This document shows, in pieces, positions 1-64,000 of a DNA stretch of 64,000 bases. Under the pieces are notes generated by a model. That model did no database searches and was not told where the DNA came from. It saw nothing but the letters and a program-made list of their open reading frames with translations. The stretch lies in NCBI RefSeq assembly GCF_013385985.1, contig NZ_JACAOY010000006.1:774198-838197 (forward strand), written 5' to 3'. The stretch's first letter is position 1, and each line of letters begins with the position of its first letter. The stretch is from Pseudomonas sp. B6002. Lineage in GTDB: Bacteria > Pseudomonadota > Gammaproteobacteria > Pseudomonadales > Pseudomonadaceae. A program made the translations under genes and the position numbers.

Positions 1-2
1 TC

Positions 3-3000
3 GACAAACCTTTTGTAAACCTCAAGGCGCGTGCCCCCGAGCAGTTGGAAGAGCAGGTGACAGCGCTGGGCAATAACAACGTCAAGTTCAACCTGCTGAA
101 CCGTCTGATGCAATTCAACAGCAACGAACACGTGTCCTTGGCGGACTTTTTGCGCGATACAAAAATGCCACTTGCCCCCAACTCCAGCTATACAAAAGAC
201 ACGGGACACAGTGAAGTCAGCCTCGAAGATGTGCTGGCTACCTACGACTGGCATATCCCGAAAAACCAGCAGGAACTGAACAGCCTGATCAACAACTTGG
301 CTGAACCGGCGCTCAGCCGTCCACAGGACGGTAACTTTGCCGGGGCGCTGGCGTGGCCAACACCGTTGACCGTAGAGGAGCGCGCAGAGGTTTTCCGCAC
401 GCTCGCCGATAACCATCCAAGGTTACCGGTAGTGGACCCGGATACCTCGCTGGGCAGTGTCGATGTGCTGGGCGCATTGGTCAGCCGCGTGCCTTCGTTC
501 ATCCTCAGGCAAGATGACCCGCTGGCCGTGATCGAATGGATCCTCAACGCCGAGGAAGGTCAACAGTTGGGTGCTGAACTGCTCAAGCGCGCGGGGGATA
601 AGGCTGGTGGTGCAAGCCCCAGGACCTGGTTGCTGACAGTGATGGGGATCATGCTCGATGTGAAGAGCCTGAAGGAGCCGCAAGCCAACCACGTTGCCGG
701 GTTCAACCTTGGCGGGCACGAGGGTCAAACCCCCGCTCAGATCAAGCAGGCGTTGATCGATCACCTTAGTCGCACGTTCGTGACAACCCCTCAGGCTGCG
801 CCCATGGCAGCGGTATTGTTGCTGTCTCGTGCGGCCCCCGAACTGCTGGTCAAAGACATCCCCGAGTACATCACCAAGGGTTCGTTCGAGTGGTTGGCAC
901 TCAAGGCAGCCGTTGCGCGTATCGAAGCGCTGAGCCCTGGCGCCAGCACGCGCATGAGCTATGGCGAAGTGCTCGCCTTCGACGAGGTTTCTCCCGCGAC
1001 TGACGAGGAAGCCGAGCTGCAGCGAGAGTCCCAATTGCCGGCGATCATCGACTGGGGCGAGAGCCACGGTACGTTGGGCCTGACTGGGCCGCATAGCCCA
1101 CAGAATATCGAGTACACCCGCCGCACGATTGAAGCGCAGCAGAACGCCCTGGCTCGCGCTTACGCGGCGCTGAAGGAACAGGCGCCCAGCCAGCGAAGCG
1201 TCGCCTTGGCCGAACTCAAGGCCACCTTGGGTGAAGGGATCGATTTCGAGGCGAAAACTATTCGTGCCCACATCGTGAAGACGGACGGGCACAGGCTGAC
1301 CCCTTCACTGACCAAAGATCCCGTCGGCCACTACTCGCTCCTGGATTTGTACCTGGCGAAGCGGGCGGGCGACGATGTGGGCTGGTTTTCCAGCAACCCC
1401 AAGATTACCCAGTCAATGATCAAACGGGTGGGCACGCTGCCGGACCCCATCGCGAAACACGAAAAGGCATTTGACACGTATGAAAGTGAGTTGACCCAGG
1501 GCTGGGCCACGCTCACCAAGAACCTGATCGCCAATCTCCCGATGGGCGATCGCAAGAATATTGAATACGGCAAGCTCACGGTCTACCAGACTGGCGAAAC
1601 CACGCGTTCGGACATCTCCACCGGTTCAGGGTCGATGTCGGTCAATAACGGGTTTGCGCAAACCGGCAGCGACCGTTCACTGATCATCAAAACAGAACGT
1701 GACGGTCAGGTGACCTATTATCAGATTGACCCGCAACATTACGTGATCCGCAAACGTGAAGACTTGAACGCCACCTTCAAGGAAGGCGCTCAAGGTGAGT
1801 GGGTAGAGCGCCCCAGCAACAGCTATCTTGCTAAGAATTTCGCCGTGGCCACTGTTCGGCCAATAGCGACGAGCAGCGAACACGCCGCGACGGAGGGTGA
1901 CAGCGTCCCCGTGTCTTTCACCAGCCCCCGCAGCGAATACGTGGGCAAGCTGCTCTCTGACAACATCGTGCCGCTGTACAGGTTAGGCATGCAGAAAGAC
2001 GCGTCCAGAGAAGTCACTACGTTTGACCGCGAGGCCAGCCTGAAGAAAACATTTCACGAGATATTCCTGGGTATCGTGCCGGGCGCCTCGGCTATCCGGC
2101 ACATCATTAATGGCGATTACGTGAGTGCTGCTGGCGATACCCTCTTCGACCTTGTGATGGGCGTGACCCTCAAAGGCTTGAGTCCGGGCAAGGCAGCCGG
2201 CAAAGGTCTGCGCTCCCCTGGCTTGAAACAAATTGGGCGAACACTTAAAGGCTTCGGGCATGTCGTGGGCAGAGGTGCTGGCAGCACAGTACCAAGGTTT
2301 TTTCATCGTCTGAAAACCCAGTTGGGGGCCAAGCCCGCCACAGCGAATGCTTCGCCAGCGCTGAGACTCACGCCAGAACAAGCACGAGCGGTCGCTGCGC
2401 GTAAGGATCTTTTTGAAGGTATCGCGACATCGGGAAACGGTGTTGCCAAGCGTACGATTGCCAAATATGACGCGGCTACCAGCAGGTGGCGTGAATTTGA
2501 CCCGACCACGGGCGGCACGGCTTCTGTCCTGCATACTTTCGACCCCATCGTCACCACGCATCTTGATACCCAGTGGATGAACACCATCAGGAAAGCTGAG
2601 AACGGCCCGCAGGGCGCTGCGTATCGCACGGGTTACCTTGAGGGTAAACCGGAGGGGGTTCCAGGTTATGCGCCAGGGATGACCTCGGCACAAATCAAGA
2701 AGCTGACGGTCTCGGGCAACCTGTCACCCAAGGACATCGGCACCCTGGTCAGGCAACAGGAAAGGCTGGCGGTGAACAGCAGCCTCAACGGCGTGATCAT
2801 TTTCAACAAAGAGGTCCGCGCCGCTGGCGGGCGTATTACGCCTATGCCGCAGCTGTTCTACCTGAGCCAGACACAGCCACTGTCCCAAGGACAATGTGCG
2901 GCACTGTCCCACCTCATGCTTGAAGCCATGCAACGCGGCAAAGGGCAGGCACTGATTGATAATTTCTACGCAGTGGCCGCCAATCCCAAATCAGCGGCCT

Positions 3001-3434
3001 CGAGACAATTCATCAATACCCTGAATGACATGCAAGCCAAGCTAACGACGCCAACGGCCTTCCACGGGGGGAGCGCAGCCCGTGTTCCCTATTCCACCGT
3101 CGCCGATCAGTTGATCGATGCCAACGGATCCAAGACGCTTCTGATTGGGGACAGCGGGCACGCAATGACAGCAGGCGTGCGTGTGGAGAGCGGTGCGAAG
3201 AAGTATTTCTTCTACGAACCCAACTACGGGCTGGCAACGTTCGAGAGTGCTGAAAGCTTCAAACAGGGGCTGGACAATATATTTACCAGCAAAGCGTTCT
3301 CGCGAAAGTACACGACGGTGGACCCGGGCAGCAGCGAGGTGCTGTTTACCGTCAGTGACTACAAACCCAACGCCCTGAATCAAGTGGGCATAAACTCCAA
3401 GGCGTTGGAAGACCTGTATTCCACGCCGTTGTAG
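3..3434 (+). CDS. Large toxin-like protein, 5' end missing; C-terminal C58/YopT-like papain-fold domain
   Basis: The reading frame is open from the first bases of the window, so only the C-terminal part (over 1,100 residues) is seen; the TTG at 45 is merely an internal start-like codon. Counting from that codon, the end carries a papain-like signature: Cys951 in GQCAALS, His1039 in SGHAMTAG and an acidic residue, Glu1058, in FFYEPNYG. This order and the PNYG context resemble C58/YopT-type proteases and the related domains of large insecticidal or dermonecrotic toxins, where the acid is usually Asp. A hydrophobic glycine-rich stretch near residues 670-705 could be a translocation segment. No N-terminal domain can be judged. 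Relation to Pseudomonas 'membrane-targeted effector domain' toxins is my inference; the enzymatic target is unknown. It converges on the kinase gene at 3471. Confidence 0.6.
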   Translation, partial: DKPFVNLKARAPEQLEEQVTALGNNNVKFNLLNRLMQFNSNEHVSLADFLRDTKMPLAPNSSYTKDTGHSEVSLEDVLATYDWHIPKNQQELNSLINNLAEPALSRPQDGNFAGALAWPTPLTVEERAEVFRTLADNHPRLPVVDPDTSLGSVDVLGALVSRVPSFILRQDDPLAVIEWILNAEEGQQLGAELLKRAGDKAGGASPRTWLLTVMGIMLDVKSLKEPQANHVAGFNLGGHEGQTPAQIKQALIDHLSRTFVTTPQAAPMAAVLLLSRAAPELLVKDIPEYITKGSFEWLALKAAVARIEALSPGASTRMSYGEVLAFDEVSPATDEEAELQRESQLPAIIDWGESHGTLGLTGPHSPQNIEYTRRTIEAQQNALARAYAALKEQAPSQRSVALAELKATLGEGIDFEAKTIRAHIVKTDGHRLTPSLTKDPVGHYSLLDLYLAKRAGDDVGWFSSNPKITQSMIKRVGTLPDPIAKHEKAFDTYESELTQGWATLTKNLIANLPMGDRKNIEYGKLTVYQTGETTRSDISTGSGSMSVNNGFAQTGSDRSLIIKTERDGQVTYYQIDPQHYVIRKREDLNATFKEGAQGEWVERPSNSYLAKNFAVATVRPIATSSEHAATEGDSVPVSFTSPRSEYVGKLLSDNIVPLYRLGMQKDASREVTTFDREASLKKTFHEIFLGIVPGASAIRHIINGDYVSAAGDTLFDLVMGVTLKGLSPGKAAGKGLRSPGLKQIGRTLKGFGHVVGRGAGSTVPRFFHRLKTQLGAKPATANASPALRLTPEQARAVAARKDLFEGIATSGNGVAKRTIAKYDAATSRWREFDPTTGGTASVLHTFDPIVTTHLDTQWMNTIRKAENGPQGAAYRTGYLEGKPEGVPGYAPGMTSAQIKKLTVSGNLSPKDIGTLVRQQERLAVNSSLNGVIIFNKEVRAAGGRITPMPQLFYLSQTQPLSQGQCAALSHLMLEAMQRGKGQALIDNFYAVAANPKSAASRQFINTLNDMQAKLTTPTAFHGGSAARVPYSTVADQLIDANGSKTLLIGDSGHAMTAGVRVESGAKKYFFYEPNYGLATFESAESFKQGLDNIFTSKAFSRKYTTVDPGSSEVLFTVSDYKPNALNQVGINSKALEDLYSTPL

Positions 3435-3470
3435 GTCACCTTATAAAAGCAAGGTACCGGGCGCATGAAC

Positions 3471-5153
3471 TCATTGATCTGATGATCTATGAATCATTTC
3501 CCGTACCTTCGCCGTCAGCAGGTCAAAGGTGAACGGCTTGGTGATCAACTGCATCCCGGGGTCCAGGAACCCACCACGAACCGCCGCGTGTTCGGCATAC
3601 CCGGTGATGAACAGCACCTTCAATTCGGGACGAATCTGGCGGCCGATTTCTGCCAGTTGTCGGCCGTTCATGCCCGGTAACCCGACATCACTGATCAACA
3701 GGTCGATACGCTGGTCCGACTCGATGATCGGCACTGCCGTATCGGCGTCGCCGGCTTCGACAAACCCATACCCCAGCTCCTTGAGCACCGCACTGACCAG
3801 CACCCGTACCGCCGGGTCATCCTCGACAATCAGCACAGTTTCACCGGCATTGGCAAATGGCAGCAGCGCAGGGTTGGCCGCCTCGACCTGGGCGATTTCG
3901 CCGAGGAAGCGCGGCAGGAACAGGCTCACGGTGGTGCCTTTGCCGACTTCACTGTGAATCGTCACATGCCCATGGGACTGGCGGGCAAAACCGTAAATCA
4001 TCGACAAGCCCAGCCCGGTGCCCTGGCCGATCGGCTTGGTGGTAAAAAACGGGTCGAACACCCGGCTCAAGAGGGTTTCCGGAATGCCGCAGCCGGTGTC
4101 GCTGACGCTCAGCTCCACGTAATCACCGGGTTTCAACGTGCCATAAGCGGCAGTAAACACGCTGTCGAGGTGACGGTTGGTGGTTTCGACCATCAACTGA
4201 CCGCCGTTGGGCATGGCATCCCGGGCATTGATCACCAGGTTGAGCAGGGCGCTTTCCAATTGGTTGGGGTCCGCTTCAGCGGTCCACAGTTCATGGGGCA
4301 GGCGCATGTCCAGGGCGATGCTTTCGTTGATGCTGCGCTGCAACAATTCACCCATGGAACTGACCAGTTGGTTGATCTCCACGGGTTTGGAGTCCAACGA
4401 CTGGCGACGGGAAAAGGCCAGTAGGCGATGGGTCAGGCCGGCAGCGCGGTTGGCCGAGGTCACACCCAAGTCGATCAGGCTGTCGAGGTCGTCCAGCTTG
4501 CCACGGGACACACGCCGGCGCAGCAGCTCCAGGCTGCCGATGATGCCGGTGAGCATATTGTTGAAGTCGTGGGCGATGCCGCCGGTCAATTGGCCCACCG
4601 CTTCCATTTTCTGCGACTGGCGCAATGCATCCTCGTTGTAACGCAGCTGCGCGGTGCGTTCTTCGACCTGCTGCTCCAGGGTTTCCAGGGTGCTTTGCAG
4701 GCGCCGTTCGCTTTCACTCAAGTCGATCAGGCGGTCCCGCGCGTCATATTGCCGGCGTCGCCCGCGCAGGGCGGCGCTGACCATACTGATCAGGGTGACC
4801 GGGTGAAATGGCCGCTCCAGGAAGGTTACGTTGCCCAGCAGGCCGCTCAGGTGTGACGAGCCGTTCTGCTCGCTGCCACCGTGATGGGTCATCAGCACGA
4901 TCGGCAGGTCAGACCACGCCGGCTGCTGATGCAGGAACTCCAGCAAAGGCTCCAGCTCAACGCCGCGCAAGGCTTCGGCCGCGATCACCAGCAAGCCGGC
5001 ACCTTGCTCCAGCGCGTCGCACAGGTGGGCCAGGTTGTTGGCAACGATGCCGCTGTAGCCGGCTTCGTTGAGCATCATCAGCGCCAAGGTGCTGTCGCGT
5101 CCCAATGGCGCAAGGATGATCGCGCGCTCGGAGACCGGGTTCGGGTCGGCCAC
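3471..5153 (-). CDS. Hybrid sensor histidine kinase with degenerate N-terminal receiver and C-terminal receiver
   Basis: A 560-residue cytosolic kinase without membrane segments. Residues 1-130 have a receiver-like pattern, but the usual phospho-Asp position holds Glu60 or its neighbours (LLVIAAEAL), so it is probably a pseudo-receiver. A coiled coil (about 143-175) leads to HisKA with His195 in GGIAHDFNNML, then a HATPase domain (NLVINARDAMP, DTGCGIP, GTGLGLSM), then a true receiver with Asp489 in LLISDVGLPGMNG and Lys539. Start is GTG, sharing its G with the TAG stop of the KaiC-like gene upstream; AGGATGAGGG provides the ribosome site. This coupling says the two products work together. The N-terminal receiver-like domain may dock with the KaiC-like ATPase, by loose analogy with cyanobacterial SasA/CikA; that is inference. 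Confidence 0.88.
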   Translation of the reverse strand: MADPNPVSERAIILAPLGRDSTLALMMLNEAGYSGIVANNLAHLCDALEQGAGLLVIAAEALRGVELEPLLEFLHQQPAWSDLPIVLMTHHGGSEQNGSSHLSGLLGNVTFLERPFHPVTLISMVSAALRGRRRQYDARDRLIDLSESERRLQSTLETLEQQVEERTAQLRYNEDALRQSQKMEAVGQLTGGIAHDFNNMLTGIIGSLELLRRRVSRGKLDDLDSLIDLGVTSANRAAGLTHRLLAFSRRQSLDSKPVEINQLVSSMGELLQRSINESIALDMRLPHELWTAEADPNQLESALLNLVINARDAMPNGGQLMVETTNRHLDSVFTAAYGTLKPGDYVELSVSDTGCGIPETLLSRVFDPFFTTKPIGQGTGLGLSMIYGFARQSHGHVTIHSEVGKGTTVSLFLPRFLGEIAQVEAANPALLPFANAGETVLIVEDDPAVRVLVSAVLKELGYGFVEAGDADTAVPIIESDQRIDLLISDVGLPGMNGRQLAEIGRQIRPELKVLFITGYAEHAAVRGGFLDPGMQLITKPFTFDLLTAKVREMIHRSSDQ

Positions 5154-6652
5154 TAGCCCTCATCCTTGAGCAGAGGCGAACCGGCACCCAGGTAGGTGGG
5201 AATGCCGCGCAGTACGCCCTGGAAGTTGTCCAGCGGTTCGCCTACGGTCATGCCACGGCTACCGATGCGGTATTCACGGATGGTCGATTCATGGGAGCCG
5301 GTGCGCTTCTTGATGATCGAGATCGCTCGGCGCACTTTGCCCAGCGCTTCGAAGTAACGCAGCAGAATCACCGTGTCGGCCAAATAAGTGATGTCCACCG
5401 GCGCCTGCATGTCGCCGACCAGGCCATGCTGGGCCACGGTCATGAAGGTCGCTGCACCGCGACGGTTGAGGTACAGCAGCAGCTCGTGCATGTGCAGGAT
5501 CAGCGCATTTTCTTCCGGCATCGCGGCCTGGTAGCCATTGACGCTGTCGATCACCACCGTCTTGATCCCGCGCTCATCCACACAGCGACGCACGCGATGG
5601 GAGAACTCGCCAGGTGACAGCTCAGCGGCGTCCACCTGTTCGATCAGCAGATTGCCGGTGGCTTGCAGGGCCTCCAGGTCGATGCCCATGTTTTTCATGC
5701 GCTCGAACAGCAGGCCCAGTTCTTCATCGAAGATGAAGAGGGCGGCTTTCTCGCCCCGCGCCACAGCGGCGGCAGCAAAAATCATCGAGATCAGCGATTT
5801 GCCCGTACCGGCCGGGCCGAGAATCAGGCTACTGGAGCCGGTCTCGATACCGCCGCCCAGCAACGAATCCAACTCTTTTATGCCGCTGGTCAAGGTTTCA
5901 CGGTTGTAGCCACCCCGATGTTCGGCAGCGACCAGGCGCGGGAACACCTGCACGCCGCCCTGCATGATGGTGAAGTCATGGAAGCCGCCACGGTATTTCT
6001 GACCGCGGTACTTCACCACCCGCACCCGACGCCGTTCGGCACCGTAGTTGGGGGTCAGTTCTTCCAGGCGAATCACCCCGTGGGCCACGCTGTGCACGGT
6101 TTTGTCGAGGGATTCGGTGGTCAGGTCGTCCAATAGCAGGACGGTGGCGTCGTAGCGCACGAAGTAATGCTTGATGGCCAGGATCTGCCGGCGATAGCGC
6201 AGGGAGCTTTGGGCCAGCAGGCGGATCTCGGACAGGCTATCGACCACCACGCGGGTGGGCTTGACCCGTTCCACCACTTCGAAGATCTGCCGGGTCGCTT
6301 CGCCCAGCTCCAGGTCCGAGGAATACAGCAGGCTCTGCTGGTGCTCGGCGTTGAGCAAACTCTCGGGTGGGGTCAGTTCGAAGATATGGATGTTGTCATC
6401 CAGGTCCCAGCCGTGGGACTTGGCGCCCTGGCGCAATTCCCGCTCGGTCTCGGACAAGGTGATGTACAGCGAACGCTCACCGTTTTTGGCTCCGGCCTGC
6501 AGGAAGTGAAGGGCCACGGTGGTCTTGCCGGTCCCCGGCTCACCTTCCAGCAGGAACAGGTGGCTACGCGAGAGCCCCCCGGAAAGAATGTCATCAAGAC
6601 CTTCGATCCCGGTGGCGGCTTTGTCGTTTAACAGCGCATTGGATGTAGACAA
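5153..6652 (-). CDS. KaiC-like two-domain RecA-fold ATPase
   Basis: A 499-residue protein with two KaiC/RadA domains: Walker A GEPGTGKTT at about 37-45 and GPAGTGKSL at about 277-285, and the acidic DEE of the second active site in FIFDEELGLLF. The C-terminal part follows KaiC CII closely (ADTVILLRYFEALGK, then STIREYRIG). At the position equivalent to the Ser431-Thr432 phosphorylation pair of Synechococcus KaiC I read Thr422-Tyr423. No kaiA or kaiB lies nearby. Start is TTG with GAGGG seven bases upstream; no better ATG exists. It is the first gene of a pair with the hybrid kinase. The role outside cyanobacteria is not settled; stress or signalling output is likely. Confidence 0.87.
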   Translation of the reverse strand: MSTSNALLNDKAATGIEGLDDILSGGLSRSHLFLLEGEPGTGKTTVALHFLQAGAKNGERSLYITLSETERELRQGAKSHGWDLDDNIHIFELTPPESLLNAEHQQSLLYSSDLELGEATRQIFEVVERVKPTRVVVDSLSEIRLLAQSSLRYRRQILAIKHYFVRYDATVLLLDDLTTESLDKTVHSVAHGVIRLEELTPNYGAERRRVRVVKYRGQKYRGGFHDFTIMQGGVQVFPRLVAAEHRGGYNRETLTSGIKELDSLLGGGIETGSSSLILGPAGTGKSLISMIFAAAAVARGEKAALFIFDEELGLLFERMKNMGIDLEALQATGNLLIEQVDAAELSPGEFSHRVRRCVDERGIKTVVIDSVNGYQAAMPEENALILHMHELLLYLNRRGAATFMTVAQHGLVGDMQAPVDITYLADTVILLRYFEALGKVRRAISIIKKRTGSHESTIREYRIGSRGMTVGEPLDNFQGVLRGIPTYLGAGSPLLKDEG

Positions 6653-6795
6653 GAAGTACCCTCAAGTCACGTACAAGTAGAGGTGCGCGCCGCCCGGGGC
6701 GCGCCATATTCACTTGACCGTAGTGGCACGTGGCGGTTCAACGCTTGTTGAGATTTGTACAACGAGAGCTTGGTTTTACAAGTTTTTGGAGTCGA

Positions 6796-7854
6796 CTACA
6801 GGCCTTGCTGCAACGCGGGGTCGTCCGGATTCTGCTGTTCAAGCTGCGCCAGCAACACCTGCACATTCTGCAACTGACCGGTTTCCTTCCAGTAGTTGAT
6901 CAGCAACACCCGGGCTTTGCGATTGGCGGGGTGGCGTTGGACGATCTCTTCCAACTGGCGTTGGGCGGCTTCCAGTTCTTCCTGGGCATGCAGGGTGGTG
7001 GCCAGGTCGTAGCGGTAATCCTGATTGTCCGGCTCCAGTTCCACAGCCTTGGACAATCCGAGCAGTGCGTACGGGCGTTCACCATGGTGCAGCAGCCACA
7101 TGCCCAGGGCGTGTTGCAGGTAGGCTGACTCCGGGTGAGCCGCCAATTGGCGCGCCAGCAGTTGGCGGGACTCTTCGGTCTTGCCTTGTTTATCCAGCAG
7201 CTCAATTTGCGCGACCACCGCTTGCAGGTTGTCCGGCTGCAGGCGCATGGCTTGCTCCAAGGCGTTTTGTGCGTCTGGCAACAGGGCGCTGTGAATATAG
7301 AGGCGCGCCAGTTGAATCCAGCCCTCGGCGGTTTCGGGTTGGCCCTTGAGCTTTTTCACGAATTCATCGAGTACTTGCTGCAAGGGCCCGAAGTACAAGC
7401 CCAGGGTGTCCGGCGAGAGGCCGAGCAAGGCGTTGGCGGCGGCGAAGCGCACGTCTTGTTCCGGGTCATCCAGCACAGGGCCGAGCAACAAGGTGCGTTG
7501 GCCGGTGGGCACCAGGCCGACAATGCTGTGGATCGCGGCTTCGCGTACCAGCGGGGCATCGTTGGCCAAGTCTTTATCCGCCAGTTTCAACGCCTGGGGG
7601 CTTGGGTAGTTGGGCAATTCGGCGTGCAGCGCGGCGCGCCGCTCAGGTGAAAGGTCCGGGCGGCCCAACTGTTGATACAACACACGCGCCGCTCCCGGCT
7701 CACCGTTATGGGCCTGGCGCAGGGCCTTGGCGTAACCATGGGCGATCGCCGGGGGCACGGTCACTTGGGGGGAGCGGGAGAAAAACCAGGTGATCAGCAC
7801 AATAGACAACAGGGCGCACAGGCCGATGAGGGCGTAACGGCGTGACTTTGACAT
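6796..7854 (-). CDS. Membrane-anchored HEAT/TPR repeat protein
   Basis: A 352-residue protein starting MSKSRRYALIGL, with one N-terminal transmembrane helix (about residues 7-25) and the remainder probably periplasmic. The first half has HEAT-like repeats (LVREAAIHSIVGL, DVRFAAANALLGL); the second half has TPR units (LPDAQNALEQAMRLQPDN, YALLGLSKAVELEPDN, LEAAQRQLEEIVQRHPAN). I chose the ATG at 7854 over a TTG four codons earlier because the ATG is followed by a typical anchor; neither has a strong ribosome site. It looks like a scaffold protein; partner unknown. A short gap separates it from the KaiC-like gene, which therefore may or may not be co-transcribed. Confidence 0.72.
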   Translation of the reverse strand: MSKSRRYALIGLCALLSIVLITWFFSRSPQVTVPPAIAHGYAKALRQAHNGEPGAARVLYQQLGRPDLSPERRAALHAELPNYPSPQALKLADKDLANDAPLVREAAIHSIVGLVPTGQRTLLLGPVLDDPEQDVRFAAANALLGLSPDTLGLYFGPLQQVLDEFVKKLKGQPETAEGWIQLARLYIHSALLPDAQNALEQAMRLQPDNLQAVVAQIELLDKQGKTEESRQLLARQLAAHPESAYLQHALGMWLLHHGERPYALLGLSKAVELEPDNQDYRYDLATTLHAQEELEAAQRQLEEIVQRHPANRKARVLLINYWKETGQLQNVQVLLAQLEQQNPDDPALQQGL

Positions 7855-7864
7855 GCAGGCGTCC

Positions 7865-7899
7865 AAAAGCTGGGGCAGCTATCGCAAAGCCACCAGCTT
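7865..7899 (-). terminator. Candidate terminator after the bestrophin gene
   Basis: On the minus strand AAGCTGG and CCAGCTT pair across a loop and are followed by TTTT. It lies about 30 bases after the bestrophin stop and just before the start of the HEAT/TPR gene, so it would separate these two minus-strand genes. The loop is large, so this is only a moderate candidate. Confidence 0.4.
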
Positions 7900-7930
7900 C
7901 GGTCAGACCAGGGCGAGTGTCAAACCCGCA

Positions 7931-8824
7931 TCAGGTGAGCACGTACTCCACGGGCTCCAGGGCAGGGGGCAGGTCGGTTTCGCCCAAGGCGGCACGGACC
8001 TCCCGTTCCAGTGTGCGCAGGATGGCATTGCAGGGCAGGTCGTTTTCGTCGAAACCGAAGGGGTCTTCCAGGTCATCGCCAATTTCATCCAGGCCAAAGA
8101 ACGTGTAGCTGACGATGGCGGTGAACACCGGCGTCAACCAGCCCAGCGGCTCGGCCATGGCAAACGGCAGCAGGATGCAGAACAGGTAGATGGTGCGGTG
8201 CAGCAGCAGGGTGTAGGGGAAGGGCAGCGGCGTGTGCTTGATCCGCTCGCACGAAGCCTGCACCTGGCTGAGGCTGACCAGCCGGGCTTCCAGTTGGGTG
8301 TAGCGCCACTCACTGATCACGCCTTGCTCGGTCATCTCCGAAAAGCGTGCGCCGAGCCTTTGCAAGACTCGATCGGGCAGGTTCGGATGCCCTTGATCGA
8401 CCGGGGTCCAAGCGGCAATTGCGCGAACTTCGTCTTCCAGGCGCAAGCGCGCGATCAGCCCATGGGCAAACCCGCAGAGCCCGCGCAAAACGCCGGCACG
8501 CTCAGGCGTATCACCAAGCATCTGAGTCTCGCGGATCAACGAGCGCACATCAATGATCATTTGCCCCAATTGCTTACGCCCCTCCCACCAGCGGTCATAG
8601 CAGGCGTTGTTGCGAAAGCTCATGAAGATCGACAGCGACAGGCCCAGCAACGTGAAGGGCGTGGCGTTGACCTTGGAAAAGTAGGCCGGGTGCCAGGTTT
8701 CTACCAGCACGATCACCGAAGCCAGCAGGGTCACCAGCAGGCTGCGCAGGGCAATGCGCTTGGCAATCGAGCCCTTGAGGGAAAACAGGATACCCAGGAG
8801 GTTGGGTTTGGGGCGGACGATCAT
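7931..8824 (-). CDS. Bestrophin-family (UPF0187/YneE-like) ion channel
   Basis: A 297-residue inner-membrane protein. The N-terminal block MIVRPKPNLLGILFSLKG, the helix LLVTLLASVIVLV, and the conserved FTLLGLSLSIFMSFRNNACYDRWWEGRKQ are hallmarks of bacterial bestrophins (the Klebsiella homologue forms a pentameric cation channel). A second hydrophobic pair (about 205-250) precedes a short cytosolic tail with FGFDENDLPCNAI. Length matches the family. It is the last or only gene of a minus-strand unit, diverging from the acyl-CoA catabolic operon. Transported ion in this organism is not shown. Confidence 0.88.
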   Translation of the reverse strand: MIVRPKPNLLGILFSLKGSIAKRIALRSLLVTLLASVIVLVETWHPAYFSKVNATPFTLLGLSLSIFMSFRNNACYDRWWEGRKQLGQMIIDVRSLIRETQMLGDTPERAGVLRGLCGFAHGLIARLRLEDEVRAIAAWTPVDQGHPNLPDRVLQRLGARFSEMTEQGVISEWRYTQLEARLVSLSQVQASCERIKHTPLPFPYTLLLHRTIYLFCILLPFAMAEPLGWLTPVFTAIVSYTFFGLDEIGDDLEDPFGFDENDLPCNAILRTLEREVRAALGETDLPPALEPVEYVLT

Positions 8825-8901
8825 CGGGCGGGGCTTCTTAGGTGGCGCAGGCCCTCAGGTTAGAAGCTGGCACCCGCGACGTCCAATCGCTTGGGTCGAC
8901 C

Positions 8902-8922
8902 CATTGATAAGCGCGATCAATG
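8902..8922. promoter_or_regulatory. 21-bp palindrome, operator candidate for the acyl-CoA operon
   Basis: CATTGAT and ATCAATG are perfect seven-base arms around a 7-base centre. The site sits in the 226-base gap between the divergent bestrophin and acyl-CoA synthetase genes, about 130 bases before the synthetase start. Position and symmetry fit a TetR/GntR-type operator; no regulator gene is adjacent. Confidence 0.4.
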
Positions 8923-9050
8923 ATTGGCCAAACCAGTCAGCTATGTTGAAAGCTTTGACCATTGCCGCTGCGCCGCTCTAGAGCGACTATTTCCGCGATT
9001 CGTGTGATGCAAAATGTCCTGAAAATAAAAATACAGAAGGATTTGAAGCA

Positions 9051-10694
9051 ATGCGTGAGTATTTGGCTGCCACTACCGAGTTCGATTACCAGCACACCGT
9101 CGACGCCGCACTGGCCGGCACCCTGCAGGGCCTCAATGCCTGCGTGGAGTGTTGCGATCGCCACGCGCTGCCGGGGCGCATCGCCTTGTTCTGGGAGGGC
9201 AAGGACGGCCGCAGCGCCACGTCCACCTTCACCGAGTTGCAAGACCAGGCCTCACGTTTTGCCAATTTCTTGCTGGCCCAGGGCGTCACGCGCGGCGACA
9301 AGGTGGCCGGCCTGCTGCCGCGCACGGCCGAATTGTTGGTGGTGGTGTTGGCCACCTGGCGCATCGGCGCCGTGTATCAACCGCTGTTTACCGCCTTTGG
9401 CCCCAAGGCCATCGAACACCGCCTGGGCAGCTCGGGGGCCAAGTTGGTGGTCACCGACGCGGTGAACCGGCCCAAGCTCGCCGAAATCGAGAGCTGCCCG
9501 ACCATCGTCACCGTCGCCGGGCCCAAAGGCGAAGGCATCGTGCGCGGCGACTACAGTTTCTGGGCCGAGCTGCCCAACCATTCCAATGATTGCGCGCCGG
9601 TGCTGCTGGGCGCCGATGACCCGTTTCTGCTGATGTTCACCTCGGGCACCACCGGCCCGTCGAAGGCGCTGTCGGTGCCGCTCAAGGCCATCGTTGCGTT
9701 CCAGAGCTACACCCGCGATGCCGTGGATTTGCGCCCCGAAGACGCGTTCTGGAACGTCGCCGACCCGGGCTGGGCCTATGGCATTTATTTCGGCGTCACC
9801 GGGCCGCTGTCCATGGGCCACCCGATTACCTTCTACGATGGCCCGTTCACCCTGGAAAGCACCTGTCGGGTGATCAACAAATACGGGATCACCAACCTTA
9901 CCGGTTCGCCGACCGCGTACCGCCTGCTGATTGCCGGTGGCGAGCAGTTCGCCCAGTCGATCAAGGGCAAGCTGCGCATTGTCAGCAGCGCCGGCGAACC
10001 CCTGAACCCGGAAGTGATCCGCTGGTTTGCCGACAACCTCGGCGTGACCATCCACGACCACTACGGCCAGACCGAACTGGGCATGGTGCTGTGCAATCAC
10101 CATGGGCTGGAGCACCCGGTGCACGTTGGTTCGGCGGGTTTTGCCTCGCCGGGGCATCGCATCGTGGTACTGGACGACGACCACCAGGAACTGCCGGCCG
10201 GGGTGCCCGGCATCCTGGCCATCGACCGCGAACAATCACCGATGTGCTGGTTCGCCGGCTACGACGGCGTGAAGACCAAGGCCTTCGTCGGCAAGTACTA
10301 CCTCAGTGGCGACACCGTGGAACTCAACCCCAACGGCAGCATCAGCTTCGTAGGGCGCAGCGATGACGTGATCACCACCTCCGGCTACCGGGTCGGCCCG
10401 TTCGACGTGGAAAGCGCCCTGGTGGAGCACCCAGCGGTGATCGAAGCGGCCGTGGTGGGCAAACCCTGCCCGCAACGTACCGAGCTGGTGAAGGCCTTTG
10501 TGGTGATCAATGCGCACTACCGCGCCACCGAGGAACTCGCCGAAGAGCTGCGCCAGCACGTGCGCAAGCGCCTGGCGGCGCATGCGTATCCCCGCGAAAT
10601 CGAATTCGTCAGCGACTTGCCCAAGACCCCGAGCGGCAAGCTGCAACGCTTTATTTTACGCAATCAGGAAATCGCCAAGGCGGCGGTGGCCTGA
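9051..10694 (+). CDS. Acyl-CoA synthetase (AMP-forming), branched/short-chain acids
   Basis: A 547-residue adenylate-forming enzyme that activates a carboxylic acid to its CoA thioester. The phosphate loop TSGTTGPSKA lies near 196-205, the DHYGQTELGM motif near 340, GDTV near 420 and the C-terminal catalytic Lys near 528 in TPSGKLQ. Overall it follows acetyl/propionyl-CoA synthetase-like proteins. AAGGATTTG precedes ATG. It heads a five-gene plus-strand operon with the same order as the fadB2x-fadAx region of P. putida, which suggests 2-methylbutyrate or a similar branched short-chain acid as substrate; the exact acid cannot be read from sequence. Confidence 0.85.
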   Translation: MREYLAATTEFDYQHTVDAALAGTLQGLNACVECCDRHALPGRIALFWEGKDGRSATSTFTELQDQASRFANFLLAQGVTRGDKVAGLLPRTAELLVVVLATWRIGAVYQPLFTAFGPKAIEHRLGSSGAKLVVTDAVNRPKLAEIESCPTIVTVAGPKGEGIVRGDYSFWAELPNHSNDCAPVLLGADDPFLLMFTSGTTGPSKALSVPLKAIVAFQSYTRDAVDLRPEDAFWNVADPGWAYGIYFGVTGPLSMGHPITFYDGPFTLESTCRVINKYGITNLTGSPTAYRLLIAGGEQFAQSIKGKLRIVSSAGEPLNPEVIRWFADNLGVTIHDHYGQTELGMVLCNHHGLEHPVHVGSAGFASPGHRIVVLDDDHQELPAGVPGILAIDREQSPMCWFAGYDGVKTKAFVGKYYLSGDTVELNPNGSISFVGRSDDVITTSGYRVGPFDVESALVEHPAVIEAAVVGKPCPQRTELVKAFVVINAHYRATEELAEELRQHVRKRLAAHAYPREIEFVSDLPKTPSGKLQRFILRNQEIAKAAVA

Positions 10695-10712
10695 CCTTTC
10701 TTCAAGGACACA

Positions 10713-11483
10713 ATGATGCATATCCAAAACAAGGTTTTTCTGGTCAGCGGCGGTGCTTCGGGCCTCGGCGCGGCAACTGCCGAGATGCTGGTCGCGGCCG
10801 GCGCCAAGGTGATGCTGGTGGACATGAACGCCGACGCAGTAGCGGCCAAGGCCAAACAGCTGGGGGATAACGCACGCAGTGCAGTCGCCGATATCAGCCA
10901 GGAAGCCGCTGCCGAAGCCGCCGTGCAGGCCGCCGTCGCCGCCTTTGGCGGGCTGCACGGCCTGGTGAACTGCGCCGGTGTGGTGCGCGGCGAAAAAATC
11001 CTCGGCAAGAACGGCCCCCACGGGCTGGCCAGCTTTGCCCAGGTGATCAACGTGAACCTGATCGGCAGTTTCAACCTGCTGCGCCTGGCTGCTGCTGCCA
11101 TCGCGGAAACCGAAGCGAATGCCGATGGCGAGCGCGGCGTGATCATCAACACCGCCTCGGTGGCCGCGTTCGACGGGCAGATCGGCCAGGCGGCGTATTC
11201 GGCCTCCAAAGGCGCGATTGCCAGCCTGACCCTGCCTGCTGCCCGCGAGCTGGCGCGCTTCGGCATCCGCGTCATGACCATCGCCCCAGGCATTTTCGAA
11301 ACCCCGATGATGGCCGGCATGACCCCTGAGGTGCGTGAGTCGTTGGCGGCCGGCGTGCCATTCCCGCCACGCCTGGGCAAACCTGCCGAGTACGCCGCCC
11401 TGGTGCGACACATCATTGAAAACAGCATGCTCAATGGCGAGGTGATCCGTCTCGACGGCGCCTTGCGCATGGCAGCCAAGTAA
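10713..11483 (+). CDS. SDR 3-hydroxyacyl-CoA dehydrogenase (type II, HADH2-like)
   Basis: A 256-residue short-chain dehydrogenase. The NAD-binding [14 protein letters not shown] is at the N terminus, Asp of VDMNAD predicts NAD(H) preference, and the catalytic Tyr162 and Lys166 lie in AAYSASKGA. The pattern matches 17beta-HSD10/2-methyl-3-hydroxybutyryl-CoA dehydrogenase, the fourth step of isoleucine breakdown. ATG ATG follows an AAGGAC ribosome site 18 bases after the synthetase stop. Position between synthetase and thiolase supports 3-hydroxy-2-methylacyl-CoA oxidation. Confidence 0.87.
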
Positions 11484-11495
11484 GGAGCACACCCC

Positions 11496-12680
11496 ATGAG
11501 CGATCCGATTGTTATTGTCAGCGCCGTCCGCACGCCAATGGGCGGTTTCCAGGGCGACCTCAAGGGCCTGACCGCACCGCAGCTGGGTGCTGCGGCCATC
11601 CGTGCGGCGGTCGAGCGCGCCGGAATTGCCAGCGACGCGGTCGATGAAGTGCTGTTCGGCTGCGTACTGCCAGCGGGCCTCGGCCAGGCACCGGCGCGGC
11701 AGGCCGCATTGGGCGCCGGCCTGGATAAATCCACGCGTTGCACCACCCTCAACAAAATGTGCGGCTCGGGCATGGAGTCGGCGATCCTGGCCCACGACTC
11801 GCTGCTGGCCGGCAGTGTCGAGGTGGTAATTGCCGGTGGCATGGAGAGCATGTCCAACGCGCCGTACCTGTTGGACCGCGCGCGCAGCGGCTACCGCATG
11901 GGCCACGGCAAGGTGCTGGACCATATGTTCCTCGACGGCCTGGAAGACGCCTACGACAAGGGCCGCCTGATGGGCACCTTTGCCGAGGACTGCGCGGTGC
12001 ACAACGGTTTCAGCCGCGAAGCCCAGGACGCGTTTGCCATTGCCTCCCTGACTCGCGCGCAGGAAGCGATCAACCATGGCAACTTCGCCGCCGAAATCGT
12101 GCCGGTCCAGGTCACCGTGGGCAAAGAGCAAAAAACCATCCTGCATGACGAGCAGCCGCCCAAAGCCAAGATCGACAAGATCGCCAGCTTGAAGCCGGCC
12201 TTTCGCGAAGGCGGTACGGTCACGGCGGCCAACTCCAGTTCGATTTCCGACGGTGCGGCGGCGTTGCTGATGATGCGTCAGTCCGAGGCGCAAAAGCGTG
12301 GCCTAAAGCCGCTGGCGGTGATTCATGGGCACGCTGCATTTGCCGATGAGCCAGGGCTGTTTCCGGTGGCGCCAGTCGGCGCGATCCGCAAACTGATGAG
12401 CAAGACCGGCTGGAACCTGGGTGAAGTGGACCTGTTCGAGATCAACGAAGCCTTCGCCGTCGTCAGCCTGGTGACCATGAGCAAGCTGGAAATCCCTCAC
12501 GCCAAGGTCAATATCCACGGTGGCGCCTGCGCCCTGGGCCATCCGATCGGCGCCTCAGGCGCACGCATTCTGGTGACGCTGCTCTCGGCCTTGCGCCAAA
12601 AAGGCCTCAAACGCGGCGTTGCCGCCATCTGCATCGGCGGTGGTGAAGCCACGGCCATGGCCGTCGAATGCCTGTATTAA
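11496..12680 (+). CDS. Acetyl-CoA C-acyltransferase (thiolase)
   Basis: A 394-residue thiolase with the canonical active site at canonical positions: Cys89 in NKMCGSGME, His349 in CALGHPIGASG and Cys379 in AICIGGGEA. It would cleave 2-methylacetoacetyl-CoA or a related 3-ketoacyl-CoA to acetyl-CoA plus propionyl-CoA. AGGAGC lies before the ATG, 12 bases after the dehydrogenase stop. Full length, no disruption. Confidence 0.92.
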   Translation: MSDPIVIVSAVRTPMGGFQGDLKGLTAPQLGAAAIRAAVERAGIASDAVDEVLFGCVLPAGLGQAPARQAALGAGLDKSTRCTTLNKMCGSGMESAILAHDSLLAGSVEVVIAGGMESMSNAPYLLDRARSGYRMGHGKVLDHMFLDGLEDAYDKGRLMGTFAEDCAVHNGFSREAQDAFAIASLTRAQEAINHGNFAAEIVPVQVTVGKEQKTILHDEQPPKAKIDKIASLKPAFREGGTVTAANSSSISDGAAALLMMRQSEAQKRGLKPLAVIHGHAAFADEPGLFPVAPVGAIRKLMSKTGWNLGEVDLFEINEAFAVVSLVTMSKLEIPHAKVNIHGGACALGHPIGASGARILVTLLSALRQKGLKRGVAAICIGGGEATAMAVECLY

Positions 12681-12692
12681 GGACTCACCCCC

Positions 12693-13820
12693 ATGCTGCC
12701 CAATGACGAACAACTGCAAATCAGCGACGCGGCCCGGCAATTTGCCCAGGAACGCCTCAAACCCTTCGCCGCGGAGTGGGACCGTGAGCACCGCTTTCCC
12801 AAGGAGGCCATTGGCGAGATGGCCGAACTGGGCTTTTTCGGCATGCTGGTGCCGGAACAGTGGGGCGGTTGCGACACCGGCTACCTGGCCTATGCCATGG
12901 CCCTGGAAGAAATCGCGGCCGGTGACGGGGCGTGCTCGACCATCATGAGCGTGCACAACTCGGTGGGGTGTGTGCCGATCCTCACGTTCGGCAACGACTA
13001 CCAGAAAGAGCACTTCCTCAAGCCTCTGGCCAGTGGCGCCATGCTCGGCGCGTTCGCGTTGACCGAGCCGCAAGCCGGTTCCGATGCCAGCAGTCTGAAA
13101 ACCCGTGCGCGGCTGGAAGGCGAGCACTACGTACTCAACGGCTGCAAGCAGTTCATCACCTCGGGGCAGAACGCCGGCATCGTGATTGTGTTTGCCGTGA
13201 CCGACCCTGCGGCGGGTAAGCGCGGGATCAGCGCGTTTATCGTGCCTACCGATTCGCCGGGTTATACCGTGGCGCGGGTCGAAGACAAGCTCGGCCAGCA
13301 TGCGTCCGACACTTGCCAGATCCTGTTCGAGGACGTGAAGGTGCCGGTGGCCAACCGCCTGGGCGAGGAGGGTGAAGGCTACAAGATCGCCCTGGCCAAC
13401 CTCGAAGGCGGCCGCGTCGGTATCGCCTCGCAATCGGTGGGCATGGCCCGCGCCGCCTTTGAAGCAGCCCGCGACTACGCCCGTGAGCGCGAAAGTTTCG
13501 GCAAGGCGCTGATCGAACACCAGGCCGTGGCCTTTCGCCTGGCGGACATGGCCACGCAAATCGCCGTGGCCCGGCAGATGGTGCACTACGCCGCCGCCCT
13601 GCGTGACAGCGGCCAGCCGGCGCTGGTGGAAGCCTCCATGGCCAAGCTGTTTGCCTCGGAAATGGCCGAGAAAGTCTGTTCGGCCGCCTTGCAAACCCTG
13701 GGCGGTTACGGTTACCTGAGCGACTTCCCGTTGGAGCGCATCTACCGCGATGTGCGGGTTTGCCAGATCTACGAAGGCACCAGCGATATTCAACGCATGG
13801 TCATCTCACGCAATCTCTAA
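12693..13820 (+). CDS. Acyl-CoA dehydrogenase (short/branched chain)
   Basis: A 375-residue FAD enzyme oxidising acyl-CoA to enoyl-CoA. Signature stretches are [14 protein letters not shown] (near 120-135), the FITSGQNAG block, and the catalytic base Glu361 in [13 protein letters not shown]. Start ATG follows AAGGAC, 12 bases after the thiolase stop. Within this operon the likely substrate is 2-methylbutyryl-CoA, electrons passing to ETF. It is a clear paralogue of the dehydrogenase encoded at 14825-15976. Confidence 0.9.
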
Positions 13821-13831
13821 GGAGCCCATAC

Positions 13832-14605
13832 ATGAGTTACGAAACCATCCTGCTTGACGTCCAGGGCCGTGTCGGCCTGATCACCCTTAACCGTCCGCAG
13901 GCCTTGAACGCTCTCAACGCGCAACTGGTCAGCGAACTGAACCAGGCACTGGACGGCCTGGAAGCCGACCCGCAAATCGGCTGCATCGTGTTGACCGGCT
14001 CGAAGAAGGCCTTTGCAGCCGGTGCCGATATCAAGGAAATGGCCGAGCTGACGTACCCGCAGATCTACCTCGACGACCTGTTCAGCGACAGCGACCGCGT
14101 GGCCAACCGCCGCAAGCCGATCATTGCCGCCGTCAACGGCTTTGCCCTGGGCGGCGGCTGCGAGCTGGCGCTGATGTGCGACTTTATCCTCGCAGGCGAC
14201 GGCGCCAAGTTCGGCCAGCCGGAAATCAACCTCGGCGTGCTGCCGGGCATGGGCGGCACCCAGCGCCTGACCCGCGCCGTGGGCAAGGCCAAGGCCATGG
14301 AAATGTGCCTGACCGGGCGCTTTATCGATGCAGTGGAAGCAGAGCGTTGCGGCATCGTGGCCCGTATCGTGCCAGCCGATGAGCTGTTGGACGAAGCGTT
14401 GAAAGTTGCCACCCTGATCGCGGGCAAATCGGTGCCGATCAGCATGATGGTCAAGGAAAGCGTGAACCGTGCCTTTGAGGTGAGCCTGTCTGAAGGCGTT
14501 CGCTTTGAACGCCGCGTGTTCCATGCCGCGTTCGCGACCCAGGACCAGAAGGAAGGCATGGCCGCGTTCGTGGCCAAGCGCGCGCCCGACTTCAAAGACC
14601 AATAA
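13832..14605 (+). CDS. Enoyl-CoA hydratase
   Basis: A 257-residue crotonase with both catalytic glutamates 20 residues apart: Glu111 in [10 protein letters not shown] and Glu131 in [18 protein letters not shown]. The oxyanion-hole GADIKEM is near residue 65. I start it at the ATG at 13832, which follows TAAGGAGC overlapping the previous stop; in-frame upstream codons lie inside the acyl-CoA dehydrogenase. It hydrates the enoyl-CoA (tiglyl-CoA-like) made by the preceding gene and closes the operon; REP elements follow. Confidence 0.92.
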
Positions 14606-14621
14606 CCCGCCCCACCATCAT

Positions 14622-14708
14622 TGTAGGAGCCGGCTTGCCGGCGATGCAGACACCTAGGTCTATCAGGTACACCGAGGCGATTCCATCGCAGGCAAGCCAG
14701 CTCCCACA
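14622..14708. repeat. REP-type inverted pair (REPIN-like), unit 1
   Basis: TGTAGGAGCCGGCTTGCCG and its inverse (GGCAAGCCAGCTCCCACA) flank about 50 bases. This is the widespread intergenic Pseudomonas REP family. It lies between convergent catabolic genes and probably folds in RNA from either side. Confidence 0.8.
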
Positions 14709-14742
14709 GCGGAGAGTGGTTTTCCAGGCCCCGCAATTCTCC

Positions 14743-14829
14743 TGTAGGCGCTGGCTTGCCGGCGATACAGACACCTCGGTTTATCAGTAACACCGAGGTG
14801 ATTCCATCGCCGACAAGCCGTCTCCTACA
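14743..14829. repeat. REP-type inverted pair, unit 2, overlapping a gene end
   Basis: A second copy in direct orientation, TGTAGGCGCTGGCTTGCCGG to ACAAGCCGTCTCCTACA, with the same internal sequence (GATACAGACACCTCGG vs GATGCAGACACCTAGG). Its right end contains the TAG stop (14825-14827) of the minus-strand acyl-CoA dehydrogenase, so the repeat forms the end of that gene. Confidence 0.78.
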
Positions 14830-15976
14830 GTTGGTAGTGTTTGAGCTCCCGGGCAATCACCATCCGCTGAATCTCGCTGGTGCCTTCGTATATCTGCGTG
14901 ATCCGCGCATCCCGGTAGTAGCGCTCCACCGGGTAATCCTCCAGATACCCATAGCCGCCATGAATCTGCATCGCCGAGGAGCAGACCTTTTCGGCCATCT
15001 CTGAAGCAAACAATTTGGCCTGGGACGCTTCCGACAGGCACGGCTTGCCAGCACTGCGCAGGCGCGCAGCATGCAGGATCAGCAGGCGTGCGGCATTGAG
15101 CCGGGTCTGCATGTCGGCCAACAGGTTGGCGACGCTCTGGTGTTCGATGATCGCCTGGTTGAACTGCACACGGTCACGGGCGTAGGCCAACGCCGCCTCG
15201 AAGGCAGCGCGAGCAATGCCCAGGGCCTGGGCGGCAATGCCGATACGACCGCCTTCCAGGTTGGACAGGGCGATGGCCAGGCCTTTGCCACGCTCGCCCA
15301 GCAGGTTGGCTTCCGGCACGGTGCATTGGTTGAGGGTGACGGCGCAGGTGTCTGACGCCCGAATACCCATCTTGTGTTCCGTGCGGTCGACCACAAAGCC
15401 TGGGGTGTTGGTCGGCACCAGGAACGCCGAGATACCTTTCTTGCCCAGGTCCGGGTCGGTGACCGCAAACACGATGGCCAGCTTGGCGCGCTTGCCGTTG
15501 CTGACAAACTGCTTGGCGCCGTTGATCACCCATTGGCCGTCGCACAATTCGGCGCGGGTGCGCAAGTTATGCGCCTCGGAACCGGCTTGGGGCTCAGTGA
15601 GGCAAAAGCAGCCAATGGCCTGGCCACTGGCGAGGTCGGCCAGCCAAGTCTGTTTCTGTTCGGTGGTGCCGTAGTTGAGGATCGGCCCGCAACCCACTGA
15701 ATTATGGATACTCATGAGGGCGCCGGTAGCACCGTCGCCGGCTGAAATCTCTTCCACCGCCAGGGCATACGCCACGTAGTCGACATAGGTGCCGCCCCAT
15801 TCTTCAGGGACCACCATGCCCAACAGGCCCAGCTCCCCCATCTTGGCGACCAGCCCATCGTCGATCCAGCCGGCTTTTTCCCAAGCCTGGGCGTGAGGGG
15901 CGATTTCGCCACGGGCAAAGTCGCGCGCCATGTCGCGGATCATCACTTGTTCTTCTGTGTATTCAATGTCTTGCAT
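14825..15976 (-). CDS. Acyl-CoA dehydrogenase, probably isobutyryl-CoA dehydrogenase
   Basis: A 383-residue FAD enzyme with [22 protein letters not shown] and the catalytic Glu364 in [13 protein letters not shown]. It lies three bases after the 3-hydroxyisobutyryl-CoA hydrolase gene in the same direction, which points to valine breakdown (isobutyryl-CoA to methacrylyl-CoA). The last residues (HYQL) and stop fall in a REP element. It is the second acyl-CoA dehydrogenase of the region, facing the first operon. Confidence 0.87.
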
Positions 15977-15979
15977 GGC

Positions 15980-17083
15980 TTAGTGAACCTTCTGCGCGAA
16001 GTCGTGAAAGAAGCTCTCGACGTGGGTGGCGTCCAATCCGTGCAGCGTGGGCGGATTCCAGTGCGGGGTTTTGTCCTTGTCGATGATCAAGGCGCGAACG
16101 CCTTCGATCAGGTCGCCACGCTCGAACCACTGGCGATCCAGGTGCAATTCCAGCGCGAAGCACTGTTCCAGCGGCAGGCGACGGCCGCGACGCAGCATCT
16201 CCAGGGTGACGGCCATGGCCAAGGGGGAACGCGTTTGCATCAGGTCGGCGGTGGCCAGCGCCCACTCATGGCTGTCGGCGATGGTGACGGCGCGCAATTG
16301 CTCAACGATGCTCGGCACGTCCGGCAACGCGAAAAAATGGTCGATGACGGGGCGCAGCGCGGCCAGCGGCGCGTCCGGCAGTTGTTGCACGGCGAGCTTG
16401 GCGAGTACGCCTTGCAGGTCCTTGAGGGGCGAGTCGTGCCACTGCAGGCGGTCGAGCTTCTGGTCCAACTCGGCGAGCCTGGTGCTTTCCAAGTACCAGT
16501 CGGCCAACCCGCAATACAGGGCGTCTGCGGCACGAACCTGCACGCCGGTCACGCCCAGGTAAATGCCCAGCTCACCCGGAATACGCGGCAGGAAATAGCT
16601 ACCGCCCACATCAGGGAAATACCCGATGGCCACTTCCGGCATCGCCAGGCGGCTGCGCTCGGTGACGACGCGCAGATCGGCGCCTTGCACCAGGCCCATG
16701 CCGCCGCCGAGGACGAACCCGTCCATCAGGGCCAGCACCGGTTTGCGGTAGTGGTGGATAGCCAGGTCGAGGGCGTATTCCTCGACGAAGAAGTCTTGGT
16801 GCAGGGTGTCGCCGCCTTTGAAACTGTCGTACAGCGAGCGAATATCGCCCCCGGCACAGAAGGCTTTTTCGCCGGCACCACGCAGGACCACGGCGTACAC
16901 CTGCGGGTCATCGGCCCAGGCCTGGAGCTGCTGGGTCAAGCCACGTACCATGTCCAGGGTGATGGCGTTCAAGCCCGCCGGGCGATTGAGGGTGAGGTGG
17001 CCGATATGGTTGCGAACCTCGGCCAGCACCTCGTCTTGAAGAATGTCGGCGCGGCTTGCTTCGGATGAAACCTGAGCAGTCAT
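15980..17083 (-). CDS. 3-hydroxyisobutyryl-CoA hydrolase (crotonase family)
   Basis: A 367-residue crotonase-fold enzyme, longer than hydratases as expected for HIBYL-CoA hydrolase. Signatures: NRPAGLNAITLDM, FCAGGDIRSLY, the Glu-bearing MPEVAIGYFPDVGGSYFLPR and GGGMGLVQGADLR. Start chosen at ATG 17083 because AGGGAG stands six bases upstream; a start 11 codons earlier has no ribosome site. With the adjacent acyl-CoA dehydrogenase it covers two steps of valine degradation; the free 3-hydroxyisobutyrate would go to a dehydrogenase not in this window. Confidence 0.87.
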   Translation of the reverse strand: MTAQVSSEASRADILQDEVLAEVRNHIGHLTLNRPAGLNAITLDMVRGLTQQLQAWADDPQVYAVVLRGAGEKAFCAGGDIRSLYDSFKGGDTLHQDFFVEEYALDLAIHHYRKPVLALMDGFVLGGGMGLVQGADLRVVTERSRLAMPEVAIGYFPDVGGSYFLPRIPGELGIYLGVTGVQVRAADALYCGLADWYLESTRLAELDQKLDRLQWHDSPLKDLQGVLAKLAVQQLPDAPLAALRPVIDHFFALPDVPSIVEQLRAVTIADSHEWALATADLMQTRSPLAMAVTLEMLRRGRRLPLEQCFALELHLDRQWFERGDLIEGVRALIIDKDKTPHWNPPTLHGLDATHVESFFHDFAQKVH

Positions 17084-17214
17084 CTCTAACTCCCTGCTTT
17101 TATTGTTCTTTATCAAGATGTTCGTAGGCGAACGCTCTCGCGATCGTACCAGTGCAAATTTGCCCCGTACAACCGTGAATCATGCAGGTCGTTTTTGCAT
17201 TTTTGCAGAGGAAC

Positions 17215-17925
17215 TCAAGCTGCCCGATGGGCCAGCACCTCACCGATGCTGCGCCGACGCGCATGGCCTTCAGCCGCGTGGATCAGTTGCTCAAGCTCAG
17301 TGGGTTCGATGTCGTAGAACTGCTCCATTTCGGCCAACGCCAGCTTCAGGTCGGCGGCCGTGATCGTGGGGTCGGTGGCGGGCGTCGGCGTGCCCATCAC
17401 CACGGCAGGCGATTCGGCCGCGCCCTTGGGATAACGCGTGCGGGTGGCATTGTTGTAGGCCAGTGCACACAGCAACAACGCACTGGCGCCGAACATGACC
17501 GGCGCCATTTCGTACCAGCCGAGGCTGATGGAAGCCGGATCGGCCAGCACCAGGCTCATGGCCAGGCCGCCGGCGGGTGGATGCAGGCAACGCAGCCAGC
17601 AAATCAGCACCACCGTGATGCCGGCCGCCAGGCAGGCGCTGCCCAAGGTTCGCCCCAACACCCGCGCCACCAGCAGCGCGACGACGCCGGCACACAAGTA
17701 GCTGCCGATGATCGACCAAGGTTGCGCCAGGGCGCCCGACGACACGGCAAACAGCAGCACCGCCGAGGCGCCGAGAGGGCCGAGCAAGTGCAGCGCCACG
17801 TCCATGCCAAACACGTGGGCGCAGGCCCAGACACTGAGCATCGTGCCCAAGGCCATGCCGATGGCGGCGCGGCTCCATTCGGCGGGGCGCGTGTTGATTG
17901 CAGCGGGTAAAAAACGAGCGAGCAT
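17215..17925 (-). CDS. HPP family integral membrane protein
   Basis: A protein of about 236 residues with four hydrophobic segments in its first two thirds and the family motif LHPPAGGLAMSLVLAD, followed by a charged cytosolic tail (ITAADLKLALAEMEQFYDIEP). HPP proteins are poorly characterised; some act in nitrite transport. I use the ATG at 17925 (MLARFLPAAINTRPAEW) rather than one 26 codons earlier, because that extension crosses a strong terminator-like hairpin. Confidence 0.75.
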   Translation of the reverse strand: MLARFLPAAINTRPAEWSRAAIGMALGTMLSVWACAHVFGMDVALHLLGPLGASAVLLFAVSSGALAQPWSIIGSYLCAGVVALLVARVLGRTLGSACLAAGITVVLICWLRCLHPPAGGLAMSLVLADPASISLGWYEMAPVMFGASALLLCALAYNNATRTRYPKGAAESPAVVMGTPTPATDPTITAADLKLALAEMEQFYDIEPTELEQLIHAAEGHARRRSIGEVLAHRAA

Positions 17926-17951
17926 TAAAAAGGGTCCATAAACAGCGGGCG

Positions 17952-17989
17952 AAAAAAAAGGCTTGCCTGGTTTCCCGGAAAAGCCCTTT
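17952..17989 (-). terminator. Rho-independent terminator on the minus strand
   Basis: Read on minus, AAAGGGCTT pairs with AAGCCTTTT (nine pairs, one G-T) and runs into eight T. It lies about 100 bases after the small gene at 18090-18314 and just before the HPP start, so it ends the former, or acts as a leader attenuator for the latter. Confidence 0.7.
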
Positions 17990-18089
17990 GAAAGTTCCAA
18001 CATTTGGGGGAGGAACCTGTGCAGTGTGCCGATCTAGGTGAGCGGCCACCAGTGCATATTAATGAGGGTTGAGTGCAATAATAATGAAG

Positions 18090-18314
18090 TTAAAGGACGG
18101 CACCAAAGGGAATCTGGCGCACGCTATGCAGATCGGGGATGTTGACCTTGCCGAGTACGCGGCAATCGGTCTCTTCGTTGAACAGGTGTTTTTGCAGGTT
18201 TTTCTTCAGTTCAGGGTCGTCAGCCAGCGGCCCCTTCAACGCCACCAGGGCGTCCCGCAAGCCCATCAGTCGTTCCAGTGCCGGCAGGGGCAGGGTCACT
18301 CGATCATCTCGCAC
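18090..18314 (-). CDS. Small hypothetical protein, 74 residues
   Basis: A soluble, charged 74-residue protein (VTLPLPALERLMGLRDALVALKG ends its first helix; one Cys at TDCRVLGK). Codon use is typical of the surrounding genome. GTG start is preceded by GAGGAG six bases upstream, which is a strong reason to accept it despite its size. No family recognised. A terminator follows at 17952-17989. Confidence 0.6.
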   Translation of the reverse strand: MRDDRVTLPLPALERLMGLRDALVALKGPLADDPELKKNLQKHLFNEETDCRVLGKVNIPDLHSVRQIPFGAVL

Positions 18315-18526
18315 AAAATTCTCCTCTCAGTGAAAGAGGCCACCACGGTGGGGGATGGCCTACAGCGTCCTTGTTGTTATGCGTGTTAAAAACCTTAGGG
18401 CCTGGTGGTAGATAGTTAAGGCACTTGGTGAGCGAGTCTACATTTGGGGTATGAGCGCCGGAAGAGGCGAGTGCCCCAGGCATTACGCATTGGGCCGTAG
18501 GATGTTTCTTGGCGATAAGAATGCAA

Positions 18527-18554
18527 AACGCCCACTCTTTGAGGAGTGGGCGTT
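18527..18554 (-). terminator. Rho-independent terminator of the arn operon
   Basis: Eleven-base perfect arms (AACGCCCACTC / GAGTGGGCGTT) around a six-base loop; on the minus strand the stem is followed by TTTTGCATT. It lies 30 bases after the stop of the last gene of the arn operon. The plus side has only weak T-richness. Confidence 0.8.
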
Positions 18555-18583
18555 CTTTCGTACAGAACCACGCAACAGCGCTA

Positions 18584-20206
18584 TCAATGCGGCGTGGATT
18601 TGGCCAGGTGCAGCAGCACGTAAGGGTTCTTGTCGAACTCCCCGGTGAGCGTGGGAGTAATGGAGCGCAACCGAGGGTCTTGCAGCCCCTCGTAATCTTC
18701 CTGGCTCATCACCAGCCAGGCGGGACCTTGCACCGGGGCCAGCTCGGCTGGCAACTGGGTGAACAGGGGCACCCGGTCGCAGTCGAGGTTGACCATCAAC
18801 TTGATGGCTTTCGCGTCTTTGCCCAGTGCATGCAGCACCACGGGCGCCGGTTGCTGGTTGATCTGTGCCTTGACCGCCAGGCTGAAGGTGCGGGTGTCAT
18901 ACAGGCTGCGCTCAAGCGGCTCAACCACCACGATGTACGTCGTCCAAATCGCCAACACGGCCGCCAGCGCAGGGCCGGCCGGGCGAAACCGCACGTTGAA
19001 CAGCGCCAGCAACGCGAGCACTTGAAGCACACCCAGCACGACAAACATCAGCGTCAGGCTACCCAACTGCTCCGCATAGCGGCGGCGCGCAACCAACAAG
19101 CCAATGGCCAACAGGGCAGGGAACAACGTCCAAATGCCCAGCATCAGGCTACGCAAGGCGGCGAACAGCCGTCCCTGGGTCACCTGGAACGGGTACGCCG
19201 CAATGATTGCCGCCATGGGCAGCATGGGCAGTATGTAGCGCGCTTTCTTCGCCTGGGGAACCGACAGGCCGAGCATCACCAGCAAACCTGCCGCTGCGCA
19301 GTACAACACCAACTGCAGCGCAGGATCCGGCACACGTCGCCCGTTCAGCGCCACCGCCAGTAGCACCAGCAACGCCACCGGGTAAGCCAGCGCGTAATTG
19401 CCGATGGAACTGGTGAAGTAGTACAGCACGCCGCTGGAACCTTCGGTGCCGTCCATGCGCCCCAGGAACTGCATGCGAATCACATCCCGCATGAAGTCTT
19501 CACCGCCGCTGAGCTTGGCCAACAGCAACAACAGGCCAACACACGCCGCCAGCAACGCAAGGGCCAGCAAGCCGAAGCTGAACAACTGGCGCCATTGGCG
19601 GTTGATGAGGTAATAGCTGCACAGCACACCCGTGGGGATCACCAGGCCGATGGGCCCACGGATCGCAAAGCCGATGATCAGCAGCAGGAACAGCCAGTGC
19701 AGGCGCTTGCCCGCACCGAAGTGGTCGTGGGCATAACCCAGGTAGAACACCGCCAACGCCACGGCCGCGAGCATCTGGTCAAGAGACACCGCACGGGTTT
19801 CGCTGATGAAGGTGCTGCTGAGCAGCAACATCGCCACACTCAGCAGGCCCCAACGCGGGGAGTAGGGCGCCGTGAGGCGGTACACCAGGGTGACGATCAC
19901 CGCCGAAGCAATGGCCGTCGGCAGCCAGGCCGTGAAGCTGGTGACCTGCCCAAACGGCAGGGAAAACAGCCAGGTCAGCAGGGTAGAGGTGGCGAGGTAA
20001 TCGGCATAGGGCTGCCCGTACGTGGTGGGGAAAAAGCTGGGCCCATGGCGCAGCATTTCCTGGGCGAACACCACGAAACGCGAGTCGAAGCCGATGATTG
20101 CCTGGTGCCAGTTACCGGCAATGAACAGCACCAGCGCCAAGAGCCCAAGCCCCAGCGACTGGTGTCGAATCGTTGCATTGAGCAGCGGCGGATGAGCTTT
20201 GTTCAC
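18584..20206 (-). CDS. Second ArnT-like glycosyltransferase (GT-C, PMT family)
   Basis: A 540-residue membrane protein with about twelve hydrophobic helices. The first periplasmic loop has DSRFVVFAQEML, the position where ArnT carries its catalytic acidic residue, followed by YADYLATSTLLTWLF. It starts three bases after the ugd stop and is the last gene of the arn operon. It is less like Escherichia ArnT than the product at 22340. It may transfer aminoarabinose or another lipid-linked sugar to a second acceptor; acceptor unknown. Confidence 0.75.
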   Translation of the reverse strand: MNKAHPPLLNATIRHQSLGLGLLALVLFIAGNWHQAIIGFDSRFVVFAQEMLRHGPSFFPTTYGQPYADYLATSTLLTWLFSLPFGQVTSFTAWLPTAIASAVIVTLVYRLTAPYSPRWGLLSVAMLLLSSTFISETRAVSLDQMLAAVALAVFYLGYAHDHFGAGKRLHWLFLLLIIGFAIRGPIGLVIPTGVLCSYYLINRQWRQLFSFGLLALALLAACVGLLLLLAKLSGGEDFMRDVIRMQFLGRMDGTEGSSGVLYYFTSSIGNYALAYPVALLVLLAVALNGRRVPDPALQLVLYCAAAGLLVMLGLSVPQAKKARYILPMLPMAAIIAAYPFQVTQGRLFAALRSLMLGIWTLFPALLAIGLLVARRRYAEQLGSLTLMFVVLGVLQVLALLALFNVRFRPAGPALAAVLAIWTTYIVVVEPLERSLYDTRTFSLAVKAQINQQPAPVVLHALGKDAKAIKLMVNLDCDRVPLFTQLPAELAPVQGPAWLVMSQEDYEGLQDPRLRSITPTLTGEFDKNPYVLLHLAKSTPH

Positions 20207-20209
20207 GTA

Positions 20210-21589
20210 TCAGGCTTCCTGACCTTGCGGCACCCACTGTTGCTGAGGGATTGGCAATTCACAGGAGTCACCACGCCCAATCGGGAAGTACTTGAAGCCT
20301 TTGCGCGACAGACGCTCGCCGTCGTACAGGTTGCGGCCGTCGAAGATCACCGGGGTTTTCAGGCGCTGGTGGATCAGGTCGAAGTCCGGCGCCTTGAACT
20401 GCTGCCATTCGGTGCAGACGATCAATGCATCGGCGCCGCTCAGGGCCGATTCCGGAGTGCCCAGCAGCGTCAGGCGCGATTCATCGCCGTAGATGCGCTG
20501 GGTTTCCTGCATGGCTTCCGGATCGAAGGCACGTACATTGGCGCCGGCGGCCCACAGGGCTTCCATCAGTACGCGGCTGGGCGCATCGCGCATGTCATCG
20601 GTGTTGGGCTTGAACGCCAGGCCCCACAGGGCGAAGGTCTTGCCCTTCAACTCGCCTTTGAAATAGGCGTTGATGCGTTCGAACAGCTTGCTCTTCTGGC
20701 GCTGGTTGATGGCTTCGACGGCTTCCAGCAGGTCGCTGGAGCAGTTGGCCTCTTTAGCGCTGTGGATCAGGGCGCGCATGTCTTTGGGGAAGCACGAGCC
20801 GCCGTAGCCGCAGCCCGGGTAGATAAAGTGGTAGCCGATGCGCGAGTCGGCACCGATGCCCAGGCGCACGGCTTCGATGTCGGCGCCCAGGTGCTCGGCC
20901 AGTTCGGCGATCTGGTTGATAAAGCTGATCTTGGTGGCCAGCATGCAGTTGGCGGCGTACTTGGTCAGTTCGGCGCTGCGCAGGTCCATAAAGATGATGC
21001 GGTCGTGGTTGCGGTTGAACGGCGCGTACAGGTCGCGCATCACTTCACGCACTTCTTCACGCTCGCAACCGATGATGATGCGGTCCGGGCGGCGGCAGTC
21101 GGCAACGGCCGAGCCTTCCTTGAGGAATTCCGGGTTGGAGACGATATCGAAGTCCAGGTGACGGCCGGCCACGCGCAGGTTCTTCTCGATGTGCGCGCGC
21201 AGGGTGTCGCCGGTGCCGACGGGTACGGTGGATTTTTCCACCAGGATCACCGGCTCTACACGGTGACGGGACACCGCGTCGCCGACCGACAGCACGTACT
21301 TCAGGTCGGCCGAGCCGTCTTCGTCGGACGGTGTGCCCACGGCGATGAACAGCACTTCACCGTGTTCCACGGCGAGTTTTTCGTCGTGGGTGAAATGCAG
21401 GCGCCCGCTTTCCAGGTTCTCTTTCACCATCGCGGCCAGCCCCGGCTCGAAGATGGTCACATGGCCTTTTTGCAGCGATTCGACCTTGTTCTTGTCTACG
21501 TCCATGCAGATGACATCGTGACCGACTTCGGCCAATACGGTGGCCTGCACCAGACCGACGTAACCACTACCAAATACACTGATTTTCAT
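20210..21589 (-). CDS. ugd: UDP-glucose 6-dehydrogenase
   Basis: A 459-residue enzyme converting UDP-glucose to UDP-glucuronate, the entry substrate for ArnA. The N-terminal [18 protein letters not shown] binds NAD; the catalytic Cys lies in [25 protein letters not shown] and the C-terminal UDP-binding half are complete. Its ATG overlaps the arnF stop by four bases (ATGA). Placement inside the arn operon is typical of Pseudomonas. Confidence 0.95.
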
Positions 21590-21999
21590 GGGGCATTCCT
21601 GGGACTTGTGGTGCTAGCACGACGAGAGTTAATAACCAGTACACCGAGGATGACCAGCGCCACCCCCAGGGTTTTCGAAAGCGAGAAATGTTCGTTGAAC
21701 ACCGGCAGGCTGGCGGCCAACAGGTACACCAGCGCGTAGCTGATGCTGAGCAATGAATACGCACGGCCGAGGGGCAGATCCTTGAGCGCGCCGAGCCAGC
21801 AGAGCATCGACAGCGCATAGGCGATGATCGCCAGGATCACCACGCCCAGGGCGCCAAGGTCGATGGCATTGCTGTTGAAGGCTGTGAGCCATTCAGTCGG
21901 CAGCGGCAGGCGCGTCATGCTCCAGCGCATGCCCAACTGGGCGGCGCTGACCAGTCCGACGCTGCCCAGGGCCAGGGCAAAACCACGCGCCCGGCTCAT
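21586..21999 (-). CDS. arnF: Undecaprenyl-phosphate-aminoarabinose flippase subunit ArnF
   Basis: A 137-residue small multidrug-resistance-like (EamA) protein with four membrane helices; the C-terminal [17 protein letters not shown] and [11 protein letters not shown] are typical. Start ATG at 21999 overlaps the ArnE stop as ATGA; an upstream extension in this frame would run through arnE. With ArnE it flips the lipid-linked sugar to the periplasmic face. Confidence 0.85.
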
Positions 22000-22343
22000 A
22001 CCTGGCGCCCCAGCAGCACGACACCGGCGATCACCAGCACCACGCCCAGCCAGTGGCGGCCGTCGATGTGTTCGTGGAACACAAAGCGCGCCATCAGCGT
22101 GACCAGCACAAAGTTCAGGCTGAGCATGGGGTAGGCGATGCCGACTTCCAGGCGCTGCAATACCAGCAGCCACACCAGCAGGCCCAGGCCCAGGCAGATC
22201 AGTGCCGACCACAGCCACGGCGAGCGCAGTTTCAACGCCCAGCCGTCGGGCTGGTCACGCCAGCTTTCTACGGCAAACTTTTGCGAAACCTGGCCCATGC
22301 AGGTGAGCAGACAAGCACCGAGTAATAGAAGCAGGGTGATCAT
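21996..22343 (-). CDS. arnE: Undecaprenyl-phosphate-aminoarabinose flippase subunit ArnE
   Basis: A 115-residue four-helix SMR-like protein ([49 protein letters not shown]). It overlaps arnT upstream and arnF downstream, each by four bases (ATGA), so translation is coupled. Partner of ArnF in flipping. Confidence 0.87.
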
Positions 22344-23995
22344 GGAGCAGCCTTGGGGAAGATCAGGATCACGATGTTGCCTTGCTCGTAACGCTTGCCA
22401 TCCTGGGGCAGCAAGTTCACTTCAGCGACCTCATCGTCACCCTTGACGCGCATCACCACACCGACCGGGCCTTGTTTGCGCGCATCGCTCATCCATTGCT
22501 GGACCTGGCTGATGTCCACCTTGCGATGGGCCGTGTCTGCGAAGGCAAGACCGTATTTCACTTCACCGACGGTGTTGTAGAGGGTCACGTCCGGGCGGTG
22601 CAGGCGCCACGCCAGGGCCGACGCGGCGCCCAGGTCATTGCTCAGCAGTGCGGTGGTCGGTTGCAGTTCCTGCAGGTGATCAATGATGAATTGGTCCGGG
22701 GTCTTGTTGTACACCACCGAATGGGGCAGTGCGGCCGGCACCAGGGCCACCAGCAGCCAGCTGCCGATCGCCGGTGCTGCCCAGAGTTTCAAGGGGCGCG
22801 CCGCTTGCAACAGATTGACCAGGATCCAGCCGAACAAGAAGGTAAACACCAGCACCAGGCTGAGGGTTTCCTGGCCATGCTCGTACACCGGCTTCTTCAT
22901 TTGGAACCAGCTGAGGGCCAACATCGCCACCAAACCCATCACCAGGTTCAGCCAGCCGTTGATGCGCAGCGCACGCCCACGGTTTTGGGCCAGCTTGTCG
23001 GCCAGGGTCGAACCCATCAGCAGGGCCAGGGGCAACAGGCACGGCATGATGTAGGACGGCAGCTTGCCTTTGGCCAGGCTGAAAAACGCCAAAGGCATCA
23101 ACAGCCACAGCAGCAGGAAGGCGGTTTTCGGCAGGCGCTTGTCGTGCCAGGCCTGTTTGACCGTGGACGGCAGCAGCGCCACCCAAGGCAACGAGAACGC
23201 AATCAACAACGGCAGGTAGTACCAGAACGGCTCGGCGTGCTGGGCGTCGTCACCGGCAAAGCGTTGGATATGCTCGTGCCAGAAGAAGAAGTTCCAGTAG
23301 TCCGGCTCCTGCAGGTGCACGGCCAGCGCCCACGGCAGGCTCACGACAATCGCCACGACCACCGCCACCAGGCCGTAGCCGAGCAATTCACGAAAGCGTT
23401 TTTGCCAAATGGCGTAGGGCAGGGCGATGAGCACCGGCAACAACCAGGCCAGGAACCCTTTGGTCATGAAGCCCATGCCACAGGCAAAACCCAGCAAGGC
23501 CCAGGCGCCCAGGCGGCCACGGCGCGTGGTGTTGTCGAAGCAGAACCACAAGGCGACGCCGGTCAGGTTGACCCAGAAGGTGAACTGCGGGTCGAGGTTC
23601 GCATAGCCGCCCAGCAGGGCCACACTGGCGAAACTCATGTAGAGCACGGTGCTGACCAGGCTCTTGCGCGGGTCATTCCACAACCGGCGCGACACCAGGT
23701 ACACCAGCAGGATGCTCAGGCCGGTGCTCAAGGCGGAGGCAAAGCGCACGCCGAACAGGTTCTGTCCGAAGATCGCCTGGCCCAGCGCGATCATCCAGTA
23801 GCCGGCGGCGGGTTTTTCAAAGTAGCGGATGCCCATGAAATGCGGCGAGGCCCACTTGCCGGTCAACAGCATTTCCTGGCTGATCTGCGCGTAGCGGGTT
23901 TCATCCGGGATCCACAGGCCATGGGTGGCCAGCGGCAACAGGTAGAACACGCCAAACGCCAACAGGAGCAGGGGCAATGCCAGGCGCCGGATCAT
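22340..23995 (-). CDS. arnT: 4-amino-4-deoxy-L-arabinose transferase ArnT
   Basis: A 551-residue inner-membrane GT-C transferase adding aminoarabinose to lipid A phosphates. The catalytic acidic loop [16 protein letters not shown] and the [11 protein letters not shown] stretch are conserved, followed by some twelve helices and a periplasmic C-terminal domain. I use ATG 23995, which overlaps the arnD stop (ATGA); a TTG seven codons earlier is unlikely. Confers polymyxin resistance in relatives. Confidence 0.92.
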
Positions 23996-24876
23996 GCTTG
24001 TTGCACTCCGAGCCAACCCTCGCGCCCAGGCAGGGCGCCACGCACCAGCTGTTGCTGGGGCAAGGTGGTCACATCGGCGGGCAACAGGTCGCCCAGCGGT
24101 TTGAAATCGATGCCGCGCTGCCCAGCCTGGGCAAGCAACTGGCGAAAATCATTAGCCATCAGAATCCCTTCTACTTCGGCATGAATCGTGTAGACGTTCA
24201 GCTTGGACTCGGCAAAGCGGTCCAGAATGAAGCCGTTGAAGTCTTTGGCAGCCACTACCGGCCCGACGACTTCGTCGAAGGTCGGCAGGTCTACCGGAAT
24301 TTGTGGGGTGCCCGCGCTGCCATCGGCCAAGGTTGGACGAAACAGGCTGGTGCCCCGGCAATCACTGTTGTAGCGAAAGTTGAAACCTTGCTTGGCTTGC
24401 ACCACGCGTTCATCGGCACGCCAACCGGCTGCCGCTGAACAATCGATACGCTCGCCGAGGATGTCGCTGAGGGTGTCGACGCCACGGCGGATCTGCTCGA
24501 TCAGCTGTGCCTCGCTCCAGCGCCCGGTGTTGGCCTGCCAGCCGTGGTGGTCCCACGCGTGCAGGCCCACTTCATGCCCGGCAGCCTTGGCCTGGCGCAT
24601 CAAATGCCCCAGGTCGCGGCCAATCGGCTTGCCCGGCCAGGCGGTGCCGGCCAGCAAGATGTCCAGGCCATACAGACCGACGGCGTTGGAGCGCAGCATC
24701 TTCCACAGGAACTGCGGGCGGATGAGGCGCCACAAGTGGCGCCCCATGTTGTCCGGCCCAACGCTGAAGAAGAAGGTTGCCTTGACCCCGGCTTCATCCA
24801 GGGATTCAAGCAACCGCGGCACACCTTCACGGGTGCCACGGTAGGTGTCGACGTCGATGCGAAGGCCTGCCTGCAT
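23992..24876 (-). CDS. arnD: Deformylase ArnD (NodB-like polysaccharide deacetylase fold)
   Basis: A 294-residue protein starting [20 protein letters not shown], with the metal-binding Asp in IDVDT and His in [13 protein letters not shown]. It removes the formyl group from undecaprenyl-phosphate-4-formamido-arabinose. Shares one base with the arnA stop (TAATG). Confidence 0.92.
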
Positions 24877-26867
24877 TACTTCTTGTCCGCGATTTCGAGC
24901 ATGGCTTCTTTCAGGAAGAAGTCCAGGGTGTTACCGATGGTCTCGCTCATCTCGACGGTCGGCTCCCAGTTCAGCAGGCGCTTGGCGTTTTCGATGCTTG
25001 GCTTGCGGTGCGCCACGTCCTGGTAACCGGTACCGTAGAACGCCTTGCTTTCCACGTCGCGGAAACCGGCGAACGGAGGGAAGTTGCTACGCAGCGGGTG
25101 CGCTTCGAACTGACGCAGCAGTTCTTCGCCCAGCTGACGAATGCTGGCTTCGTTTTCCGGGTTGCCGATGTTGACGATCTGGCCGTCGCACACGCCGTTT
25201 TCGTTATCAATGATGCGTGCCAGCGCTTCGATACCGTCGGCGATGTCAGTGAAGCAACGTTTTTGCTCGCCGCCGTCGAACAGACGGATCGGAGTACCTT
25301 CCACCAGGTTCAGGATCAGTTGGGTGATTGCACGGGAGCTGCCGATACGCGCCGAATCCAGGCGGTCCAGGCGCGGGCCCATCCAGTTGAACGGACGGAA
25401 CAGGGTGAATTTCAGGCCTTTGTCGCCGTAGGCCCAGATCACGCGGTCCAGCAGTTGCTTGGAGACCGAGTAGATCCAGCGCTGCTTGTTGACCGGGCCG
25501 ACCACCAGGTTGGAGGTGTCTTCGTCGAAGTACTGGTCCTGGCACATGCCATACACTTCGGAGGTCGACGGGAAGATCACGCGCTTGTTGTACTTCACGC
25601 AGTAGCGAACCAGTTTCAGGTTCTCTTCGAAGTCGAGTTCGAATACGCGCAGCGGGTTACGGGTGTATTCGATTGGGGTGGCGATGGCCACCAGCGGCAG
25701 CACCACGTCGCACTTCTTGATGTGGTACTCGATCCACTCGGTGTGGATGCTGATGTCGCCTTCCACGTAGTGGAAGTTCGGGTGGCTGCGCAGGCGCTCG
25801 ATAGCGTCGGAACCGATGTCCAGGCCGTAGATTTCGTAGCGGTCGTCACGCAGCAGGCGCTCGGACAGGTGGTTACCGATAAAGCCGTTCACACCCAGGA
25901 TCAGTACACGGGTACGACGTGGCTTGCGACCGGACTCGGCGCCGCGCAGCACGGAACCGTCTACCAGGCCCAGGACATCCGCCAGGGCAGGGCCGGCCAG
26001 GAACAGGCCATCGGCGTTGCGCTGGCCGAACTTGACCACCAGGGAATCTTCGCCGCAGGCGATGCGCAGCGGGTTAACGCTGATCACACGACCTGGCGCC
26101 AGGCCTTCGTTGCCCTTGACCACTTCGGCTTGCCAAACGATCAGTTTGTGCTCGCCCACGGCGCAGAAGGCGCCCGGGTACGGCTGGGTCACGGCGCGAA
26201 CCAGGTTGAACAGTTCTTCAGCCGGTTTTTTCCAGTCCAGTTTTCCATCGGCAGCGGTGCGGCGGCCGAAGTAGCTGGCCTGGCTTTCGTCCTGGGCGGT
26301 TTCGCTCAGCTTGCCGGCAACCAGTTGTGGCAGGGCATCGCGCAGCAGGTTGGCGGCGGCGTCACGCAGCTTGGCATGCAGGGTCAGGCCGGTGTCGGTG
26401 CGGTCGATGATGACTTTTTGCTGGGCCAGGATCGCGCCGGCATCGGCGCGCTTGACCATGCGGTGCAGGGTCACGCCGGTTTCGGTTTCGCCGTTGACCA
26501 GCACCCAGTTGGCCGGGGCGCGGCCACGGTATTTCGGCAGCAGGGAACCGTGCAGGTTGAACGCGCCTTTCTTGGCGGTGGCCAGCAGCGCTTCGCTCAG
26601 CAGGTTGCGGTAGTAGAAGGAGAAGATGAAGTCCGGGTTCAGCTTGGCGATGCGCTCGATCCACAGCGGGTGGTTGGCGTCTTCCGGTGCATGCACCGGG
26701 ATGCCGTTGCGGGCGCACAGTTGGGCGACGGAGCCGTAGAAATTGTTTTCCTTGGGGTCGTCGGCATGGGTGAACACGGCAGCAATGTCGTAGCCGGCAG
26801 TCAGCAGGGCTTCAATGCCTGCACAGCCAATATCGTGGTAAGCGAAGACAACGGCTTTTGAATTCAT
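24876..26867 (-). CDS. arnA: Bifunctional UDP-glucuronate decarboxylase / UDP-4-amino-arabinose formyltransferase ArnA
   Basis: A 663-residue two-domain enzyme. The N-terminal formyltransferase (1-300) has [15 protein letters not shown]; the C-terminal SDR-type decarboxylase (about 315-660) has [26 protein letters not shown] and [10 protein letters not shown]. It makes UDP-Ara4O from UDP-glucuronate and formylates UDP-Ara4N. The amination between these two steps needs ArnB, which is not encoded next to it. ATG overlaps the arnC stop (ATGA). Confidence 0.95.
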
Positions 26868-27904
26868 GACGAAACCTGATCGGAAGGAGAAGTAGAGGTG
26901 GAGGTATGGGAAGACACCAGGCCGTCAACGACGACCACGGGTGCCGGTGCTGCCGGTGTGTTACGCAGCACTTTTTCAATAAAGAAGCGCGGGCGCGCCC
27001 GCACGTCGCTGTACATGCGGCCCAGGTATTCACCCAAGAGGCCCATACCGATGAACTGGCCACCGGTGAACACGAACAGCACCGCAAACAGTACGAACAT
27101 GCCGTCGCCAGCCCACTGCGCGCCGAAGGCCAGGCGCAACACGATCAGGGCAATGGCGAACAGCACGCCCAGGGCCGCCAGGCTGAAGCCGACCACGGAG
27201 AGCAAACGCAAAGGCGTGGTGGTCATGCAGGTCAGCAGGTCGAACATCAGGCTGATCAGCCGCATCGGGCTGTACTTGGACTCGCCGTGCTCGCGCTCGG
27301 CGTGGTGCACGAGGATTTCCGTGGTGTGGCGGGCAAAGCCGTTGGCCAGGATCGGGATAAAGGTGCTGCGCTCGCGGCAGGCGAGCATGGCGTCGACGAT
27401 GGTGCGGCGGTAGGCGCGCAGCATACAGCCGTAGTCGGTCATGGCCACGCCGGTGGAGCGCTGCACGGCCAGGTTGATCAGGCGCGAAGGCCAGCGGCGG
27501 AAGGCCGAGTCCTGGCGGTTGTTGCGCACGGTGGCGACCACGTCGTAGCCCAGGGCGGCTTGCTCGACCAGGCGCGGGATTTCTTCGGGCGGGTTCTGCA
27601 GGTCGGCGTCGAGGGTAATCACCACCTCGCCACGGCACTGCTCGAAGCCGGCCATGATCGCCGCGTGCTGGCCGTAGTTGCGGTTGAGGATCACCGCCAC
27701 CACGTTGCTGCCATCTTCTGCAGCAGCGTCTTCCAGCAGTTGGGCTGAATTGTCGCGACTACCATCATCGACCAGGATGATTTCGTATTCGTAGGCCAGT
27801 TGCTTGCAGGCTGCCGTCGTGCGACGCAGCAATTCAGGCAGGCTCTCTTGTTCGTTGTAGACCGGGATAACGATCGACACGCAATGAATAGGGTAGGGTT
27901 TCAA
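26864..27904 (-). CDS. arnC: Undecaprenyl-phosphate 4-deoxy-4-formamido-arabinose transferase ArnC
   Basis: A 346-residue GT2 enzyme with [28 protein letters not shown] and [12 protein letters not shown], and two C-terminal membrane helices (about 235-300). TTG is the only reasonable start and gives the usual family N terminus MKPYPI; GAGG lies ten bases upstream. It is the first gene of this arn operon, unlike P. aeruginosa where arnB comes first. Confidence 0.92.
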
Positions 27905-28375
27905 AGATTCATGACCTCGGGGCTAGAGCAGGTTGGAGCGTGAAAACGGCAGTAACCAGCGGCTGAAAGCTCAGTGAACTGATTAAACATGGCGTGGGGT
28001 TGCGGCATTCATTCGACTTTCCTGAGGACGGGCATTGGTTTCTTCCATGGCTAGCTGAGTAAAGACGAAATATATGAAAGGTAAAGCGTAATCAACAGGT
28101 TAGTCGTAGAACACGCGGCTTGTTCTCAAGTCCTGGGGCAGAGATTAAGCGGAAAAATGTTGAACGAATATGAAAGGCTGATGAAAAACTCGTTTATTTG
28201 ACAGGTAGACAGCTAGGGTTCAGCTAAGTGACTGACGCGCCAACGGATACTGTTTGCGGGCAAAAACCCAGGGTTTTCCCTAGCGTGTGGAGCGCTCCCC
28301 GGTTTATTCAACAATCTTCTCTGCATTGGCCTTCAAGTGCCGGTAAAGTAAGCCATCTCTTGCCAGGGTACTCGG
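27905..28375. other. Intergenic region upstream of arnC, no arnB
   Basis: About 470 bases, AT-richer than its flanks, between divergent arnC and an exported-protein gene. It must hold the arn promoter. I see no coding frame resembling the ArnB aminotransferase or a fragment of it. Small dyads occur (AAAACCC/GGGTTTT near 28265, GGAGCGCTCC near 28290), and one CTTAAT half site near 28145 on minus, but no complete PmrA or PhoP box I could defend. Confidence 0.6.
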
Positions 28376-29179
28376 ATGAATAGCGTGCAGCTTTTGCGCG
28401 GCCAGTTGCGGCCGGCGTTGATGGGATTGTTGATGGCCGTTGCGTGCGTCACCACCGTGCGGGCCGATGACGGCGTGGCACTGACCAGCATCGACCAGGT
28501 GCCGGACGGCGTGGAAGTCCGTGGCAAGCAGGTCGCGGCCTACACCTGGGACGACCATCAGGGCAAGAACCTGCTGGTGCTCGCCGAGCAGGTCAGCGAG
28601 CGCGATGATGACGGCACCCAGTCGGCGTTCGTCTACGCGGCGCAATACCTGCTGAGCGGCGACCATCCCAAGCGTGTCTGGATGCTCTACGACGATGTGC
28701 AGCACTGCCAGTTCGATGCGTCGTTGCGCTTTGACATGGCTGCCACCAAGGTCACCGATCTGTCCGGCGACGGCATCACCCAGGCCACGGTGGGCTACTC
28801 ACGCACCTGCACCAGCGATGTCAGCCCCAACGAATTCAAGTTGATCATGCACGTGGGCAAGTCCCAGAAGTACCGACTGCGCGGTGTCGACCGCGTGGGC
28901 GCCAGTTGGTGGGATGAGGAGGCGGGCGCCCTGCGCGGCATGCCGCTGCCCAAGGATTGCAGCGTGGCGGCGCAACAGGCGTTGGTCAGCCAGTACAAGG
29001 AGCAGGGCACTGAATTGCCGCTGCCGGGTTGCTACAGCGAAGAGAAGGATTTCGCCAAGGCGCCGGAGGGCTACCTCACGTTCATGCGCCAGCACTGGTT
29101 TGCACTGATGCAGAAACAGGACGCCGACTGGAGCCAATCCCAAGCCCAGCCGCAGGACCCGACCGACGACGATGAGTAA
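28376..29179 (+). CDS. Exported protein of unknown function
   Basis: A 267-residue protein with a signal peptide (ALMGLLMAVACVTTVRA, cleavage near residue 30). The mature part has VEVRGKQVAAYTWDDHQGKNLLVL, repeated acidic segments and DLSGDGITQATVGY, a calcium-binding-like loop seen in the 'M949_RS01915' surface-polysaccharide family; that assignment is tentative. Cysteines at HCQFD, RTCTS, DCS and GCYS could form periplasmic disulfides. The tail is rich in Gln and Asp. Confidence 0.6.
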   Translation: MNSVQLLRGQLRPALMGLLMAVACVTTVRADDGVALTSIDQVPDGVEVRGKQVAAYTWDDHQGKNLLVLAEQVSERDDDGTQSAFVYAAQYLLSGDHPKRVWMLYDDVQHCQFDASLRFDMAATKVTDLSGDGITQATVGYSRTCTSDVSPNEFKLIMHVGKSQKYRLRGVDRVGASWWDEEAGALRGMPLPKDCSVAAQQALVSQYKEQGTELPLPGCYSEEKDFAKAPEGYLTFMRQHWFALMQKQDADWSQSQAQPQDPTDDDE

Positions 29180-29235
29180 GCCGTGATTTTGTGCCAGGGC
29201 CGATCGTGGGGTAGACTCGGCCCTTGCCAATTCAC

Positions 29236-29275
29236 TAAATACCTCTATTAAACAATGGCTTGTTAGAGGTATTTA
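29236..29275. repeat. 40-base interrupted dyad before the recombinase gene
   Basis: TAAATACCTCT and AGAGGTATTTA are perfect eleven-base arms; inside them AACAA and TTGTT pair around TGGC, leaving ATTA as a bulge. It ends 19 bases before the recombinase start. No T-tract follows, so it is a poor terminator; it could be the recombinase's own site or an operator. Confidence 0.65.
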
Positions 29276-29294
29276 ATCCAAAGGCTGATCTACC

Positions 29295-30209
29295 TTGACT
29301 GAGTCTATCCGCAACCCGCTGACCCTTTACCTCACCCGCCTAGCGCCCTCCAGCCAGCTGACCATGCGCTACGTGCTGCAAGATGCGGCCGACCGCCTGG
29401 GCTTTGAAGACATCAACCTCGAAGACATCGACTGGCATTTGCTGCAGCCGGAGCATGTGATTGCCCTGGTGGCCGCGCTGCGTGAGGACGGCTATGCGCC
29501 GAACACCTCGTCGCTGTACGTGAACGCGGTGCGCGGCGTGATGAACGAAGCGTGGCGGATGAGCCTGATCAGCCAGGATCACTTATTGAAGATGCGCTCG
29601 GTCAAGGCAGCTCCCGGCACCCGCCTGGGCCAGGGGCGCAACCTGCGCCGTACGCTGATCCGCGAAATGATGGCAGTGTGCGCTGCTGACCCCCGCCCCC
29701 AGGGCCTGCGGGATGCGGCGGTGATCGGCATCCTCTATGGCTCGGGCATGCGCAAGTCGGAATCGGTCAACCTGGACCTGGCCCAGGTCAACTTTGACGA
29801 ACGCAGCCTGCGGGTGACCGGCAAGGGCAACAAAGAGTTGATCAAGTACGCGCCCGCCTGGGCTTTTGAAAAGCTGCAGGCGTGGCTGGCGTTTCGTCGC
29901 GAGCAGCTCAAGGAAGGCGAGCAAGACGATGCTTTTCTGTTCAATCGCATTCGCCGGGGCAGCCACATCACCCGCGAGCGCATTACCAAACATGCGATCT
30001 ACTACATCGCCCGCCAACGGGGTGAACAGGTGGGGGTGAAGATCATGCCTCACGATTTTCGCCGCTCGTTCATCACGCGGGTGATCGAAGAGCATGACCT
30101 GTCAATTGCGCAGAAACTGGCGCATCACACCAACATCCAGACCACCGCCAGCTATGACGTGCGTGAGGATAACGAGCGGCGCCGCGCAGTCGACCGCTTT
30201 GACCTGTAG
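29295..30209 (+). CDS. Orphan tyrosine site-specific recombinase (integrase family)
   Basis: A 304-residue recombinase. An N-terminal SAM-like domain (1-100) precedes the catalytic domain: Arg152 in GSGMRKSE, Lys in GKGNKEL, His-x-x-Arg in PHDFRRS, His in LAHHTN and the nucleophile Tyr287 in ASYDVR. All catalytic residues are present. Start is TTG; the next ATG would cut into the N-terminal domain. No excisionase, phage or integron genes surround it, and GC content matches the core genome, so it looks resident. Target unknown. Confidence 0.85.
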   Translation: MTESIRNPLTLYLTRLAPSSQLTMRYVLQDAADRLGFEDINLEDIDWHLLQPEHVIALVAALREDGYAPNTSSLYVNAVRGVMNEAWRMSLISQDHLLKMRSVKAAPGTRLGQGRNLRRTLIREMMAVCAADPRPQGLRDAAVIGILYGSGMRKSESVNLDLAQVNFDERSLRVTGKGNKELIKYAPAWAFEKLQAWLAFRREQLKEGEQDDAFLFNRIRRGSHITRERITKHAIYYIARQRGEQVGVKIMPHDFRRSFITRVIEEHDLSIAQKLAHHTNIQTTASYDVREDNERRRAVDRFDL

Positions 30210-30215
30210 CGCGGA

Positions 30216-30482
30216 TCAACCGTGCTGGCAGGCGTCGCCGACGCGCACGTAGTCCAGCTCATGGCGCACGCCCTGGCTGTCCACGTACACCACGTGGCCC
30301 TTGACCGGCCCGCAAGCGGTCGACGCTGCGCTGGTGTTGCGCACGGCCTTGGCGATGTCCAGGTCTTCGGAATAATCGTCGGCTTGGTTGGCCGGCGCAT
30401 TGGCGCCGGGGTGGGGTGTGTCTTGGGCGGCAGCGAAGGTGCTGAACAGGCTCAGCACAGCAGCAATAAGCACATAACGCAT
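30216..30482 (-). CDS. DUF2790 small exported protein
   Basis: An 88-residue protein with a signal peptide (MRYVLIAAVLSLFSTFAAA) followed by LDIAKAVRNTSAASTACGPV and VYVDSQGVRHELDYVRVGDAC, the pattern of the Pseudomonas DUF2790 family. Start ATG 30482 has GGAGG a few bases upstream; an extension to 30560 lacks a ribosome site. Two cysteines probably pair. Convergent with the recombinase gene, six bases apart. Confidence 0.78.
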   Translation of the reverse strand: MRYVLIAAVLSLFSTFAAAQDTPHPGANAPANQADDYSEDLDIAKAVRNTSAASTACGPVKGHVVYVDSQGVRHELDYVRVGDACQHG

Positions 30483-30654
30483 GATGACCTCCAGCACCGA
30501 TCGGTAACGGTTTGACTGTGGTCGCCATTCTATAAAGCCTGCCTGCGCGTCAGAAGGCATTGCGGCCGATACCGGACATCAGCCAAAACAATAGAAGTTT
30601 AAGCTTATGCATAAACGGTATTTCCATGCCGATGCTTAGGCTTCTTAAGATCAC

Positions 30655-30672
30655 GTCATAACTCGTTATGAC
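30655..30672. promoter_or_regulatory. Perfect 18-bp palindrome, GntR operator candidate
   Basis: GTCATAACTCGTTATGAC has eight-base perfect arms around TC and ends 11 bases before the GntR start. Spacing and symmetry fit a HutC-subfamily dimer, and the position would repress the whole operon including the regulator. Confidence 0.7.
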
Positions 30673-30683
30673 AAGTGGCCTTG

Positions 30684-31445
30684 ATGAACGAATCCGCCGT
30701 TGCCTTATCCCCGCTGTCCAGTATTCCCCTGCATGCGCAACTGCGTGATTTGTTGCGCAGCGGCATCCTGGATGGCCAATACGCCCCCAATACGCAAATG
30801 CCGTCCGAAGCCGAATTGGGCGCGCGCTTCAAGGTCAGTCGGATCACCGTGCGCCAGGCCTTGGGCGACCTGCAGAAAGAAGGGCTGATCTTCAAGATCC
30901 ACGGCAAAGGCACCTTCGTGTCCAAACCCAAGGCCTACCAGAACGTCAGCACCCTGCAAGGCTTGGCGGAATCCATGACCGAACGCGGCTATGAAGTGAT
31001 CAACCGCCTGCGCAGCTTTCGCTTTGTGCCAGCCGACAAGCAAGTAGCCGAGCGCCTGGGCGTGGAGGAGGGCACCACGGTTGCGCAGATCAAGCGGGTG
31101 CGCCTGATCAACCGCGAGCCGGTGTCCCTGGAAATCACCTACCTCAACCAGGCATTGGGCGAGCGCCTGGAAAAAGCCGACCTGGTCACCCGTGACATCT
31201 TCCTGATCCTGGAAAACGACTGCGGCCTGCAACTGGGCCATGCCGATGTCGCTATTGATGCAGTCCTGGCCGACAGCGACCTGACCCAGGCGCTGAACGT
31301 GGAGCCCGGTTCGCCGATCATGCACATCGAACGCCTGACCCACACCGCCGACGGCCAGCCCGTGGACTTCGAGCACCTGTACTACCGTGGCGATGCGTTC
31401 CAGTACCGCCTGCGCATCGATCGCGAGCGAGGAGCCCGCCCATGA
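30684..31445 (+). CDS. GntR-family (HutC/UTRA) transcriptional regulator
   Basis: A repressor of about 253 residues. The winged helix covers residues 10-75 (QMPSEAELGARFKVSRITVRQALGDLQKEGLI, shown here only to place the recognition helix), then a UTRA effector domain (about 95-245). ATG 30684 is chosen; a GTG three codons earlier is possible. Its stop overlaps the flavoprotein start (ATGA), so it is the first gene of the operon it probably controls. Effector likely the imported substrate or a product. Confidence 0.88.
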   Translation: MNESAVALSPLSSIPLHAQLRDLLRSGILDGQYAPNTQMPSEAELGARFKVSRITVRQALGDLQKEGLIFKIHGKGTFVSKPKAYQNVSTLQGLAESMTERGYEVINRLRSFRFVPADKQVAERLGVEEGTTVAQIKRVRLINREPVSLEITYLNQALGERLEKADLVTRDIFLILENDCGLQLGHADVAIDAVLADSDLTQALNVEPGSPIMHIERLTHTADGQPVDFEHLYYRGDAFQYRLRIDRERGARP

Positions 31446-33163
31446 GCCGCCAGACCCTGGAACTGGAATACGACATCGTGGTGATCGGTGGCGGCACGGC
31501 CGGCCCCATGGCGGCGATCAAGGCCAAGGAAGCCAACCGCGACCTGCGCGTGCTGCTGATCGACAAGGCCAACGTGAAGCGCAGCGGCGCGATCAGCATG
31601 GGCATGGACGGGCTGAACAACGCGATCATCCCGGGCCACTCGACGCCCGAGCAGTACACCAAGGAAATCACCATCGCTAACGACGGCATCGTCAACCAGG
31701 CCGCGGTGTATGCCTACGCCACCCACAGTTTTGAAACCATCGAGCAACTGGACCGCTGGGGCGTGAAGTTCGAGAAGGACGAGACGGGCGACTACGCAGT
31801 GAAGAAGGTCCACCACATGGGCGCCTATGTGCTGCCCATGCCCGAAGGCCATGACATCAAGAAGGTCCTTTACCGCCAGCTCAAGCGTGCGCGGGTGAAC
31901 ATCACCAACCGCCTGGTGTGCACGCGCCTGCTGACCGACAGCGAGGGCGCAGTCAACGGGGTGATGGGCTTTGACTGCCGCACGGCGGACTTCCAGGTGA
32001 TCAAGGCCAAGGCGGTGATCCTATGCTGCGGCGCGGCCGGCCGCCTGGGCCTGCCGTCTTCGGGCTACCTGATGGGCACCTATGAAAACCCCACCAACGC
32101 CGGCGACGGCTACGCCATGGCCTACCACGCCGGGGCGGAGCTGGCGAACCTGGAATGTTTCCAGATCAACCCGCTGATCAAGGACTACAACGGCCCTGCC
32201 TGCGCCTACGTCACCGGCCCATTGGGCGGCTACACCGCCAACAACAAAGGTGAGCGCTTCATTGAGTGCGACTACTGGAGCGGTCAGATGATGTGGGAGT
32301 TCCACCAGGAGCTGGAAAGCGGCAACGGCCCGGTGTTCTTGAAGCTCGACCACCTGGCCGAGGAAACCATCCAGAACATCGAACAGATCCTGCACAGCAA
32401 CGAGCGGCCCAGCCGAGGCCAGTTCCACGCTAACCGGGGCACGGATTACCGCAGCGACATGGTGGAAATGCACATTTCCGAGATCGGCTTTTGCAGCGGG
32501 CATTCGGCCTCCGGCGTGTGGGTCAACGAACGGGCGGAAACCTCGGTAAAAGGTCTGTATTCGGCGGGCGACATGGCGGCGGTGCCGCACAACTACATGC
32601 TCGGCGCGTTTACCTATGGCTGGTTCGCCGGCACCAATGCGGCGCAGTACGTGGCCGAGCGTGAGTTCAGTGCGGTCAGCGCCGAACAGGTCGCCGCCGA
32701 ACAGGCCCGGGTGTATGCGCCGCTGGACCGCGACACCGGGCTGCCACCGGCCCAGGTGGAATACAAGCTGCGTCGCTTCGTGAATGACTACCTGCAACCG
32801 CCCAAGGTCACCCGCAAGATGGAGATCGGCCTGCAGCGCTTTGGCGATATCCAGCGCGACCTGGACCAGATGAAGGCCCACAACCCTCACGAACTGATGC
32901 GCGCCATGGAAACCAGTGTGATCCGCGACTGCGCCGAAATGGCCGCCCGCGCCTCGCTGTACCGCGCCGAAAGCCGCTGGGGGCTGTACCACCACCGGGT
33001 CGATCACCCGCTGCGCAATGACGCCGACTGGTTTTGCCATTGCCACCTGAAAAAGGGCGAAAACGGGCAGATGGTCAGCTTCAAGAAGCCGGTAGAGCCC
33101 TACGTCATCCCCCTGGACGCCGACGAACTGCAAGCCTACGACCGCCTGCGCGTCACCTTGTAG
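31442..33163 (+). CDS. AprA-like flavoprotein (fumarate reductase / adenylylsulfate reductase family)
   Basis: A 573-residue FAD enzyme. The N-terminal dinucleotide motif is VVIGGGTAGPMAAIKAKEAN, with RSGAISMGMDGLNN nearby, NAGDGYAMAYHAGAEL in the middle and GLYSAGDMAAVPHNYMLGAF for the second FAD-binding part. This is the succinate dehydrogenase/fumarate reductase superfamily; the pairing with an AprB-like ferredoxin makes adenylylsulfate reductase subunit A the closest match by architecture. No signal peptide, so cytoplasmic. Sulfite oxidation or sulfur reduction linked to substrate import is plausible, but substrate is not shown. Confidence 0.8.
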   Translation: MSRQTLELEYDIVVIGGGTAGPMAAIKAKEANRDLRVLLIDKANVKRSGAISMGMDGLNNAIIPGHSTPEQYTKEITIANDGIVNQAAVYAYATHSFETIEQLDRWGVKFEKDETGDYAVKKVHHMGAYVLPMPEGHDIKKVLYRQLKRARVNITNRLVCTRLLTDSEGAVNGVMGFDCRTADFQVIKAKAVILCCGAAGRLGLPSSGYLMGTYENPTNAGDGYAMAYHAGAELANLECFQINPLIKDYNGPACAYVTGPLGGYTANNKGERFIECDYWSGQMMWEFHQELESGNGPVFLKLDHLAEETIQNIEQILHSNERPSRGQFHANRGTDYRSDMVEMHISEIGFCSGHSASGVWVNERAETSVKGLYSAGDMAAVPHNYMLGAFTYGWFAGTNAAQYVAEREFSAVSAEQVAAEQARVYAPLDRDTGLPPAQVEYKLRRFVNDYLQPPKVTRKMEIGLQRFGDIQRDLDQMKAHNPHELMRAMETSVIRDCAEMAARASLYRAESRWGLYHHRVDHPLRNDADWFCHCHLKKGENGQMVSFKKPVEPYVIPLDADELQAYDRLRVTL

Positions 33164-33247
33164 TGAGCGGGCTCGCCCCGCGCTGCGGTGTGTCAGGTAA
33201 AGGTGGGGCGCCTGGTACGCCGCCGCGCGGGGCAAGCCCGCTCACTA
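33161..33247. repeat. REP-type inverted pair inside the operon
   Basis: TAGTGAGCGGGCTCGCCCCG and its inverse (CGGGGCAAGCCCGCTCACTA) flank about 45 bases. The element begins exactly with the TAG stop of the flavoprotein gene and ends 84 bases before the ferredoxin gene. It could lower expression downstream or stabilise the upstream message. Confidence 0.82.
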
Positions 33248-33330
33248 CAGGACGGGGCGCGCGGCAGGTTTAGAGGCACAGCATTGAAATAACGCATAGA
33301 GAGTGCCAAAGGCACCCAGGACACCGTGAA

Positions 33331-33576
33331 ATGGCCTATCAGCCCCAGGAAATATTCTTTCGCTCCAACGCGCCGGTGACGATCGACGAAGACAAGTGCA
33401 TCGCCGAAAAGGGCTGCACCGTGTGCGTCGACGTGTGCCCCATGGACCTGCTGGCGATCAACCCGGCCACGCAGAAGGCCTACATGGCGTTCGACGAATG
33501 CTGGTACTGCATGCCCTGCGAGAAGGACTGCCCCACCGGCGCCGTCAAGGTCGAGATCCCGTACCTGCTGCGCTGA
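33331..33576 (+). CDS. AprB-like 2[4Fe-4S] ferredoxin
   Basis: An 81-residue protein with two cluster motifs: C-x5-C-x2-C-x3-CP (KCIAEKGCTVCVDVCP) and C-x2-C-x2-C-x3-CP (CWYCMPCEKDCP). The tryptophan and CWxC start of the second motif recall dissimilatory AprB, which lacks here its long C-terminal tail. It would carry electrons to or from the flavoprotein. Start ATG; the 167-base gap from the previous gene is taken up mainly by a REP element. Confidence 0.87.
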   Translation: MAYQPQEIFFRSNAPVTIDEDKCIAEKGCTVCVDVCPMDLLAINPATQKAYMAFDECWYCMPCEKDCPTGAVKVEIPYLLR

Positions 33577-33695
33577 GTGTGTTGATTCAAAGCCATCCGC
33601 CTACACCGGACGCCCACGCTGCACCCCCTCGTTTCCCACCGTGCCCGATCACGGCGGAGACGATCCTATAACCATGATTCGAGGGGAAATACCCA

Positions 33696-35102
33696 ATGTT
33701 CTTGCGCGCAACCATTGCCAGCCTGGTGCTGGCCTCCCTGAGCCTGTCCGTGCAGGCCCAGACCATCCGGGTGGCCATCGGCACCCAGGACACCACCATC
33801 AACTGCGCCGCCGGCGGCCTGCTGATCCGCGAACTGGGGCTGCTGGACAAGTACTTGCCCCACGACGGCCAATACAAGGACGCCACCTACGATATCCAGT
33901 GGAAGAACTTCACCAGCGGTGCGCCACTGACCAATGAAATGGTCGCCGGCAAACTCGATTTCGGCGCCATGGCCGACTTCCCCGGGGCGTTCAACGGCGT
34001 GGCGTATGAAACGGCGGGCAAGCACAGCCTGTTTATCAGCGTGCTGTCGGGCAACATCAAGGGTAGCGGCAATGGCATCGTGGTGCCGACCGCGTCTTCG
34101 GCGCAGTCCCTGGCGGACCTTAAGGGCAAAACCATCTCCGTACCCTTCGCCTCCACGGCCCACGGCATGCTGCTGCGTGCCGTGGCTGCCCAGGGCTGGG
34201 ACCCGCTCAAGGACGTGAACATCATCGCCCAGGCGCCCGAAGTCGCCGGGTCGGCGTTACAGGCTGACAAGATCGACGCCCACGCCGACTTTGTGCCGTT
34301 TGCCGAGTTGTTCCCCAACCGTGGTTTTGCCCGCAAGATCTACGACGGCTCGCAATCCAACACCCCGACCTTCCACGGTGCCCTGGTGGATGAAAGCTAT
34401 GCGCGCCAGTACCCCGAAGTGGTGGTCGCCTACCTGCGTGCGAGTATCGAAGCCAATCAATTACTCGCTGCTGAGCCTGAAAAGTACAGCGAGCTGATCG
34501 AAAAAGTCACCGGCGTCGAAGCCGAGGTCAACTACCTGTTCCACGGGCCGCTGGGCGTGCAAACCCGTGACCTCAGCTGGAAACCGGAATACCGCCAGGC
34601 CGTGGGCACGGCCATCGACACCCTCAAGCTGCTGAAAAAGGCTGACCGTGGCCTGGACCTCAACACCTTCATTGACGACCAGTACATCCGCGCAGCCTTC
34701 AAGGCGTCGGGCCTGGATTATCAAGCGCAACTGGCCAACTACGCCCAGGCGCCGCTCAAGGCCAACGACGCGCTCACGGGCAAGCCCATCACCGACTGGA
34801 GCCACGTCGCGCAGATCTGGGTCAAGGGCGAGCCCAAGGTACGTGATTACGCCTCGGCCGAAGCGGCGTTCAGCGCACTCGCCAGCTTGAAAAAAGACGG
34901 CAAGGCCGTGCGTGCGGTGTACGCCCAGGCCCAGGACAGCGGCATCAAGCTGCTGGCCAGCCAAGCCTGGTTTGCCAGTGATCGCCAGGGCAAGTTGAGT
35001 GCCTTCCTGCTCAAGGGCCAGGCGCAGCAATTTGCTGACGCCCAGGGCGGCCAGGTGTTTGACTTCACCCGTGCCGGCGCCCAAGCCGTCGCCGGTCGCT
35101 GA
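33696..35102 (+). CDS. ABC transporter periplasmic substrate-binding protein (SsuA/TauA/NrtA-like)
   Basis: A 468-residue exported protein; signal peptide MFLRATIASLVLASLSLSVQA. The mature part has the NMT1-like pattern VAIGTQDTTINCAAGGLLIRE, LDFGAMADFPGAFNG and LKGKTISVPFASTAHGMLLR. It is longer than SsuA because of a C-terminal extension of about 130 residues. GAGGGG lies before the ATG. Binds the substrate for the permease and ATPase that follow. Confidence 0.85.
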   Translation: MFLRATIASLVLASLSLSVQAQTIRVAIGTQDTTINCAAGGLLIRELGLLDKYLPHDGQYKDATYDIQWKNFTSGAPLTNEMVAGKLDFGAMADFPGAFNGVAYETAGKHSLFISVLSGNIKGSGNGIVVPTASSAQSLADLKGKTISVPFASTAHGMLLRAVAAQGWDPLKDVNIIAQAPEVAGSALQADKIDAHADFVPFAELFPNRGFARKIYDGSQSNTPTFHGALVDESYARQYPEVVVAYLRASIEANQLLAAEPEKYSELIEKVTGVEAEVNYLFHGPLGVQTRDLSWKPEYRQAVGTAIDTLKLLKKADRGLDLNTFIDDQYIRAAFKASGLDYQAQLANYAQAPLKANDALTGKPITDWSHVAQIWVKGEPKVRDYASAEAAFSALASLKKDGKAVRAVYAQAQDSGIKLLASQAWFASDRQGKLSAFLLKGQAQQFADAQGGQVFDFTRAGAQAVAGR

Positions 35103-35115
35103 CAGGAACATGCCC

Positions 35116-35898
35116 ATGCCGACTGCTGCTTATCGCTGGTTGCCCCGTGCCAGCTCGTTGCTGGTGTGCCTGCTGTTCTGGCAACTCGCTGCCAGCCATC
35201 ACTGGAACCTGTGGCTGGTGACCTTCGCCAATGTGCCCACGCCTGGCGCTGTGCTGGAGGCGACGCTGGCCCTGGTGGACTCGGGCAAGCTGGCCCGGCA
35301 CCTGGGGGCCAGCCTGGGCCGGGTGTTTGAAGGTTACCTGGTGGCGGTGCTGGTGGGCGTCGGGCTGGGGATCGCCATTGGCCGCTGGAAATGGGCCGAG
35401 GATGTCTTGCTGCCACCGCTGGAAGTGATCCGTCCGATTCCTGCAGTGGCGTGGATTCCCCTGGCGATCCTGATGTTCCCGTCGTCGCAACTGTCGATGG
35501 TGTTCATCACCTTCACCGGCGCGCTGTTTCCGATCCTGCTCAACACCGTGCATGGCGTTGAAGGGGTAGACCCACGGTTGATCGCATCAGCGCGCAGCCT
35601 GGGGGCAGGGCGCGGCGCCATTTTGCGCGAAGTGATCGTGCCGGGCGCTGCGCCGAGCATCATCACTGGCCTGGCCATTGGCATGGGCACGTCGTGGTTC
35701 TGCCTGGTGACGGCCGAGATGATCTCGGGGCAGTTCGGCATCGGTTACTACACCTGGGAGTCGTACACCCTGCAGAACTATGCCGACATCGTGGTCGGCA
35801 TGTTGTTGATCGGCGTACTGGGCATGGGCAGCAGTTGGCTGGTCAAGCGCCTGGGCGCGGCATTCACCCCTTGGCATCGCCTGCGAGGTAAAGCCTGA
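35116..35898 (+). CDS. ABC transporter permease (SsuC/TauC-like)
   Basis: A permease of about 260 residues with five to six membrane helices and the EAA loop (ASARSLGAGRGAILREVIVPGAAPSI spans it). Start taken at ATG 35116 because AGGA is eight bases upstream; ATG 35110 is too close to it. It follows the binding-protein gene by 13 bases and overlaps the ATPase gene (TGATG). Confidence 0.87.
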   Translation: MPTAAYRWLPRASSLLVCLLFWQLAASHHWNLWLVTFANVPTPGAVLEATLALVDSGKLARHLGASLGRVFEGYLVAVLVGVGLGIAIGRWKWAEDVLLPPLEVIRPIPAVAWIPLAILMFPSSQLSMVFITFTGALFPILLNTVHGVEGVDPRLIASARSLGAGRGAILREVIVPGAAPSIITGLAIGMGTSWFCLVTAEMISGQFGIGYYTWESYTLQNYADIVVGMLLIGVLGMGSSWLVKRLGAAFTPWHRLRGKA

Positions 35899-36728
35899 TG
35901 GAAGGTCGTATAGCAATCAGCGGGTTGTCGATTGTGCTGGGCGAAAAAGCCCAGGCTTTTGAGGCGGTCAAGGCACTTGATTGCAGCATCGAGCCGGGCC
36001 AGTTCGTGTGCATCCTGGGGCCGTCGGGCTGCGGCAAGTCCACGTTGCTTGGCGCGCTGGCGGGCCACCTGGTGCCGAGCCAGGGCACCTTGCACATGGA
36101 CGGGCAGGCGGTGTCCGGGCCGTCCCAGCAGCGCGGCATGGTGTTTCAGCAACACACGCTGTTCCCGTGGCGCAGTGTGCGTGAGAACGTCGCGTTCGGC
36201 CTGAAGATGCGTGGGGTCGGCAAGGCCGAGCGATTGGCGGCGGCGGATGAAATCCTCGCGCTGGTGGGGCTGCAGGGCTTTGCCGAGCGCTGGCCGAATC
36301 AATTGTCGGGCGGCATGCAGCAACGGGTGGAAATCGCTCGGGTGCTGATCAATCGCCCGCGCCTGTTGCTGATGGACGAACCGTTTGGCGCGCTGGACGC
36401 GCTGACACGCATGAAGATGCAGGCCTTGCTGCTGGATATCTGGACGCAGATCCGCACCACCGTGGTGTTTGTCACCCATGACATTGATGAAGCGCTGTTC
36501 CTGGCCGACCGTATCCTGGTAATGAGCCCGCGCCCGGGCCGCATTATCGAAGACTTCGCCCTGGACTTCCCGCGCCCGCGCCACACCGGGCTGATGACCA
36601 CCCCTGAATTTACCCACCTCAAGCGCCACTGCCTGGAACTGCTGCACCACGAAGAGGGACGCCAGTTGCCCCGGTTGAACCCGCTTGGGTTGCCCATTGA
36701 TCATTCCATACCGCGATTTGCCATATGA
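35898..36728 (+). CDS. ABC transporter ATP-binding protein (SsuB/TauB-like)
   Basis: A 276-residue ATPase with Walker A GPSGCGKSTL, Q-loop FQQHTLFPW, signature LSGGMQQRVEIAR, Walker B LLLMDEPFGALD and the H-loop VTHDIDEAL. The pattern is that of the nitrate/sulfonate/taurine group. Shares two bases with the permease stop and four with the HEAT gene start. Confidence 0.92.
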   Translation: MEGRIAISGLSIVLGEKAQAFEAVKALDCSIEPGQFVCILGPSGCGKSTLLGALAGHLVPSQGTLHMDGQAVSGPSQQRGMVFQQHTLFPWRSVRENVAFGLKMRGVGKAERLAAADEILALVGLQGFAERWPNQLSGGMQQRVEIARVLINRPRLLLMDEPFGALDALTRMKMQALLLDIWTQIRTTVVFVTHDIDEALFLADRILVMSPRPGRIIEDFALDFPRPRHTGLMTTPEFTHLKRHCLELLHHEEGRQLPRLNPLGLPIDHSIPRFAI

Positions 36729-37669
36729 CCTATAACCCCGAAATAGAAGCCCTGCGCCCACGCTTGCAGGCGCCCGACGCTGCCATGCGGCGCATTGCCC
36801 TGATCGACCTGGCCGACCTGGAAGAACCCGACGGCTTGGCGTGGCTGGTGGACAGCCTGCGCCAGGACCCGGCCGTGGAAGTGCGCGCCCAAGCGGCCGC
36901 TTTGCTGGAGGCCTGGGAAGAGGATGAGGTGGTGCAGGCACTGTGCGAGGCGCTGACCGATGCGGAACCTGCGGTGCGCGAGGCGGCCGCGCAAAGCTTG
37001 AGCGTCTTGAAGACGCCCGAGGCAGGCACGCTGTTGTTGCCCTGGACCGAACACGCTGACGTGAGTGTGCGCACGGCGATCTTCCGTGCCTTGCGCGAGT
37101 TGCGCCTGGAGGCCGCTGCGCCCTCGGCGTTACACGCTTTAGCGGACGCCGATGCGGGTATCCGCCGCGAAGCCGTGGGCGTGCTCGGTTGGCTAAAGCA
37201 CCTGCCCGCGCTGGAAGCGTTGGCCAGATTGGCCAGCAGCGACCCGGACACCGAAGTACGCCGCGCGGCCACCGGCGCCCTCGGCCTGGCCAGCGATGAG
37301 CAGGTGTTGCCAGCGCTGTACCAGGCCCTGCTGGACCCGGCCTGGCAAGTACGTGAAGAGGCAGCGACCACCCTGGGCAAAGTCGGCAGTCACAACGCCG
37401 GCGAGGCACTGGTTGCCGCATTGAGCGATGAATACTGGCAAGTGCGCTTGCGGGCCACCCGCAGCCTGGGGCGGTTGCGCTATGCGCCGGCGCTCGACGC
37501 ACTCGTCCAGGCGTTGGGCCACAGCATCAGCAACCTGCGCAAGGAAGCGGCGTTGTCATTGGGTGAGTTGGGCGACCGCCAGGCGTTGAGTGCCCTGCGG
37601 GATGCCGCCGACGACGCCGACCCGGAAGTGCGCAAGGCCGTGCGGATCGCCCTGGCGCAACTGCAATGA
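36725..37669 (+). CDS. HEAT-repeat (PBS lyase-type) protein
   Basis: A 314-residue soluble protein built almost wholly of about nine helical pairs, e.g. DPAVEVRAQAAALLEAW, EPAVREAAAQSLSVL, DAGIRREAVGVLGWL, DPEVRKAVRIALAQL. Such repeats form a curved protein-binding scaffold. Its start overlaps the ATPase gene (ATGA) and its stop overlaps the DUF971 gene (ATGA). Possibly a maturation or docking factor for the flavoprotein-ferredoxin pair; that is inference from the coupling only. Confidence 0.85.
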   Translation: MTYNPEIEALRPRLQAPDAAMRRIALIDLADLEEPDGLAWLVDSLRQDPAVEVRAQAAALLEAWEEDEVVQALCEALTDAEPAVREAAAQSLSVLKTPEAGTLLLPWTEHADVSVRTAIFRALRELRLEAAAPSALHALADADAGIRREAVGVLGWLKHLPALEALARLASSDPDTEVRRAATGALGLASDEQVLPALYQALLDPAWQVREEAATTLGKVGSHNAGEALVAALSDEYWQVRLRATRSLGRLRYAPALDALVQALGHSISNLRKEAALSLGELGDRQALSALRDAADDADPEVRKAVRIALAQLQ

Positions 37670-37950
37670 CCGCCGCCCCCAGCGGGATTGGCAAAGGCGC
37701 GGACGGGCGATTGCGCCTGGAATGGGCCGACCGCACCCAGTGGATCGATCACGCCCGGTTGCGCCGTGAATGCCCGTGCTCGCAATGCCGGGCGTTCCGC
37801 TTGCGTGGCAGCCAGCCAAGGGTGTCGGATGCAGTGCGTGTGCTGCAGATTCACCCGCAGGGTTACGGCGTGCAGCTGGTGTTCAGCGACGGGCACGAGC
37901 GCGGCATCTATCCGTGGGCGTACCTGGCCGGCATGGGCAGCGACGCCTAG
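37666..37950 (+). CDS. DUF971 protein
   Basis: A 94-residue protein with RLEWADRTQWIDHARLRRECPCSQCRA compressed as the family's core (Cys-Pro-Cys-x2-Cys at about 37-41) and SDGHERGIYPWAYL at the end. DUF971 is related to the N-terminal domain of gamma-butyrobetaine hydroxylase and to proteins of Fe-S assembly; the clustered cysteines could bind metal. Last gene of the operon; its stop overlaps the convergent LysR gene by four bases. Confidence 0.85.
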   Translation: MTAAPSGIGKGADGRLRLEWADRTQWIDHARLRRECPCSQCRAFRLRGSQPRVSDAVRVLQIHPQGYGVQLVFSDGHERGIYPWAYLAGMGSDA

Positions 37951-38831
37951 CGCAGCCGGCAGATACCGGCCTTGTCGATCAAGTGGTCGAGCACGGCCAG
38001 GGCGGCCATCGACAGGGACTTGCGGTTCGGGTACACCGCATAGAACCCCTCGGTGGGCAGGTAGTATTCCGGCAGCACGCGTATCAGGTCCTTTTGATCG
38101 AATTGGGTGGCCACGTTGTTCAACAGGGCAATTCCCAGGCCCTGGTGGGCCGCATTGATCAGGCCCAGCATCGAGTCCGAAGAAAACCGGCCACGAATCG
38201 GCACGCTGTGGGTTTCATCGCCACGCATCAGCGTCAGCAGGTTCTCGTGGGTCTTGCCCAGGTACTGCAAATGTTCGTGGCCCATCAAGTCATCCAGGGT
38301 GTGCGGCGTGCCTTGCCTGGCCAAGTAGTGCGTGCTGGCATATAAGCCCAGGGTCACGTCGCGCAACTTGTGTATTACATAACTGGTTTTTTCAGGTTTA
38401 CCCACGCGCAGCAGCAGGTCGATACCTTCTTCGGTCAAGTTGGGTTCTATGTCGGAGACGATGAGCTCCAGTTCGATCACCGGGTACTTGTCGAGAAAGA
38501 CCTGCAAGAAGTTAGTGTCAGAGTATTCAAAGAAACTGGTGGATACATGCACCCGAACTTTGCCACGGGGTTCGCCGTCCATGTGTTTGATGGAGTCTAT
38601 CGCGGCATGAAGTGCGTCGATATTAGTGCAACTGTGCTGGTATAAGCGCTCGCCGGCTGCCGTGCAGCGCAGGGCCCGGGTGGAACGAAACAACAGCGGC
38701 GTGCCCATCATTTGCTCCAGGCTGGCCAGGCGCCGGCCCAGGGTATTGGCGGGCATGTCCAGCTTTTTGCTGGCCAGCGCCAGGCTGCCGCTGCGCACGA
38801 TTTGAACAAAGATAGCCACATCATCCAGCAT
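37947..38831 (-). CDS. LysR-family transcriptional regulator
   Basis: A regulator of about 294 residues: N-terminal HTH (VRSGSLALASKKLDMPANTLGRR region, residues 10-60) and a substrate-binding domain of the CrgA-like type (GKVRVHVSTSFFEY, GLYASTHYLARQG). Start at ATG 38831 gives the usual MLDDVAIFVQIV; a start seven codons earlier is possible. It converges on the AprBA-like operon and is transcribed away from the chemoreceptor gene. Confidence 0.85.
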   Translation of the reverse strand: MLDDVAIFVQIVRSGSLALASKKLDMPANTLGRRLASLEQMMGTPLLFRSTRALRCTAAGERLYQHSCTNIDALHAAIDSIKHMDGEPRGKVRVHVSTSFFEYSDTNFLQVFLDKYPVIELELIVSDIEPNLTEEGIDLLLRVGKPEKTSYVIHKLRDVTLGLYASTHYLARQGTPHTLDDLMGHEHLQYLGKTHENLLTLMRGDETHSVPIRGRFSSDSMLGLINAAHQGLGIALLNNVATQFDQKDLIRVLPEYYLPTEGFYAVYPNRKSLSMAALAVLDHLIDKAGICRLR

Positions 38832-39189
38832 AACGACCCTAGGCGCCCTCATGAGCGAAATACGTATGACGCCAAGCAGTACGCTATAGCGGAATTAGTT
38901 GTGATTAGTGCTGTTTCGAGCGGCGCGATAGTACGGTTTGAGTGACTAATAATAAATACCTAAATATGGATTTCAGTCCTCCATATTTGGATTTTTCATG
39001 TTTCGTTTATTCTTTGTTCAGCCAATGATATTGTGCGATGGCATTTTGACTCATCGCCAAGTAACAGCCTGGTTGTTTATCGAGCAAAGTGCTCCATTAA
39101 ATTTAATCTGCCCCCAGACGCTATCGCACACCTGCGAGGCGTCGGCGTTTCTGCGCGCCGAGCAAACGGGTGCAATGAGGTTGTTATAT
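38832..39189. promoter_or_regulatory. Divergent intergenic region with a 9-bp-arm palindrome
   Basis: About 358 AT-rich bases between the LysR gene (minus) and the chemoreceptor gene (plus). At 38962-38988 AAATATGGA and TCCATATTT form perfect arms around nine bases, a layout compatible with a LysR dimer site, followed by TTTTT. An open frame crosses the right part toward the receptor but lacks a ribosome site and reads unlike a receptor. Confidence 0.45.
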
Positions 39190-40761
39190 ATGTCGCGTGG
39201 ATTCGCCCTGGAACATCTGACTGTGCGCCGCAAGCTTGGCTTGGGGTTTGGTTTGCTTTTGGCATTCGCGGTGCTGCTGGCACTGACCGGGTTGTACGCC
39301 TTGCGCAGCGACGGCCAATCGCTCAAGCGCATCAACCGGTTGGGCAACCTGTTCGACCAGACCGTGTTCTCCCGTGACGCCAACTTTGTGTACGCCCTGA
39401 CTGCAGACGCCAGTCAATTGACCCGACACGATGCCAGCCTCGGGCAGATGGAAAAGTTGCTCGCCGGGATCGTCGCCGACGTGCACGCCGGGCAGTGGCC
39501 CCAGGAAGACCTGGCCAAGATCCGGCGCCTGGATGACAAGCTGCGCGCCTACATGAAAGCCCATGACGCGGTGGAAGCCGGCGTCGACGTGGGCCCCACG
39601 GTGCTCAAATTGAACGCCGCCCTGGCCACGCTGCAAGATGAAATCAATGTGCTCTACGACGTTGAAGCCGTGCGCGCCAAGCGGCGTGTCGAAGCGGTGG
39701 TGATCGTCCTCGGTTCGCTGACGCTGTTGGCCCTGCTGTTCGGCGGGTTGCTTGCCTGGCGCATCGGCCGGCAGATTGTGGCGCCGCTGCAACAGACCCT
39801 CGAGGCGGCCGAGCGCATCGCCAATGGCGACTTGACCGTGGAACTGCACAGCGAGCGTGCTGACGAACTCGGCCAGTTGCTGCGTTCGATCAACCACATG
39901 AGCCACCGTCTGCGCGACGTGATGGCCCAGATCGGCAGCAGCTCCCATCGCCTGGCCGCATCCGCCAGCCAGTTTGCCGCGATCACCGTGCAAACCCGCG
40001 CCGGCATCCACAGCCAGAAAACCGAGACCGACCAGGTCGCCACCGCCATGACCGAAATGACCGCCACCGTGCTGGAAGTGGCGCGCAATTCCGAGCAGGC
40101 CGCCCAGGCTGCCAAGCAAGCCGACACCCAGGCCAGCAGCGCCTTGCAGGTGTCGCAGCAAGCGGTGGAGCAGATTGAAACCCTGGCCCGGGACGTGGGC
40201 ATGTCGGCCGAGTCGATGACCCGCTTGTATAAAGAGAGCGAACGTATCGGCGGCGTGCTCGATGTGATCAAGGCCGTGGCCGGGCAAACCAACCTGCTGG
40301 CGCTGAACGCGGCCATCGAAGCGGCAAGGGCAGGGGAGGCGGGCCGTGGTTTTGCCGTGGTCGCCGACGAGGTACGCAGCCTGGCCAAGCGCACCCAGCA
40401 ATCCTCCGAAGAAATCGAGAGCCTGATTGCCGGGCTGCAACGCATTGCCGAAGAAAGCTCGCGACGCATGCAGGCCAGTGTGGTGCAGACCCAGTCCACG
40501 GTGATCGGCGTGCGCGACACCGGTGAGGCGCTGGCGACCATCACCCGGCAGGTGGCGGGTATCCAGCACATGAGCCTGTTGATCGCCACCGCAGCGGAAG
40601 AGCAGACCAGTGTGGCCGACACCATCCACCGCAGCGTCATGACCGTGCGCGAAGTGGCCGACCAATCGGCACAGGCCAGCGCGGAGATGGCCGACTCCAG
40701 CGTGGACTTGGCGCAGCTGGGCGGCGAACTGCAGAACCTGGTCAAGCGGTTCAAGGTGTAA
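39190..40761 (+). CDS. Methyl-accepting chemotaxis protein
   Basis: A 523-residue receptor. Helix 1 (about 15-37, [19 protein letters not shown]), a periplasmic four-helix-bundle sensor of about 150 residues, helix 2 (about 175-195), HAMP, then the signalling domain with the conserved hairpin [24 protein letters not shown] nine bases before ATG 39190 fixes the start. No NWETF-type C-terminal tether. The next gene begins three bases later, so chemotaxis input and c-di-GMP output are linked. Confidence 0.88.
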
Positions 40762-40764
40762 CCC

Positions 40765-42780
40765 ATGACAGAGGCGCTCGAACACCGCAGCTGGCTGTTG
40801 CCCGACGATGCACCCGTGCGCAGGCATCGGCTGCGTGCCTTGTCCCGGTTGGGCAAGGTGTCCCTCAGTTTTGTGCTGATTCACTTGCTGGTGACCCTGT
40901 TGTTTACCGTCAGCGGCTATCGCTTCAAGGCGGCGGCCGATGACGCGCTGCTGGGCACGCGTTTGAGCGCCATTGTGCAGGCGCTGCCAGTGGTGATCGG
41001 CGATGACTACCTGGGCGAACTGCTGGGTAACGGACCTTTCGATGAACCCCGCTACCAGGCGATGTTGCAGCGCCTGGACGGCTACGCCAAAAAAGCCGGG
41101 GTGGATTCGATCTATGTGCTCACCCAGCGCGAGGGCCACACGCTGTTCGTGATGGATTCGGCGAATGCCGCCGAGATCGCCAGCGGGCGCTACGGCCAAC
41201 ACCTGAGCCGCTATGACAGCGCGCCGCCGGAACTTGACCAGGTGTTTGCACAGCGCCGCAGCCAGTTTGTGGAATACAGCGACCAGTTCGGCGATTTTCG
41301 CTCGCTGTTCCTGCCCATCAGAGGCCCACACGGCAGCCAGTTGGTGCTGGGCGCGGACGTCAGCCTTGAGGCAATCAAGGCCGAACGCCGGGCGTGCCTG
41401 CTGCTGTTCCTCGGCATTGGCCTGACCACCTTTGTGCTGGGTTTGCTGGTGATTGCCAGCCGCGAGTTGCGCATCTCCGAGCTGGCGTTTGAAGATCCGC
41501 TGACCGGGCTGCCCAACCGCACGCGGTTCATCATGGACGTCAATCGGGCCATCGCCGCTGGCCATCGGCCGTTGTCGGGGCTGACCGTGGCGATCTTCGA
41601 CATCTGCGACGTCAAGCGCATCAACGCGCTGTACGGCTACGGCGATGGCAACCTGCTGCTGCAAGGCGTGGCAAGAAGGCTGGCGGCGGTGCTGGGGGAG
41701 GGGGAGTTGCTGGCACGGCTGCCGTCGGACGGCTTTGCCTTGCTGCTGCGCTGCGACCAGGACATCTGCCTGGCGCGGCTGGCACGCACCTTGGACAAAC
41801 CGTTCAGGCTTGGCGGCCAGCACGCGGTGATGGTCAAGGCGCGCCTGGGGTTGGCGCGCTACCCGATCCACGGTCGCAGTGTGCAGGACTTGTTGTGTTA
41901 CGCCGAAGTGGCGCTGGATGCCGCCCGTAACCAGGCGGTGAGCCATGTGTTCTATGACCCGGAACTGGAACAACGGCGCTTGCAGTCGATGGCGTTGCTA
42001 GATGATTTCGACCAGGCCATCGAGGCCGGTGAATTGCGCGTGTTCCTGCAGCCCAAGGCGCGGTTGAGCGATGGCCATATCGGCGCAGCAGAAGCATTGG
42101 TGCGCTGGGAACACCCGCGCCTGGGCCTGATTACACCGGGGGTATTCCTGCCGATCATCGAGGACAACGGTCGGATCTGCGCCCTGAGCCTGTGGCTGCT
42201 GCGCGAGTGCATGCAGTTGAGCCGGGCGTGTGACCTGCGCATCAGCGTCAATTTGAGCGTGCAGGATTTGGAGTCTCCCACCTTCCCGACCCAAGTCGAG
42301 GCCTTACTGGCACAGACCGGCGCCGATGCGGCGCAGTTGTGCCTGGAGATCACCGAGTCCAGTGCCATGCGCAACCCTGAGCAAGCGCTGGTGACGCTGA
42401 CCCAGTTGCGCCAGTTGGGGTTCTCGCTGGCGATTGACGACTTTGGCACCGGCTATTCATCGCTGGCCTACCTGTCGCGGCTACCGGTGGACGAGTTGAA
42501 GATCGACCGCTCGTTCATCACCCAGTTGCACCAGCCCGAGCAACAGGAAATCGTGCGGGCCATTATTCAACTGGGCTTGATCATGAACCTGCGGCTGGTG
42601 GCCGAAGGGGTCGAAGACCGGCAGGTGTGCACGCTGTTGGCCAGCTTCGGTTGCCATGAAGTCCAGGGTTACGTAATCGCCCGGCCCATGCCGGCCCAGG
42701 TGTTTCTCACTTGGCTGGCGGTACGTGCGGGGCATTGGACGCCAGATGCGCTGGCAGACGGCGCAAGGTCCACAGCGTAA
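40765..42780 (+). CDS. Membrane-bound c-di-GMP phosphodiesterase (degenerate GGDEF + EAL)
   Basis: A 671-residue protein: helix near 32-50, a periplasmic sensor of about 150 residues, helix near 212-232, a GGDEF-fold domain whose motif reads PSDGF (residues 320-324) and so cannot be a cyclase, and an intact EAL domain. EAL starts at Glu443; Asn of SVNLS, Glu of LEITES, DDFGTGYSSL, Lys of ELKIDR, Glu of AEGVE and Gln of VQGY are all present, so c-di-GMP hydrolysis is expected. The last 74 bases overlap the convergent MFS gene. Confidence 0.9.
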   Translation: MTEALEHRSWLLPDDAPVRRHRLRALSRLGKVSLSFVLIHLLVTLLFTVSGYRFKAAADDALLGTRLSAIVQALPVVIGDDYLGELLGNGPFDEPRYQAMLQRLDGYAKKAGVDSIYVLTQREGHTLFVMDSANAAEIASGRYGQHLSRYDSAPPELDQVFAQRRSQFVEYSDQFGDFRSLFLPIRGPHGSQLVLGADVSLEAIKAERRACLLLFLGIGLTTFVLGLLVIASRELRISELAFEDPLTGLPNRTRFIMDVNRAIAAGHRPLSGLTVAIFDICDVKRINALYGYGDGNLLLQGVARRLAAVLGEGELLARLPSDGFALLLRCDQDICLARLARTLDKPFRLGGQHAVMVKARLGLARYPIHGRSVQDLLCYAEVALDAARNQAVSHVFYDPELEQRRLQSMALLDDFDQAIEAGELRVFLQPKARLSDGHIGAAEALVRWEHPRLGLITPGVFLPIIEDNGRICALSLWLLRECMQLSRACDLRISVNLSVQDLESPTFPTQVEALLAQTGADAAQLCLEITESSAMRNPEQALVTLTQLRQLGFSLAIDDFGTGYSSLAYLSRLPVDELKIDRSFITQLHQPEQQEIVRAIIQLGLIMNLRLVAEGVEDRQVCTLLASFGCHEVQGYVIARPMPAQVFLTWLAVRAGHWTPDALADGARSTA

Positions 42781-43927
42781 CCAGCATCGCCGCGAGGGCA
42801 CACAGCGCAATCCCCACCACCATCGGCGCCGGGGTGTGGTCGGCAAACACGCCGACCAGCGTCATGGACGCGGCCGCGGTGATCATCTGGATCGCGCCCA
42901 GCAGGGCCGATGCCGAACCGGCCACGGCACCGTGATCTTCCAGGGACAACACACCGGCCGCCGGCAACAGCAGGCCGAGAAAACCGAAGCCGATAAACAG
43001 CAGTGTCATCATCACGGCCAGGCTGTTGCCCCACACCAGGGTGACAGCCAACACCGCCATCACCGCCGCCACGGCCATCACCGAACTGCGGATCACCCGC
43101 GCCAGGCCAAAGCGCGCACTCAGGCGCGCGGTGAGTTGGCTCATGGCAAAGAACGACGCGGCGTTGAGGGCGAAGCACAGGCTGAACTGGGTGGGCGTGA
43201 GGCCGTAGTATTCGATGTACACGAACGGCGCACTGCCGATGAACACGAAGAAGGTGGCCAGGCCAAACCCGCTGACCACTGCCAGCCCGATAAACACCGG
43301 GTCGCGCAGCAGCGCACCGTAACTGCCGATGGCCGTGCCGAGGGTCTTGCCCAGGCGCCGCTCGGCCGGATGGGTTTCGGGCAACTGCACGGCGGTCATG
43401 ACCAAACACAGCACCGCCACCACAGCCAGTGCCACAAACACTTCACGCCAACTCCACAGCGAAATCACCACACTGCCGGCCAACGGCGCGAGGATCGGTG
43501 ACACGCTCATCACCAGCATCAACAACGCCATCAGGCGCGCGGCCTCATGGCCGGTGTACAGGTCACGCACGATCGCGCGGGGAATCACCATCCCGGCACA
43601 CGCGCCGAAGGCCTGCAGGGCGCGGAAACCGATCAGCACTTCAATGTTGGGAGCCAATGCGCAGCCGACACTGGCCACGGCAAAAATCACCAGCCCCGCA
43701 TAAATCGGCAGCTTGCGCCCGAACACATCACTGATCGGCCCGTAGAACAATTGGCACACGCCAATGACCATGAAGAACACGGTAAGGCTCATCTGCACGG
43801 CGGCCGGCGAAGCCTGCAGGCTGGCGCCCAGGGTGGGCAGGGCGGGGAGGTAACTGTCGATGGCAAAGGGGCCGATGGCGGTGATCAACCCCAGGAGCAG
43901 GGCGAGGTGGGCGATGCTTCGAGACAT
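42707..43927 (-). CDS. Bcr/CflA-family MFS multidrug efflux transporter
   Basis: A 406-residue, twelve-helix protein. The N terminus AIGPFAIDSYLPALPTLG and the loop GPISDVFGRKLPIYAGL are typical of Bcr/CflA drug:proton antiporters (bicyclomycin, chloramphenicol in relatives). The C-terminal tail after helix 12 (about 23 residues) is encoded opposite the end of the EAL gene. Substrate not predictable. Confidence 0.88.
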   Translation of the reverse strand: MSRSIAHLALLLGLITAIGPFAIDSYLPALPTLGASLQASPAAVQMSLTVFFMVIGVCQLFYGPISDVFGRKLPIYAGLVIFAVASVGCALAPNIEVLIGFRALQAFGACAGMVIPRAIVRDLYTGHEAARLMALLMLVMSVSPILAPLAGSVVISLWSWREVFVALAVVAVLCLVMTAVQLPETHPAERRLGKTLGTAIGSYGALLRDPVFIGLAVVSGFGLATFFVFIGSAPFVYIEYYGLTPTQFSLCFALNAASFFAMSQLTARLSARFGLARVIRSSVMAVAAVMAVLAVTLVWGNSLAVMMTLLFIGFGFLGLLLPAAGVLSLEDHGAVAGSASALLGAIQMITAAASMTLVGVFADHTPAPMVVGIALCALAAMLVTLWTLRRLPAHLASNAPHVPPAK

Positions 43928-44032
43928 GGGATATCCGGGCGGAGCGAGGGTGGGTCAGCTTAAGGAATCGCTACCCGGCAAACAAGCGCGCCAGAGGTGT
44001 GTTGCGCCTCATCCTGAACAAACCCTCGCGGT

Positions 44033-44788
44033 TCAAACAATATCGTCGATCACGATATGGTGCTGCCCACGGCTGCACCGTTCGATCCGCGCCTCGACCT
44101 TGTACACCGCGCGCAGCATGGCTTCATTGATCACCTCATGGCTGGGCCCGCTGCCCTGGGCGGTGCCGTCAGCGATCACCAGCACCTGGTCGGCAAAACG
44201 CAGCGCCTGGTTGAGGTCGTGCAGGGCGATGAACACAATGACCTGACGCTTGCGGGCCAGGGCGCGCATGAAGTTCAGCACCTGGACCTGGCGGTGCATG
44301 TCGAGGGCGCTGGTGGGTTCGTCCATCAGCAGCACCTCGGGTTCGCGTATCAAGGTCTGGGCGATGGACACCAGTTGCTGTTGCCCGCCGCTGAGTTCAC
44401 CCAGGTTGCGAAAAGACAGATCGCTGATACCCAGGGCCTGCAGGGTTTCATCCACCAACGCCAGCTCGTTATCGTGCACCCCCCAGCCGGGCGCCCGTTG
44501 CTTGCGTGCCAGCAGCACCGACTCATACACGGTAAGGCGCGCGCTGGCGTTGAGGCCCTGGGGCATGTAGCAGATGCCCCGGGTGCCCTTTGTCGAACCC
44601 TCCAGCAGCACGTGGCCGGGCCCGTCGATCAGCCCGGCGATGCGCTTGAACAGCGTGGACTTGCCCGCTGCATTGGGGCCGACCACCGCCACCACCTGGC
44701 CACCCACCCAGCGGGCGGTGCTCACGCCGCTGATGATGGGGCGCTGGCCGTAGCTGGCGCCCAGGTTCTGCAGTTGAATACTTACCAT
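44033..44788 (-). CDS. Iron-siderophore ABC transporter ATP-binding protein (FecE/FepC-like)
   Basis: A 251-residue ATPase: Walker A GPNAAGKSTL, signature LSGGQQQLVSIAQ, Walker B VLLMDEPTSALD, H-loop ALHDLNQAL. The ALHDLNQALRFAD stretch is characteristic of the siderophore/B12 importer group. Last gene of the importer operon, overlapping the permease gene by seven bases. Confidence 0.9.
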   Translation of the reverse strand: MVSIQLQNLGASYGQRPIISGVSTARWVGGQVVAVVGPNAAGKSTLFKRIAGLIDGPGHVLLEGSTKGTRGICYMPQGLNASARLTVYESVLLARKQRAPGWGVHDNELALVDETLQALGISDLSFRNLGELSGGQQQLVSIAQTLIREPEVLLMDEPTSALDMHRQVQVLNFMRALARKRQVIVFIALHDLNQALRFADQVLVIADGTAQGSGPSHEVINEAMLRAVYKVEARIERCSRGQHHIVIDDIV

Positions 44789-45816
44789 GGGTTTTTCTTC
44801 CCGCTCAGGATCAGGGAAATAAAGAATGGTACGCCGATCAGCGAGGTGACCACGCCGATGGGGAAAATCGCACCGGGGATCAGGGTCTTGCTGACCACCG
44901 AACTGGCCGACAGGATCAGTGCGCCGGTGAGCAGTGAGGCAGGCAGGAAGAAGCGCTGGTCTTCACCAATCAGCATCCGTGCAATGTGCGGCCCCACCAG
45001 CCCGATAAAGCCGATGGTGCCGACGAACGCGACCGGGAATGAAGCAAGCAGGCTGACCATGATCAACGTTTGAAAGCGCAGGCTGCGCACGTTGATGCCA
45101 AAGCTGGCGGCCTTGTCGTCACCCAGGCGCAGGGCTGTCAGGGCCCAGGCGCGTCGGGCGAAGATTGGTAACGTGACCAGGATCACCAGGCAAATCACGC
45201 CGAGCTTGGGCCAGGTGGCTTTGGTCAGGCTGCCCATGGTCCAGAACACCACGGCGGCCACGGCCTGCTCGGTGGCAAAAAACTGCACCAGGGCCAACAG
45301 CGCGTTGAACGTAAACACCAGCGCAATGCCCAGCAACACAATGGTTTCGGCGGTGACGCCACGGCGCAGACTGAGGAAGTGGATCAGCAGCGCGCACAAC
45401 ATGGCCATGATGAACGCATTGACCGGCACCATGTATTGCGCCGCCAAGGGAAACAGCGCCACGCCAAACGCCAGGCCCATGGCTGCGCCAAAACTGGCAG
45501 CCGCCGAAAGCCCCAGGGTAAACGGGCTGGCGAGGGGGTTGTTGAGGATGGTCTGCATCTGCGCGCCGGCCAGTGACAGCGCCGCGCCCACGGCGACCGC
45601 CATCAAGGCAACGGGCAGGCGGATGTCCCACATCACCACACGCACCTGCGGTGCCGCGCTGTCGGGTGAAAACAGCGCGCCGAGCACCTCGTCAAGGCTG
45701 TAACGGGCCGGCCCCAGGGCGAGGTCGAGCAGCACACTGCACAGCAACAGCATGGCCAGGGCGCAGAGAACCAGGCGTTTGCGCAGTACCAGGCGGCGAT
45801 AAGTGGTTGTGCTCAT
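44782..45816 (-). CDS. FecCD-family siderophore ABC permease
   Basis: A 344-residue permease with about ten helices and the family stretches LPVALMAVAVGAALSLAGAQMQ, NPLASPFTLG and FIGLVGPHIARMLIGEDQR. Single permease gene, so it would act as a homodimer. Overlaps the binding-protein stop (ATGA). Confidence 0.9.
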   Translation of the reverse strand: MSTTTYRRLVLRKRLVLCALAMLLLCSVLLDLALGPARYSLDEVLGALFSPDSAAPQVRVVMWDIRLPVALMAVAVGAALSLAGAQMQTILNNPLASPFTLGLSAAASFGAAMGLAFGVALFPLAAQYMVPVNAFIMAMLCALLIHFLSLRRGVTAETIVLLGIALVFTFNALLALVQFFATEQAVAAVVFWTMGSLTKATWPKLGVICLVILVTLPIFARRAWALTALRLGDDKAASFGINVRSLRFQTLIMVSLLASFPVAFVGTIGFIGLVGPHIARMLIGEDQRFFLPASLLTGALILSASSVVSKTLIPGAIFPIGVVTSLIGVPFFISLILSGKKNPW

Positions 45817-46952
45817 GGTTTGAGGCTCACGAAGTAGCCGGGCTCATAGGGCACCGGCAGGAAGCGCTCGTGCAGTTCTCGGAACGCGACTGCCGGGTCG
45901 AGGTCGGCGAACAGGTCCGGGTGAAACCACTTGGCCAATTGCTGGATCGCCACGAACTGATACGGGCTGTTGTAGAACTGGTGCCAGATGGCGTGAAAGG
46001 CTCTGGTGTCCTGGGCCTTGATACCGGCATAAGCCGGGCGCTGGGTGTACCACGCCAACTTGCGCCGGGCCTGGGCCATGTCGGCGCCCGGGCCCACGCC
46101 GACCCAATGGCCGCCGGGGGCAAACGCTTCCCAGTTGGCGCTGGTCACCACCACCTGGGCCGGGTTGGCGACGATCACCTGCTCGGGGTTCAACTGGCCG
46201 AAGGTGGTGGGGATGATGCCCTTGGCGATGTTGTTGCCACCGGCCATCTCGACGAACAGGCCGAAGTTTTCATTGCCGAAACTCAGGCAGCAATCGTCGG
46301 TGTAACCGCCAATGCGCTCGATAAATACGTCGGGGCGCGCCGGCTGTTGCGCGGCGATGACATCGGTGACGCGACGGATCTGCTGGTTGCGAAACGCAAT
46401 GAAGGCCTCGGCCTGCTGCTCTTTGCCGAACAACTGACCAAACAGACGCATGGTCGGTTCGGTGTTGGTTATGGGCTGGTTGCGAAAGTCCACGTACACC
46501 ACCGGGATGCCCAGGGCGTCGAGTTTCTCGATGTAGCGCGCATCTTCAGTGGCGTGCTGCGCCTCGATGTTGAGGATGATCACGTCGGGGCGTTGGGCAA
46601 TGGCTTGCTCGATGTCGAAGGTGCCGTCTTCAAACCCGCCAAAGGTCGGGATGTTCGCGATCGCCGGAAACTTGCGCAAGTAGGCGCCGTAGGTGTCCGG
46701 GTCAGACTGGATCAGGTCCTTGCGCCAACCGACGATGCGTTCAATCGGGTTTTGCGTGTCCAACGCCGCCACCAGGTACAACTGGCGCCCCTCGCCGAGA
46801 ATTACCCGTTTGACCGGCAACTCGACCTGAACGTGGCGCCCGAGCAGGTCGGTAACCGTGGTGGGGGTTGCAAGGGCCGACGCCGAATACGTCAATAACC
46901 CGCTGAACAGCAGCGCTGCCAGGCGGTGGCCGCGTCGAACAATGGAATGCAT
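45813..46952 (-). CDS. Periplasmic iron-siderophore-binding protein
   Basis: A 379-residue class III binding protein. Signal peptide about residues 1-28 (LAALLFSGLLTYSASALA), then VTDLLGRHVQVELPVKRVILG, RPDVIILN and the long backbone helix. It carries two adjacent Cys (DDCCLSFG) that are unusual in this family. Starts 21 bases after the TonB receptor stop, so the receptor, binding protein, permease and ATPase are probably one transcript. Confidence 0.85.
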   Translation of the reverse strand: MHSIVRRGHRLAALLFSGLLTYSASALATPTTVTDLLGRHVQVELPVKRVILGEGRQLYLVAALDTQNPIERIVGWRKDLIQSDPDTYGAYLRKFPAIANIPTFGGFEDGTFDIEQAIAQRPDVIILNIEAQHATEDARYIEKLDALGIPVVYVDFRNQPITNTEPTMRLFGQLFGKEQQAEAFIAFRNQQIRRVTDVIAAQQPARPDVFIERIGGYTDDCCLSFGNENFGLFVEMAGGNNIAKGIIPTTFGQLNPEQVIVANPAQVVVTSANWEAFAPGGHWVGVGPGADMAQARRKLAWYTQRPAYAGIKAQDTRAFHAIWHQFYNSPYQFVAIQQLAKWFHPDLFADLDPAVAFRELHERFLPVPYEPGYFVSLKP

Positions 46953-46973
46953 GATGGTGTGCCCTTGCAGGTG

Positions 46974-49343
46974 TCAGAAGTCGACCGTGGCCGACAGGAG
47001 GAGGGTGCGCGGTGAACCTTGGGAAAACGCGCCGTAAGAGGCCACGCCGGACCAGTATTCGCGGTCGAACAGGTTCTGCACCGTGGCGCGGAACGTGGTC
47101 GGCCGCTCGGCAATGCGTGTGGTGTAGCGCGCACCGATATCGAAGCGGGTCCAGGGTTTGAGCTGCTGGGTGTTGGCCTGGTCCACATACTGGCTGGCGG
47201 TGTAGATCGCCCCGCTGGTCAGCGTCAGCCCTTCGACCCATGGGGTGTCCCATTCGGCCCAGACGTTGGCTTGCGCCTTTGGTACGCCCACCGGTGTATT
47301 GCCGCGGTTGGCGGCAATGGCTGTTTTGGTCAACTGCGCATCCAGCAGGGTCACGCCGCCCAGCAGCCGCGTGCCCTGGGCGACCTCACCGAACAGGCTC
47401 AATTCCAGGCCACGGTTGCGCTGTTCGCCCTGCACGGAAAACCGCCCGGCCGCCAGTTCACCGCTGGGTTTCTGGATCTGGAACAACGCCAGGGTCGACA
47501 TGAAGGTGCCGTAGTCGAGCTTGATCCCGACTTCGTGCTGACGTGACACGTAAGGGGCGAACACCTCGCCGGCGTTCGCAGCATTGGAGGGCGCCACGTC
47601 GCCCTTGCTCAGGCCTTCAAGGTAGTTGTAATAGAACGTCACATGCTCCCAGGGCTTGAGCACGGCGCCGAACAGCGGCAGGGTCTTGCCATCGTCGTAG
47701 GGGGTGGTGACTGCGCCTGCGGCGTTGTAGTTATGGGACTGGATGTTCTGTTTGCGCAGGCCGAGGGTGACCTGTACACGCTGGTCCAGCATGGACAGCG
47801 TGTCGGCAACAGCCACACCGGACAGTTCGGTGGCAGACACTTTTGGCGCGTCTGGCTTGGCAATGGACGGCTTGGGACTGTCGATGGGGTGGTAGATATT
47901 GGACAGCACCGACGCGCCGGAAATGATCCCGCGCGACAGCTCATCGCGATAACGGCTGGCCTGCACGGTGGTGCTGTGGCTGATCGGCCCGGTGTCGAAA
48001 CGCAGGCGTGCGCCGGCGTCGACCGTGTAGCGCTGCACTTCGAAGCGGTAATAACCCGGGGTTGAATCGGTGTCTCCGGCCGCATTGATGATCCTCGGCG
48101 TCTGGTCGGACATTCGCGCTACCGCCGACCGGCCACCGCCGGCGTGGGCAAACAGCGTGAGGCTGTCGTTGAGGTCGTATTCGCCACTGAGCAAGGCAGA
48201 TTTGTCGCGGGTTCTGGACCAGCCCCAGTCCTGGCTGACATTCGTACGGCCATTCGCAGCGTCTGGAATCTTGACCCCGGGAGCGATCAGGAACGGTCGT
48301 GAAGCTGCATCAAATTCCTCTTCCTGGGAGATCAGGTCCAGGCTGGTGCGCAGGCGGTCGCCCTGATAGTCGAGGGACAATGCGCCGATGCCCACTTCGC
48401 GCGATTGGGCGTCGATTACCGTCTGGCCTTGCTGCACGCCGCCGTTGAAGCGCACGCCAAACCGACGCTCTTCGCCAAACCGGCGGCTGATATCGATACG
48501 GTTGCCCAGATGTGCATTCTGGGCGTAGCTGGCGGTGTAGCGCCTGAGGTCTTCATCGAGGGAGCGCTTGGGCACCACATTGATCACGCCGCCCACCGCG
48601 CTGTTGGGTGACATCCCGTAGAGCAGGGCGCCTGGCCCCTTGACCACTTCGATACGCTCGGCGTACTCGGTGAACACCCGGTAGTTGGACGCCACTCCGT
48701 ACAGGCCGTCAAAGGCCAGTTCGCCGAGGTTGCCTTCGCCGACCGGAAAGCCCCGGATGAAAAACGAGTCGACGATGCCACCGGTCTGCCCGGTAGAACG
48801 CACCGAGGAATCGCGCTCCAACACATCGCCCACGGTGGTGGCCTGCTGGTCCTTGATCAACGTGGCGGTGTAGGTGCTGACACTGAACGGCGCATCCATC
48901 GCGTCGGCATTGCCGAGCATGCCCAGGCGGCCACCCACCGCTACCTGGCCGCCGGGATACACCGGCAGCAGGCTGTCGGCAGGTTGAACAACCCCGCTGA
49001 CGGTGGTGTCTTTGAGAGTGACCCGGCGCGACACCAGGGTGTAGCTGCCGTCGCTGCGCAACACCATTTCCAGGCCACTGCCTTCGAGCAGGCGAGTGAC
49101 GGCTTCAACGGTGGAATACGTACCGGACAAGCCCGGGCTGGTCATGCCCTCCGTAAGGGCGGGAAGGAATGACAGCGCGATACCTGCGTCCACGGCAAAG
49201 CTCGACAGCGTTGCGCCGAGCGGGCCCGGGGCGATGTGGTAACTGCGGACCGAGACGGCGTCCAGCTGCGCCGGTGCGGCCGCCATGACGGCACCGGCCC
49301 CGGTTATCGCCAGGCTGAGCAGCGCACTGCGAATCACAAGCAT
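46974..49343 (-). CDS. TonB-dependent siderophore receptor with N-terminal signalling (STN) domain
   Basis: A 789-residue outer-membrane receptor. Signal peptide, then an STN domain (about 35-105: YHIAPGPLGATLSSFAVDAGI), then plug (VKGPGALLYGMSPNSAVGGVINVVPKR) and a 22-strand barrel ending in the terminal Phe (LLLSATVDF). The STN domain contacts FecR to relay ligand binding. ATG 49343 chosen over TTG one codon earlier. Very similar along its length to the receptor at 52254, which lacks STN. Confidence 0.92.
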   Translation of the reverse strand: MLVIRSALLSLAITGAGAVMAAAPAQLDAVSVRSYHIAPGPLGATLSSFAVDAGIALSFLPALTEGMTSPGLSGTYSTVEAVTRLLEGSGLEMVLRSDGSYTLVSRRVTLKDTTVSGVVQPADSLLPVYPGGQVAVGGRLGMLGNADAMDAPFSVSTYTATLIKDQQATTVGDVLERDSSVRSTGQTGGIVDSFFIRGFPVGEGNLGELAFDGLYGVASNYRVFTEYAERIEVVKGPGALLYGMSPNSAVGGVINVVPKRSLDEDLRRYTASYAQNAHLGNRIDISRRFGEERRFGVRFNGGVQQGQTVIDAQSREVGIGALSLDYQGDRLRTSLDLISQEEEFDAASRPFLIAPGVKIPDAANGRTNVSQDWGWSRTRDKSALLSGEYDLNDSLTLFAHAGGGRSAVARMSDQTPRIINAAGDTDSTPGYYRFEVQRYTVDAGARLRFDTGPISHSTTVQASRYRDELSRGIISGASVLSNIYHPIDSPKPSIAKPDAPKVSATELSGVAVADTLSMLDQRVQVTLGLRKQNIQSHNYNAAGAVTTPYDDGKTLPLFGAVLKPWEHVTFYYNYLEGLSKGDVAPSNAANAGEVFAPYVSRQHEVGIKLDYGTFMSTLALFQIQKPSGELAAGRFSVQGEQRNRGLELSLFGEVAQGTRLLGGVTLLDAQLTKTAIAANRGNTPVGVPKAQANVWAEWDTPWVEGLTLTSGAIYTASQYVDQANTQQLKPWTRFDIGARYTTRIAERPTTFRATVQNLFDREYWSGVASYGAFSQGSPRTLLLSATVDF

Positions 49344-49386
49344 CAAACAGGCCCCGTGGACGAAAGGGAAAGGAGGTTCCAGTGTT

Positions 49387-49415
49387 TGCCAGCCGAGATC
49401 GAAAAAGGTATCAGC
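49387..49415 (-). promoter_or_regulatory. Candidate FecI-type ECF promoter before the signalling receptor
   Basis: On minus the 29 bases begin GCTGATAC, pass through TTTT and end TCGGCTGGCA. The same three blocks with the same spacing occur at 52180-52208 before the second receptor. 43 bases separate it from the receptor ATG. Position and pattern suit -35 and -10 elements of the adjacent sigma factor. Confidence 0.7.
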
Positions 49416-49442
49416 GCTTCGGCGCTTTATTTTTCAGGCGGC

Positions 49443-50420
49443 TCAGGCCGGGGCCAGGGTGACCCAATAACCGCTCAAGTGGCCGGTGGCGATGACCGGG
49501 TAGGTCTGCACCAGCATGTTCAAGGTGCGCTGGGTGTCGGCGATGGGAAACGCGCCGGAAATACGCAGGTTGGCAATGGCTGGATCGCAGCGCACGAAAC
49601 CACGGCGGTAGCGCGCCAACTCGGCAACGAAATCGGCCAGGCGCATGTTGTCGGCCATCAGCATGCCTTGAATCCAGGCGCTGGCATTGCGGTCGATGGG
49701 GTTGAGAGAGCCAAAGTGCAGTGCGGAAAAATCCGTGCGTTGCCCGGCGTTGATGATCAGCGGTGCGGTCTGGCTGTTCTCGGCCAGCATCACTTTGACC
49801 GCGCCGTCCAGCACCGCCAGGTGAGTGCGCGAGCTCACTTCACGCACGGTAAAACGAGTGCCCAGGGCTTGCATGCGCCCCTGTCGAGTGCTGACCAGGA
49901 ACGGGCGGGGCAGGGCAGCGGTATCCGGCGCAGTCTGCACCAGTATTTCGCCTTCGCGCAGATGAACCCGGCGCTGCTGGCTGTCGAACAGCACGTCGAT
50001 GGCGGTTTCGGTGTTGAGGGTGATGCGTGAGCCATCGGCCAGGGTCAGTTCGCGGCGTTCGCCGACGCGGGTGCGGTAATCCGCCGTCCACTGTTGGGTG
50101 TGCGCCAGCTTCCAGCTGCCCCAACCAACCGGCATCGCCGCCAGCAACAGGGCCAGTTTGCCCAGAGCGGCACGACGTTGCGGATTGCTGGGCCGGTCCA
50201 GTGCCGACATCGCCAGGGACGGCGGCAGGCCGCCCAGCTTGCTCTGCAGCAATTGTGCACGGGCCCAGGCGCGATCCCGTTCCGGGCTGCTGACTTTCCA
50301 GCGTTCCCACTCGGCGCGCTCGCTGTCGCTGAGGTCGTTTTCGCTCAAGCGCATCAACCATTCAGCGGCTTCTTCGAGCACTTCGGGGGTCAGGGGTGGT
50401 TCCTTGCGCAGGCTGAGCAT
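49443..50420 (-). CDS. FecR-family anti-sigma/sigma regulator
   Basis: A 325-residue inner-membrane protein. Cytoplasmic N-terminal part with AAEWLMRLSENDLSDSERAEWERW, one membrane helix near 88-104 (LGKLALLLAAMPVGWGSW), then a periplasmic FecR domain (GERRELTLADGSRITLNTETAI; FTVREVSS) and C-terminal STN-like part. It transmits the receptor signal to the sigma factor. Its ATG begins directly after the sigma gene's TAA. Confidence 0.9.
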   Translation of the reverse strand: MLSLRKEPPLTPEVLEEAAEWLMRLSENDLSDSERAEWERWKVSSPERDRAWARAQLLQSKLGGLPPSLAMSALDRPSNPQRRAALGKLALLLAAMPVGWGSWKLAHTQQWTADYRTRVGERRELTLADGSRITLNTETAIDVLFDSQQRRVHLREGEILVQTAPDTAALPRPFLVSTRQGRMQALGTRFTVREVSSRTHLAVLDGAVKVMLAENSQTAPLIINAGQRTDFSALHFGSLNPIDRNASAWIQGMLMADNMRLADFVAELARYRRGFVRCDPAIANLRISGAFPIADTQRTLNMLVQTYPVIATGHLSGYWVTLAPA

Positions 50421-50945
50421 TTATTCAACCAGCATCAGGCACTGCACGAACGCCTGCTTCATGTAGCGTTTGACGGTAATCAGCGAGACATCCAGTTGCT
50501 CGGCGATGGCCTGGTACTTGAGGCCGTTAAGCTGTGACAACAGGAACGCACGCTTGACCAGCGGCGGCAGCGAATCGAGCATCGCGTCGATTTCGTGCAG
50601 GGTTTCCAACACCAGGAAGTGGGCTTCGGGGGAGGGCGCTTCTTGTGCCGGCAGGGTCGCCAAGGCTTCCAGATAAGCGCGCTCAAGGGCTTTGCGCTGG
50701 TACCAGTTGACCAGAATGCCCTTGGCCACGCAGGTCAGGTAGGCACGCGGCTGGTCGATCACCGTGACCTGGGACGCCAGGATACGGGTGAAGGTGTCCT
50801 GGGCAAGGTCCGCCGCATCCATGGCGTTGCCGAGTTTTCGTTTCAGCGTGGCGTACAGCCAACCGTGATGCCCGCTGTACAGGGCCTCGATTGCCCGCAA
50901 GTGGTTGTTGTTATCGGCGGGAAGGGTTTGGCTCATGGCGCGCAT
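50421..50945 (-). CDS. FecI-type ECF sigma factor
   Basis: A 174-residue sigma factor with region 2 (YSGHHGWLYATLKRKLGNAMDAADLAQDTF, recognised by DAADLAQDTFTRIL) and region 4 (LPPLVKRAFLLSQLNGLKYQAIAEQLDVSLITVKRYM, recognised by VSLITVKRYMKQA). Either ATG at 50945 or 50936 could start it; neither has a clear ribosome site. A Fur-box-like palindrome lies eight bases upstream. Expected to transcribe the two TonB receptor genes. Confidence 0.9.
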   Translation of the reverse strand: MRAMSQTLPADNNNHLRAIEALYSGHHGWLYATLKRKLGNAMDAADLAQDTFTRILASQVTVIDQPRAYLTCVAKGILVNWYQRKALERAYLEALATLPAQEAPSPEAHFLVLETLHEIDAMLDSLPPLVKRAFLLSQLNGLKYQAIAEQLDVSLITVKRYMKQAFVQCLMLVE

Positions 50946-50952
50946 CTGTGCA

Positions 50953-50971
50953 ATTGAGAAGTATTCCCAAT
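50953..50971 (-). promoter_or_regulatory. Fur-box-like 19-bp palindrome
   Basis: ATTGAGAAGTATTCCCAAT is a near-palindrome resembling the Fur sites before fecI-type genes (GAGAAtnaTTCtC pattern). It sits between the MFS stop and the sigma factor start and would shut the sigma gene off in iron sufficiency. Confidence 0.6.
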
Positions 50972-50972
50972 G

Positions 50973-52145
50973 CTAAGTGACAACACGCCGGTAGCGCAAC
51001 GCGAGAATCGCAATCACCGCCAGCCCGTAGGCAACGCACACGAAGAAGTAGGTAAGTGCAAGGCCATAGACATGGTTGAGTAAACCACCGAGGGCGATGC
51101 CGGCAATTGAAGCAAACTGCGCCGTGCCTTGGGCGATGCCGAGCACATGGCCCTGGTTCGAACTGTTGGCAGTGTTTGAAATCAGCGCCATCAGCACTGG
51201 TGTGGTCGCGCCCAGCAACATGCCCCACACGAAGTAGCACAGCACGAACACCATCGGGTTACGGGTGATACCGGCCAATGCGGTGAGGGCGATGCAGCCG
51301 AGCGTCACGTAAGTGATACGCCGCAGTGAATCCATTTGCGTGCGGCCTTCGAAGTAACGCGCCCAGGCCGTCGCGGACACAATGAAACCCAGCGCCATCA
51401 AGCCATAGCAGAGGCCGACCACGGCGTTACTGACGTTGAATACCGCACTCACATACAGCGAAAACGACGTTTGCGGCAGCATCCGCGCCATTAGCAGCAG
51501 GCCCATCACCGCCAACAGTGGGAGCAGGGCAGAACCACGCCATGCGACGCCTGTGGAAGCAGCAACGGTTTTCTTCGCTGGCGGCACATCTGGCAAGGTC
51601 AAGGCTGCAATCACCGTGCACATCGCACAGAGTGCCGAGGCACTGAGGTTGATCCAGAAAAACGTTGCGTGATCGAGGATCAAGCCACCCAGCACCGCCC
51701 CTAAAAGAGAGCCGACATTGGTGGAAATCTGCAGCAGCGCAAACAGCCGTGCGCGCCGCGAAGGCACCTCGATACTGACCCCATACGCCTGGGCCGGCGC
51801 GATGTATCCGGCGCAGGCGCCTTGCAAAAAACGCAGGATCAGCACCGCCCAGATATCGCTGAAAAACGCCAGGCCCAGCTGGGTCAGGGTCAACCCGGCC
51901 AGGGCGCGAATCATCATCAGCTTGTGACCGTAACGGTCGCCGATGCGGCCCCAGAATGCGCTGGTCAGCAGGATGCCCAGCATCGGCCCGACATACACCG
52001 CGATGCTGGCGACACTGAACAACGTATCGGACGTGGTCAGCCCGCGCAGGTACACAGGCCAGAACGGGCCACTCATTTCCATCGCGCCCATGGACACGAG
52101 CTGGATGGCGAACAACAGGGCAATCAGAACGCGGGTGGGCGGCAT
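50973..52145 (-). CDS. MFS transporter, possibly siderophore-related
   Basis: A 390-residue, twelve-helix major facilitator with GRIGDRYGHKLMMIRALAG between helices 2 and 3 and LRFLQGACAGYIAPAQAYG in helix 4. The set resembles MFS exporters of the TetA/BtlA-like kind. Position between the sigma factor and a divergent TonB receptor suggests export or recycling of the siderophore or release of a ligand; direction and ligand are inferred. No siderophore biosynthesis gene lies in the window. Confidence 0.75.
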   Translation of the reverse strand: MPPTRVLIALLFAIQLVSMGAMEMSGPFWPVYLRGLTTSDTLFSVASIAVYVGPMLGILLTSAFWGRIGDRYGHKLMMIRALAGLTLTQLGLAFFSDIWAVLILRFLQGACAGYIAPAQAYGVSIEVPSRRARLFALLQISTNVGSLLGAVLGGLILDHATFFWINLSASALCAMCTVIAALTLPDVPPAKKTVAASTGVAWRGSALLPLLAVMGLLLMARMLPQTSFSLYVSAVFNVSNAVVGLCYGLMALGFIVSATAWARYFEGRTQMDSLRRITYVTLGCIALTALAGITRNPMVFVLCYFVWGMLLGATTPVLMALISNTANSSNQGHVLGIAQGTAQFASIAGIALGGLLNHVYGLALTYFFVCVAYGLAVIAILALRYRRVVT

Positions 52146-52179
52146 GCGTCAGTCTCGTTTTCTAAAAAAGGCTGTCAGG

Positions 52180-52208
52180 GCTGATACTTTTTCGCGCGTC
52201 GGCTGGCA
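52180..52208 (+). promoter_or_regulatory. Candidate FecI-type ECF promoter before the second receptor
   Basis: Starts GCTGATAC, continues TTTTT and ends TCGGCTGGCA; 22 of 29 bases match the element at 49387-49415 with differences confined to the centre. It is 45 bases from the receptor ATG. The CGTCGG part resembles ECF -10 elements. Confidence 0.7.
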
Positions 52209-52253
52209 TCAGGGGTAATTCCCATTTCATCTCACTGAAAGGTCCCTGACGTC

Positions 52254-54413
52254 ATGCCCGTTGCCAGCCGGTTAACATTCGCCATTCGTACTGCCTTGCT
52301 GTTGGCCGCCACCAACACCTGGGCCGCCACCACAGAGTCGAGCGACGACAGCGCGCAGAGCCTGACGCTTGAAGCGACGAACGTCAACGCCGTTTACAGC
52401 GGGCCCAGTGACCTGCCTGAAGCGTTTGCCGGCGACCAAGTGGCACGCGGCGCACGCTTGGGCATGCTGGGCAACAAGGACGTGATGGACACGCCATTCA
52501 GCGTCACCAGCTACACCGCCAAGACCCTTGCCGACCTGCAAACCGTGACCGTGGCCGACGCGTTGGAGCGTGATCCGTCGGTGCGTTCCACCGGGCAAAC
52601 CGGTGGCATCGTCGACTCGTTTTTCATCCGTGGCTTTGCGATTGGCGAAGGTAACCTGGGCGAGTTGGCCTATGACGGCGTGTACGGCGTAGCGCCAAAC
52701 TACCGCGCGTTTACCGAGTACGCCGAGCGCATCGAAGTGCTCAAGGGACCGGGTGCGCTGATGTACGGCATCTCGCCCAACAGTGGCGTGGGTGGCGTGA
52801 TCAACATCGTGCCCAAACGTCCGCTGGAGGAAGACCTGACCCGCTTTACCGGCAGTTATGCTTCGGACAGCCAAACCGGTGGCCATCTGGATATCAGCCG
52901 TCGTTTTGGTGAGGAAAACCAATTCGGTGTGCGCTTCAATGGCAGCCTGCAGGGCGGTGATACGGCGATCGACAACCAGCATCGCGACGTGGGCATTGGT
53001 GCCATCGCCCTGGATTATCGCGGGGAACGGCTGCGCCTGAACCTGGACTACATCAGCCAGAAGGAAAGCTGGGAGGGCGCCTCGCGGCCGTTCACGATCG
53101 CGCCAGGCGTAGAGGTGCCTTCTGCCGCCAATGGGCGCACCAGTTTGCCGCAAAAGTGGGGTTGGTCCGACACCAAGGAGCAATCTGCTTTGCTCGGCGG
53201 TGAATACGACCTGAACGATAACCTGACCGTATTCGCCCACGCCGGTGGCGGTAAGTCGGATGTGAAACGCATGTCTGACCAGGTGCCACGTATTCTCAAT
53301 GCGGCCGGCGATACCAGCAACATTCCGGGTTACTACAAGTTCAACGTCGACCGATCAACCGCGGATGTTGGCCTTCGCGGCCGTTTCGACACCGGCCCGG
53401 TGACCCATATCACCACGCTGATGGCGACGCGTTACCAGGACGAACTGTCCCGGGGCATCACCAACGGCACGGAAATCCGTTCCAACATCTACCACCCGGT
53501 GGACACGCCCAAGCAATACCTCAATACGCCCAAAGTGCTGCGCATTTCTGAATCGGATTTGTCCGGCGTAGCACTGACTGACACCCTCGGCATCTTGGAC
53601 GACCGCATCCAACTGACCCTTGGCGTGCGCCGGCAAGACATTGAATCGCGTAACTACAACGCGGCGGGTGCCGTCAGTTCGCGCTACAAAGACAATGCCA
53701 CCACGCCGTTGGTAGGCGTGGTGGTCAAGCCGTGGGATGACGTGTCGCTGTACTACAACTATGTAGAAGGGTTGAGCAAAGGTGACATCGCACCGGGCAC
53801 GGCCATCAATGCCGGGGAGACCTTTGCACCCTATACGTCCAAGCAGCATGAAGTGGGCGTCAAGTATGAGCACGGCACCTTCATGACCACCGTGGCGTTG
53901 TTCCAGATTGAAAAGCCCAGCGGCGAGATTGGCAGCAACAATGTGTACTCGGTGCAGGCCGAGCAACGTAACCGAGGTGTGGAATTGAGCATGTTCGGCG
54001 AAGTTGCACCCGGCACGCGATTGATGGGGGGCGTGACGGTGCTGGATGGCGAGTTGACGAAATCGGCCACCGCCGCGAACAAGGGCAACAAACCAGTCGG
54101 CGTACCCGACATTCAAGCCAACCTGTGGGCAGAGTGGGACACGCCGTGGCTGGAAGGTTTTACCCTCACGGGAGGGGCGATCTATACCGACAGCCAGTAT
54201 GTGAACCAGGCCAATACTCAGGAGCTGGATTCATGGACACGCATCGATGCAGGTGCACGTTATGCAACGAAGATAGAAGGGCGACCGACTACGTTCCGCG
54301 CGACAGTCCAGAACGTGTTTGATCGTGAGTATTGGTCGGGCGTGGCGTCATATGGCGCGTTTTCGCCGGGTTATCCGAGGACATTGCAATTGTCGGCGAC
54401 GGTAGATTTCTGA
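52254..54413 (+). CDS. TonB-dependent siderophore receptor without signalling domain
   Basis: A 719-residue receptor: signal peptide (AIRTALLLAATNTWA), short linker, plug with DSFFIRGFAIGEGNLGELAY and VLKGPGALMYGISPNSGVGGVINIVPKR in part, and a barrel ending LQLSATVDF. It is a close paralogue of the receptor at 46974 over plug and barrel. No STN domain, so it cannot signal directly to FecR. AAAGG lies 17 bases before the ATG; GTCCCTGACGTC in between. Confidence 0.92.
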   Translation: MPVASRLTFAIRTALLLAATNTWAATTESSDDSAQSLTLEATNVNAVYSGPSDLPEAFAGDQVARGARLGMLGNKDVMDTPFSVTSYTAKTLADLQTVTVADALERDPSVRSTGQTGGIVDSFFIRGFAIGEGNLGELAYDGVYGVAPNYRAFTEYAERIEVLKGPGALMYGISPNSGVGGVINIVPKRPLEEDLTRFTGSYASDSQTGGHLDISRRFGEENQFGVRFNGSLQGGDTAIDNQHRDVGIGAIALDYRGERLRLNLDYISQKESWEGASRPFTIAPGVEVPSAANGRTSLPQKWGWSDTKEQSALLGGEYDLNDNLTVFAHAGGGKSDVKRMSDQVPRILNAAGDTSNIPGYYKFNVDRSTADVGLRGRFDTGPVTHITTLMATRYQDELSRGITNGTEIRSNIYHPVDTPKQYLNTPKVLRISESDLSGVALTDTLGILDDRIQLTLGVRRQDIESRNYNAAGAVSSRYKDNATTPLVGVVVKPWDDVSLYYNYVEGLSKGDIAPGTAINAGETFAPYTSKQHEVGVKYEHGTFMTTVALFQIEKPSGEIGSNNVYSVQAEQRNRGVELSMFGEVAPGTRLMGGVTVLDGELTKSATAANKGNKPVGVPDIQANLWAEWDTPWLEGFTLTGGAIYTDSQYVNQANTQELDSWTRIDAGARYATKIEGRPTTFRATVQNVFDREYWSGVASYGAFSPGYPRTLQLSATVDF

Positions 54414-54437
54414 TCTTCAATCGAACCGAGTGCATAT

Positions 54438-54467
54438 AACTCAACTAAATAGTCATTTAGTTGAGTT
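54438..54467. terminator. Thirteen-base-arm palindrome between convergent genes
   Basis: AACTCAACTAAAT and ATTTAGTTGAGTT are perfect arms around AGTC, between the ends of the TonB receptor (plus) and the HxlR gene (minus). It probably halts transcription from both sides, although neither side has a real T-tract. Confidence 0.55.
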
Positions 54468-54486
54468 GGCTATCAGGGCAGGGGAT

Positions 54487-54846
54487 TCAAGACTGGGAGA
54501 GGGTGGCAGTACGTCGCTCAGCGATACGCTCAACGGTTTGCATATGCTCAGTACCCCATTGGCACAAAGCCCCCAGCGCCGTAGCCAGGGAATGCCCGAA
54601 AGGTGTCAGAGAATACTCGACCTTGGGCGGTATTTCCTGGAAATCCACGCGGGAGATGATCTCGTCGCGCTCCAATTCCTTGAGTTGCTGGATCAGCACT
54701 TTATCGGTCACGCCGCCAATCGCGCGTCGTAATTCACCATATCGATGAACATTTTGCGCCAGGTTGAACAGCACCAAGGGCTTCCATTTGCCGCCAATCA
54801 CCGCCAGGGCGGCCTCGAGCCCGCAGTTAAATGAGTTGTTGGCCAT
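54487..54846 (-). CDS. HxlR-family transcriptional regulator
   Basis: A 119-residue winged-helix protein. FNCGLEAALAVIGGKWKPLVL with its early Cys8, RYGELRRAIGGVTDKVLIQQLKELE and VEYSLTPFGHSL are diagnostic. The single N-terminal Cys often senses electrophiles or oxidants. It diverges from the SDR gene it probably controls. Confidence 0.9.
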   Translation of the reverse strand: MANNSFNCGLEAALAVIGGKWKPLVLFNLAQNVHRYGELRRAIGGVTDKVLIQQLKELERDEIISRVDFQEIPPKVEYSLTPFGHSLATALGALCQWGTEHMQTVERIAERRTATLSQS

Positions 54847-54870
54847 GATCGAGAAGGCTCCACAGGGGGG

Positions 54871-54895
54871 GTACTTACTAAAAGGTGCATACTAT
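54871..54895. promoter_or_regulatory. Candidate HxlR operator between HxlR and SDR genes
   Basis: GTACTTACTAAAAGG followed by TGCATACTAT carries repeated TACT/GTA elements of the sort bound by HxlR proteins (YodB/QorR-like). It is 25-50 bases before the HxlR gene and about 60 before the SDR start. Not a perfect palindrome. Confidence 0.4.
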
Positions 54896-54952
54896 TCAAA
54901 AAAATAGCGCAGATCTACAGTTGGGCCTCAACCTTATTCTTCGGAGTTCACC

Positions 54953-55702
54953 ATGGGCAGGCTCAACGGAAAAATCGCAGTCATCACCGGTGGCAACAGC
55001 GGCATCGGCCTGGCAACCGCCATTCGTTTTGCGGCTGAAGGCGCCCAAGTCATCATTGTAGGGCGCCGGCAGGAAGAACTGGACAAAGCGCTGCAACTGA
55101 TCGGTCCTGAAGCCATTGCCATACAAGGCGACATTTCAAAACTGGACGACCTTGATCGCGTGTTCACTCAAGTCAAAGCCGCCAAGGGCCGGGTTGACGT
55201 GTTGTTCGCCAACGCCGGCCTGGGGGATTTCCAACCGATCGGCGTGATCACGGAGGAATCGTTTGACCGTACCTTCGGCATCAACGTCAAGGGCACGCTG
55301 TTCACCGTACAAAAAGCCTTGCCACTGATGAGTGCCGGCAGCTCTGTGATCCTGACGGGATCGACCACCGGAACCATGGGCACACCGGCATTCAGCGTGT
55401 ACAGCGCGACAAAAGCGGCGCTGCGGAATTTCGCCAGAAGCTGGGCATTGGACCTCAAAGGCACGGGCATTCGCGTCAACGTGCTGTCGCCAGGTCCGAT
55501 CTCGACGCCAGGCCTGGACCTCGCGCTTTCAGGCACAGGTCAGAAGGAAGCGATCATTGACGACATGACCGCGCAGGTTCCGTTGAACCGCATTGGCAAG
55601 CCGGAAGAAGTCGCAGCCGCCGCGTTGTTCCTGGCATCGGATGAGAGCAGCTTCATGACGGGCAGTGAAATGTTTGTTGATGGTGGGTTTGCTCAGGTTT
55701 GA
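54953..55702 (+). CDS. SDR-family oxidoreductase
   Basis: A 249-residue short-chain dehydrogenase: NAD(P)-binding [15 protein letters not shown], Arg-rich VGRRQEEL suggesting NADPH, NNAG-like [10 protein letters not shown], Ser in ILTGSTTG, and Tyr-x3-Lys in [10 protein letters not shown]. Complete. HxlR control suggests a role against reactive aldehydes or quinones. Last gene before the low-GC region. Confidence 0.88.
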
Positions 55703-56397
55703 GGTAGATGGGGGTTTTGCCTGTTGAAATCTGACGGGCACTGCCTCTGATGACGCAATGCGATATTACGCATAATGTATATTATGTTAAATAATGTGTT
55801 ATGTCAGATATGTCCATGAGCTACGTAAGTCACTGATTCGACGAATTCATGTTTGATGTCTACTCTCTCAACGGGCCATGTCCATAGTGTTCATGCTGCG
55901 ACGCATCTACGCGCGATTGAGGCTTGCTACTTGAGCCGATTCTGGCTTTTCTGAAGTGGCCGCCAAGCCGGTAATCTGATCGCCCGAATTGGAGTAGTTC
56001 CAATTGCGCTTTTTCCTCAGATCGATGCACATACCCGTGACGAGTACCTACGGTTGCTTGAGTAATACCCGTCCTGGTGTGTCCCCGTTACATTCTGCGA
56101 GTCCGTCATAACTCAATTGCTTTCGCCGTGACGATATCAGTTGATCAAGAACACGCGTCACCCGCCTCCTCTTTGCCAGCCTACATGTTCAAGGGGCTGG
56201 CTCAGGTATCGATTGGGCTGCGCTTCATCTGAACTCTAACATCATGCAAGATTCATCAATTGCGCCCCCCTAACCAGTAACCGGAATCAATTGGTCTAGG
56301 GTGGATTGGACGGCGGATAGGAATGTGAAAAAGGTAGATATATTGATTTTTCTTTGTAATATTTATGTTTATCAATATTTTCGAGTCATATGGTGCT
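55703..56397. other. Low-GC intergenic region at the edge of the putative island
   Basis: Nearly 700 bases without a convincing gene. Base composition drops here relative to the left side. At 55771-55786 CATAAT and ATTATG flank GTAT, and a similar ATAATGTGTTATG follows, suggesting a tandem operator. At 56340-56378 ATATTGAT and ATCAATAT form a spaced dyad just before the citrate-synthase-like gene. No tRNA or integrase marks the boundary. Confidence 0.5.
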
Positions 56398-57582
56398 ATG
56401 CCGGAATATCTCTCTACTAAAGAAACCGCAGCTCGACTTGGGATTTCTCGCCAGACGCTCTACGCCTATGTCAGCCGCGGCATGCTTCAATCCCTGCCAA
56501 GCGATATCCCTCGTGAAAGCCGTTATTTGGAAAGCGAGGTCGAACACCTCGCGCTTAAACGGCGTCGCGGAAGAAAATCAAAGGATGTGGCGAAGGCGAC
56601 GCTCGATTGGGGCTTTCCGGTGCTTGAGTCATCGATTTCACTGATTCAAGATCAGCACTTGTATTATCGCGGGCTGGATGCGATTGCACTCGCGCAAACA
56701 ATGACCCTTGAAGACGTTTCTGCCCATTTATGGCAAATGTCAAAGGCAACTGCCTTTAAGAATAATCATCCGGTTGAATCTACTGGTCAGGTAGCGCTTT
56801 CGAAACTGCCCCCCGAGAGATTCGAACAAAGTATTCTGCGCGACTTCACCCTCATTAGTGAGGATATTGGGACCGCTGCATGGCAACGTTCCCCTGAACA
56901 AATTGCTGGGGGCTGCGGAACACTCGTTCGATTATTGGCCGCTTGCTTGCTGAACTCTCAGCCGAGCGCGGAACCGATTCACATGCAATGTGCGAAGAAG
57001 TGGAATCTCGATGCTGAGGGAGCAGATTTAATCCGAATGGCACTCGTGCTCTGCGCAGACCATGAATTAAACACCTCGTCTTTCGTCGCTCGCTGCGTGG
57101 CATCCACGGGAGCAAGCCTACGTGCAGCTGTGATTGCCGGCCTTGCTGCGCTAACCGGCACTCGCCACGGTGGCACTACAGCACGTGGCGAAGCGCTTTG
57201 GGAGGAGCTGGGCGAAAGTCAGCCCATAGCTAAATTGCACGCGCGTCTTGCTCGAGGCGAAGACCTCCCTGGTTTCGGACACCATGTTTATCCGTCCGGA
57301 GATCCTCGCGCAGTTGCATTGCTCAGCCGTGTTTTGCCTCACCATCAGAAGTGGCAAGCTTTTATAGATGAAGGCGCCAAATTGGTAGGTGCTCGTCCTT
57401 CGGTAGATCTCGCGCTGGTTGCGCTAAGGCGACATCTAAATTTACCCGTTGGTGCCGCATTCGGTCTGTTCGCGCTAGGTCGTTCGGCTGGCTGGATCGC
57501 CCATGCTATTGAGCAGCGCACGATGAAGGATCTTATACGGCCTCGAGCCGCATATGTCGGCCCTACTCCCATACCTTCATAG
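56398..57582 (+). CDS. HTH-citrate synthase-like fusion protein
   Basis: A 394-residue protein. Residues 1-50 form a MerR/excisionase-type HTH (MPEYLSTKETAARLGISRQT, then LYAYVSRGMLQS). The rest is citrate-synthase-like with His in LCADHELN, His in GTRHGGT, His in GFGHHVYPSGDPR, Asp in PSVDLALVAL and Arg in LGRSAGWIAHAIEQR, so active-site residues seem kept. Start at ATG 56398 begins directly with the HTH; a start at 56365 has no ribosome site. It may condense an acyl-CoA with a keto acid, or act as a metabolite-sensing regulator. Codon use is AT-rich. Confidence 0.8.
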   Translation: MPEYLSTKETAARLGISRQTLYAYVSRGMLQSLPSDIPRESRYLESEVEHLALKRRRGRKSKDVAKATLDWGFPVLESSISLIQDQHLYYRGLDAIALAQTMTLEDVSAHLWQMSKATAFKNNHPVESTGQVALSKLPPERFEQSILRDFTLISEDIGTAAWQRSPEQIAGGCGTLVRLLAACLLNSQPSAEPIHMQCAKKWNLDAEGADLIRMALVLCADHELNTSSFVARCVASTGASLRAAVIAGLAALTGTRHGGTTARGEALWEELGESQPIAKLHARLARGEDLPGFGHHVYPSGDPRAVALLSRVLPHHQKWQAFIDEGAKLVGARPSVDLALVALRRHLNLPVGAAFGLFALGRSAGWIAHAIEQRTMKDLIRPRAAYVGPTPIPS

Positions 57583-58246
57583 GCGGACCCGCTTCCTTTA
57601 TCCAAAGGAAGCAGACGAGCAATCGAAGACGTCAAGACCTATTGCACTGCTTTGTGTCGAAAGCCCTACGTGCCATCTTTTAGCGATATAAAGCAGTGCA
57701 AACGTTGACAGTTATAACTGACATCCGCATGAGATCAGAGCGCTCTTCCCCCCCCAAAAAAAAATATAGACTTGACGCCTTCTTATAGCGTGGCCAATCG
57801 CTCTTGCGCGCTTGGTAAATCGCCGCTTTCACTAAGCATCTACGAATACCGCCTGCACAAAACACGCTGCGTTCTGCGATTGGCGTGACTGAGCCCTTTG
57901 ATTACTGCAATCACCTAGCACTGGCAGTTGAGGCGCTCGTACTGCTCGCAAACTGTCAGGAGCCCCGTCAAGCAGACGTCGTAGTTTCATCGTACGAGTA
58001 ACCGTAAGGCGGGCAACCGAAATACCCTCCCCCTCGTTAGCTGTCTGACCTTCACGATCTTACAGAACGCCGTCCCGTTAGAGATCGCGCCCAGAAGCTG
58101 GTCGTCTTTCTGGCCCGAATCGGAGAGTCGGTGAGCTCAACAAATGTTGATTATATTAATCAATATTTACATATTATTCTGTAGGAATATTATCAGATCA
58201 ACATATATGTCGATCGTCGCTCAACGCTATTTCGAGGCTGGTCACT
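57583..58246. other. Intergenic region before the amidase gene
   Basis: About 660 bases with no gene I can defend. A run of eight C and nine A (57748-57764) falls in a 61-codon minus frame that matches nothing known. At 58147-58163 TTGATTA and TAATCAA flank TAT; around it ATGTTGAT (58144) and ATCAACAT (58197) form a wider dyad. These lie 45-100 bases before the amidase start. Confidence 0.5.
58144..58204. promoter_or_regulatory. Nested palindromes upstream of the amidase gene
   Basis: The inner 17-base palindrome (TTGATTATATTAATCAA) lies within eight-base outer arms ATGTTGAT/ATCAACAT. The string ATCAATATTT also occurs before the citrate-synthase-like gene at 56371, so both may share a regulator. 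Confidence 0.5.
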
Positions 58247-59797
58247 ATGCGTTTCTCCACTCTTTCAGTTCTTGGCGCTGTCGCCACACTGCTCTCGGGG
58301 CCTTCTATGTCATCTCCCGTTCTGCCCGCTCTCGCAAGAGAAAGCGATCCTTTGGTAACGATCTCGCAAACATTGGAGGTGCAGTCAAATGGCTCGATGA
58401 CTTGTGTCGCTATTGCCCAGCAGTCGTTGGACGCAATCCGTCGTCTCAACCCTGCCCTGAACGCATTTATCACTGTGAATCCGAACTTGCTATCTGATGC
58501 TGCAAGTCTAGATGCCCTTCGTGAGGCGGGAACGGTCTTACCGCTGCACTGCGTCACGGTTGCGGTAAAAGACAACATAGATGTCGCTGGCATGCCGACA
58601 ACCGGCGGATCCGTGCTGCTCCAGAACAATCAACCTGAACATGATGCCGACGTAATAAGCCGCCTCCGCGCCGCCGGCGCATTATTTGTCGGCAAGACCA
58701 ATCTCGACGAGCTGGCTGTCGCAGGCAGCACGATTAGTTCGGTCGGCGGGCAAACGCTGAATCCGTACGACAAGACACGGTTTGCGGCTGGCTCCAGCGG
58801 TGGTTCCGCGGTATCGGCATCGATCGGGATTTCAGTATGTTCTATCGGTACCGAGACCGTGAACTCGCTGCGTAACGCGGCAAGTTCAGCCAGTGTTGTA
58901 GGGGTTCGTACAACACCTGGTCTCGTTAGTCGAAACGGCGTTATCCCTCTGTCCTCGTCAATGGATGTCGTGGGGCCGATCTGCCGTAACGTTGAAGATT
59001 CGGCGCGAATGCTTGAACAAATGACAGGGGTCGTACAGAGCAACTCAGCAATAGCGGCGGATGAAGCGGCGCACAAACAAATTGCCCTGGAAAACTTGCA
59101 CCCTGCAGATCTAAAAGGCATGCGGCTCGGCGTGCTCAGAAATCTCTTTTCAACCGAAGCAGATGGTGCACCAACTAATAAAGTCCTCGACGCCGCGCTC
59201 GACAAATTACGCTCGGCCGGCGCCCAGATCGTTTTAATTGACGATACGGAGTTCGACTCTGCGACGTCGAATGAGCGCATGAACGTAAGTAACTATGAGT
59301 TCCGCCCTTTGTTCGATAAGTATTTGTCGTCGATCAAAGGTGTTTCCGGTGTTGAAAACACCAAGGATTACTATGATGCACACCGGTTCCCAGCGTCGAC
59401 GATGGAAAAGTTCCTAAAGAATGCGGTTAGTTGGGATGATCCTTTAGATATGCCTGAGTATCTCGCCGCACTTCGATACACCGCAACATTTAAGACGAAA
59501 CTTCTTGACCTGATAAGTACGCATCAACTTGATGCACTTGTGTACCCATCACAGAAGCGCCCTCCGATTTTGCAAACAGACAAGCCACGTCCAGAACGTA
59601 ACGGGGTATTTGCTTCTGCTATGGGGCTGCCAGCTATTGATCTACCGGCGGGCTTCACTGCACCGACTGAAAGCGCACCAGTAGGATTGCCGGTGGGTAT
59701 GGATTTGCTTGCTCGGCCGCATGATGACATGAAACTACTCAATGTCGCCTTGGCCATTGAAAAAACGCTTAATGCGCGCCGCGCTCCCTTGCTTTAG
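58247..59797 (+). CDS. Exported amidase (amidase signature family)
   Basis: A 516-residue hydrolase with an N-terminal signal peptide (FSTLSVLGAVATLLSGPSMS). The Ser-cisSer-Lys triad is readable: Lys108 in VAVKDNID, Ser184 in AGSSGGSAVS and Ser207 in GTETVNSLRN, where most family members have GTDTGGSIR, so the oxyanion loop is altered. It would hydrolyse an amide in the periplasm. Heads the plus-strand cluster; 101 bases separate it from the RraA-like gene. Confidence 0.85.
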   Translation: MRFSTLSVLGAVATLLSGPSMSSPVLPALARESDPLVTISQTLEVQSNGSMTCVAIAQQSLDAIRRLNPALNAFITVNPNLLSDAASLDALREAGTVLPLHCVTVAVKDNIDVAGMPTTGGSVLLQNNQPEHDADVISRLRAAGALFVGKTNLDELAVAGSTISSVGGQTLNPYDKTRFAAGSSGGSAVSASIGISVCSIGTETVNSLRNAASSASVVGVRTTPGLVSRNGVIPLSSSMDVVGPICRNVEDSARMLEQMTGVVQSNSAIAADEAAHKQIALENLHPADLKGMRLGVLRNLFSTEADGAPTNKVLDAALDKLRSAGAQIVLIDDTEFDSATSNERMNVSNYEFRPLFDKYLSSIKGVSGVENTKDYYDAHRFPASTMEKFLKNAVSWDDPLDMPEYLAALRYTATFKTKLLDLISTHQLDALVYPSQKRPPILQTDKPRPERNGVFASAMGLPAIDLPAGFTAPTESAPVGLPVGMDLLARPHDDMKLLNVALAIEKTLNARRAPLL

Positions 59798-59898
59798 CGC
59801 CCGTAATGTTCAGAGCAGCGTTGCGGAAAACACAACCGCCCGCATTGTTGACTGAATAAAGATCGCTGCCACTTCAACAACAATAAGGAGACTCCCGT

Positions 59899-60609
59899 AT
59901 GACTAATCAGAGTTCTAATGACGACCGCGTTGGATGGCCGCCTGGTTTCTTTATCGGTTCGCGTGAGCGAGTCCCGACGGATACTCAAATCACTGCCTAT
60001 ACCGGTAGGCCAGTCGCGACAATCGGAGATTGTCTCGGACGTAGTTTGGGAGCGATAGGTTTGAAGGCTTACCACGAGTCTTTGCGCCTGACGATGTGCG
60101 GTCCTGCGCTCACCGTGCGCGTGCGCCCCGGCGACAATTTGATGATCCATAAGGCGTTGGAACTCGCGAGAGCCGGTGACGTGCTGGTCATCGATGGTGG
60201 CGGGGATCTGTCACAGGCGGTAATTGGAGGCCTGATACGAACCACTGCGCTGGCTGCAAGATTAAGCGGGATCGTTCTGGACGGGGCATTGCGCGATGTC
60301 GCTGAATGGAGTGATGGTTGCATGCCCATTTTCGCGAAGGGACACACTCATCGCGGACCGACGAAGAGTGGCCCTGGAGAGATCAATATTCCGATCGCAT
60401 GCTCTGGTATGACGATAGCGCCAGGAGATCTGGTGATTGGGGATGCTGACGGTGTGATCTCTATTCCAGTCGACCAGTTGGATGAGTTGCTGCCACGGGT
60501 TCTTGAGCATGAGCGGCATGAAGCGGTCATTCGCGAGGCTAATGCCAGTCGCAGCTCCGATCCTGAGCGCTTCAACGCGATTCTTCGCGCTTGCGGATGC
60601 CCGGTCTGA
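59899..60609 (+). CDS. RraA-family protein, probable 4-hydroxy-2-oxoacid aldolase
   Basis: A 236-residue protein with the core GDNLMIHKALELARAGDVLVIDGGGD in part, and Arg132-Asp133 in DGALRDVAEW, the metal-ligating and catalytic pair of HMG/CHA aldolases. GPTKSGPGEINIPI and PGDLVIGDADGV are typical. Divalent-metal-dependent retro-aldol cleavage of a 4-hydroxy-2-oxo acid (or oxaloacetate decarboxylation) is expected. AAGGAG precedes the ATG. Confidence 0.83.
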   Translation: MTNQSSNDDRVGWPPGFFIGSRERVPTDTQITAYTGRPVATIGDCLGRSLGAIGLKAYHESLRLTMCGPALTVRVRPGDNLMIHKALELARAGDVLVIDGGGDLSQAVIGGLIRTTALAARLSGIVLDGALRDVAEWSDGCMPIFAKGHTHRGPTKSGPGEINIPIACSGMTIAPGDLVIGDADGVISIPVDQLDELLPRVLEHERHEAVIREANASRSSDPERFNAILRACGCPV

Positions 60610-60637
60610 GTGTTGTTTGTATCAAGGAGCCAATGAA

Positions 60638-62011
60638 ATGAAATCTATTGCATTGCACTCGCCTGACGCTTCATGTCAGGTCACGAGTACCCCAATCAGC
60701 TTTTCCGGTCAGCAGAAATCGGTACTTGAGAAAGTCCGCCGTCGCATGTTGCCTATATTGATGCTGTGTTACTTCGCTGCTTTTCTTGATCGGGTTAATG
60801 TCGGTGTTGCTGCGCTTCAGATGAATACTGACCTTGGTCTAACCAATGCTCAATTCGGACTAGGTGCGGGGCTTTTTTTTGTGGGCTACGTCATATTCGA
60901 AGTGCCGAGTAATCTTCTGCTGGTGCGTCTTGGTGCGCGCCGATGGATGCCACGAATTCTCATCAGCTGGGGGATCGTGTCGGCATGCATGGCTCTGGCT
61001 TGGGATCAAAGTAGCTTCTATGCTTTAAGAACGTTGCTTGGAATTGCAGAGGCTGGTTTTTTTCCCGGCATGCTCTTTTATTTGACACTTTGGTTTCCAC
61101 GCAACTATCGGGCAGGTGTTTATTCCTTACTCTCGGTGGCGGTTCCACTCTCGTCGGTCGTTGGCGTACCTCTATCTAGCTGGATACTGAATAACTTTCA
61201 CGGTTTTGCGGGGCTAAAGAGCTGGCAATGGATGTTCATTATTGAAGGGATGCCTGCGATTATTATGGGGGGAGTGTTCTATTACTTTCTGCCAAGCCGC
61301 CCTGAGGAGGCAACATTCCTGAGTTCGGATGAACGGACTACTCTTGTCGACCTGATGCACGCTGATCGAGGGGCGCACCAGCTTGCTAATAAGCATGAAA
61401 ATGGTCACTCTTCATTGATACGAATGTTCGGAGACAAACGAATATGGGCTATGTGCCTAATCGAGATGTGCCTGATCATCGGATCAAATAGCACAGCAAT
61501 TTGGATGCCGCAGTTTGTCAATACATCTCATGTTCAGATGTCGTTAATGCAAGTAGGATTTATCGCAGCGTTGCCACCTTTGGCTGCGTGCGCCGCAATT
61601 TTATTCAGCGGATGGAATGCTGACCGAACTGGCAGGCGTGTCGCGCATGTTGCAATCCCTTTTTTGATCGCCAGCGCAGGGTTTGCATTAACTGCATGCT
61701 CGGATTCCGATTTGGTACGACTGATCGGGCTAGTGATCGGGAGCGCCGGAATTTCAGCGAGTATTCCGAACGTTTGGTATATCCCAACAGCACTGCTTTC
61801 GGGCTCTGCAGGTGCTGCCGGGCTTGCTCTGATCAATTCGGTTGGAAGCTTCGGTGGTATTTTTGGCCCCTATGTAATTGGTGAAATACGAGACTTAACC
61901 GGTTCCTTCAATGGTTCCTTGCTGTTTCTCGCCGGCGTGGTAGCACTCGCCTCAATCACTGTAACCATACTTGGGCATCGGATGCGGTTTATATTAAATC
62001 CTCCAGCATAA
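60638..62011 (+). CDS. MFS transporter, anion:cation symporter (phthalate/glucarate permease-like)
   Basis: A 457-residue, twelve-helix permease with the ACS-family start (RRMLPILMLCYFAAFLDRVN) and GAGLFFVGYVIFEVPSNLLL, LGIAEAGFFPGMLFYLTLW. These transport organic anions such as phthalate, tartrate or glucarate. ATG 60638 follows AAGGAGC, 28 bases after the RraA-like stop; longer frames start inside that gene. Confidence 0.88.
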   Translation: MKSIALHSPDASCQVTSTPISFSGQQKSVLEKVRRRMLPILMLCYFAAFLDRVNVGVAALQMNTDLGLTNAQFGLGAGLFFVGYVIFEVPSNLLLVRLGARRWMPRILISWGIVSACMALAWDQSSFYALRTLLGIAEAGFFPGMLFYLTLWFPRNYRAGVYSLLSVAVPLSSVVGVPLSSWILNNFHGFAGLKSWQWMFIIEGMPAIIMGGVFYYFLPSRPEEATFLSSDERTTLVDLMHADRGAHQLANKHENGHSSLIRMFGDKRIWAMCLIEMCLIIGSNSTAIWMPQFVNTSHVQMSLMQVGFIAALPPLAACAAILFSGWNADRTGRRVAHVAIPFLIASAGFALTACSDSDLVRLIGLVIGSAGISASIPNVWYIPTALLSGSAGAAGLALINSVGSFGGIFGPYVIGEIRDLTGSFNGSLLFLAGVVALASITVTILGHRMRFILNPPA

Positions 62012-62080
62012 CACGACCTCAATTCACCCTATTACGACTTGGTCCCCGACGCGATATCGGGTTTCACGTAGGAAATAAAA

Positions 62081-63280
62081 ATGAATAATCAAGTAAGAAA
62101 TTGTCTACTTTCGTCGAGCAACGCTCGGATCAAAGAAGTACGAATTATATCAGTCGCCGCTGCACCTCGATCGAATTGGTCATTTTTATCCATCGACACA
62201 GATGATGGGCGAACTGGCTGGGGCGAACTTACATTGCGCTCGCATGAGCGCTTGCTCGACTTGGCACTCGAAGAATTGCGACCATCTTTAATCGGCAAAT
62301 CGCTTACACAAGTTTTTAGCGATTTCGCAGCGCGCCCATCCTTACCAAGTGGGCGAGTAGGCAATACACTGCTATCCGCGCTTGACCAGGCTGCAACTGA
62401 CTTAGTTGCGCAAGTGAAGGGGCAGCCTATTTTTGAATTACTGGGCTGTCGACGTAAGCGGCCGTTGCGCGGTTACGCGACAGTCAATCGAAGCGTTCGT
62501 GAACGCACGCCGGAAGGATTTGCTCAAGCAAGCCTGCGTGCGGTCGAGGCAGGTTTTCGAGGTGTCAAGATTATGCCATTTGACGCATTGCTTCCCGCGA
62601 CAGCTGCAACTCTTCAGGGCAAGCACGAAATCGAGCGAGCGCTTGAGCGAGTAGAGGCGGTGCGTGAGACGGTAGGCAGTGGAGTTCAGTTGATGGTCGA
62701 TTGCCACTGGCGACTTGATGAAGCTAGCGCATTAACATTTATCGAGCGTGCTGCGCAATCACACCTGCATTGGGTCGAATGCCCTGTGCCCGAAAGTGAA
62801 TTATGGGATGCCGCTATCGCACGACTACGTCAGCATGCAAATGCCTGTGGGATACTGTTAGCGGGTGCCGAGAACGGAGTCTGCGCTAGTGGGTACACTC
62901 GCTTTATCCAAAAAGGGCTCTATGATGTAGTGATGCCTGATATCAAGTATTGCGGTGGTTATGGCGAGCTGGGGCATATCGTCCGCCTAGCGCGGGAAAA
63001 TGGCGTTTCCGTGTCATTACATAATCCTAGTGGACCCGTCGCGCACATGCATTCGTTACATGCATGCTTAGCCCTAGGGCTCGACGAGCCGATCGAGCAT
63101 CAATTTTCGGAGTCGCCTCTTTTTCAATCCATAATAAACGGTGTTGGGCCGATTACTGCGAATGGCAGTTTCGAGATTGGTGAGGCTGCGGGCCTTGGAG
63201 TTTCGGTTGATACTGAGCGTGCTGCAAGTCACCCGCTTGCTTATGTTCCACTTTCGCTAGCCGATCCCAGCTTTGCGTAG
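62081..63280 (+). CDS. Enolase-superfamily enzyme (mandelate racemase/muconate lactonizing group)
   Basis: A 399-residue enzyme. The barrel carries metal ligands Asp207 (MVDCHW), Glu233 (VECPVPE) and Glu264 (AGAENG), the base His314 (LHNPSGP) paired with the Asp in PDIKYCGG, and Lys163 in GVKIMPF. The usual second Lys of a KxK motif reads Met, so chemistry on that face may differ. Acid-sugar dehydration or cycloisomerisation is likely; product could feed the RraA-like aldolase. Confidence 0.85.
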   Translation: MNNQVRNCLLSSSNARIKEVRIISVAAAPRSNWSFLSIDTDDGRTGWGELTLRSHERLLDLALEELRPSLIGKSLTQVFSDFAARPSLPSGRVGNTLLSALDQAATDLVAQVKGQPIFELLGCRRKRPLRGYATVNRSVRERTPEGFAQASLRAVEAGFRGVKIMPFDALLPATAATLQGKHEIERALERVEAVRETVGSGVQLMVDCHWRLDEASALTFIERAAQSHLHWVECPVPESELWDAAIARLRQHANACGILLAGAENGVCASGYTRFIQKGLYDVVMPDIKYCGGYGELGHIVRLARENGVSVSLHNPSGPVAHMHSLHACLALGLDEPIEHQFSESPLFQSIINGVGPITANGSFEIGEAAGLGVSVDTERAASHPLAYVPLSLADPSFA

Positions 63281-63431
63281 GGAATTACCGGAAGGCAAGA
63301 AAATCCCTTGATCATTTTTGATGTCGAAGCATTGAGTAGATTCGCATGCTAGGCTAACTACGCAGACTGCCGAACTTCGAACGGTAGTTACTTGATCCAC
63401 CTAAGCCAGGCGTTCTGTTTCAGAGAGGTAC

Positions 63432-63464
63432 GGTGCATTCTCAGCAGTGGCAAGAGGATGCACC
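63432..63464. repeat. Short inverted repeat upstream of the last gene
   Basis: GGTGCAT and ATGCACC flank 19 bases in the 273-base gap between the enolase-superfamily gene and the truncated dehydrogenase gene. Operator or leader hairpin; weak evidence. Confidence 0.3.
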
Positions 63465-63553
63465 TTGTGACGTGGTTGCAGCAGCAATCAAACGATTCCA
63501 ACAGACGTGTTTTTAAATCGCAAGCAACTGCTTTTAACTAAGCGGGAGGAAAT

Positions 63554-64000
63554 ATGACGTTAACAGTTGGCATTATCTCTGCTGGCGCTATGGGTAGCGC
63601 ATTGGGCGCTCGTTTGAATAGCAAGGGATTGAGGGTTCTAACATCTCTGGAGGGACGCAGTAGCGCCAGTCGGTCTCGCGCAAAATCGGCGGGAATGGTA
63701 GAAGCGAGCGATGACCAGATTAGGGAAGAGGCTAGTGTTATTTTTTCGATAGTTCCTCCAGCGCAAGCGATTATAGTTGCCCAGAGGTTTTGTACGAGTT
63801 TTTCCAATAGTTCAACCACGAAACTGTATGTTGATTGCAACGCAATCAGCGTCTCTAAAGCTATAGAGATCGAACAGCTGTTTTCTAACGGGGGCGTATG
63901 TTTTGCGGATGGCGGCATTATTGGTCAGCCTCCAAAAAAAGATGAGGAGGGCCCGCGGATTTATATCTCAGGCAATATATCAAGTGAAGCGTCCGACTGG
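63554..64000 (+). CDS. NAD(P)-binding dehydrogenase, 3' end beyond the window
   Basis: The first 149 codons are present. GIISAGAMGSALGARL is a Rossmann nucleotide-binding start as in 6-phosphogluconate/3-hydroxyisobutyrate dehydrogenases; VIFSIVPPAQAIIVA and FADGGIIGQPP fit the DUF1932-containing relatives. GGGAGGA stands five bases before the ATG. Likely oxidises a hydroxy acid in the same pathway. It is open at the window end, so family and length are not final. Confidence 0.75.
   Translation, partial: MTLTVGIISAGAMGSALGARLNSKGLRVLTSLEGRSSASRSRAKSAGMVEASDDQIREEASVIFSIVPPAQAIIVAQRFCTSFSNSSTTKLYVDCNAISVSKAIEIEQLFSNGGVCFADGGIIGQPPKKDEEGPRIYISGNISSEASDW

What the first reader, a model, noticed from the sequence alone, without database searches (positions are those of the whole stretch)
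30655..37950. GntR-controlled AprBA-like redox enzyme with its own ABC importer, HEAT and DUF971 partners
Seven genes, most overlapping by 2-4 bases, join an adenylylsulfate-reductase-like flavoprotein, a ferredoxin whose second cluster motif recalls AprB, a sulfonate/nitrate-type importer, a helical-repeat scaffold and a cysteine-cluster DUF971 protein. A heterotrophic Pseudomonas has no dissimilatory sulfate pathway, so the pair must do something else, for example sulfite or organosulfur oxidation or reduction of an imported compound. HEAT and DUF971 may be maturation factors. I know of no characterised system with exactly this make-up.
Basis: partly seen in the sequence, partly recalled or inferred. 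Interest (0 to 1): 0.75.

Follow-up and report, generated by a model that had tools for sequence, protein, structure and literature searches.

The report
Sulfonate-linked AprA-like reductase gene module
A conserved set of genes, found in soil and plant bacteria of three phyla, pairs a sulfonate-type importer with an unstudied iron-sulfur flavoenzyme that probably takes in electrons to release sulfur from an imported compound, and databases misname the enzyme as a fumarate reductase.

Summary
At 30655-37950 lie a GntR/UTRA regulator and seven genes: flavoprotein, two-cluster ferredoxin, ABC importer (three genes), HEAT protein and DUF971 protein. Flavoprotein and HEAT gene occur in the same 50 of 150 Pseudomonas genomes, and related modules lie in Pseudomonadota, Cyanobacteriota and Actinomycetota. 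The flavoprotein passes NCBIfam PRK08275, for which my searches found no functional study. It lies on the AprA side of its superfamily but lacks the AprA arginine (Leu245 in 32 of 32 rows), so it is not an APS reductase; nor is it a fumarate reductase. Three clues suggest assimilatory sulfur release from a sulfonate-type ligand: the binding protein keeps TauA's sulfonate Gln/Gly contacts; sulfur genes lie near 9 of 17 annotated relatives; ferredoxin-NADP reductase-like genes lie near ten, directly upstream in one genus. New details: a NosL-like domain on the binding protein and a conserved operator at 30655-30672. The nearest known kind is the asf arylsulfonate system (reductase, ferredoxin, binding protein); its likely Cupriavidus metallidurans pair is only about 23% identical, but I had no sequence of the studied AsfA. 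No structure model came back. Substrate and reaction are inferred.

The parts
30655..30672 (+). operator-like palindrome GTCATAACTCGTTATGAC just before the GntR start codon
   Evidence: Found with up to 3 mismatches before GntR in 102 of 108 rows, some rows being the same genome twice (worse in L081, L085, L097, L101/L122, L001); in the own genome the only other match with up to 2 mismatches has 2
30675..31445 (+). GntR family regulator with UTRA domain
   Evidence: PF00392 and PF07702 over cut-off
31442..33163 (+). AprA-side FAD flavoprotein, family PRK08275
   Evidence: NF006131 1137 bits against cut-off 587; aprA model 178 against 642; trees
33331..33576 (+). two-cluster 4Fe-4S ferredoxin, AprB-like, Trp between the cluster II cysteines
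33696..35102 (+). ABC substrate-binding protein: SsuA/TauA-like domain plus C-terminal NosL-like domain (about residues 345-468)
35110..35898 (+). ABC permease
   Evidence: PF00528; start read from sequence
35898..36728 (+). ABC ATPase
   Evidence: PF00005
36725..37669 (+). HEAT-repeat protein; a HEAT region is fused to the flavoprotein in an actinomycete
   Evidence: PF13646; L154 fusion
37666..37950 (+). DUF971 / GBBH-like_N protein
   Evidence: PF06155 69.4 bits

Best explanation
An assimilatory organosulfur module. The regulator represses the operon through the palindrome at 30655-30672 until an effector appears (inferred). The ABC importer takes up a sulfonate-type anion (ligand class inferred from binding-site residues). 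Electrons from NADPH pass through a ferredoxin-NADP reductase and ferredoxin to the AprB-like ferredoxin, then to the FAD of the flavoprotein (inferred from gene neighbours and homology to APS/PAPS reductases). The reduced FAD cleaves or reduces the imported compound so that sulfite is released for cysteine synthesis (inferred). HEAT acts as a third subunit or assembly scaffold of the flavoprotein, and DUF971, or Mrp in Pseudanabaena, helps load iron-sulfur clusters (inferred). Shown here: gene make-up, conservation, family placement, missing AprA arginine, conserved binding-site residues, conserved operator.
For: Same 50 of 150 Pseudomonas genomes for flavoprotein and HEAT; binding protein in 49 of those plus one other genome. 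Binding protein Q31, G75 and S153 in 27 of 27 rows, at the TauA Gln30, Gly61 and pre-Thr132 positions (TauA contacts from passages of PMC6906117; the numbering was matched by me through). FNR-like gene in 10 loci of at least five genera, directly upstream of the flavoprotein on its strand in L131-L135 and L138, all of one unnamed genus; FdxA in L002, L004, L128, L137. Sulfur genes near 9 of 17 annotated plasmid loci, 10 if a TSUP transporter 7 kb away is counted: ssuD, TauD/TfdA, tauA, sulfate and sulfonate ABC genes, TauE, YeiH, LLM monooxygenases, rhodanese. Also D-cysteine desulfhydrase with MetQ-like, TauD-like, and SsuA/SsuC-like genes at three other Pseudomonas sites (the TauD-, MetQ- and SsuA-type hits are below their curated cut-offs). 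Nearest solved relative is a reducing assimilatory enzyme, Methanothermococcus PAPS reductase (passages of PMC10322725).
Against: No phenotype, expression or biochemical datum. Substrate unknown. The sulfur keywords were chosen after seeing the loci: 12 of 81 neighbours against 3 of 162 background genes on the same five replicons (Fisher p 1.8e-4; 5 of 162 and p 1.3e-3 if NifS and MsrB are counted), and genes in one operon are not independent. 7 of 17 annotated loci, and the five P. fluorescens-group neighbours scanned, show no sulfur genes. FNR was seen in 10 loci only and not beside the Pseudomonas module. Of four sulfonate-type binding proteins used for comparison one lacks the Gln, and none has Asp at the TauA Asp205 position, so the pocket argument is soft. 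C-S bonds of plain alkanesulfonates look like poor targets for AprA-type chemistry (own reasoning).
Confidence: 0.5

Rival explanations
1. The flavoprotein and ferredoxin are an electron-supply chain for a separate oxygenase that cleaves sulfonates, as proposed for AsfA/AsfB with Ssu enzymes.
For: asfRABC has a similar parts list: binding protein, ABC transporter, reductase/ferredoxin, regulator (passages of PMC4267179); LLM monooxygenases or TauD-like genes lie near several loci
Against: No oxygenase gene is among the eight conserved genes; FNR-like and FdxA genes near some relatives suggest electrons flow into the pair; the flavoprotein keeps AprA-side residues N59 and H354, and in the homologous APS/PAPS reductases the flavoprotein itself is catalytic
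Confidence: 0.22
2. The flavoprotein reduces a carbon-carbon double bond of an imported unsaturated acid, like fumarate reductase; the sulfur neighbours are incidental.
For: Database name; Q241 is shared with SdhA and NadB
Against: TIGR01812 162 bits against 567 and TIGR01176 128 against 933; the HPT motif reads NPL; the binding protein resembles sulfonate binders
Confidence: 0.12
3. A sulfite or thiosulfate oxidising AprBA-like enzyme running in the oxidative direction.
For: AprA/AprB relatedness
Against: AprA arginine replaced by Leu in 32 of 32 rows; no ATP sulfurylase gene among the eight; FNR-like genes near some relatives
Confidence: 0.04
4. Import and reduction of another oxyanion or small metabolite, not sulfur based (for example nitrogen or metal chemistry; the NosL-like domain would fit metal handling).
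For: C-terminal NosL-like domain on the binding protein; binding protein, permease and ATPase also match nitrate-importer models weakly
Against: Gln/Gly sulfonate site conserved; sulfur neighbours; no Met or Cys in the window's NosL-like domain (read from sequence)
Confidence: 0.12

Closest known systems
asfRABC arylsulfonate desulfurisation cluster (P. putida S-313; AsfA/AsfB named Rmet_4334/5 in C. metallidurans)
   Same: Reductase plus ferredoxin plus binding protein and ABC transporter; sulfonate role; reported from similar soil taxa (passages)
   Different: The pair I take for C. metallidurans AsfAB (L204) is 23% identical to the window flavoprotein and 33% over 57 residues to the ferredoxin, groups with SdhA/NadB rather than AprA, and no HEAT or DUF971 homolog was found in the 19.5 kb around it. 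I had no sequence of S-313 AsfA, so naming L204 AsfAB is an inference
Methanothermococcus thermolithotrophicus PAPS reductase (8a8o)
   Same: AprA/AprB-type alpha and beta subunits, assimilatory, reductive; best solved match
   Different: Has Arg and Trp at the positions where the window enzyme has Leu245 and Tyr214 (alignment); no importer, HEAT or DUF971 partner was mentioned in the passages I saw
Dissimilatory APS reductase AprBA
   Same: Superfamily, two-cluster ferredoxin with a Trp between cysteines
   Different: Far below the aprA and aprB cut-offs; Arg and Trp positions replaced
NCBIfam NF006131/PRK08275 and NF010374/PRK13800
   Same: The window protein is a full member of PRK08275; PRK13800 is the longer model whose C-terminal part matches the window HEAT protein
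   Different: Sequence families named fumarate reductase; my searches found no described function
TauABC/SsuABC sulfonate importers
   Same: Related binding protein, permease and ATPase; sulfonate Gln/Gly contacts kept
   Different: Extra NosL-like domain; Asn at the TauA Glu106 position; below the curated SsuA/TauA cut-offs

Membership tests
PRK08275 (NF006131) | Score over curated cut-off | tested here: met
   1137 bits against 587
APS reductase AprBA | Score over aprA / aprB cut-offs | tested here: not met
   177.8 against 641.75; 36.3 against 135.65
APS reductase AprBA | Catalytic Arg (A. fulgidus Arg265; role recalled) | tested here: not met
   Leu in 32 of 32 rows picked for diversity, Arg in 7 of 7 AprA rows and the PAPS reductase-like row
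APS reductase AprBA | Two-cluster ferredoxin subunit with Trp beside cluster II | tested here: met
Succinate dehydrogenase / fumarate reductase | Score over curated cut-offs; HPT motif | tested here: not met
Succinate dehydrogenase / fumarate reductase | Membrane anchor subunits in the operon | tested here: not met
   none among the eight genes
AsfAB arylsulfonate reductase/ferredoxin | Sequence orthology to AsfA/AsfB | tested here: inconclusive
   No close homolog of the window pair on C. metallidurans NZ_CP046333.1, which I take to be the replicon of Rmet_4334/5; S-313 sequence not available
AsfAB arylsulfonate reductase/ferredoxin | Needed for arylsulfonate use as sulfur source | not testable with these tools
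   needs a mutant
SsuA/TauA sulfonate-binding proteins | Score over curated cut-off | tested here: not met
   TIGR01728 119.5 against 163.5
SsuA/TauA sulfonate-binding proteins | Gln and Gly contacts to the sulfonate group | tested here: met
   27 of 27 rows; the Gly79 position is Ala in 17 of 27
NosL | Domain homology / Cys-Gly-Met metal motif | tested here: inconclusive
   hhalign 98.6%, E 6.6e-16; Pfam gathering score met by 1 of 3 proteins tested, L003 24.1 against 24; the Cys-Gly-Met of NosL is replaced in the window protein

The most novel reading that the evidence does not exclude
The flavoprotein-ferredoxin-HEAT complex is an oxygen-independent, NADPH-driven desulfonating reductase: reduced FAD attacks the sulfonyl sulfur of an imported sulfonate, S-sulfo or sulfamate compound and releases sulfite. 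That would be a new chemical route for aerobic bacteria to take sulfur from organic matter, beside the oxygenases SsuD and TauD, run by a third branch of the AprA/PAPS reductase lineage.
Probability: 0.3. Interest if true: 0.78.

Novelty: new variant of a known kind. Interest (0 to 1): 0.6.

Why it matters
About 95% of soil sulfur is organic, and release from sulfonates in soil bacteria is described as a multi-component monooxygenase process (passages of PMC4267179). A reductive, importer-coupled route in a third of the sampled Pseudomonas genomes and in several rhizobia would change how sulfur supply in soil is read. The family is labelled fumarate reductase in annotation and resembles AprA, so it may mislead genome and metagenome surveys. 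The gene set makes a direct test possible: one deletion and one panel of sulfur sources.

Tried and rejected
Literature: ten searches. PRK08275 gave no paper; PRK13800 gave one listing whose title is on fungal nutrient signalling, not opened. No listed paper was seen to describe the module, but I opened only six, by passages: PMC8557817 (Rhodococcus sulfur proteome, no HEAT-flavoprotein entry in the passages), PMC10322725, PMC10504309, PMC6906117, PMC4267179, PMC9694294 and PMC2864759 make seven with the last. The library lacks most subscription journals; Vermeij 1999 and Schmalenberger 2007 were not read (recalled, and cited in those passages).

APS reductase and fumarate reductase were rejected by cut-offs and residues. 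An orthologous AsfA was looked for on the C. metallidurans replicon: three flavoprotein loci with a ferredoxin-type match nearby were seen (L204, L185, L205), none orthologous to the window pair. L204 was preferred because its flavoprotein and small ferredoxin are adjacent and its relative L214 has flavoprotein, ferredoxin and a TauA-like binding protein in a row. Against this: in L204 itself the binding protein lies elsewhere, L215 and L216 have none directly downstream, and no LysR gene was seen directly next to any of them (a LysR-like frame lies about 2 kb away in L216, by eye).

A first NosL comparison used the wrong neighbouring gene (a membrane protein) and gave no match; it was repeated with the right stretch. 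The only unrelated controls are three module alignments (at most 4.5%).

A viral-contig scan found no relatives. The one Pseudomonas genome with a binding protein but no flavoprotein (G075) gave a contig end and no clue. The trees do not settle monophyly of the orthologs: one side of a branch in 22% of bootstrap trees and 51%, where long branches meet.

Rows dropped: one binding protein under 400 residues of 28 (four picked loci had none); loci under 12 kb, and cut-offs that miss annotated HEAT (L003, L099) and DUF971 (L100, L159). The 32 flavoprotein rows were picked for diversity from over 100.
Full report
What is there. Eight genes on the + strand, GntR to DUF971, fill 30675-37950, preceded by the palindrome GTCATAACTCGTTATGAC at 30655-30672. 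With up to 3 mismatches the palindrome lies near the GntR start in 102 of 108 rows, among them gamma- and betaproteobacterial loci with about 60% identical GntR; some rows are one genome fetched twice. It is worse or absent in L081, L085, L097, L101/L122 and L001. In the own genome the only other match with up to two mismatches has two. Autoregulation is therefore likely; it was not tested.

How conserved it is. Of 150 Pseudomonas genomes, 50 pass the flavoprotein cut-off (in G034 and G080 the gene is split over two frames), the same 50 have the HEAT protein, and 50 have the binding protein: 49 of them shared, G045 lacking it and G075 having a 42% identical one without a flavoprotein. In a sample of 398 genomes of the phylum, the own one included, 21 pass. 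Named relatives include Acinetobacter, Cupriavidus, Paraburkholderia, Variovorax, Acidithiobacillus, Methylobacterium, Methylocystis, rhizobia, Bradyrhizobium, Pseudanabaena and Nonomuraea. In Nonomuraea the order is GntR, ferredoxin, binding protein, permease, ATPase, then flavoprotein fused to HEAT repeats. Pairwise distances of the flavoprotein follow HEAT (0.78) and ferredoxin (0.65) more closely than the binding protein (0.28) over 21 loci. The core is thus flavoprotein, ferredoxin and HEAT, and the importer is more exchangeable.

What the enzyme is. The flavoprotein is PRK08275 (1137 bits, cut-off 587); the aprA, sdhA and frdA models fall far below their cut-offs. The best solved relative is the alpha subunit of Methanothermococcus PAPS reductase. 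A tree with AsfA-like, SdhA and NadB rows puts it with AprA/PAPS reductase at 99/99, with a warning that long branches meet. Against AprA, N59 (the AprA Asn74 position) and H354 are kept, but Leu245 replaces the AprA arginine and Tyr214 its tryptophan in 32 of 32 rows (A. fulgidus numbering counted from the alignment; the roles of those residues are recalled). The ferredoxin keeps its cluster cysteines and the Trp between the cluster II cysteines, as in AprB.

Which way electrons run. A ferredoxin-NADP reductase-like gene is in 10 loci, named by annotation in L004 and matching that family below its cut-off in L128 (175.9 against 390). In L131-L135 and L138, six genomes of one unnamed genus, it is the gene directly upstream of the flavoprotein on the same strand; in the other four it lies up to about 8 kb away. 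FdxA genes are near in L002, L004, L128 and L137. This argues for a reductase. No such gene was seen beside the Pseudomonas module.

What is imported. The binding protein is SsuA/TauA-like. TauA holds the sulfonate by Gln30 and main-chain atoms of Gly61, Gly79 and Thr132, and the amine by Glu106, Thr132 and Asp205 (passages of PMC6906117). In 27 module proteins Q31 and G75 are invariant, the Gly79 position is Ala in 17 and Gly in 10, the Thr132 position is Thr in 16 and Ala in 11, and the Glu106 and Asp205 positions are Asn and His in 27 of 27. Of four sulfonate-type binding proteins put beside them, three have the Gln, two have Glu at the Glu106 position and none has Asp at the Asp205 position, so the pocket argument is suggestive only. 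A sulfonate-type anion without an amine tail fits; it is an inference. The C-terminal part is NosL-like: hhalign 98.6%, E 6.6e-16, against at most 4.5% for three unrelated module alignments.

Sulfur context. Of 17 annotated plasmid loci, 9 carry sulfur-acquisition genes within the stretch shown (10 with a TSUP transporter in L005), and 7 do not. On five replicons, 12 of 81 neighbours against 3 of 162 genes of a distant 40-kb stretch fit sulfur keywords chosen afterwards (against 77-81; counted by hand; Fisher p 1.8e-4; 5 of 162 and p 1.3e-3 with NifS and MsrB). Pseudomonas loci at three further sites lie by D-cysteine desulfhydrase and a MetQ-like gene, TauD-like dioxygenases, or SsuA/SsuC-like genes. 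The five P. fluorescens-group neighbours scanned are not sulfur genes.

Partners. DUF971 is the C-terminal domain of the Fe-S scaffold HCF101 (recalled; HCF101 papers with the term DUF971 appear in the listing). In both Pseudanabaena loci an Mrp/NBP35 protein with an FeS_assembly_P domain follows HEAT instead, and no DUF971 protein was found on those plasmids (their chromosomes were not searched). This favours a maturation role, but DUF971 was also not found near some other modules.

Comparison with the known. The asf cluster for arylsulfonates has a reductase, ferredoxin, binding protein and ABC transporter (passages of PMC4267179), and C. metallidurans AsfA/AsfB are Rmet_4334/5 (passages of PMC2864759). 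On NZ_CP046333.1, which I take for that replicon by its size and source, the window flavoprotein has only a 24% match and the ferredoxin none at 1e-5. A flavoprotein-ferredoxin pair there (L204) has relatives of its flavoprotein in 10 of 150 Pseudomonas genomes, of which G009, G044 and G067 also hold the window module; one of them has a TauA-like binding protein directly downstream (L214). If that pair is AsfAB, the window module is a separate second family of the same general kind; if AsfA of S-313 proved close to the window protein, this would be the known system.

Verdict. A real, widespread variant of a sulfonate-linked flavoprotein-ferredoxin system for which I found no study; substrate and chemistry open.

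Noticed in passing
window 33164-33330: Long inverted repeat (GTGAGCGGGCT... / ...AGCCCGCTCAC), REP-like, between the flavoprotein and ferredoxin genes.
   Followed up: no
window 29295-30209; L013: A site-specific recombinase-like gene lies just upstream of the module (by eye); a XerC/D-type recombinase gene (below curated cut-offs) lies beside the module in L013, in a cluster of five loci, which suggests a mobile history.
   Followed up: partly
L003:7673-9670: In Pseudanabaena a LysR regulator is fused to a weak NMT1-type binding domain, divergent from the module.
   Followed up: no
L204:9026-11001, L206-L216: A separate AsfA-like flavoprotein family, in 10 of 150 Pseudomonas genomes, with a ferredoxin gene adjacent in L214-L216 and LLM-type neighbours by eye.
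   Followed up: partly
L155:7399-12730: Ilyobacter plasmid with an AprA-like flavoprotein and ferredoxin between cysC and cysD: looks like a PAPS reductase operon on a plasmid typed as conjugative.
   Followed up: no
G034, G080; A. caldus SM-1 plasmid NC_015854.1: Flavoprotein gene split over two frames, or matched over only 28% of its length, possible signs of decay in some lineages.
   Followed up: no
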